Below the pieces are notes generated by a model, which was given only the letters and a program-made list of their open reading frames with translations, ran no database searches and had not been told where the DNA came from. A stretch of DNA of 29,333 bases from a virus. The position numbers and the translations under genes were made by a program. Location of the stretch: the IMG/VR virus record IMGVR_UViG_3300037485_000805, positions 1-29,333 of that record. One strand, written 5' to 3'. Shown here piece after piece: positions 1 through 29,333 of the stretch (position 1 is its first letter; each line of letters begins with the position of its first letter).

Positions 1-186
1 GGAGGATTGTTTGCATATACTAAAAATTCAGGTCTTAACTTTGAAGGAGTAAATTTTAGCATTGTAAACAGCTTAGATTTTGATACTACTGTATTAAACA
101 CACTTGTTATAACTGCTCAATGGAATACAAATAACGCAGGAAATTCAATTTATTCAGAAATTTTCACATTAAATAAGACATATTAA
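1..186 (+). CDS. C-terminal end of a fibre-type structural protein (5' truncated)
   Basis: Frame 1 is open from the left edge for 61 codons and stops at TAA 184-186. The segment is rich in N, T, S and aromatic residues and ends in TLNKTY. Such a beta-rich end with an ITAQWNTNN-type strand resembles the C-terminal beta-sandwich tips of phage fibre or baseplate proteins in Bacteroidetes phages. Its stop codon overlaps the next start (TAATG), so the two are probably translationally coupled fibre-module partners. Most of the protein lies outside the window, so the role is inferred from this tail and its neighbour. Confidence 0.6.
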   Translation, partial: GGLFAYTKNSGLNFEGVNFSIVNSLDFDTTVLNTLVITAQWNTNNAGNSIYSEIFTLNKTY

Positions 187-1583
187 TGAGCACAAATATA
201 TATAGAAATTTGCCAGGAAATGTATATGATGCAGCAGTTAACAGTAACGCGCCATCTGGTATAAATCCTTTTGCAACAGAATTAGATCTTGTAAATATTA
301 ATAATTTAGGAAATGCTAATTTATTAATAAGTGGGGGAGCTTCATGGTCTGGTACAGGAATGGTATTTAATGTATCAGCTTTAGTATATCAAATTGCAGG
401 AATACAACTTTTTGCAAATGCTCAAGATGTAACCTTACCTGCAAGTAATCCAACAAATCCTAGATTTGATGCAATAGTTGTAAATGAAGCTGGTATAGTT
501 TCTGTAATATCAGGTATACCAGCAACAAATCCACTTACTCCTGCAATTGATGAAAACTATGTTCTTTTGCAATATGTATTAGTGGGAGCTGGCGCAACTG
601 CACCAACAGTAACTAATGAATTTGTCTACAGAGAAGGGTCTAGTCCTGATTGGTTACCAGTGTCGGTACCAGGAACAGCTCCTTTATTAGTTGCAAATTT
701 TTCAAGTACTTTTCCTGCACCTTTTCAAGGTTCTGAATGTACTCTTGTAAATGCTCCTACATATAATGCAGGAAAGTATATTCAATATACAAAACCTGTT
801 GGTACTATACCTAGAGCAACATTTGCTTTTTTATCATTTAGAGTTAATCTACCTGCAACCTTAGCTGCAAGAAATATTCAAATATCTCTTTTTAATGGGA
901 CTACTTTGATAGGTTCTGTTCAAGCTACAGCATGGGGATTAAATATGAGTAGTATAAATAACTGGCAGTTAGTAGCCATCCCTACAGGGGCATTCGGAAA
1001 TGTTGCTATTACAACAATGACAAGAATTAGACTTTTTCTTACAGGTACAACAGCAAATACTTTTTCTACAGGAATAGATAGATATGCAGTTGATGATGTA
1101 AAATTTCAATCTGGATATGGTCCTCAAGTAAATGTAGCAACTATAGATATAGAAGATAATGGAACTGTTGTAGGATCTACAGCAAAATTAAATTTTATAC
1201 CAACGCCAGGAACAACTTGGTCAATTGTAAATGATGCAATTAACAATAGAATAAATGTAAGTGCTAATTCTACAAATGCAAGTGTACTACCAGAATTACT
1301 TTTAGTCGGTAGAGATATTGCAGACACAGATGCTGGAAAATTTTTAATAGTAGATTCTGCACTTGGACAAGCAATGACTATTCAAACAAATAGTTCTGTT
1401 CCAATACCAATTGGTTCAGTAGTTAAAATTGGTCAACAAGGTGTTGGCAATGTTAATATAAGTGCTGTACTAGGTGTAACTTTATACAATGGTGGTGGAA
1501 CTACTTTTCCGAATCAATACAGTGTAGCAACACTTACAAAAACAGGAACAGACACATGGTATTTAGAATTTAGTTTAGTTTAA
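186..1583 (+). CDS. Probable tail fibre/spike or receptor-binding structural protein
   Basis: A 465-aa protein, almost free of Cys, dominated by N, T, G, V and A, with regular predicted beta-strands and no signal peptide or membrane segment. The N-terminal part (about 1-145) has short beta segments typical of an attachment domain. The middle (about 160-310) looks like a carbohydrate-binding-type beta-sandwich. The C-terminal part (about 375-465) follows a pattern common at the ends of phage fibres: aDtDAGKfl, then an iPIGSVVKIGQQGvGnV block, then an ATLTKTGTDTWYLEF ending. It starts on the stop codon of the upstream fibre fragment and lies just before the lysis cassette. The exact target on the host surface cannot be read from sequence. 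It could instead be a head-decoration fibre. Confidence 0.65.
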   Translation: MSTNIYRNLPGNVYDAAVNSNAPSGINPFATELDLVNINNLGNANLLISGGASWSGTGMVFNVSALVYQIAGIQLFANAQDVTLPASNPTNPRFDAIVVNEAGIVSVISGIPATNPLTPAIDENYVLLQYVLVGAGATAPTVTNEFVYREGSSPDWLPVSVPGTAPLLVANFSSTFPAPFQGSECTLVNAPTYNAGKYIQYTKPVGTIPRATFAFLSFRVNLPATLAARNIQISLFNGTTLIGSVQATAWGLNMSSINNWQLVAIPTGAFGNVAITTMTRIRLFLTGTTANTFSTGIDRYAVDDVKFQSGYGPQVNVATIDIEDNGTVVGSTAKLNFIPTPGTTWSIVNDAINNRINVSANSTNASVLPELLLVGRDIADTDAGKFLIVDSALGQAMTIQTNSSVPIPIGSVVKIGQQGVGNVNISAVLGVTLYNGGGTTFPNQYSVATLTKTGTDTWYLEFSLV

Positions 1584-1630
1584 AACATAACAAATAACTT
1601 TTTTAGAATAAAACAAATAATTAAAAAATA

Positions 1631-1936
1631 ATGGAAAATTGGATATTAACAATCATCTTATTTATAGCAGGAACAGTCTTAACAATATTTGGATTCTTTT
1701 TAAGAACCGCATATATAGATTCAAGAAGAGATATTGAAGTTCTTATGGGAAATGACCAGAGGATGACTGAAGAGTTAGGAAAGTTAAAAGGAAAACTAGA
1801 CTTAGTACAACAAGAGAATCAGTTAAAATATCAGGCAATTCAAGAACTTACACAACTAGAGATAAAAAATTTAGCTAAGAATGTAAGTGAGTTGTCAGAT
1901 GCAGTTAAACAATACATCTTAAATATTAAACCATGA
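1631..1936 (+). CDS. Small membrane protein with coiled coil, holin-like
   Basis: A 101-aa protein with one strongly hydrophobic N-terminal segment (residues about 4-24), followed by an Arg/Lys/Asp stretch and a long charged helix (about 35-95) with heptad-like spacing. This single-TM-plus-coiled-coil layout resembles XhlA-type holin partners or small phage membrane anchors. It starts 47 nt after the fibre gene and overlaps the next gene by 4 nt (ATGA at 1933-1936). Lying immediately upstream of another membrane protein and a lysin, it most likely belongs to the lysis cassette, as holin, antiholin or holin partner. No family match is certain. Confidence 0.55.
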   Translation: MENWILTIILFIAGTVLTIFGFFLRTAYIDSRRDIEVLMGNDQRMTEELGKLKGKLDLVQQENQLKYQAIQELTQLEIKNLAKNVSELSDAVKQYILNIKP

Positions 1937-2166
1937 AAAATTTAAAAGACAGATGGAATGCTAAAACTCCAAAGTTTTGGAAGAGAGTAAGAAACATTGC
2001 AATTACATTAGGTGCTATTGCAGGAGTAATTTTAACAGCTCCTGTTTCACTACCAGCAGCAGTAATTACAGCAGCGGGTTATTTAGCTACAGCAGGAACA
2101 GTAGCAGCTACCTTATCTCAATTAACAGTTGAAGATAGCAACCAATTAAAAGAAACCAATAAATAA
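1933..2166 (+). CDS. Small hydrophobic protein, candidate holin
   Basis: A 77-aa protein with a basic N-terminus (KNLKDRWNAKTPKFWKR) followed by two adjacent hydrophobic segments (about 23-42 and 43-65) rich in A, G, V and I and separated by LPA. The tail is short and polar. Similar small proteins with a TPKFWKR-like start and an AAxxTAAGYLxTAGTVAA-like second segment are common in Bacteroidetes phages near lysins, where they are taken as holins. Such a protein would form lesions in the inner membrane that time lysis and release the lysin. It is coupled to the upstream gene through ATGA. Function is inferred from topology and position. Confidence 0.6.
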   Translation: MKNLKDRWNAKTPKFWKRVRNIAITLGAIAGVILTAPVSLPAAVITAAGYLATAGTVAATLSQLTVEDSNQLKETNK

Positions 2167-2173
2167 ATATAAT

Positions 2174-2467
2174 ATGGCAAAGAAGAAGATCAAAGACATT
2201 AACATTTCAGTAGATACTGAAAAAGTAGATGTAAAGGTTGAAAAAAAAGGAGACACTGTAAAAGTAAACATTGATACTCCTAAAGTAGGTGTTAACCTTA
2301 AAAAAGAAGGAGACAAAAAAGAGTTTACATTAGATGGACAGAAGTTAGACATCCATGTAGAGAAAACTGAAACAGGAACTGTGGTTACTGTGGATGCACA
2401 AAATTCATTCTTAAAGAAAGTTGGTAACTGGATCTCAAAGATTTTTGTTAAAAAATTCAATAAGTAA
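2174..2467 (+). CDS. Charged beta-repeat protein with cationic amphipathic C-terminus, lysis-cassette unknown
   Basis: A 97-aa protein with no signal peptide and no membrane helix. Residues 7-75 alternate hydrophobic and charged residues in short strands (VDVKV, VKVNI, VGVNL, LDIHV, VVTV), suggesting a small beta-sheet or solenoid. Residues 78-97 switch to a Lys-rich amphipathic helix containing KVGNWISKIF, which resembles a cationic membrane-active peptide. It lies between the candidate holin and the lysin, and its stop overlaps the lysin start (TAATG at 2465-2469). No family is recognised. A role in membrane disruption is an inference from the C-terminal helix and context. An antisense frame over it is only a shadow. 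Confidence 0.6.
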   Translation: MAKKKIKDINISVDTEKVDVKVEKKGDTVKVNIDTPKVGVNLKKEGDKKEFTLDGQKLDIHVEKTETGTVVTVDAQNSFLKKVGNWISKIFVKKFNK

Positions 2468-2985
2468 TGAGTTATGACTTTTTAAATACAGAAAAATCTC
2501 CAAAGATTCTTGTTGAAGCAGTTAAGCTTATGGGAACAAAAGAGATTGTAGGTAAAGTACATAATCCAGTTATTATGGGTTGGGCTAAATTTCTTGAACT
2601 TACAAAGGTTTATACTGCTGATGAGATTCCATGGTGTGGATTATTTGTAGCTTACTGCGCGCATGTAGCAGGTGTACAAGTAGTAGATAAACCATTATGG
2701 GCTCTATCATGGTCTAACTATGGAACTAAAGTTACTGAACCTATGTTAGGTGACATACTTACATTTAAAAGAGATGGTGGTGGTCACGTAGGAATCTATG
2801 TAGGAGAAGATAAATATTGTTACCATGTGCTTGGAGGAAACCAGGGAAATGCAGTATCAGTAACAAGAATTCTTAAATCAAGATTGTATCAAGCTAGAAG
2901 AACAGCATGGAAAATAGCACAGCCAGCTAATGTCCGTAAAGTAATCCTTACAGCTAAAGGTGCAATCAGTCAAAATGAAGCATAA
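2467..2985 (+). CDS. CHAP-type peptidoglycan hydrolase (TIGR02594-like endolysin)
   Basis: A 172-aa protein with the NlpC/P60-CHAP papain-like arrangement. The catalytic Cys57 sits in IPWCGLFVAY, His107 in GGGHVGIYVGED, and a polar GGNQ motif at about 123-126 follows, in the order and spacing usual for TIGR02594 family proteins. The N-terminal helix (about 10-45) with a WAKF segment also fits. There is no signal peptide, so it needs the holin to reach the wall, where it would cut peptide bonds in peptidoglycan at the end of infection. It starts on the stop of the upstream gene and shares TAATG with a 52-aa gene downstream. Assignment is confident; the exact bond is not predictable. Confidence 0.88.
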   Translation: MSYDFLNTEKSPKILVEAVKLMGTKEIVGKVHNPVIMGWAKFLELTKVYTADEIPWCGLFVAYCAHVAGVQVVDKPLWALSWSNYGTKVTEPMLGDILTFKRDGGGHVGIYVGEDKYCYHVLGGNQGNAVSVTRILKSRLYQARRTAWKIAQPANVRKVILTAKGAISQNEA

Positions 2986-3143
2986 TGAAATTAAGAAACA
3001 GTTGGAGATCACGTAATAAGCAATGGGATAAACTTGCTATCAGGATCAGAATAGGTAAGATTGACTTTCTTACAATAGAAATAGATATATCTAGAGAGTT
3101 CTACATGTTAACTATTCTAAATATTACATTTAAAAACCGTTAA
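2985..3143 (+). CDS. Small 52-aa protein at the end of the lysis operon
   Basis: An uninterrupted 52-codon frame whose ATG overlaps the lysin stop codon (TAATG) and whose TAA lies 18 nt before a strong terminator, so it is the last gene of the lysis unit. It begins MKLRNSWRSRNKQWDKLAIR, very basic, then a hydrophobic/beta part with DFLTIEIDISREFY and ends NITFKNR. The spacing, overlap and complete use of the space up to the terminator argue that it is real. No function is recognised. The basic N-terminus plus amphipathic end could bind a membrane or nucleic acid. Confidence 0.6.
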   Translation: MKLRNSWRSRNKQWDKLAIRIRIGKIDFLTIEIDISREFYMLTILNITFKNR

Positions 3144-3161
3144 CACTTCTACTAATAATTT

Positions 3162-3192
3162 AACCCAGGTATCTTAAGTATCTGGGTTTTTT
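3162..3192 (+). terminator. Intrinsic terminator of the lysis operon
   Basis: AACCCAGGTAT pairs with GTATCTGGGTT around a CTTAA loop (about 11 pairs, two of them G-T) and is followed by TTTTTT. It lies 18 nt after the last small lysis-cassette gene and just upstream of the promoter-like element before the packaging genes, so it separates two transcription units. Confidence 0.88.
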
Positions 3193-3203
3193 GCATTTAA
3201 ATG

Positions 3204-3238
3204 TTTGAAGTTTAAACTTATTTTTATATATTTGTGTA
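3204..3238 (+). promoter_or_regulatory. Bacteroidetes-type promoter before the packaging operon
   Basis: TTTG at 3204-3207 is followed after 19 nt by TATATTTG at 3227-3234, matching the known Bacteroidetes consensus TTTG-N19-21-TAnnTTTG. It sits between a terminator and the ATG at 3256, leaving a short leader. The TTTGTGTA at 3231-3238 recurs before the scaffold gene and, as TTTGTATA, before the second IHF-like gene. Recognition by host primary sigma factor is inferred from the consensus. Confidence 0.7.
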
Positions 3239-3255
3239 AACTTAAAATATTAAAA

Positions 3256-3528
3256 ATGGAAAAAGGTGCAGAAGAAAGAGAAATGACTCAAGAAGAGTTA
3301 ATGGCAAGAAAAGAAGAAATGCTTAACTTTTATAAGGATTCATTACCTTACATACAAGCACAATGTGAGTATGAAGAGTTACTTGCAAAAATTGATGAAG
3401 CAAGATTTAGAAGAGCAGAAGCTCAAATTAAATATGCTATGATGATGCAAGGACCACAAAAAGAAGATTCTGATCCTGCTATGGAAAACTCAGTACCAGA
3501 ATCAAGTAGAAAACTTAAAAAGAACTAA
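3256..3528 (+). CDS. Small acidic coiled-coil protein, unknown
   Basis: A 90-aa protein with a long charged helix rich in E, K, M and Q (MTQEELMARKEEMLNFYKDS) and a polar tail ending in RKLKKN. The start at 3256 is preferred over an in-frame ATG at 3205, because 3205 falls inside the promoter and the extension would be a hydrophobic, atypical stretch (KFKLIFIYLCKLKI). It is the first gene of the packaging unit, with the next ATG 2 nt after its stop. No domain is recognised. Its position suggests a small DNA-packaging or structural accessory protein. Confidence 0.65.
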   Translation: MEKGAEEREMTQEELMARKEEMLNFYKDSLPYIQAQCEYEELLAKIDEARFRRAEAQIKYAMMMQGPQKEDSDPAMENSVPESSRKLKKN

Positions 3529-3530
3529 TC

Positions 3531-3920
3531 ATGGCTTTAGTAAATCAAGTACAAAAGCGTGTAAAAATGCCTAAGTGGGAGGTTGTAAAGTTTCAGATAT
3601 TGACTCATTGTTATATTAACCGTATAACAATGAGTGAATCTGATTTAAATTGTCTTACTTTATTAAGTTTTAATGAGCCTGTTGAACTTACTCATTTTTG
3701 TTATGATGCTTCAACTGAAGAAGAATGGATATTCAAATCTTCTCAAACAGTGCGGAATTGTATTAATAAAGCTGAGAAAAATGGATTAATAGTTAAAGAT
3801 CAAAATAATAAAAAAATTATAATGCTTAATCCCTTATTAAAGATTCAAACTGAAGGTACAATATACCTTGACTATAAATTTTTAGCAAATGATACCCAAG
3901 AAACCGGAGATACTAATTAA
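3531..3920 (+). CDS. Conserved unknown with winged-helix-like features
   Basis: A 129-aa protein. The region about 62-115 reads as helix-turn-helix plus wing: EEEWIFKSSQTVRNCINKAEKNGLIVKDQNNKKIIMLNP, in which a Ser-Gln-Thr-Val helix followed by a Lys/Gly turn and a beta hairpin resembles wHTH DNA-binding domains. It starts 2 nt after the previous gene, and its 3' end overlaps the IHF-like gene by 32 nt. Similar proteins accompany the IHF gene in crAss-like phages as far as I recall, but without established function. A DNA-binding role in packaging or late control is an inference. Confidence 0.6.
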   Translation: MALVNQVQKRVKMPKWEVVKFQILTHCYINRITMSESDLNCLTLLSFNEPVELTHFCYDASTEEEWIFKSSQTVRNCINKAEKNGLIVKDQNNKKIIMLNPLLKIQTEGTIYLDYKFLANDTQETGDTN

Positions 3921-4269
3921 AGAAATTGCTGAACGCAATGATATGCCTATATCCACAATAGATGATATAATAAGTTTTTATTACAAGGAAGTAAGTAAAA
4001 AATTATCAAGTCTTGAAGATATAAGAATTAATATATCTGGTTTAGGTCATTTTGTAATAAAAAGACTTTCAGTAGAAAAGCTTGTAAAAAAGTATGAAAA
4101 CATGATTAATAAATATGACTCACAAACATTTATTAATTATCATAATAAAAAACAAGCACAACTAAAATTAGAAAAGTTATATCATGCAAGAGAAAAAATA
4201 AATGAATTTATAATTTATAAAAAAGCATTTAGAGATGGAAGGAAAACTAACAGCAATCTGGAAGAATAG
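3889..4269 (+). CDS. IHF/HU-like DNA-binding protein (first of two)
   Basis: A 126-aa protein whose first 55 residues follow the HU/IHF fold: helix PEILIKEIAERNDMP, a turn, helix STIDDIISFYYKEVSKKLSS, then strand IRINISGLGHFVIKRL (the GLGxF beta turn is the family hallmark). The second half (about 60-120) is a Lys-rich helical extension in place of canonical beta arms. IHF-like genes beside the terminase/portal block are characteristic of crAss-like phages. The ATG at 3889 is chosen despite a 32-nt overlap because it gives the complete first helix. It probably bends or compacts phage DNA, or has been recruited as a virion component; the two cannot be told apart here. Confidence 0.72.
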   Translation: MIPKKPEILIKEIAERNDMPISTIDDIISFYYKEVSKKLSSLEDIRINISGLGHFVIKRLSVEKLVKKYENMINKYDSQTFINYHNKKQAQLKLEKLYHAREKINEFIIYKKAFRDGRKTNSNLEE

Positions 4270-4543
4270 AAAGCAAATACTTGAAGGAGTTAAGAATACT
4301 ATTATCCGGGATAAGTTTGTAGAAGAAATTGCAGAACAAAGAATGGTAATATGTCATGCATGTCCTAAAAAAGATATAGAAGGTTCATCATGTGTAATGC
4401 CTGGTACTCAACCTTGTTGTTTATTATGTGGATGTTCACTTAGTTTTAAAGTAAGAGCTTTATCTTCAGATTGCCCGGCACATAAATGGAAAGCAGTTAT
4501 TACAGAAAAAGATGAAGACAAATTAAATAACCTTATAGACTAA
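4235..4543 (+). CDS. Cys-rich zinc-ribbon-like protein
   Basis: A 102-aa protein with an N-terminal helix (about 1-37) and a compact Cys cluster: Cys40 and Cys43 (CHAC), Cys53, Cys61-Cys62, Cys65 and Cys67 (CCLLCGC), Cys80 and His83. The CxxC pairs and spacing suggest one or two bound zinc ions. It overlaps the IHF-like gene by 35 nt and ends 1 nt before the nuclease gene. Proteins with this CxxCP-x-CCxxCGC pattern recur in the packaging region of Bacteroidetes phages. Function is unknown; nucleic-acid or protein binding in the packaging complex is plausible. Confidence 0.7.
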   Translation: MEGKLTAIWKNRKQILEGVKNTIIRDKFVEEIAEQRMVICHACPKKDIEGSSCVMPGTQPCCLLCGCSLSFKVRALSSDCPAHKWKAVITEKDEDKLNNLID

Positions 4544-4544
4544 A

Positions 4545-5378
4545 ATGAGTATAGTATTTAAAGCATCAGATCATAGTTACACAAGTATAGATGATTCTGA
4601 AAATATATCTTGGACAAGTGTTACTAGTTTAGTATCACATTTTAAAGAACCATTTGATTCTGCAAGTGTGGCTAAAAAATGTGCAAAAAATTTAAAGTCT
4701 AAATGGTTTGGATTAACACCTGAAGTTATACAAGACTTATGGAAATCTGAGTCTGAACGGGCAATGAATCTTGGTACTTTTTATCATAACCAAAGAGAGA
4801 GTGACTTATGTAATCTTGCCTCTATAGAAAAAGAAGGTATACCACTTCCAATATATGTACCTCAAGAAACTAATGGTATTAAACAAGCACCTAATCAAAA
4901 GTTAACTGATGGTATATATCCAGAACATATGGTATATTTAAAGTCAGCAAGTATATGTGGCCAATCAGATTTAGTTGAGATAGTGAATAATAGAGTACAT
5001 ATAATAGATTATAAAACTAATAAAGAAATCAAGTTAGAAGGATTTAAGAATTGGGAAGGTATGACTAAAAAAATGCTTGTCCCTGTGGATCATTTAGATG
5101 ATTGTAACTTCTCACATTATGCTTTACAGTTGAGTATTTATATGTATATTATATTAAAACATAATCCTAAACTAATAGCAGGTACAATGTATTTACATCA
5201 TATATTATTTGAATCATCTGATATTGATAAATGGGGTTATCCAGTTACTAAATATAATGACAACGGAGATCCTATAGTATTAGAAGTTATTCCACTTAAA
5301 GTACCTTATTTAAAAGAAGAAGTAATTAGTATTATTAATTGGTTACATGAAAACAAACATAACCTTGAAAAAAAATGA
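4545..5378 (+). CDS. PD-(D/E)XK nuclease, RecB/Cas4-like
   Basis: A 277-aa protein with the motifs of the RecB-type PD-(D/E)XK superfamily in order: GTxxH at residues 77-81 (GTFYH), an acidic residue in GQSDLVE (Asp142), DYKTNK with Asp155 and Lys157, and the QxxxY motif in ALQLSIYMYI (Gln195, Tyr199). These residues would bind the metal ions for DNA cleavage. It lies directly upstream of the terminase genes, where crAss-like phages typically carry such a nuclease, suggesting processing of replicated or branched DNA before or during packaging. Its 3' end overlaps the next gene by 4 nt (ATGA). No helicase domain or Fe-S Cys set is seen, so it is a stand-alone nuclease. Confidence 0.82.
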   Translation: MSIVFKASDHSYTSIDDSENISWTSVTSLVSHFKEPFDSASVAKKCAKNLKSKWFGLTPEVIQDLWKSESERAMNLGTFYHNQRESDLCNLASIEKEGIPLPIYVPQETNGIKQAPNQKLTDGIYPEHMVYLKSASICGQSDLVEIVNNRVHIIDYKTNKEIKLEGFKNWEGMTKKMLVPVDHLDDCNFSHYALQLSIYMYIILKHNPKLIAGTMYLHHILFESSDIDKWGYPVTKYNDNGDPIVLEVIPLKVPYLKEEVISIINWLHENKHNLEKK

Positions 5379-5890
5379 TAGCAAAATTATTTGATATACA
5401 GAATGGCGTAGTAATTCCTACTGAACATTGTTATACATTAAAAGCTTTAAAAGATATAATGGATGAGTATCCGGAAGATCATCTTAAAATTTATTTATAT
5501 ATTTTTTATATGACATGTCCAAACCCTGATACAAATCCATTTTTCTTTACACCAGACATAGATAAATTAGATATCATACTTAGGGAAATAGAAGCAGAAT
5601 TTTCACCAGAAGATAAAACTATACAAATAGGTTTAGAGTTTTGTATGCAAATGTTTGAAACGCCAACATCACGCGCATACAAGGGTATAGCAACAATGCT
5701 TGATAGACTTGGCCGTTATATGGAAACAAGACAAATCACTGATGGTAGAGATGGAAACTTAACAGCTATGATCAATGCTGCTAAAAACTATGAGGCAGTA
5801 AGAGCTTCTTTTAAAGGTGCATATAAAGATCTTTTAGAAGAACAGCAAAGTAAAGTTAGAGGTGGTCAAGGTTTAGCATATGATATATAA
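5375..5890 (+). CDS. Putative terminase small subunit
   Basis: A 171-aa, largely helical protein. The N-terminal half is acidic with aromatic residues (LYIFYMTC). The C-terminal part (about 128-171) has a conserved-looking TAMINAAKNYEAVRASF segment followed by a polar tail with VRGGQGLAYDI. It is coupled on both sides (ATGA with the nuclease, TAATG with the large terminase) and lies immediately before TerL, the usual place for TerS. No clear helix-turn-helix is visible, so the call rests on position, size and helical content. Alternative: a TerL cofactor without DNA-recognition function. Confidence 0.5.
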   Translation: MIAKLFDIQNGVVIPTEHCYTLKALKDIMDEYPEDHLKIYLYIFYMTCPNPDTNPFFFTPDIDKLDIILREIEAEFSPEDKTIQIGLEFCMQMFETPTSRAYKGIATMLDRLGRYMETRQITDGRDGNLTAMINAAKNYEAVRASFKGAYKDLLEEQQSKVRGGQGLAYDI

Positions 5891-8094
5891 TGGAAGACTT
5901 TTGGAATAACATACCTACTTGGGATAATGGTACTTGGACTGTTACTAACTTTGATACTAGAGATGAATTTAAACTTTTTATAGTTAGTATATTTAAAGAA
6001 CCAGGTCAATACAATTTTAATAAAGATACTGCTAATATCTTTACTGAACAGTCTAGACTATTTAATCAAAACAAAGTATATTGTACAGCTCCATATAAAT
6101 CAAAAGATTTTATTAAATATTGGAATGACCAAAAAGAAAAATGCCGTAAAGGTGTTATAGTAAAATCTGGTAATGAGATATGGTTTTTAGCCAGAGAGTA
6201 TTATATGTGGTTAAACTTCTTACCTATTTTTAACAAAGAGATTCAAGCTTTTGGCTTTGCTGATATACGGGATGCACAATATCATATGGCTTTATATGAA
6301 CTCTTAGCTGAGTTACATTATAAACATGTGGCCATATTAAAGAAACGGCAAATTGCCTCATCCTATTACCACGCAGGTAAACTTTTAAATCAACAATGGT
6401 TTGAGGCCGGAGTTACTTTAAAAATGGGAGCCAGTCTTAAAGATTACATTAATGAGAAAGGTACATGGAAATTCTTATCAGAATATGCAGCATTTTTAAA
6501 TGAACATACTGCATGGTACAGACCAATGTCTCCAGACAAGGTGATGATGTGGCAACAAAAGATTGAAGTTAGAAAAGGTGATAGAAAAAATGAAGTAGGT
6601 CTTAAAGGTACTATACAAGGTATGTCATTTGAGAAAGATCCAACTAATGGTGTAGGTGGACCAGTTAAATACTTCTTCCATGAAGAGGCCGGCATTGCTC
6701 CTAAGATGGACAAGACTTTTGAATATATCCGTCCAGCTATGAAATCTGGATTTATGACTACAGGGATGTTTATTGCAGCAGGATCAGTAGGAGATCTGGA
6801 TCAATGTGAACCTTTAAAAGAAATGATACTTCATCCTGAAGTAAACGACATATATGCTGTAGATACAAACCTATTAGATAAAAACAATACACAAGGTACA
6901 TCAGGGTTATTTATACCAGAACAATGGTCTATGCCTCCTTATATTGATGACTTTGGTAATTCATTAGTTGAAGTAGCTTTGGTTGCATTAGATGAACAGT
7001 TTGATAAATGGAAAAAAGATCTAAGTCCAGAGCAATATCAACTTAGAATTTCTCAGCATCCAAGAAATATTGAAGAAGCTTTTGCATATAGAAAGGCTTC
7101 TATCTTTCCCCAAAACCTGGTAGCTGCGCAACTTAGAAGAATAGAAGAAAAAGAATACTCATATGAATTTTTAGAAATCTATAGAAATGAAAATGGTACA
7201 CCTTCAGTTAGAGAAACAAATAAACTTCCTATATCTGAATTTCCAATATCTAAAAAGACAGAAGATAAAACTGGAACATTAGTAGTATGGGAAAGACCAG
7301 TTAAAGATCCAACATTTGGAATGTACTATGCATCTATTGACCCGGTATCTGAAGGAAAAACAACTACTTCAGATTCACTATGTTCAATATATGTAATGAA
7401 AGCTCCAGTTGAAATAACTAAAATTACTGGTGTTGAAATTGAAAATTCAATAGAACAAGATAAAATAGTAGCAGCTTGGTGTGGTAGATTTGATGATATT
7501 AAAAAAACTCATGAAAGATTAGAGATGATCATTGAATGGTACAATGCTTGGACAGTAATAGAAAATAATATTTCTTTATTTATCCAATATATGATATCTA
7601 GAAAAAAACAAAGATATCTTGTGCCAAGAACACAAATTATGTTCTTAAAAGACTTAGGTGCTAATGCAAATGTATTCCAAGAATATGGTTGGAAGAATAC
7701 GGGCATACTATTTAAGTCACATCTTCTTAGTTATGTTATAGAATATACTAGAGAAGAATTAGATACAATAACAAAAGAAGATGGTACTATAGTTAAAACA
7801 ACATATGGTATAGAAAGAATTCCGGATGTCATGTTGCTTAAAGAAATGCAAGCATATCATGAAGGACTTAACGTAGATAGACTTGTTGCATTCTCTGCAT
7901 TGGTTGCTTTTATGAAAATTCAATTATCAAATAGAGGGTTTTTAAAAAGAAGAATCATGGATGATGCAGCTAAAAACTTGCAAAAGTCAGAAAATTTGTA
8001 TAAATTAAGTAGTAGCCCTTTCAGGCATATGGGAAAAGGTTCAACTTCACTTGGTCAAGGAATTAGGAGATCAGCATTTAAAAACTTTAAATAA
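5890..8094 (+). CDS. terL: Terminase large subunit
   Basis: A 734-aa packaging motor and nuclease. The ATPase part shows a Walker B with tandem acids in KYFFHEEAG (about 260-268, Glu265-Glu266) and a coupling segment MFIAAGSVGD (about 293-302). The expected Walker A site is at KKRQIASSYY (about 151-160), where RQ is kept but the usual GK is replaced by AS. The RNase-H-like nuclease part shows SIDPVSEG (Asp484), VIENN (Glu558) and NVDRLVAF (Asp663), the acidic triad of TerL nucleases. Length and motif layout fit crAss-like TerL. It is coupled to the probable TerS and followed 5 nt later by the portal. It would pump DNA through the portal and cut concatemers at headful or specific ends. Confidence 0.9.
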   Translation: MEDFWNNIPTWDNGTWTVTNFDTRDEFKLFIVSIFKEPGQYNFNKDTANIFTEQSRLFNQNKVYCTAPYKSKDFIKYWNDQKEKCRKGVIVKSGNEIWFLAREYYMWLNFLPIFNKEIQAFGFADIRDAQYHMALYELLAELHYKHVAILKKRQIASSYYHAGKLLNQQWFEAGVTLKMGASLKDYINEKGTWKFLSEYAAFLNEHTAWYRPMSPDKVMMWQQKIEVRKGDRKNEVGLKGTIQGMSFEKDPTNGVGGPVKYFFHEEAGIAPKMDKTFEYIRPAMKSGFMTTGMFIAAGSVGDLDQCEPLKEMILHPEVNDIYAVDTNLLDKNNTQGTSGLFIPEQWSMPPYIDDFGNSLVEVALVALDEQFDKWKKDLSPEQYQLRISQHPRNIEEAFAYRKASIFPQNLVAAQLRRIEEKEYSYEFLEIYRNENGTPSVRETNKLPISEFPISKKTEDKTGTLVVWERPVKDPTFGMYYASIDPVSEGKTTTSDSLCSIYVMKAPVEITKITGVEIENSIEQDKIVAAWCGRFDDIKKTHERLEMIIEWYNAWTVIENNISLFIQYMISRKKQRYLVPRTQIMFLKDLGANANVFQEYGWKNTGILFKSHLLSYVIEYTREELDTITKEDGTIVKTTYGIERIPDVMLLKEMQAYHEGLNVDRLVAFSALVAFMKIQLSNRGFLKRRIMDDAAKNLQKSENLYKLSSSPFRHMGKGSTSLGQGIRRSAFKNFK

Positions 8095-8099
8095 AAATT

Positions 8100-10841
8100 A
8101 TGCAGGTATATAATGCTATGCAGCTCAAGAAAGGAGCTAAAGTAAAACACAATAGGATGGGTAGTATTACCCAACCTCTTCAATTTATTCCAAAAAGTGA
8201 AAAGGACCAAGAATGGGCAGCCTGGAATCTAGACTGGTTAGAATGGAATGGTCTAAAACAGATTAGGATGAATGCGCGCAGGTTAATGAAAAACTATAAA
8301 CTTGCTAAAGGTATTATTGATAAATCAGATTATATCATTGAAGAAGATAATGAGTACCGGGATATAGTAGAAGTACTTACAAAAGAAGATAACTCAGCAC
8401 TAGAACTTAAATTCTATCCTATCATACCTAATGTAATTAATGTTCTTGTAGCAGAGTTTGCTAAGAGATCTACTAAACTTACATATAGAGCAGTTGATGA
8501 GTTCTCATATAATGAGATGATGGAACAAAAACGTGCAGCAGTAGAAGAAGTTCTTATGTCTGATGCACAAATGAAAATTACTGCAGCAATGCTTGAACAA
8601 GGTTTGGATCCAAATTCTGAAGAAGCACAACAACAGTTAAGTCCAGAAAAACTTAAGACATTACCAGAAATTGAAATGTACTTTAAAAAAGATTACAGAT
8701 CATTAGTTGAGCAATGGGCTACACATCAACATAAAGTAGATGTAGAAAGATTTAGAATAGATGAACTTGAGGAAAGAGCATTTAGAGATATGCTTATTAC
8801 TGACCGTGAGTACTGGCACTTTAGAATGGCAGAAGATGATTATGAAGTAGAATTATGGAACCCTGTTCTTACATTCTATCATAAATCACCGGATGTAAGA
8901 TATATTTCTCAAGCAAACTGGGTAGGAAAAACAGATATGTTTACAGTAGCAGATGTTATTGATAAGTATGGATATTTGATGACTGAAGAACAACTTGAAG
9001 CATTAGAAGCTATATACCCAATTAGATCTGCTGGATATAATATTGGTGGACAGCAAAATGACGGATCCTACTATGATGCAACTAAAACTCATGAATGGAA
9101 TACTAACATGCCTTCATTAGCATACCGTCAATATACATCAATGATGGCAGGATCAGTTATGCAAGGTGGAGATGTTGTATCACAAATTTTAGCAGAAGGA
9201 GAAGATTATAATGTGGCAGGTACTGCATACTTATTAAGAGTAACTACCGGATATTGGAAGTCACAACGTAAAGTTGGACATCTTACTAAAGTATTAGATA
9301 ATGGTGAAGTACTAGTAGAAATTATAACAGAAGATTATAAAGTCAGTGATAAACCTATTTATGATACTAGACTCTTTAAGAATAAAACAAAAGATAACAT
9401 AGTATATGGAGAACATATAGATTGGATTTGGATTAATGAAACTTGGGGTGGAATTAAAATTGGACCAAACATCCCATCATTCTGGGGTATGAATAATCCT
9501 GGAGGCTTTACACCTATTTATATTGGTGCAGATAAGAATCAATTAGGACCATTAAAATTCCAATTCAAAGGAGATAGTACACTTTATGGATGTAAGTTAC
9601 CAGTAGAAGGTTCAGTTTTTTCTGATAGAAATACTAAATCAACTGCATTATTAGATTTAATGAAACCCTATCAAATTGGATATAACATTGTTAATAATCA
9701 AATAGCAGATATACTAGTAGATGAATTAGGTACAGTTATCTTATTAGATCAGAATGCATTACCAAGACATTCAATGGGTGAAGACTGGGGTAAGAACAAT
9801 CTTGCTAAAGCTTATGTAGCAATGAAAAATTTCCAAATGCTTCCATTAGATACCTCTATTACTAATACAGAAAATGCATTAAACTTTCAGCATTTTCAAA
9901 AATTAGATCTAGAACAGACTAACAGACTTATGTCAAGAATACAGTTAGCTAATTACTTTAAACAACAGGCTTATGAAGTAATTGGTGTAAATCCACAACG
10001 TATGGGACAACAGTTATCTCAAACTACAGCTACTGGAGTTGAGCAAGCAGTATCTGCATCATATGCACAAACAGAAATTTTCTTTATACAACACTGTGAT
10101 TATTTAATGCCAAGAGTACACCAGATGCGTACAGACTTAGCGCAGTATTATCATTCTACTAAACCTTCAGTAAGATTACAATACATGACTACTGCAGATG
10201 AAAAAGTTAATTTTGAAATTAATGGTACAGATTTATTAATGAGAGATCTTAATATTTATGCTTCCACTACTGCTAATCATAGAGCAATACTTGAGCAATT
10301 AAAATCTATGGCATTACAAAATAATACTACTGGAGCTTCTATATATGATTTAGGAAGAGTTGTTCAGTCTGATTCTGTTGCAGAGCTTAATTCAGTTCTT
10401 AAAGCTTCAGAAGAGAAGACTAATCAAATTAAACAACAAGAGCAACAGCAACAACAGCAAATGCAAGAACAAATGATTCAAGCTAAGTCAGAAGAAGAAA
10501 GACTTAAAAGGGATTATGAAGGAGCTGAAGCTGAAAAGAATAGACAACGTGACTTACTTGTTGCTGAGATCCGTGCATCAGGTTATGGTGCAACCGCTGA
10601 CCTTAATGAAAATCAACAGTCTGACTTTATGGATCAGATGAAAGATATAAGAGAATCAGAACAATATCAAGATCAAACTGATATGGAAAGGATGAAAGAG
10701 ACTAACAGAAATAGCTTAGCAATGCAGAAAACTCAAATAGAACGTGAGAAGATACAAGCACAAAAAGAAATAGCTGATAGTCAATTACAGATAGCAAGAG
10801 AGAATAAAAATAGATTTGATAATAAATCAAAGAATGACTAG
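8100..10841 (+). CDS. Portal protein (crAss-like, very large)
   Basis: A 913-aa protein directly after TerL. The N-terminal region contains EWAAWNLDWLEWNGLKQIR, followed by a basic helix and KLAKGIIDKSDYI, a pattern I associate with crAss-like portals. Residues about 600-740 hold the QTNRLMSRIQLANYFKQQA and TATGVEQAVSAS helices expected of a portal stem/crown region. From about 775 the protein is an almost uninterrupted, charged Q/E/K/R coiled coil, starting with a Gln tract (QQEQQQQQQMQEQM). Portals form a dodecameric ring at one capsid vertex that serves as DNA entry and exit. The long C-terminal coiled coil probably extends into the capsid or neck. A 103-nt gap with a promoter-like element follows. 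Confidence 0.88.
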   Translation: MQVYNAMQLKKGAKVKHNRMGSITQPLQFIPKSEKDQEWAAWNLDWLEWNGLKQIRMNARRLMKNYKLAKGIIDKSDYIIEEDNEYRDIVEVLTKEDNSALELKFYPIIPNVINVLVAEFAKRSTKLTYRAVDEFSYNEMMEQKRAAVEEVLMSDAQMKITAAMLEQGLDPNSEEAQQQLSPEKLKTLPEIEMYFKKDYRSLVEQWATHQHKVDVERFRIDELEERAFRDMLITDREYWHFRMAEDDYEVELWNPVLTFYHKSPDVRYISQANWVGKTDMFTVADVIDKYGYLMTEEQLEALEAIYPIRSAGYNIGGQQNDGSYYDATKTHEWNTNMPSLAYRQYTSMMAGSVMQGGDVVSQILAEGEDYNVAGTAYLLRVTTGYWKSQRKVGHLTKVLDNGEVLVEIITEDYKVSDKPIYDTRLFKNKTKDNIVYGEHIDWIWINETWGGIKIGPNIPSFWGMNNPGGFTPIYIGADKNQLGPLKFQFKGDSTLYGCKLPVEGSVFSDRNTKSTALLDLMKPYQIGYNIVNNQIADILVDELGTVILLDQNALPRHSMGEDWGKNNLAKAYVAMKNFQMLPLDTSITNTENALNFQHFQKLDLEQTNRLMSRIQLANYFKQQAYEVIGVNPQRMGQQLSQTTATGVEQAVSASYAQTEIFFIQHCDYLMPRVHQMRTDLAQYYHSTKPSVRLQYMTTADEKVNFEINGTDLLMRDLNIYASTTANHRAILEQLKSMALQNNTTGASIYDLGRVVQSDSVAELNSVLKASEEKTNQIKQQEQQQQQQMQEQMIQAKSEEERLKRDYEGAEAEKNRQRDLLVAEIRASGYGATADLNENQQSDFMDQMKDIRESEQYQDQTDMERMKETNRNSLAMQKTQIEREKIQAQKEIADSQLQIARENKNRFDNKSKND

Positions 10842-10869
10842 TAGCTATATAATGCTTAAAAAGAAATTT

Positions 10870-10910
10870 AACTTTTAAATTTTACAAGTTTATTTCTACA
10901 ATTTTGTGTA
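10870..10910 (+). promoter_or_regulatory. Promoter-like element before the scaffold/capsid genes
   Basis: The gap after the portal carries CAATTTTG at 10899-10906 (one mismatch to TAnnTTTG) and TTTGTGTA at 10903-10910, identical to the element before the packaging operon; an A/T-rich stretch precedes it without an ideal TTTG box. The following leader is 34 nt. Probably an additional start point for the abundant capsid transcript. Confidence 0.5.
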
Positions 10911-10934
10911 TATTAAATTAAGTAACAAATAAAA

Positions 10935-10943
10935 AACCAACAA
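10935..10943 (+). promoter_or_regulatory. AACCAACAA leader motif before a start codon
   Basis: AACCAACAA ends 1 nt before the ATG at 10945. The same nonamer precedes the ATGs at 13907 and 20285. There is no purine-rich Shine-Dalgarno site, as usual in Bacteroidetes, so an A-rich translation-enhancing leader is the likely role. Confidence 0.45.
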
Positions 10944-10944
10944 T

Positions 10945-12177
10945 ATGTCAAACCTATTTGATGAAGGTCAGACATCTGATGCTACAGCGGTAGCACAAGT
11001 AGATGTCAACCTAGATGAAATCTTTGGAATGCCAGGCGCAGAAAACATTATGCTACCTGATAATGAAGAAGAAAAAAAAACAATGTTGAGTAATACCAAC
11101 ACTGTAGATGTAACGTTCATTGACAAACCTTCTAGTGTATCAACACCAGAAGAAAAGAAAGAAGTTGAAGAAGTAATAGCTCAACTTGATGATATGATTA
11201 GTCAAGAAGAGGACTCTGGTAACAAAGGCCGTCCTAAACTTGATAAGTCAGGTCTTTATGAATTAGCACAAAAAATGATTGAAGATGGAGCTTTAGCTGC
11301 ATTTGAAGATGACAAACCTTTAGAAGAGTATACTACTAAAGATTTTAGAGAATTGTTTGAAGCTAATTTTCAAGATAGAGAAAACAAAGTTAAAGAGAAT
11401 ACTCCAAAAGAATTTTTTAATGCTCTTCCAGAAGAACTACAATATGCAGCTAAATATGTTGCAGACGGTGGACAAGATTTAAAAGGATTATTTAAAACAC
11501 TTGCACAAGTAGAAGAGATAAAAAGTTTAGATCCTACAGATGAAAGAGATCAAGGAGAAATTGCACGCCAATATCTACACGCTACAAGATTCGGGACAGC
11601 AGAAGAAATAGAATCTGAGATTGAAGATTGGAGAGATATGGATAAGCTAGAACAAAAAGCTAATCAATTCAAACCTAAGTTAGATAGAATGCATGAAGAA
11701 ATTATTGCAAGACAACTAGCAGAACAAGAGCAAAAGAAAGATCAACAAGAAAGAGCTTCAAGAGCATACATGGATAATGTATATAACACACTTTCTGTAG
11801 GTGAATTAGGAGGAATTAAACTTGATAAGAAAACTCAAAGCTCACTTTATTCAGGATTAGTTCAACCAAACTACCCTTCAATTTCTGGTAAACCTACAAA
11901 CTTACTTGGTCATTTACTTGAAAAATATCAATTTGTAGAACCAAGACATGATCTTATTGCTAAAGCATTATGGTTACTTGCAGATCCAGAAGGATTTGAA
12001 TCTAAGATAAGAGAGCAAGGTTCCAGAGCAGCTAATGAAAAAACTGTAAGACAATTAAAAACAGAAGAGTCTAAAAAACTGACATCATCTTCACCTAGTG
12101 ATGATGAACCAGCAACTAGAAGAACTTCACAAAGAACACTCCAGAAAAACCCTGGAAATATATTTAGAAGGTTTTAA
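10945..12177 (+). CDS. Probable capsid scaffolding protein
   Basis: A 410-aa, very acidic, Q/E/K-rich and mostly helical protein lying between portal and major capsid protein, the standard place of a scaffold in tailed phages. Residues 1-100 are low-complexity acidic (EEEKKTM, EEKKEVEEV). Residues about 215-275 form a coiled coil (MHEEIIARQLAEQEQKKDQQER). The tail (about 370-410) is basic with Ser/Arg (RRTSQRTLQKN), as expected for a capsid-binding end of a scaffold. No sequence family is recognised, and crAss-like scaffolds are poorly conserved. It could alternatively be an internal virion protein. Confidence 0.6.
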   Translation: MSNLFDEGQTSDATAVAQVDVNLDEIFGMPGAENIMLPDNEEEKKTMLSNTNTVDVTFIDKPSSVSTPEEKKEVEEVIAQLDDMISQEEDSGNKGRPKLDKSGLYELAQKMIEDGALAAFEDDKPLEEYTTKDFRELFEANFQDRENKVKENTPKEFFNALPEELQYAAKYVADGGQDLKGLFKTLAQVEEIKSLDPTDERDQGEIARQYLHATRFGTAEEIESEIEDWRDMDKLEQKANQFKPKLDRMHEEIIARQLAEQEQKKDQQERASRAYMDNVYNTLSVGELGGIKLDKKTQSSLYSGLVQPNYPSISGKPTNLLGHLLEKYQFVEPRHDLIAKALWLLADPEGFESKIREQGSRAANEKTVRQLKTEESKKLTSSSPSDDEPATRRTSQRTLQKNPGNIFRRF

Positions 12178-12207
12178 TAAATAGTAACAATTAACAAATA
12201 AATACAA

Positions 12208-13824
12208 ATGGCAACTCCAGTTTTAAACAATGGTATATTCCTCCGTGACACAGCATACAATGCATCGTCCCACGTAGACTCATACCACTTAACAAACATG
12301 TTGAAGAATGCAGAACCTATGGATCTGGGCCCAGTAGACCTTTGGGCTATGGCACAGAAAGTAGAAATGCCTCTTTATCAAATGTCCTCTTTTGGAGGAA
12401 AAAATGTAATCATGGTTGACAATGCTCGTGGTGAGTACAAATGGCAGACTCCAGTCTCTATTGATTTACCATACATCATTGAAGATATTGAACCAGCTAA
12501 TGATTTCAAAGGTGTAGATGGTTCTACATTTAAAATCAAGATTAACAGACGTGAGTTTGGTCATGGTGATATCTTAACATATGACAAATACAATGGTGTA
12601 GAGATGTATGTTACACAAGAGGATATTCTTCCAATTGGTGATGGATTTATCTATACTGTTCAGTTAGTTAACAATGATAACTACAAATACTTAGATAATA
12701 AGTACTTGTCTAACGGTACTAAGATATTCCGTAAAGGTTCAGCAAGAGGTGAGTATGGTGAAAGATTCTCTGACATCATCACTAATGCAGGATTCCGTGA
12801 ATTCTACAACTATGTTGGAGGTGCTGAGGCTCACGTACATTATTCTATTTCATCACGTGCAGATTTGATGATCAAAGGTGGAATGAATGCAGATGGAACA
12901 GTTCCTGTAACTGAAATCTGGAGATCATTTAACAAAACTATTGATCCATCAATTACCTCATTAGAGGATATGGTTAAAGTTATGGGTAAAGATTCTGTAA
13001 AGAAAGCTTTTGATAACGGAGATCTTTCAAGAACTTTCTTGACAAATATGGAAGCTGCTCACCTTTCTAAGGTAGCATCTGATATTGAGACTTACTTAAT
13101 GTGGGGTCAAGGAGGTAGAGTACGTCAAGATGGTCCAGATGATATTAGATTATCAGTGGGTCTTTGGAAACAGTTAGATAACTCTTTCAAACGTATTTAC
13201 AATAAGAATAACTTTACACTTGATTTATTCCGTGGAGAGATCTACAACTTCTTCAATGGTAAAGTTGAATTCCAAGGTCCAGATCCTAAGCGTTCTCTAG
13301 TAGTACAAACAGGTATGGGTGGAATGCGTTTAGTGAATGAAGCTATCCGTAGAGAAGCAGTTTCTTCTGGTCTTTTGATTCAAGCAGCTGACATAGGTGC
13401 AATCACTGGTAAAGGAATGGACTTGAATTTTGGATTTGCTTACACTTCTTATGTTATTCCATTCTTGGCTAACGTAAAATTTGTATTGAATCCAGCATTT
13501 GATAATGTTCATACAAATGATATTGAAAACCCAATCATTGATGGTTTCCCATTATCTTCTTATTCATTCATTATCTTTGATATCACTGATAACACAAATG
13601 ATAATATCTACTTATTGAAACTTTCTTGGGATAACCAATTGAAGTGGTGGTACCAAAATGGTACTATGGACTACATGGGACGTACTCAAGGATTCCAGTC
13701 TTCTGGACAATTCAATGGATACCGTGTAATGATGTCTCAAACAATGCCTGCTATTTGGGTTAAAGATCCTACTAAGGTTCTTAAGATTGTTATGAGAAAT
13801 CCAATTACTGGTGGATCATTCTAA
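12208..13824 (+). CDS. Major capsid protein (HK97-fold expected)
   Basis: A 538-aa protein in the canonical position after portal and scaffold. The N-terminal part contains MLKNAEPMDLGPVDLWAMA and later RGEYKWQTPV and YGERFSDIIT, which match my recollection of crAss-like capsid proteins. The extended region about 90-140 looks like the E-loop, and the C-terminal half carries LTNMEAAHLSKVASDIETY and FQGPDPKRSL blocks. Length is slightly above the roughly 490-510 aa common in the group. Codon use differs from neighbours: Arg is mostly CGT, and TTC, TAC and AAC are frequent, a sign of very high expression. A strong hairpin terminator follows 15 nt after its stop. Confidence 0.88.
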   Translation: MATPVLNNGIFLRDTAYNASSHVDSYHLTNMLKNAEPMDLGPVDLWAMAQKVEMPLYQMSSFGGKNVIMVDNARGEYKWQTPVSIDLPYIIEDIEPANDFKGVDGSTFKIKINRREFGHGDILTYDKYNGVEMYVTQEDILPIGDGFIYTVQLVNNDNYKYLDNKYLSNGTKIFRKGSARGEYGERFSDIITNAGFREFYNYVGGAEAHVHYSISSRADLMIKGGMNADGTVPVTEIWRSFNKTIDPSITSLEDMVKVMGKDSVKKAFDNGDLSRTFLTNMEAAHLSKVASDIETYLMWGQGGRVRQDGPDDIRLSVGLWKQLDNSFKRIYNKNNFTLDLFRGEIYNFFNGKVEFQGPDPKRSLVVQTGMGGMRLVNEAIRREAVSSGLLIQAADIGAITGKGMDLNFGFAYTSYVIPFLANVKFVLNPAFDNVHTNDIENPIIDGFPLSSYSFIIFDITDNTNDNIYLLKLSWDNQLKWWYQNGTMDYMGRTQGFQSSGQFNGYRVMMSQTMPAIWVKDPTKVLKIVMRNPITGGSF

Positions 13825-13839
13825 TATATCAAAAACAAG

Positions 13840-13872
13840 TGAGAGGGACTTATTGTCCTTCTCATTTTTTTA
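13840..13872 (+). terminator. Intrinsic terminator after the capsid gene
   Basis: TGAGAGGGAC pairs with GTCCTTCTCA (10 bp, one G-T pair) around TTATT, followed by a T-rich run (13865-13876). It begins 15 nt after the MCP stop. No good promoter is visible before the next ATG at 13907, so read-through for downstream genes and 3' end protection of the capsid mRNA are both likely. Confidence 0.88.
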
Positions 13873-13893
13873 TTTTTAAAAACCAATATTAAA

Positions 13894-13902
13894 AACCAAC
13901 AA
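13894..13902 (+). promoter_or_regulatory. AACCAACAA leader motif before a start codon
   Basis: The nonamer lies 4 nt before the ATG at 13907, within an A-rich leader that directly follows the capsid-gene terminator. See the identical motif at 10935-10943 and 20273-20281. Confidence 0.45.
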
Positions 13903-13906
13903 CAAA

Positions 13907-14923
13907 ATGGAAGCAACAAATTTTACAATGGTTGAAACAAGAGAAACACGTAAAACTGCAGTATCTATCAAACCATATTTTGACAATTCAGTATCTAACA
14001 TGGGATTAGAATCTTATGGACTATCTCTTTTTGATGGAGTAACTCATACAGAACAATTAGCATGTTTAGAAAAAAATGGTGTAATACAATATGTCACAGG
14101 ACTAAATGAATTTGCACCGGAGATTAGACTTATGACTGTTGAACAAAGAGAGGCAAAAGTCAAAGAAATAAGAACAGCAGTTGCAGAATTAGAAAGAGAA
14201 TTAGCAGCTAATGTACTTGAAATTACAGATCCGTTATTTTGGAATAATGTAAAATTATTAAGACCTGATAACGCTGACTTCTGGAATAAGATATATTTAT
14301 CATGTGGTAATGAGCCTTTATATTTAAATGCACAAGATCCATTTGATAGAATTAAATTATATGCAATTGAAGCTGGAGGATTTTCATTAGTAGCACGTAG
14401 CTATGATGAAGCAAGATCTAAAGCAGTGCCGCCAAAATTTTATCTTGATAAAGCTCAAGAAACAGCAGGAGCTAAAACTGAGATTAAAAAATTACGTAAC
14501 AGAGCACTTGCTGAACTTCAAAAATTATTTGATAAAAATAGCACTAAATTATTCTACATTGCAAAAGCAGTAGATACAGCTAGTGTACAATATAAAAAAC
14601 ATACACCAAATGATGTTATTTATGATAATATGGATAAGCATATAAATGGTGAAGGGTCAGAAGGTAACAAAGAAAGAGCGGCACAAGGTTTCTTAACTGC
14701 TGCAGCTTTAGACATGGAATCATTAAAAATTAAAGCAATTGTAAAAGATTCCATATTTTTTAAGTATATTATAAATAAGTCAGATGGTCATATCTATCAT
14801 ACACAATCAAGTGCAATGTTAGGTAGAAACACATCAGATGTAATTGAGTATTTAAAGAACCCATTAAATGAAGATGTTTTAAAGGATCTTAATACAAAGA
14901 TTGAAAAATTGTGGAACTCTTAA
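13907..14923 (+). CDS. Conserved unknown, probable virion or head-assembly protein
   Basis: A 338-aa, soluble, mostly helical protein. A coiled-coil stretch at about 78-105 (REAKVKEIRTAVAELERELA) is followed by DPLFWNNVKLLRPDNADFW and a region with ARSYDEARSKAVPPKFYLDKAQE. The second half is Lys-rich and helical. It sits immediately after the capsid gene, separated by a terminator, and heads the run of small basic proteins. I do not recognise a named family. Position and lack of signal peptide suggest a structural or assembly role such as an internal capsid protein. Confidence 0.6.
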   Translation: MEATNFTMVETRETRKTAVSIKPYFDNSVSNMGLESYGLSLFDGVTHTEQLACLEKNGVIQYVTGLNEFAPEIRLMTVEQREAKVKEIRTAVAELERELAANVLEITDPLFWNNVKLLRPDNADFWNKIYLSCGNEPLYLNAQDPFDRIKLYAIEAGGFSLVARSYDEARSKAVPPKFYLDKAQETAGAKTEIKKLRNRALAELQKLFDKNSTKLFYIAKAVDTASVQYKKHTPNDVIYDNMDKHINGEGSEGNKERAAQGFLTAAALDMESLKIKAIVKDSIFFKYIINKSDGHIYHTQSSAMLGRNTSDVIEYLKNPLNEDVLKDLNTKIEKLWNS

Positions 14924-14935
14924 ATTTAAAATAAA

Positions 14936-15463
14936 ATGGCAACAACAAAAATGAAAAATTATGCAAAGGCTGGACCTGGTGATAAGGTTCCTGGTTCAGA
15001 ACAAGGTAAAGGTTCTAAAATTGGAAGAGTACTTGGTATAGTAGGTCCTTCTATTGGAGCTGCAGCAGTAGCAATTAAAGCTGGTATGGATAAAAGGAAA
15101 GAAAAAAGAGAAATAAAAAAAGGAATAAAAATAGAAGTAGACAAAAAAGCTATTAATATTAAAGATTCAAATAATCCTATTAACTATCCTAAATCAGGTA
15201 CTACAACTACAGGCAGTGGATCAGTATCTAAAGCAAAATATGGTACAAGTGTTGGTGCTACTAAAATGAATAAAATGAAATATAAAACAGGTGGTATGGT
15301 AAATGCCAATGCAAAAATTACTGCTGCTAAAGCTGCAACAGGTAGTGTAGGTGGAATTAGTAAAGCAATTTCTAAAGGTGCAGTTAAGTCTACTTCTCCT
15401 AAAGGAAAAGTAGGGGGTACATCAACTGCACCAAAATGTGCATCACCAAAAAAAACTAAATAA
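14936..15463 (+). CDS. Lysine/glycine-rich basic protein of the small-protein cluster
   Basis: A 175-aa low-complexity protein, strongly basic (Lys-rich) with many G, A, S and T. The start MATTKMKNYAKAGPGDKVPG and a short hydrophobic stretch (about 30-45: RVLGIVGPSIGAAAVAIKAG) are followed by KRKEKREIKKGIK and later YKTGGMV (about 116-122). The hydrophobic stretch may be one marginal membrane-active helix. The basic composition suggests DNA contact or packaging inside the capsid. It shares the TGG motif with three neighbouring proteins and ends 1 nt before the next gene. No family recognised. Confidence 0.65.
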   Translation: MATTKMKNYAKAGPGDKVPGSEQGKGSKIGRVLGIVGPSIGAAAVAIKAGMDKRKEKREIKKGIKIEVDKKAINIKDSNNPINYPKSGTTTTGSGSVSKAKYGTSVGATKMNKMKYKTGGMVNANAKITAAKAATGSVGGISKAISKGAVKSTSPKGKVGGTSTAPKCASPKKTK

Positions 15464-15464
15464 G

Positions 15465-15683
15465 ATGGAAAAAGTAAAAGTACAAGCTTATATTAAAGAC
15501 AATCTTACTGGTAAATATGTACTTAATGTTGTAACTACAACTCCAATAGTTGAATTACCAACAGAAGAAATTGTTGAAGAAATAGTAGTTGAAGAAGTTG
15601 TAGCAAATGCTGAAGAATCAGCTAATGAAAATGTTACAATTGAAGCTCCTGTTAAAAAAGCAAAGGCTAAGAAGAAAAAATAA
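15465..15683 (+). CDS. Small protein with acidic centre and polylysine tail
   Basis: A 72-aa protein. It starts MEKVKVQAYIKDNLTGKYV, has an acidic Val/Glu-rich middle (EEIVEEIVVEEVVANAEE) and ends in a Lys/Ala tail (KKAKAKKKK). The ATG at 15465, one base after the previous stop, is preferred to an in-frame ATG at 15438 that lies within the upstream gene. The charge-segregated layout suggests a flexible binding protein, perhaps a partner or counter-ion for the basic proteins around it. No function is recognised. Confidence 0.6.
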   Translation: MEKVKVQAYIKDNLTGKYVLNVVTTTPIVELPTEEIVEEIVVEEVVANAEESANENVTIEAPVKKAKAKKKK

Positions 15684-15689
15684 TCAATC

Positions 15690-15839
15690 ATGGCTATAGC
15701 TAAGAAAGATAAGAAATGGATGCAGAAAGCAGTAAACCCTAAACATGAGGGTTTCTGCACTCCTATGTCTAAACCTACTTGTACGCCTAAGAGAAAAGCA
15801 TTAGCTAAAACATTTAAAGCAATAGCTAAAAAAAGATAA
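15690..15839 (+). CDS. Very small basic Cys-containing protein (49 aa)
   Basis: A complete 49-codon frame in the space between two neighbours: 6 nt after the previous stop and 2 nt before the next ATG. It reads MAIAKKDKKWMQKAVNPKHE, then a GFCTPMSKPTCTPKRK centre with two Cys, and ends KAIAKKR. The KKWxxKA start and CTPM-x-PTCTPRRKALAxTFK-type end are familiar from small proteins of Bacteroidetes and marine phages that sit beside capsid genes, although function is unknown. An antisense frame over this region is a shadow. Confidence 0.72.
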   Translation: MAIAKKDKKWMQKAVNPKHEGFCTPMSKPTCTPKRKALAKTFKAIAKKR

Positions 15840-15841
15840 TT

Positions 15842-16123
15842 ATGGCAAAATCTCCAGCATGGCAAAGAAAAGAAGGCAAAAATTCTACAGGTGGATTAAA
15901 TGCTAAAGGAGTAGCAAGTTATAGAGCAGCTAACCCAGGTAGTAAACTTAAAACAGCTGTAACTACTAAACCTTCTAAACTTAAAGCAGGTAGTGAAGCT
16001 GCAGGGAGACGTAAAAGTTTCTGTAGTAGGATGAGTGGAATGAAGAAAAAACTAACAAGTGCAAAGACAGCTAGTGATCCTAACTCAAGGATTAATAAGT
16101 CTTTAAGAAAATGGAACTGTTAA
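15842..16123 (+). CDS. DUF6321-like small basic protein
   Basis: A 93-aa protein with the recognisable pattern AWQRKEGKNSTGGLNAKG, then SYRAANPGSKLKTAV, RRKSFCSRMSGMKKKL and DPNSRINKSLRKWNC at the end, which I associate with DUF6321, a family widespread in marine and Bacteroidetes phages and bacteria. It is strongly basic with two Cys and no membrane segment. Function is not established; small size, charge and position in the late operon suggest DNA binding in the virion. It follows the 49-aa gene by 2 nt and precedes another small gene by 12 nt. Confidence 0.8.
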   Translation: MAKSPAWQRKEGKNSTGGLNAKGVASYRAANPGSKLKTAVTTKPSKLKAGSEAAGRRKSFCSRMSGMKKKLTSAKTASDPNSRINKSLRKWNC

Positions 16124-16135
16124 AAATTATATATC

Positions 16136-16354
16136 ATGGCAAAATTAGGATGCGCTAAATGTGGCGGACAAAAAATGGAAACAGGTGGGTCAATAATTGG
16201 TGGACCACTATACGGTAATAACCCAAGAACACAACAAGGACGTATGCTTAAAACTGGTGGTGTATCTACATCTGCTCCAGTTCAAAAAGGATGTCCTCCG
16301 GGATATGTAAGAAAATCATCAGGAATAGGATGTACTCCTATGGGTACAAGATAA
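16136..16354 (+). CDS. Small Gly/Cys-rich protein with two TGG motifs
   Basis: A 72-aa protein. The N-terminus carries CAKCGG (a CxxC knuckle, Cys6 and Cys9), followed by KMETGGSIIGG and MLKTGGVST, and a C-terminal CPPGYVRKSSGIGC pair. Four Cys in two pairs could bind one metal or form disulfides. No family is recognised. It has the same TGG motif as neighbours and a short spacer to the next ATG (18 nt). Confidence 0.65.
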   Translation: MAKLGCAKCGGQKMETGGSIIGGPLYGNNPRTQQGRMLKTGGVSTSAPVQKGCPPGYVRKSSGIGCTPMGTR

Positions 16355-16372
16355 ATTATAATATATTAAGTT

Positions 16373-16747
16373 ATGAAAAATAAAACTACAAAAAGTGCTT
16401 TAATAGTATTTAATGATAATAAAGTAACAGCTAATAAAAAAGCTGATATTGCTATGAAGTCATTTAAAAAGTCATTACCTAAAGCACAGTATGGTATAGG
16501 TAGTACAACACCATCTGGGCAAATTGTAAAAACTCCAGAAGATGTTGCTAAGATTAAAGCTATGCAAAAAAGACTTTTACAAAAACCTGTTGATGTCTAT
16601 ACTAAACCAATAGTATCTAAACCAGTACCAACTCAAAAAACTGGTGGTGCAACTAAAGCAACTAAGTTTGCAGCATTAGCTCCTCCATACAACAAAGCAA
16701 CTGCAGCTGATAGAATTGCTGGTGCTAAAAAAAATAAAAAGAAATAA
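16373..16747 (+). CDS. Lysine-rich small protein with C-terminal FAALAPPYNKAT motif
   Basis: A 124-aa, strongly basic protein without Cys. It contains AMQKRLLQKPVDVY, then TQKTGGATKATKFAALAPPYN and a TAADRIAGAKKNKKK end. The FAALAPPxxKxTxADRIAGAKK block looks like a conserved terminal peptide that I associate with small proteins of related phages. The KTGG is shared with the upstream small genes. Likely a virion-internal or DNA-associated protein; function unknown. Confidence 0.65.
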   Translation: MKNKTTKSALIVFNDNKVTANKKADIAMKSFKKSLPKAQYGIGSTTPSGQIVKTPEDVAKIKAMQKRLLQKPVDVYTKPIVSKPVPTQKTGGATKATKFAALAPPYNKATAADRIAGAKKNKKK

Positions 16748-16750
16748 GAC

Positions 16751-17449
16751 ATGCAAAACAGTGTACTTACTATAAAGATTAAACAGCGTCTAAATAAATT
16801 AGATAGTCAAGACTATGACAACATTGAATGTTGGCAAGTAGTAGAGGCATTTAATAAAGCTCAAGTTGAGTGGACTAGAAGACAACTTCATGGTATGAAC
16901 ATTGTTAAAGAAGGTGATGAGCAATCTACTAGAAGAATAGATGACTTACAAGTATTGTTAAATACTGAACCTTTAAATGTTACAAATCAACAATTATTTT
17001 ATTCAGGACCAATTCCAGAAAATTATTTACAATGGAAAAGAGTTGATGCTTATGCAAAAAATGAATGTTGTAATGACAGACGCATGGTTATTTATCTTGT
17101 AGAAGAAGCTAACCTAAATCAATTATTAAGAGATGATGCAAAAAAGCCAAGCTTTGAATGGGCAGAAACTTTTGCTACTCTTAAAAATAATTTTGTAAAT
17201 ATTTACACTAATGAAGATTTTCTTATTAGTAGTTCTGAACTTACATACTATAGACAACCAGTAAGAATTGAAGTACAGGGATGTACCGATCCTTATACCG
17301 GGCAAACAACTTTAAACAATGTACAATGTGAGTTTAAAGATGATATAATTGAAATAATAATAGATGAAGCAGCAAGTATACTTGCAGGAGATATTGAGTC
17401 AGGTAATCAATTCTCTAGAGGATCAGAAGGTGCAGAACGCAATAATTAA
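16751..17449 (+). CDS. Putative neck/ring (head-tail connector) protein
   Basis: A 232-aa protein with an N-terminal helical part (DNIECWQVVEAFNKAQVEWTR), a middle beta-rich part (YLQWKRVDAYAKN, RRMVIYLVEEANLNQLL) and an ELTYYRQPVRIEVQG strand pair. It ends with a helix EIIIDEAASILAGDIES and a polar QFSRGSEG tail. This mix of helices and sheet, with an EAASILAGDIE-type final helix, resembles connector proteins that stack below the portal in podoviruses and crAss-like phages. It lies between the small-protein cluster and the Dps-like gene, with 3 nt and 5 nt spacers. Exact ring number is not assignable. Confidence 0.55.
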   Translation: MQNSVLTIKIKQRLNKLDSQDYDNIECWQVVEAFNKAQVEWTRRQLHGMNIVKEGDEQSTRRIDDLQVLLNTEPLNVTNQQLFYSGPIPENYLQWKRVDAYAKNECCNDRRMVIYLVEEANLNQLLRDDAKKPSFEWAETFATLKNNFVNIYTNEDFLISSSELTYYRQPVRIEVQGCTDPYTGQTTLNNVQCEFKDDIIEIIIDEAASILAGDIESGNQFSRGSEGAERNN

Positions 17450-17454
17450 AAAAA

Positions 17455-17922
17455 ATGGAACAATCTAGAATGTTAAAAAGAAATCCTGAGCCTACAAAAA
17501 CCATTAGTAGACCTCAACCTAATACTGGAGTTGGTGGTAGTTCATTAGATACTATGACAGCAGCTTGTGCTACAGAAATGATGAATGCTGCAATAAGTTT
17601 TCATAAGCTTCATTTAAAAGTTACAGGAGATGGATCTTTTGCAGCACACACAGCTCTTGGGTCATTCTATGAAGGACTACATGATCATGCTGATACATTA
17701 GTTGAAGGATATCAGGGTACGGCTGAAAAGATATTAACTTATACTGAAATGCCTATTAGAACTTTAGATACAGTAGCAGATGGTGTAGGATATCTTAGAG
17801 ATATGTATAATTCAATTAACAAATTACAAGGTATGATGCCTTATTCTGAAATTGTAAATAACTTAGATCTTGTAAAAGATTCTATCAATTCTACTAAATA
17901 CAAACTTTTATTCTTAAAATAA
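17455..17922 (+). CDS. Dps-like ferritin-fold protein (DUF5856-like)
   Basis: A 155-aa protein with an unstructured N-terminus (1-30, with RNPEPTK and GVGGSS) and four predicted helices. Residues about 43-90 read SFHKLHLKVTGDGSFAAH, then ALGSFYEGLHDHADTLVEGYQG, matching the Dps helix A/B signature. His53, His65, Asp80 and Glu84 keep spacings of 12, 15 and 4, exactly those of the Listeria Dps ferroxidase ligands H31, H43, D58 and E62; the fifth ligand (D47) corresponds to Gly69. Dps proteins oxidise and store iron or bind DNA. In this late operon the protein is more likely virion-associated or a structural re-use of the fold. A 61-nt AT-rich gap follows. Confidence 0.75.
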   Translation: MEQSRMLKRNPEPTKTISRPQPNTGVGGSSLDTMTAACATEMMNAAISFHKLHLKVTGDGSFAAHTALGSFYEGLHDHADTLVEGYQGTAEKILTYTEMPIRTLDTVADGVGYLRDMYNSINKLQGMMPYSEIVNNLDLVKDSINSTKYKLLFLK

Positions 17923-17941
17923 TTTGATAAGTCAGATTATT

Positions 17942-17959
17942 TTATTATATTATATTATA
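17942..17959 (+). repeat. AT-rich 18-nt leader block, copy 1
   Basis: TTATTATATTATATTATA occurs here, 24 nt before the ATG of the abundant 555-aa protein, and again at 23581-23598 before a fibre-like gene. In so AT-rich a genome this may be chance low complexity, but both copies occupy a leader immediately upstream of a structural gene. Confidence 0.5.
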
Positions 17960-17983
17960 TATTTATAAATTAAAAAAAACACA

Positions 17984-19651
17984 ATGGCTTATTTTAATCA
18001 CGCATTTAAGAAGACATTCCTTGCAACAGGACGGTCACTTAACACAACAGTAACTTTGCTTGATGGCACAGTTGCTCCAGCACAAACCACTGATGGTTTC
18101 TTAACTACTTCTGGTTTACCAACTTATGTATTGAACACATTATCTACTCTAGGAGAAAATATCTGGGGTTCTTACTACAGTGGATATATTGGATACTTTG
18201 ATCCAAAAACTAACTTATCTTTAGGAAGTCCTGACGGATGTTGTAATGTAATGCTTGCAGGTTCTGCAATTTATTCTAATGACAAAATTGGTCCTTTCCA
18301 CGGAGGTTATGTTGAGACTAACAAGTCTAAGATGATCAATCCTAAGTATGTATCACGTTTCTACACAGTAATACCATGTGAGCCAACAAATGAAGTACTT
18401 CACGTTGGTTCAACATTCTGGACTGCGGGTGGTGGTATTATTAATTGGAGTACTTCAGGTGGTCCAATTAATGGACAAACTCCAAACTTAGTTAATGCTA
18501 TTGTTGAATTAACAGGTGGTGCTGGAATAGGTGCAACAATTGAAATTACAACTAATGGAATGGGTGCAGTTACTAGTTGGAGCTTTGTTCAAGCAATTGG
18601 TAAAGGATATGAGATTGGTGATATTTTAACAGTACCTGGTGATGGTTCAACATTTGAGTTTGAAGTACTTGATGTTACTACTGCTAATGTAGATCCAATT
18701 ACAGGATCAGGTGGTGTTAACTGTTGTAAAGAATTTATGTGTGGTGAAACTTATTCATTACGTATTGATATTAAAGGTTCTCCTGCTTTACGTTACTTGA
18801 ATCACAATGCATACTATATTGCTGAAGCTTACACAGGATGTTGCCCAGCAGGTTCAATTGCACCAGTTGCTGTTGATTCTACTGAAGTATATATCTTATG
18901 GGCTAATGCAATTTTACGTTACCCAGTAGTAAACCCATTTGTACAGATTATTATACAAGATGAGGCTGGTGTACTTTGGTATGCTCCAGGAACTTCTGCA
19001 GCTGATTTGATTGCTGTAGGTGGTGATACTTGGGATAACTATGTATCTCCAGGACACGTAGATGGTGCATGTGCAGGTATGATATTTAATGGTGCTTATG
19101 TTGATACTAAATTTGGTGATTGTACATTCCAATTATCTGATTTCTATGAAAAAGAACCAGTTAGATTATATGCTTCTGAAGTAGACTTAAACGGTGATCC
19201 ATGTACATTTGATGGAATCTGTGTAGTTCATGAGTGTTTAGGTTCACAAGCAAATGGTTTAGGAGAAACAATCTTACGTGACTTAACATTGTCAGAATCT
19301 TATAGACAAAACTTCTTACATTCTGATTTCCGTATCCGTGAGATTACTCAAGGAAACCAAATTGTATCTGCAATTAACCGTAATGCATTATACTATCAAT
19401 CATATTTACAACATAGTGTTCCACGTCATAATAACCCAAGTGGTACATTTGATGCTGATCAATACTTGTTACAAGTTGTAGCAACAGATTTAACTAATCT
19501 TATTGCATTCAATCAAGCTACTTCATTTTGGTTAGACAACTGTGGTGTATGTGAAATTGAAAACTTTAGTTGTGATACTAAATGTGATGTCCCAGTTGAA
19601 TTTCCTCCACTTTCAGTGAAAGGAGAGAGACCAGGTCCAGAACTGTTTTAA
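17984..19651 (+). CDS. Abundant virion structural protein (capsid auxiliary, fibre or tail candidate)
   Basis: A 555-aa protein starting MAYFNHAFKKTFLATG. It is rich in G, T, Y and Cys, including paired Cys (GCCNVM, VNCCKEFMCG, TGCCPAG) and a Cys-rich C-terminus (DNCGVCEIENFSCDTKCD). Residues about 165-228 hold an inserted beta domain with GKGYEIGDILTVPGDG, a GxGYxxGD(x)LTVPG motif of phage structural proteins. Codon use resembles the capsid gene (mostly CGT for Arg, many TTC, TAC and AAC), unlike its neighbours, indicating high expression. The gene has its own long AT-rich leader and is closed by a strong terminator. I recognise it as a conserved phage structural protein but cannot say whether it decorates the head or builds the tail. 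Confidence 0.65.
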   Translation: MAYFNHAFKKTFLATGRSLNTTVTLLDGTVAPAQTTDGFLTTSGLPTYVLNTLSTLGENIWGSYYSGYIGYFDPKTNLSLGSPDGCCNVMLAGSAIYSNDKIGPFHGGYVETNKSKMINPKYVSRFYTVIPCEPTNEVLHVGSTFWTAGGGIINWSTSGGPINGQTPNLVNAIVELTGGAGIGATIEITTNGMGAVTSWSFVQAIGKGYEIGDILTVPGDGSTFEFEVLDVTTANVDPITGSGGVNCCKEFMCGETYSLRIDIKGSPALRYLNHNAYYIAEAYTGCCPAGSIAPVAVDSTEVYILWANAILRYPVVNPFVQIIIQDEAGVLWYAPGTSAADLIAVGGDTWDNYVSPGHVDGACAGMIFNGAYVDTKFGDCTFQLSDFYEKEPVRLYASEVDLNGDPCTFDGICVVHECLGSQANGLGETILRDLTLSESYRQNFLHSDFRIREITQGNQIVSAINRNALYYQSYLQHSVPRHNNPSGTFDADQYLLQVVATDLTNLIAFNQATSFWLDNCGVCEIENFSCDTKCDVPVEFPPLSVKGERPGPELF

Positions 19652-19670
19652 TTAACACTAATTAATAACT

Positions 19671-19709
19671 AAAAAGGGGAGCTGAGTTTCATACTCCTCC
19701 CCTTTTTTT
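19671..19709 (+). terminator. Intrinsic terminator after the 555-aa gene
   Basis: AAAAAGGGGAG (19671-19681) pairs with CTCCCCTTTTT (19697-19707) around a 15-nt loop, with an A tract before and T tract after the GC core. The next ATG is only 12 nt downstream at 19721 with no room for a promoter, so downstream genes depend on read-through. Confidence 0.88.
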
Positions 19710-19720
19710 AATATATCATT

Positions 19721-20263
19721 ATGGCAAATCATGTTCTAAGTTTAGAAGTTCCTACAGTAATGAACACATGTATACTATCAATTAATGATGCTAGTATTTA
19801 TGCAACTAATGTTCCTTTAACTTGCCCTACACTTAATGTTACTGTACCAGGTTATGGCTACTCTATTCAATTAGATGTAATTGAAAATTTTAGTGCAACC
19901 TTAACTGCATGTGATTTACAGATACAAGTCACAGGATGTGGTGAGCAATATGGTGAACTACCAGATGGTATTTACATTATTAAATATAGTGTATCTCCAA
20001 ATGATTTAGTATATGTAGAGTATAATCATTTAAGAATTACTAAAGCACTTAATAGATATAATGTTGCTCTTTGTAATTTAGATCTAGCCGCTTGTGAGCC
20101 ACCAGCTAAAGTGCAAGAGCGTTTAGAAAAATTAAGAATGATTAGGATGTATCTTGATGCAGCTAAAGCAAAAGTTGAATTTTGTCTTGAACCTCAAAAA
20201 GGTATGACCTTATATAATTACGCAATCAAACTTTTAAATAAATTTGACTGTAAAACTTGTTAA
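19721..20263 (+). CDS. Conserved structural-region protein with beta N-half and helical C-half
   Basis: A 180-aa protein. Residues 1-110 are beta-rich with several Cys (TVMNTCILSI, PLTCPTLNVTVPGYGYS, ATLTACDLQIQVTGC) and GYGYS and YGELPDGIYII turns. Residues about 125-180 are helical with ERLEKLRMIRMYLDAAKAKVE, then FCLEPQKGMTLYNYAIKLL. This pattern (DAAKAKVE-x-KGMxLYxYAxKLL) recurs in Bacteroidetes phage structural regions as I recall. It begins 12 nt after the terminator and leads into the Cys-rich small protein. Role unknown; an adaptor for the accessory proteins that follow is plausible. Confidence 0.62.
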   Translation: MANHVLSLEVPTVMNTCILSINDASIYATNVPLTCPTLNVTVPGYGYSIQLDVIENFSATLTACDLQIQVTGCGEQYGELPDGIYIIKYSVSPNDLVYVEYNHLRITKALNRYNVALCNLDLAACEPPAKVQERLEKLRMIRMYLDAAKAKVEFCLEPQKGMTLYNYAIKLLNKFDCKTC

Positions 20264-20272
20264 ACATAATTA

Positions 20273-20281
20273 AACCAACAA
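20273..20281 (+). promoter_or_regulatory. AACCAACAA leader motif before a start codon
   Basis: Third copy of the nonamer in the window, 3 nt before the ATG at 20285, in an intergenic space of 21 nt. As at 10935 and 13894, no Shine-Dalgarno site accompanies it. Confidence 0.45.
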
Positions 20282-20284
20282 ATT

Positions 20285-20485
20285 ATGGCTTCATGCTCAA
20301 ATTGTAAAAGAAATCTTTCTTGTGGATGTCAAAAGAGAGTTGCTTCAGATAAAACATCAGTTTGTACAAATTGTCTTTCTGCATATGAATCTAAGTTAAA
20401 AACTATTGCTCCAAAAGTTAAACCTAGTCCACCACATATTACGGCAAGACCACAGATATGGGGTAAGGACAGATATAAAAAATAA
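20285..20485 (+). CDS. Small Cys-knuckle protein
   Basis: A 66-aa protein. The N-terminus is MASCSNCKRNLSCGCQKR (Cys4, Cys7, Cys13, Cys15), with a second VCTNCLSAYE pair (Cys27 and Cys30), then a Pro/Lys-rich tail (KVKPSPPHITARPQ). Six Cys in CxxC/CxC groups suggest a zinc knuckle or disulfide knot. The N-terminal MxxCxNC-x5-CGC pattern recurs at the start of the 335-aa fibre-like protein at 25288. It ends 7 nt before the large Cys-rich protein. Function unknown; a docking or capping unit of the accessory structure is an inference. Confidence 0.65.
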   Translation: MASCSNCKRNLSCGCQKRVASDKTSVCTNCLSAYESKLKTIAPKVKPSPPHITARPQIWGKDRYKK

Positions 20486-20492
20486 AAAAAAA

Positions 20493-23156
20493 ATGGCAAT
20501 TTCACAGTATTATAGATTTACTCCTTGTTGTCCAGGTGAACATCCTGCTTTTTTTCGAGTTCCTTTTCCTACACTACCTTTTTTACCAAAAGTATATACA
20601 TATACTGGACCTACAGTATTTGATAGTTTAGGTAATGCATTAGAAACTGGTCAATGTTATTATGTAGAAGCATTAATAAGTGCAGACTTAATTTGGGTTA
20701 CTACTTTACTTCTAGCTCCTGCACCTGATCCTGTTACATTGCTACCATATATTGAAACATCTATTGAAGGACCTTGTCCTTTAATACCTAGTGTAGAGTG
20801 CCCATGTTCTATACCTCAAAATCCGGTATATAATGTATATAGTTTACAACCATGTTGTGGAGGATTACCAACAACAGTATACTTAATTGATGATGCATTA
20901 ATTGATAGCGCAACATATGTATATATTACACCAGTACCAGATGGTGATCTAGTTCCTCTTACATGTTATACTGCAACAGAAATACCATATACTGGAGTTG
21001 GAGTACCACCTTTTGTTCAAGTTATTATAAGTGAATTTGCTATAGTTGAAGAAGGTTGTGGAGGTTTTTGTAGTTTAATTTGTTTAGATTGTATTTGTAC
21101 AAGATTTCGTTGGACAGGTGTTATTGCACCCGGAACTTTTACTATAACTTATAAAGATTGTAATTTTATTGATCAAGATATAATAATTCAAACAGATGGT
21201 GTAACATGGTCAGATAAAGTTTGTCTTAAACAAATACCTCTTTGTCCAAATTCTAATATATGTTGGATAACTGAATCATTTGGAGATTGTTTAGTTGATG
21301 ATACTGATACATCAAACATTTTATATAACTGTAGTAATTGTTATGAATTAGTTGATTGTAGAGGAATTGAAGATAATATTTATACATTTAATCCACAAGT
21401 AGAACAGTATATAAATACACAACAAGTTATTCAAATAGTAGGTAGTGATACATGTTGGCAAGTAAATAATACAGATAATGATTGTGAATGTGCAATTGCT
21501 GTTACTGTACAAAATGTTTTTGTTGATTGTCCATCATGTATAAACCCAAAAGGTTTTAAACTTACAGAGTGTACTACAGGTGAAGTACAATATACTACAA
21601 CTGATTTATCTGATTATACTACTGTTACAATTAATACAAATTGTCCAGGATGTTGGTTAGTTGAACCAATTGATATTGTTCCACCGTCTACACAACCTAT
21701 TACTGTAACAGCATCTTTTGGTGATTGTGTATTATGTAACTCTACATTTTATCAATTAACTGATTGTGCGCATATTCTTGATCCTATTGTTACAATAGTG
21801 GATCTCTCTGAATATGTAGGTCAAGTTATTACAATTGACTTTTGCCCAGATACATGTTGGAGAGTTTCGGTTACTGAACCAACTACAATTAGTGGTGATA
21901 TAAGTGTAAATTTAATTTTTGCTGACTGTCCTGATTGTTTAGTAGCAATACTTACACCTAAATGTGCAAGTTTTATTAATAACAGTACTACAGTAGAAAT
22001 AGTGTATTATATTGATATTAATGGGACTGTTGGTTTAAGACATATATTAGCACCAGGTCAATCTGTATCAAAAACATGTTATTTAGATTGGAATGCAAAT
22101 ACTACAGTAGGTGTAACAGAATACGGAGATTGCATTGATGGTCAATGTCCAATAGTAATATTACCTAGAAGAAAAGTAAAACCAGGTTATGATACTGCAG
22201 CATGTACACCTGCATATTATGAAAAAGTAGAATGCAATTTTTCTGAGTGGATGTATAAGGATGTTCTTACAGAAAGATATGGTATCTCTAGTTGTTGTGG
22301 TGATGAATTAATGAAATGGGAAATTAAACATGAGTTACTTATGTTAGCTGTTTTAGTTAATCCAGATTATACATGTGCACCACCTGCAAATTGTGGATGT
22401 ACTGTATCATCAAATTGTGGATTTATTTCTTCAGATATTATACAAGCAACTTGTCCAACTCCATCACCACCACCACCACCGCTTGTATCATATAATTGTG
22501 TAGCATTTGATTGTGTGGAAGTACAAGGAACAAGAGGATCTTATCCAACATTGCTAGAATGTGAAACTAACTGTGTAGCTCCACCATCTCCTTGGAAAAG
22601 TGAAGCCTGTGTATTTGGATTTATGGATTCACTTAATTGGGTTTTTGATGCTGAATTTGCAGGAGAAGAACCTCATACAATAACATCTTTAGTAATAAAC
22701 GGAATTGAGTATATAACTCCAGGAAATGAGTATAGTTATGGTTTTAATCCTTACATTATAATACCTGCAAATAATAATCAATTTGGACAAACTTATACAA
22801 ATCAAGTTGATGGTATGAATGCATTATTTTTATCATTAGGTTTACAAGAATTGGTTAAAGCACAGGTTGTAACAAATGATATATGGGCTGTGACAGTTGT
22901 AGAGTTTGGTTTTTCTGCAAATGGTGGTTATTATTTGATTTTAGCAAATACTATCAATACAATTAGTTTTATAATAGATGATAATACAGGATTTGTAAAA
23001 ACACATAGTTGGATTAATGGAGTAGCTTCTGTAGTAATAGACACAGAAGGATTTGAACAAATACATGCTATAAATTATGAGTGGGCAACATGCGTTAACA
23101 TAAATGATGAACCATTTATTGTAACAGATGGTGTAGTTATTGAACCACCGTTTTAA
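20493..23156 (+). CDS. Large Cys-rich repeat structural protein
   Basis: An 887-aa protein. The start at 20493 (MAISQYYRFTPCC) is preferred to an in-frame ATG at 20406, which lies inside the previous gene. Cys is very frequent throughout. Residues about 279-482 hold three tandem units of 65-70 residues, each with a YxLxDC-type start, a central CW and a FxDCxxC end. A Pro stretch (PSPPPPPLV, about 657-665) is followed by a YNCVAFDCVEVQGTRGSYPTL-type Cys motif (about 668-694) common in flavobacterial and phage proteins. The final part (about 700-887) is beta-rich and almost Cys-free. Likely an extracellular, disulfide-stabilised fibre or virion surface protein; no enzymatic motif is seen. It overlaps the next start by 1 nt. 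Confidence 0.65.
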   Translation: MAISQYYRFTPCCPGEHPAFFRVPFPTLPFLPKVYTYTGPTVFDSLGNALETGQCYYVEALISADLIWVTTLLLAPAPDPVTLLPYIETSIEGPCPLIPSVECPCSIPQNPVYNVYSLQPCCGGLPTTVYLIDDALIDSATYVYITPVPDGDLVPLTCYTATEIPYTGVGVPPFVQVIISEFAIVEEGCGGFCSLICLDCICTRFRWTGVIAPGTFTITYKDCNFIDQDIIIQTDGVTWSDKVCLKQIPLCPNSNICWITESFGDCLVDDTDTSNILYNCSNCYELVDCRGIEDNIYTFNPQVEQYINTQQVIQIVGSDTCWQVNNTDNDCECAIAVTVQNVFVDCPSCINPKGFKLTECTTGEVQYTTTDLSDYTTVTINTNCPGCWLVEPIDIVPPSTQPITVTASFGDCVLCNSTFYQLTDCAHILDPIVTIVDLSEYVGQVITIDFCPDTCWRVSVTEPTTISGDISVNLIFADCPDCLVAILTPKCASFINNSTTVEIVYYIDINGTVGLRHILAPGQSVSKTCYLDWNANTTVGVTEYGDCIDGQCPIVILPRRKVKPGYDTAACTPAYYEKVECNFSEWMYKDVLTERYGISSCCGDELMKWEIKHELLMLAVLVNPDYTCAPPANCGCTVSSNCGFISSDIIQATCPTPSPPPPPLVSYNCVAFDCVEVQGTRGSYPTLLECETNCVAPPSPWKSEACVFGFMDSLNWVFDAEFAGEEPHTITSLVINGIEYITPGNEYSYGFNPYIIIPANNNQFGQTYTNQVDGMNALFLSLGLQELVKAQVVTNDIWAVTVVEFGFSANGGYYLILANTINTISFIIDDNTGFVKTHSWINGVASVVIDTEGFEQIHAINYEWATCVNINDEPFIVTDGVVIEPPF
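21329..21939 (+). repeat. Three tandem CW/Cys repeats within the 887-aa protein
   Basis: Units at about 21329-21540, 21541-21738 and 21739-21939 share the order YxLxDC or FKLTEC, then a CW (DTCW, PGCW, DTCW), then a strand ending FVDCPSC, FGDCVLC or FADCPDC. A degenerate unit (NICWITESFGDC) precedes them. The units are divergent in DNA, so this is an old protein-level repeat. Confidence 0.7.
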
Positions 23157-23482
23157 TGTATAAAGGTAGACAAAGAATAAAGCGAGGGAAACTGCAAAAG
23201 TTTGAAGATTTACCTTTGTGTAAACAAATTAATTTTAAAATTATTGCTGATAAAGTAAAGAAGTTAGATAGTACGGTTAATGAAGTATTTGTATTTGGAA
23301 GTTATTTTTGGGGAAACTGGGATTGTGAATCTGATTATGATGTAAGAATTAATCAAAGTTTTAAAGGATCTTATATAAACCTGAAAAATGATTTATTAAA
23401 AATGCATAAATTAAAAGTAGATTTAATGGCTCTCAAGCAACCAAGAATAGAAATGAATTTAGTAGTTATACCAATTGAATAA
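23156..23482 (+). CDS. MNT-type minimal nucleotidyltransferase
   Basis: A 108-aa protein of the DNA-polymerase-beta-like fold. Residues 44-64 read VFVFGSYFWGN, then CESDYDVRI: the GS motif (Gly48-Ser49) and the DxD pair Asp60/Asp62, with a third acid in LKVDLMAL (Asp89). This set is the catalytic signature of minimal nucleotidyltransferases, which transfer NMP groups to protein or RNA and often serve as MntA antitoxins paired with HEPN toxins. No HEPN partner is next to it. It is coupled to the upstream structural gene (TAATG at 23154-23158) and followed by a 125-nt gap. Its target is unknown; roles against host defence or in modifying virion components are inferences. Confidence 0.8.
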   Translation: MYKGRQRIKRGKLQKFEDLPLCKQINFKIIADKVKKLDSTVNEVFVFGSYFWGNWDCESDYDVRINQSFKGSYINLKNDLLKMHKLKVDLMALKQPRIEMNLVVIPIE

Positions 23483-23580
23483 GATTTGTCCAAAATAATA
23501 AGAAACTATAATGCTTTGCAATTGTTAAAGAGTTTATGTATGTTATATATAAATATTACATTAGGATAATTCAATAAAAA

Positions 23581-23598
23581 TTATTATATTATATTATA
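23581..23598 (+). repeat. AT-rich 18-nt leader block, copy 2
   Basis: Identical to 17942-17959. It lies 9 nt before the ATG at 23608, in a 125-nt intergenic space (23483-23607) where I see no gene and no clear terminator. A TTTATGTATG stretch at 23532-23541 weakly resembles the TTTGTRTA element but is not convincing. Confidence 0.5.
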
Positions 23599-23607
23599 AG
23601 AAAAAAT

Positions 23608-25284
23608 ATGAGACCTTTAAATTTAGATAATTCACCATGTAGTCCAATATCATCCAATTGTGTGATATGGGCCGGTGATAATATACCTTGTATTAATTTA
23701 TGTACAGGAGATACTGTATCAGATGTTGTATTTAAACTTGCTACAGAATTATGTACAATAATTGATTATCTTAATGTTTCAAGTTATGACTTAGCATGTT
23801 TTAACTTAGCATCTTGTAAACCAAATAATTTTCAAGAGTTACTTCAATTTTTAATTGATAGAATTTGTGCTTTAGAAAATATTGATGTTGCTGTTATTAG
23901 ACCTAGTACATCAACAGCAGCTGTTGCAAATAAATCAGCAGTAGTAACAGATTATTTACTTACAGCTGCATCATGCTTTGGTGGAGGAACAGTAACTATA
24001 GTTGACTATGTTGATCAAATTGCAAATAGAATATGTACTATAGTTACAGAAATATCAATAATTAATTCTGGTATTAATTCATTAAATGTTAGAGTAACTA
24101 CACTTGAGTCAACTCCACCACCGGTATTTGTTATTCCATCATTTATTCTTCAATGTAATATAGGAACAATTATTCCAGTTTTAGCTGCAGGAACAACACA
24201 AGATATTGATATTGTAATTAGTAGATTTATTAATGAAGAGTGGTGTCCATACAAAGCTGTATTTGATACATTTCCGAATTTATCTAATGCAGTATTATCA
24301 CAATGTATATTAGGTACAGATGATTCTGAAGCTTTAAGATTTACATCACCTGGAACTCAAATGCAAGTTGCATATCCATCATATGTTGCATCACCAATTA
24401 CATTGGCAAATGCAATTAATAATTTATGGCTTGCACTTTGTGATGTTAGAAACGGAGGAACAGAATTAACTACTATAACTGCAGGTGACAATATTACTGT
24501 TACGCCAGTTGTAACTATAGTAGGATCAGACCAAGTAACAGACTATACTATAGATGGAAAAGATACTATAGTAGTAGCAGGTGACAATACAGTAATAACA
24601 CCTACAGGACCAGTTGCAGGAGTAACAACATATACAATTGATACAAAAGAAGCAATTGTTGTAGGTGCAGATGATATAGTAGTTACTCCTTTAGCATTAG
24701 GAGGTAATAAAACTCAATACACAGTATCAAGACCTAAGCTTAACTTCTATGAAGAAGTGATAGGAGAAGTACAAGTAGCATTAAGTGCAGTGCCAAGTGT
24801 TTCTACATATCATTTCCCAACCGGATATAATGTATTATCATATACAAATACTTCAGGAGTAGCAAAAACCTTTGCAGTACATGTAAGTTATGAAGTAGCA
24901 AATACATCTGGTATGAGCTTATTTTTACAAAATAATGAAATTGCTAATTGGGTAGACGGTGCAATTATTAAAACAGTACTTGCAGTTGACACAATTGAAT
25001 ATGAATGTTATGGTGGAAGAGTAGAAATATTAGGTTCATTATATGACAGTCCAGCACCTATACCATCTGCAGTAAATTTAACAACAGCTGAAAAAGTAAT
25101 AACTAATATTTCATTAACTCCTGTTGAATTTAGATTTGGCAGTGGTTTATCTGCAAACACACTTTCAATTTTTAAAATGGTTACATTAAACAATAATGAA
25201 TCTGTTAGTCTTAAATTTAAGACATTATCAAATACAACAAATTCAATTTTATTTAAAGCACAAATATTTATTCAAGAATTATAA
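23608..25284 (+). CDS. Fibre-like structural protein with paralogous tip domain (long form)
   Basis: A 558-aa protein. The N-terminal part (about 1-100) has Cys-containing units with NCVIWAGDNIPCINLC and DTVSDVVFKLATELC helices. The middle (about 290-370) holds three TxTAGDNITVTP / VVAGDNTVITP / VVGADDIVVTP beta repeats. The last 175 residues (about 380-558) form a domain with HFPTGYNVLSYTNTSG, NWVDGAIIKT, PVEFRFGSG and VSLKFKT blocks that is shared with the next gene. The combination of short helical trimer-type units, beta repeats and a C-terminal beta tip is typical of trimeric phage fibres. Position late in the structural operon supports a head or tail fibre. Arg is AGA only, unlike the abundant capsid gene. 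Confidence 0.7.
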   Translation: MRPLNLDNSPCSPISSNCVIWAGDNIPCINLCTGDTVSDVVFKLATELCTIIDYLNVSSYDLACFNLASCKPNNFQELLQFLIDRICALENIDVAVIRPSTSTAAVANKSAVVTDYLLTAASCFGGGTVTIVDYVDQIANRICTIVTEISIINSGINSLNVRVTTLESTPPPVFVIPSFILQCNIGTIIPVLAAGTTQDIDIVISRFINEEWCPYKAVFDTFPNLSNAVLSQCILGTDDSEALRFTSPGTQMQVAYPSYVASPITLANAINNLWLALCDVRNGGTELTTITAGDNITVTPVVTIVGSDQVTDYTIDGKDTIVVAGDNTVITPTGPVAGVTTYTIDTKEAIVVGADDIVVTPLALGGNKTQYTVSRPKLNFYEEVIGEVQVALSAVPSVSTYHFPTGYNVLSYTNTSGVAKTFAVHVSYEVANTSGMSLFLQNNEIANWVDGAIIKTVLAVDTIEYECYGGRVEILGSLYDSPAPIPSAVNLTTAEKVITNISLTPVEFRFGSGLSANTLSIFKMVTLNNNESVSLKFKTLSNTTNSILFKAQIFIQEL

Positions 25285-25287
25285 GAT

Positions 25288-26295
25288 ATGGGAACATGTA
25301 CAAATTGCGGATGCGATAAAATAGGATGTGGATGTAAAGATAGTTTTTTAACGTCACCTCCACCATGCCCAACACCAGTTGATTGTCCTGAAGCGCAACC
25401 ATGTGCTGAAGTATTTGATGCACAATGTATAGTATATACAGGTGCAGATATTATTTGTACACCTGATGTTGTTGTAGCAACAGATACAAATGTGGCAGAT
25501 GCTCTTAATAATATTGTAGATTATCTATGTAATGCATTTGCTAACTTTAGTATATTAATTGCAAAAGTAAGTTGTGGAACTGATGAAGTTATCCCAAATA
25601 ATTCAACTGTTCAAGAAGCTTTTATAGCAGTAGTAGAATATATTTGTGATAATTTAAGTATTGCAACAAATGTAACGTGTGGTACAGATATTATATCTAC
25701 TAGTGGAACACCAATAGTTGATGTTTTACAAGATATAGTAGATTACTTTTGTGTACCAGCTAAAGTATTTTTTCATCAACAAGTTGTAAGTGATATTAAT
25801 ATTGTAGCAGGAGCTCCAAGTCCTGGTCCTGATAATTACTTTTTTCCAATTGGTTATAACACACTCACTTATACAAACACAGCATTAACTAGTAAAACAT
25901 TTAAAGTATTTGTATCATATAATACAGATACCGCACTAGCTGCAGTTAATGTAGCTGACTTTTCAAATTGGGTTGATGGTGCTATTATTAAAACAGCAAC
26001 TTTTGTTGATATAATTGCATGGGAAAGTTTGGGTAATCAAGATTTAGCAGGTGCTTTATTTGATGGACCAAATGTTGGAGACATAATTACTGTTTTGACA
26101 GCAGAAAAAGTAGTTACAACTCCTAATATAAATCCAGTAGAGTTTAGATTTTATAATACACGTATTCCTAAAAATGTTTCCTTTTACCAAGTAGTTACCT
26201 TAGCACCAAATGATGCTGTTTCACTTAAGTTTAAAAGTAAATCAGGTGGAGTTGGTAGATTGTTAAAAGCTCAAATTATGGTAGAGGAGATCTAA
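25288..26295 (+). CDS. Fibre-like structural protein with paralogous tip domain (short form)
   Basis: A 335-aa protein. It begins MGTCTNCGCDKIGCGCKDSF, a Cys cap like that of the 66-aa protein, then Pro/Cys linkers. Three helical units of about 40 residues follow (each a CGTD or YTGAD start, then DxLxxIVDYLC-type helix). The last 165 residues (about 168-335) match the C-terminal domain of the preceding gene: FPIGYNTLTYTNTA, NWVDGAIIKTA, PVEFRF, VSLKFKSKSG and AQIMVEEI. It follows 3 nt after that gene, so the pair arose by duplication. Likely a second fibre or its shorter partner. A tandem hairpin and terminator follow. Confidence 0.7.
   Translation: MGTCTNCGCDKIGCGCKDSFLTSPPPCPTPVDCPEAQPCAEVFDAQCIVYTGADIICTPDVVVATDTNVADALNNIVDYLCNAFANFSILIAKVSCGTDEVIPNNSTVQEAFIAVVEYICDNLSIATNVTCGTDIISTSGTPIVDVLQDIVDYFCVPAKVFFHQQVVSDINIVAGAPSPGPDNYFFPIGYNTLTYTNTALTSKTFKVFVSYNTDTALAAVNVADFSNWVDGAIIKTATFVDIIAWESLGNQDLAGALFDGPNVGDIITVLTAEKVVTTPNINPVEFRFYNTRIPKNVSFYQVVTLAPNDAVSLKFKSKSGGVGRLLKAQIMVEEI
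25420..25755 (+). repeat. Three helical repeat units in the short fibre-like protein
   Basis: Units at about 25420-25537, 25561-25653 and 25663-25755 share a [IV]xCGTDxI or YTGADIIC start, a Thr/Ser turn, and a helix ending IVDYLC, VVEYIC or IVDYFC. They are divergent in DNA. Similar but less regular units begin the long fibre-like protein. Confidence 0.6.
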
Positions 26296-26308
26296 AAGAT
26301 GTCGCAGT

Positions 26309-26331
26309 TTGTTGGTTTCTGTGACTAACAA
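26309..26331 (+). other. Stem-loop upstream of the terminator
   Basis: TTGTTGGT (26309-26316) pairs with ACTAACAA (26324-26331) around TTCTGTG: 8 bp with one G-T pair. It has no T run and lies 6 nt before the terminator hairpin, making a tandem structure at the end of the accessory operon, possibly an RNA 3' stabiliser. Confidence 0.55.
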
Positions 26332-26337
26332 GAGGAG

Positions 26338-26376
26338 AACCCTAGGCAAATGAGTCTGGGGTTTTCTATTTTTCTT
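26338..26376 (+). terminator. Intrinsic terminator before the tail genes
   Basis: AACCCTAG (26338-26345) pairs with CTGGGGTT (26356-26363; one T-G pair) around a 10-nt loop and is followed by TTCTATTTTTC. It separates the fibre/accessory unit from the neck and tail genes. Confidence 0.82.
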
Positions 26377-26408
26377 ATATTTGCAAGTATGGATAATTTT
26401 TTGTATAT
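26376..26408 (+). promoter_or_regulatory. Promoter-like element before the second IHF-like gene
   Basis: TATATTTG at 26376-26383 matches TAnnTTTG, and a second TTTTTTGTATATTAAAT at 26398-26414 closely resembles the TTTTGTGTATATTAAAT before the scaffold gene (10902-10918). The ATG is at 26422. Which of the two boxes would act is unclear. Placement just after a terminator favours a promoter. Confidence 0.55.
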
Positions 26409-26421
26409 TAAATAGTATAGA

Positions 26422-27006
26422 ATGAGTAAAGAATTTAGAGTACCAGATGTAACAGCTCCAAGGTTTAGACAAGAAGTAGTTAATATTATTGATAAAAAAT
26501 ACTTTAAAAGTTTTAGAGAAAAATATCCAAAGTATAATGATATAACTGAAGCACAAATTAGAGTAATCATTAAAAGTTTTAATGAAACTTTTTGGGAAAC
26601 TGTAATTGAAACAAGAGATGGTGTACAGTTACCAGAAGGATTAGGTTCAATTTTTATTGGAACATGTGAAAGAGCAAAAGGTAATAATGTAGATTATGCT
26701 AAATCAAAAAAATATGGTGTTAGTGTAAGTAATAATAATTGGGAAACAGATGGTAAACTTGCTAAAATATTTTATACAAGTTATTCAAGTAAATATAAAT
26801 TCACATTTAGAGAGTGTTGGGGTTTTGTAGCTTGTAGAAATTTTAAAAGAGCGGTTGCTAAGGCATATCCAGAAAATTGGACAATGTATATACAAGTTGA
26901 CCCACATAAAAAATTAAGAAAGTTGTATACAGCAATTAGTCTTAAAAACAAAAGACAAAAAGAATTAAATGTACAACTTAATACTTATAATGAATTTGAC
27001 TTATGA
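26422..27006 (+). CDS. IHF/HU-like protein (second), probable neck/ring component
   Basis: A 194-aa protein. Residues about 12-85 are HU-like: a helix with RFRQEVVNIIDKKYFKSFRE, an insertion KYPKYNDI, the helix TEAQIRVIIKSFNETFWET and a strand pair VQLPEGLGSIFIGTCE (GLGSIFIG is the family's GLGxF turn). The rest is Lys/aromatic-rich with a Cys-containing FRECWGFVACRNFKRAV stretch and a helical end. crAss-like phages carry an IHF-type gene next to tail-tube and stabilization genes, as here. It may be a ring protein built on the IHF fold rather than a DNA-bending factor. It overlaps the next gene by 4 nt (ATGA). Confidence 0.65.
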   Translation: MSKEFRVPDVTAPRFRQEVVNIIDKKYFKSFREKYPKYNDITEAQIRVIIKSFNETFWETVIETRDGVQLPEGLGSIFIGTCERAKGNNVDYAKSKKYGVSVSNNNWETDGKLAKIFYTSYSSKYKFTFRECWGFVACRNFKRAVAKAYPENWTMYIQVDPHKKLRKLYTAISLKNKRQKELNVQLNTYNEFDL

Positions 27007-27674
27007 CAACAATTGGAGAAGCAATATCTAGAGTAAGGGCAACACTTAAAGCTGTTAAAGAAGATCCTTTTTTAACAGATAGAAGTATTTACCTTGCAAT
27101 CATAAAGTATGGTGAAACACTTTTAAAAAGAGAAGACAACCAATATAAACTTATGAGAATGAGTTCTATTTGGACTGACTTACCATATGTTGAACTTATT
27201 GATGTAGATAAGATAGAAGCAAAATGTGCGGGAATATATTCTGATTGTTATATTAAAAGAACAAAATATAAATTACCTAGAATATTTGATGGAACTTTTG
27301 GTCCACTTATCCGTTCAGTATCTTCTATAGATGGATCTCAGGAACTATACCGTACTGAGCCTGGTACGTATACATCTATTACAAAGACAACAACTTTTAA
27401 ATATAATAATCAAAAATACTTTTGGTCAATTGATGAATATCTTTATTTACCAGATTGTCAATGGGATGCAATTAAAGTTGAAGCATTATTTGATGCTAAC
27501 ATTGCTGAGTATCATTGTGATGATAAAAATAAATGTAAAGTAAGACAAGACAATAGATTACCTTTTCCTGAATATATATTTTCAGAAATTGAACAGTATG
27601 TTGTTAAAGACTTTACAATGTCAATGCAAATACCTACAAATGGTCCTGATGATTCACAAAACATACTTAGATAA
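27003..27674 (+). CDS. Putative neck/ring or tail adaptor protein
   Basis: A 223-aa protein. The N-terminal helices (TIGEAISRVRATLKAVKED, then DRSIYLAIIKYGETLLKRE) are followed by a beta-rich part with WTDLPYVELIDVD and KYKLPRIFDGTFGPLIRSV, a KYFWSIDEYLYLPD strand, and a C-terminal helix (FPEYIFSEIEQYVVKDFTM). This helix-beta-helix order resembles connector proteins of crAss-like phages located between the IHF gene and the tubular protein. It is coupled to the previous gene by ATGA and shares TAATG with the next one. Assignment to a precise ring is not possible from sequence alone. Confidence 0.6.
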   Translation: MTTIGEAISRVRATLKAVKEDPFLTDRSIYLAIIKYGETLLKREDNQYKLMRMSSIWTDLPYVELIDVDKIEAKCAGIYSDCYIKRTKYKLPRIFDGTFGPLIRSVSSIDGSQELYRTEPGTYTSITKTTTFKYNNQKYFWSIDEYLYLPDCQWDAIKVEALFDANIAEYHCDDKNKCKVRQDNRLPFPEYIFSEIEQYVVKDFTMSMQIPTNGPDDSQNILR

Positions 27675-28714
27675 TGGATTTTAATTATACACTAAAATAT
27701 AGAAGCTTTGATCAATTGCTGGAAGACATAATGGTTGACTTTCAAACATTTGCTTTAGAGAATATGATAGAGCCTCAAACTCTTATCAAAGTTGCAAGAA
27801 GAATTAATTATGATCTTGGTTTAAGAATTAACCAACAAAAAGAAGTTATACTTGAAGTATGTCATGGGAAAGTAAAATTGCCAGATGATTTTTATACTTT
27901 TAATTATGCTATGATTTGTGGTGAGTACACAATCAATACAGGATATAATATTGGAGGAACTAATATTCAAGAAGTACCTTACAAAGAAGTACCAGCTACA
28001 GTAGATGCATGTGCAGTACCTACAGTAAATTGTTCTACATGTAATACTAATCCATGTAATAATACTGCAGCGTGTTTAGGATCTACTAGACCACCAGTTA
28101 ACTTTGTTCCAGGAGAATTTGATCCTGCTACACCATATGGTGATACTTGTATTAGGCCAAGAGTTTTTATGAATTGTAAAGGAGATAAGTATGAGCTTAT
28201 CCAGGTTGTATCTAATGGCCAACAAAGAACTTATACAACTCTTCTGCCTCTTAGAATGAGAGCTAGTCAAAACATTGATTGTGAGTGTCCAAATCTTTAT
28301 TGGAATAGTGCAAATGAAGGCTGGATTAAAAATGGTTTTCTATATACTACATTTCAAAATGGTAAAGTATATTTAAACTACCAAGGTGAGTTAGAAGATG
28401 AAAATGGAAACATGATGGTTCCTAATCATGATCTTTTAAATGATTACTATGAATATGGATTAAAAGAAAGATTGCTTGAAAATCTTTTAATGAATGGTGA
28501 AGATGTGTCACAAAGATATCAGTTGATTACACAAAAGTTAAGGGCCGCAAGAAATCAAGCACTTGGATTAGTTAATACACCAAATTTTGAAGAAATGAAA
28601 AAACTTTGGTGGGCTAATAGAGTTGCTATGTATGGTAAGTACTATAACATGTTTAAGAGTTATCCAGTAGACCCACAATACTATAGATATAATTCAGGAT
28701 CAAGAGTAATATAA
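27674..28714 (+). CDS. Putative tail tubular/ring protein (P22 gp4-like position)
   Basis: A 346-aa protein. The N-terminus contains RSFDQLLEDIMVDFQTFALE, then a helix-strand region (VILEVCHGKVKLPDDFYTFNYAMICG) typical of tail adaptor or tubular proteins. A Cys-rich loop at about 110-150 (ACAVPTVNCSTCNTNPCNN) follows. The C-terminal half has FQNGKVYLNYQGELEDENGNMMVPNHD and a long helical end with KERLLENLLMNGEDV and KKLWWANRVAMYGKYYNMF. The conserved pattern YLNYQGxLEDExGNxMVPxHD is familiar from crAss-like tail proteins. It is followed 1 nt later by the muzzle gene. The Cys loop could bind a metal or form disulfides. Confidence 0.68.
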   Translation: MDFNYTLKYRSFDQLLEDIMVDFQTFALENMIEPQTLIKVARRINYDLGLRINQQKEVILEVCHGKVKLPDDFYTFNYAMICGEYTINTGYNIGGTNIQEVPYKEVPATVDACAVPTVNCSTCNTNPCNNTAACLGSTRPPVNFVPGEFDPATPYGDTCIRPRVFMNCKGDKYELIQVVSNGQQRTYTTLLPLRMRASQNIDCECPNLYWNSANEGWIKNGFLYTTFQNGKVYLNYQGELEDENGNMMVPNHDLLNDYYEYGLKERLLENLLMNGEDVSQRYQLITQKLRAARNQALGLVNTPNFEEMKKLWWANRVAMYGKYYNMFKSYPVDPQYYRYNSGSRVI

Positions 28715-28715
28715 G

Positions 28716-29333
28716 ATGGCAAATAAAGGAGCACAAAACATTGATCAGAATAAATTAAACACTTTTATAAAAGGTTTAAATAAAGATGCTGATCCATCAT
28801 TTGTATCAGAAGGAATGTGGATACATGCACGTAATGCAGTAAACAATTCAAGAGAAGGTGACTTAGGTTCATTATCAAATGAGCCTGCAAATAAATATTG
28901 TGCAACAGCCGGGGAGACTATGCTAGGTGTTGTACATATTATTGGAGCAATTTATTTATATTCTGATAAGTGGTTAATATTTACTGCTGCTCATGGGCCA
29001 TTAGATATGAATCCAACTACTGGATCTGAGATAGGTCTATTTGAAGAAGAGTTATGTAGATACAGAACTATTGTACAGGATGACTGTTTAAACTTTAGTA
29101 AGTGGGATTTAATTACTGGATCATCAAGAGAAAAAGAAGACTGTACATGGCAAGCATATTGGGCAGATGGAAATAACCCAGATAGATATTTAAATATTGG
29201 AGATCCACAAACATGGCCATCAGATGCCTATACATGGATCGGGAATAATACATATGCAAATTCTACAGGTGATACAATGCAATGGCCAGGAGTACATTGG
29301 CAGCAACTGTGCACTGACTCTGCACCGGTAACT
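28716..29333 (+). CDS. crAss-like tail stabilization/muzzle protein (N-terminal part, runs off the window)
   Basis: The ATG at 28716 opens a frame of 206 codons that remains open at the right edge. It reads NTFIKGLNKDADPSFVSEGM, then NAVNNSREGDLGSLSNEPAN, the start I associate with the large stabilization protein (muzzle) at the tip of crAss-like tails. In crAss-like phages this protein usually exceeds 1000 aa and closes the tail tube. The visible part is Trp/Asp/Gly-rich and fits a beta-propeller-like start. It directly follows the tubular protein, the standard order. Confidence 0.82.
   Translation, partial: MANKGAQNIDQNKLNTFIKGLNKDADPSFVSEGMWIHARNAVNNSREGDLGSLSNEPANKYCATAGETMLGVVHIIGAIYLYSDKWLIFTAAHGPLDMNPTTGSEIGLFEEELCRYRTIVQDDCLNFSKWDLITGSSREKEDCTWQAYWADGNNPDRYLNIGDPQTWPSDAYTWIGNNTYANSTGDTMQWPGVHWQQLCTDSAPVT

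Follow-up and report, generated by a model that had tools for sequence, protein, structure and literature searches.

The DNA analysed here, a single stretch of 29,333 nucleotides (positions 1 to 29,333 of IMG/VR record IMGVR_UViG_3300037485_000805; hereafter the window), is crAss-like phage DNA, as seen from its crAss-type major capsid protein and its tail-barrel ring proteins. The major capsid gene lies on the plus strand at 12208-13824 and its product matched PHROG 11589 and, in tblastn searches, Leptolyngbya phage Lbo-JY46 (3e-52) and gut crAss-like phages; the window also encodes TerL and portal. Downstream on the same strand, at 16751-17449, is the gene for a crAss-like tail-barrel ring protein, the AlphaFold2 model of which (pLDDT 82.8) matched 7qoj_D, a ring protein from the tail barrel of phiCrAss001, with a Foldseek E-value of 6e-12 and a Z score of 17.6 over 210 residues. 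Only 5 bases separate the stop codon of the ring gene from the ATG of the gene under study, which occupies 17455-17922 on the plus strand and encodes a protein of 155 amino acids related to Dps. It is followed on the same strand by a gene for a 555-aa protein at 17984-19651 that is syntenic in the clade to which the window belongs, and by a gene for a 180-aa protein at 19721-20263 that is conserved in this clade and in its sister clade, both as judged by comparing loci. A preliminary description of this DNA had placed the Dps-like gene in a virion operon, and this is borne out by the ring gene that adjoins it upstream and by a gene order that is kept across loci. It had also placed the gene between ring proteins and an abundant structural protein. 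What remains of this is a single ring gene immediately upstream, the other ring-like genes following about 9 kb further on. An abundant structural protein at 17984-19651 is unsupported; this gene gave no sequence match in the PDB. Profile searches of the PDB with the neighbours at 13907, 17984 and 19721 yielded nothing useful, and the genes at 27003 and 27674 gave weaker profile matches to cr106_1 gp040 and to the tail tubular protein of cr106_1.

The first 27 residues of the Dps-like protein (17455-17535, plus strand) form a tail that is predicted to be disordered and has a net charge of +3; across the clade the net charge of this tail ranges from -2 to +5 and is positive in most relatives. 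Residues 28-155 (17536-17919) make up a ferritin-like four-helix core, with helices at residues 30-55, 61-90, 107-127 and 131-152 in the model. Within this core four residues that are picked out both by their invariance and by the alignment register with Dps occupy the places of Dps metal ligands. These are His53 (codon 17611-17613; H51 in E. coli Dps and H31 in Listeria Dps), His65 (17647-17649; H63 and H43), Asp80 (17692-17694; D78 and D58), and Glu84 (17704-17706; E82 and E62). In the alignments Gly69 (17659-17661) occupies the position of the fifth ligand (D67 and D47). The distances from H53 to H65, from H65 to D80, and from D80 to E84 are 12, 15, and 4 residues, respectively, so that both the exact Dps spacing and the replacement of the fifth ligand by Gly69, as first read from the sequence, were confirmed on the open reading frame.

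When the protein was compared with profile libraries it was found to match Pfam DUF5856 (PF19174) with an E-value of 5e-12 and 47.1 bits against a gathering cut-off of 34.6, and PHROG 858 with an E-value of 5e-16. PHROG 858, which is annotated as a starvation-inducible (Dps-type) regulator, was also matched by 56/56 relatives. The expected relationship in HMM searches therefore held for DUF5856 and did not reach the cut-off for the family of Dps itself: the window protein had no match over the cut-off to PF00210 (Ferritin), for which two genomes of the clade scored 14-16 bits against 24.5, and it had no match in NCBIfam. Alignment of the DUF5856 profile with a profile of 8 bacterial Dps proteins by hhalign gave a probability of 93.5, an E-value of 2e-7 and a score of 48.4, while the scores of 20 column-shuffled controls had a mean of 10.6 and a maximum of 16.8. 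In this alignment H53, H65, G69, D80 and E84 stand opposite H51, H63, D67, D78 and E82 of E. coli Dps. A profile built from close relatives only aligned with Dps more weakly (probability 53) but in the identical register. Searching the PDB with the single sequence returned only marginal Dps rows, with E-values of 0.07 and worse, whereas a search with the profile reached HP-NAP at 9e-4.

The conservation of the ligands was then compared at two distances. Among 57 distinct close relatives H50, H53, H65, D80 and E84 never vary, position 69 is G in 37 and N in 20, and Leu54, at the site of the Trp that comes after the first ligand His in Dps, is present in 57/57. In a set of 15 divergent DUF5856 proteins with 18-31% identity to the window protein, 3 of which are near-identical Ackermannviridae proteins, just five columns other than M1 are invariant, namely H53, H65, D80, E84 and G88. 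This set was drawn from T2, RB49, a Klebsiella Pseudotevenvirus, Kuttervirus, Limestonevirus, small environmental phages, P19250A, two huge phages (635 and 642 kb), and a gut crAss phage. By a hand estimate, which ignores the kinship of the rows and the general tendency of His, Asp and Glu to be conserved, the chance that all four ligands fall among five random invariant columns of about 120 is roughly 6e-7. Because the ligands are invariant in the 57 close and the 15 divergent relatives and stand in the register of the Dps profile, their spacing is not a matter of chance. The H-H distance of 12 is, however, not kept throughout the family: Kuttervirus members have a shorter one, and the two huge phages have one residue more. 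The fifth-ligand position is G, D, E, Q or R in the divergent members. That this ligand is missing in the window protein and variable across DUF5856 suggests, as far as sequence can tell, a reduced second iron site. Among the members from T2 and RB49 are the rI.-1 genes of T2 (L171:2965-3351) and RB49 (L172:2995-3393), which lie beside the lysis inhibitor gene rI; both products are DUF5856 proteins that keep the four ligands, and that of T2 also has Asp at the fifth position.

AlphaFold2, run with 56 relatives, predicted a four-helix ferritin fold. The pLDDT averaged 82.9 for the whole chain; it mostly exceeded 90 in residues 30-150 and was below 50 in the tail of residues 1-27. The four-helix bundle anticipated for this protein is thus found in the model, and in a comparison with solved structures Dps and ferritin proteins filled the top rows, the best being M. 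smegmatis Dps2 with a Z score of 16.0 and an rmsd of 2.3 over 126 residues. Since Z scores of up to about 13 can reflect a common arrangement among helical bundles, the claim of a ferritin fold rests on the Z score and the sequence evidence together. Foldseek ranked E. coli Dps first among solved structures but at an E-value of only 3e-3, and among predicted structures it returned other viral proteins at 7e-6 with several Dps-annotated proteins lower in the list. In the model helix B is continuous from residue 61 to 90, so that H65 is 15-19 residues away from D80 and E84, and its distance to D80 along the helix axis comes to about 22 A. With H65 and D80/E84 this far apart on one helix, the four ligands cannot converge in the monomer model. 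Convergence within the model had been expected, but the site of Dps forms between two subunits; going by this secondary-structure geometry, the four ligands could come together only at a dimer interface of the Dps kind. An intrasubunit site of the bacterioferritin type was rejected, as the Glu/ExxH pattern of such a site is absent from the sequence. The BC helix is absent too, there being no helix between residues 91 and 106 of the model.

The likeness to bacterial Dps (E. coli, Listeria, and H. pylori NAP) lies in the ferritin fold and in H, H, D and E being in register at equal spacing. Like E. coli Dps, the window protein has an N-terminal tail that is predicted to be flexible and is basic here, although not in every relative. 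It differs from bacterial Dps in falling below the PF00210 cut-off, with about 13% identity, in lacking the BC helix in the model, in having Gly for Asp at the fifth ligand, and in lacking the Trp after the first ligand His, which is invariant in 8 Dps proteins. With the DUF5856/PHROG 858 proteins of other phages (rI.-1 of T2 and RB49, Vi01_092c, and ORF78 of LIMEstone1) it has in common the four invariant ligands and an aligned four-helix core, and it differs from the other DUF5856 proteins by its basic N-terminal tail and its fixed place in a crAss-like virion operon.

When loci carrying the protein were compared, the order of ring gene and Dps-like gene was found in 81/81, a total to which the window itself and some near-duplicates contribute. 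The gene for the 555-aa protein came next in 77/81, the remainder mostly ending there, and the major capsid gene was detected upstream in 76/81. Two MAG contigs had the identical gene order and are likely phage contigs. Each of the long genomes of the clade (114-126 kb) carried exactly one copy (8/8). The median dN/dS of the Dps-like gene was 0.16, equal to that of the ring gene. The sister clade, which consists of Lbo-JY46 and eight relatives, has the ring gene but no Dps-like gene beside it, and the next large gene mostly follows the ring gene within about 10-30 bases. These eight loci were found with the Lbo-JY46 major capsid protein as query, whereas the Lbo-JY46 ring protein as query found none. 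In the seven sister-clade records that were searched whole, no DUF5856 or ferritin match over the cut-off was found elsewhere either. The contrast between the two clades implies either a gain or a loss of the gene on one branch. In one sister-clade contig (L183:12299-13112) a LAGLIDADG-like open reading frame separates the ring gene from the following gene, just where the window's clade has the Dps-like gene, which indicates that this site accepts insertions.

These comparisons bear on the suggestion, made when the gene was first noticed, that the fold is re-used structurally, that is, that a non-catalytic ferritin fold serves as an assembly or decoration part beside the ring protein or the following protein. 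The position of the gene directly behind a tail-barrel ring gene and the loss of the fifth ligand would fit such a role. A purely structural role would, however, leave unexplained why no residues of DUF5856 are better conserved than the four metal ligands, and the sister phages have the same ring gene and following genes without a Dps-like gene. Structural re-use is disfavoured because the ligands are the most strictly conserved residues and because the sister phages build this operon without the gene, and we consider it improbable.

The gene product is therefore probably a phage antioxidant and not an accident of annotation. In Dps, which assembles as a dodecamer around an iron core, a site between two subunits oxidizes Fe(II), favouring H2O2 as the oxidant, and thereby removes the fuel of the Fenton reaction. 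From this chemistry we infer a two-subunit site and iron oxidation for the window protein as well: two subunits related by a twofold axis would hold iron between them, one contributing His53 and His65 and the other Asp80 and Glu84, and Fe(II) would be oxidized at this intersubunit site with H2O2 or O2, such that hydroxyl radicals are not formed near the phage DNA. As the fifth Dps ligand and the Trp are missing, the site may be weaker than that of Dps or may bind another metal. The position in the operon suggests late co-expression rather than packaging, and the protein would be made together with the virion proteins.

Whether such a protein may also be found in the particle can be judged from its relatives. 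ORF78 of LIMEstone1 is a DUF5856 protein (8.8e-29) and so is Vi01_092c, to which Sajous1 gp217 is identical in sequence. ORF78 has been confirmed in the virion by mass spectrometry with 3 peptides and 28% coverage (PMC3296691), and gp217 was detected with 10 spectra in CsCl-purified virions, where the authors recognised it as a ferritin-like protein (PMC10892097); peptide counts were low in both studies and the Sajous1 authors warn of contamination (PMC10892097, PMC3296691). The virion location proposed earlier for the window protein is in this way supported through relatives only (LIMEstone1 ORF78 and Sajous1 gp217; PMC3296691, PMC10892097), and no proteomics of phages of the window's clade was found in the literature. 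These two Ackermannviridae proteins resemble the window protein in belonging to DUF5856, in being encoded in a late structural gene cluster, and in being detected in virion preparations; they differ in that their virion has a contractile tail and in being 117 aa long, with no tail extension and a shorter A-B loop. Taking these relatives together with the fold and the ligands, we consider it slightly better than an even chance that the window protein is both an active DUF5856 miniferritin and virion-associated. The fold and the ligands are observed, while activity, oligomeric state and presence in the virion would follow by analogy. The protein would then most likely be in or on the particle, probably as a minor internal cargo, and its targets would be DNA replicated late and DNA already packaged; it might also work when the next infection begins. 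If so, oxidative protection would be part of the load of the crAss-like virion. A more far-reaching form of this reading, which we hold only tentatively, is that the miniferritin is a fixed cargo of the crAss-like virion, beside the DNA or in the tail barrel, and is delivered with the genome; the phage would in that case bring its own iron-oxidizing DNA protection into the host.

The Sajous1 authors proposed that iron mediates entry and later found that neither TonB nor FeoB was needed (PMC10892097). Applied to the window protein, such a Ferrojan horse mechanism would have the protein hold iron on the tail and help the particle to use an iron-uptake receptor of the host. That it was proposed for a relative speaks for it (PMC10892097), but hosts deficient in TonB or FeoB were infected as well as the wild type (PMC10892097), and the window protein has no fibre-like part, its immediate neighbour being a barrel ring protein and no recognised fibre. 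We regard this mechanism as very improbable.

It is also conceivable, although rather unlikely in our judgement, that the protein is an active antioxidant of the late infected cell that is not packaged, where it would bind up free iron as the cell dies, protect replicated DNA and burst size, and stay behind in the lysate. This is the published reading for other Dps-like enzymes of phages, which are known in Gratiaviridae and other gut phages (PMC8008677) and in Lactobacillus phages (PMC6669764), and host dps and catalase are induced in infection by phage YerA41 (PMC7354516). Moreover, the DUF5856 members of T2 and RB49 adjoin rI and tk, outside virion clusters, and the putative DpsA of the gut crAss phage cr106_1 sits among tRNA genes, which means that a DUF5856 protein is not always a virion protein. 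Against this stand the detection of two relatives in purified virions and the place of the window gene within a virion operon, where it starts 5 bases after the ring gene and keeps this position behind it in 81/81 loci. The Crassvirales DpsA in question (cr106_1 gp105, a phiCrAss001-type annotation) resembles the window protein in a weak DUF5856 match and in keeping H, H, D and E, and differs from it in its location among tRNA genes, in having the classical HW motif and Asp at the fifth ligand, and in an identity of 18%.

Dps-like proteins of phages, their annotations in crAss-phages, and one ferritin-like protein from Vi01-like virions were already known. According to the sources searched, what is new is the fixed place of the gene behind the tail-barrel ring gene in a crAss-like clade, the contrast in its presence and absence with the sister clade of the Leptolyngbya phage, and the recognition of the four ligands as the invariant core of DUF5856, with rI.-1 of T-even phages included. 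The literature search gave no mention of DUF5856, and the text of the phiCrAss001 atlas mentions neither Dps nor ferritin. A Pfam family without an assigned function, which includes the T-even orphan rI.-1, is thereby tied to Dps chemistry through four residues that can be tested. The crAss-like phages also provide a natural comparison: one clade always has the gene after the tail-barrel ring gene, and its sister clade has the same operon without it.

Several observations were made on the rest of the window. A promoter scan gave as many sites as were found in shuffled sequences, and the junction of the ring gene with the Dps-like gene showed no terminator-like hairpin; one of 13 pairs followed by a T-run is present at 13837-13867, just after the major capsid gene. 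The stretches before the start codons at 17445-17457 and 17965-17984 are A-rich and have no Shine-Dalgarno motif. Starts of this kind are usual in Bacteroidota, and they hint at a host in this phylum; the collection names and the hosts of relatives point to a freshwater origin of the phage. At 4545-5378 there is a match to PHROG 298 (exonuclease) at 3.5e-20 and a weak match to a CRISPR/Cas-associated PHROG. The 93-aa protein encoded at 15842-16123 resembles the C-terminal 80 or so residues of many long PHROGs without annotated function (727, 3477, 30733, 10346 and others), and by sequence it seems to be a free-standing version of a domain that usually ends larger proteins. Finally, when the window was compared with a close relative (L002), most genes had 96-100% protein identity, whereas those at 14936, 15438, 15842 and 16373 had 72%, 68%, 90% and 53%, respectively, which suggests that 14936-16747, ahead of the ring gene and behind the gene next to the major capsid gene, is a cassette that has been swapped or evolves fast.
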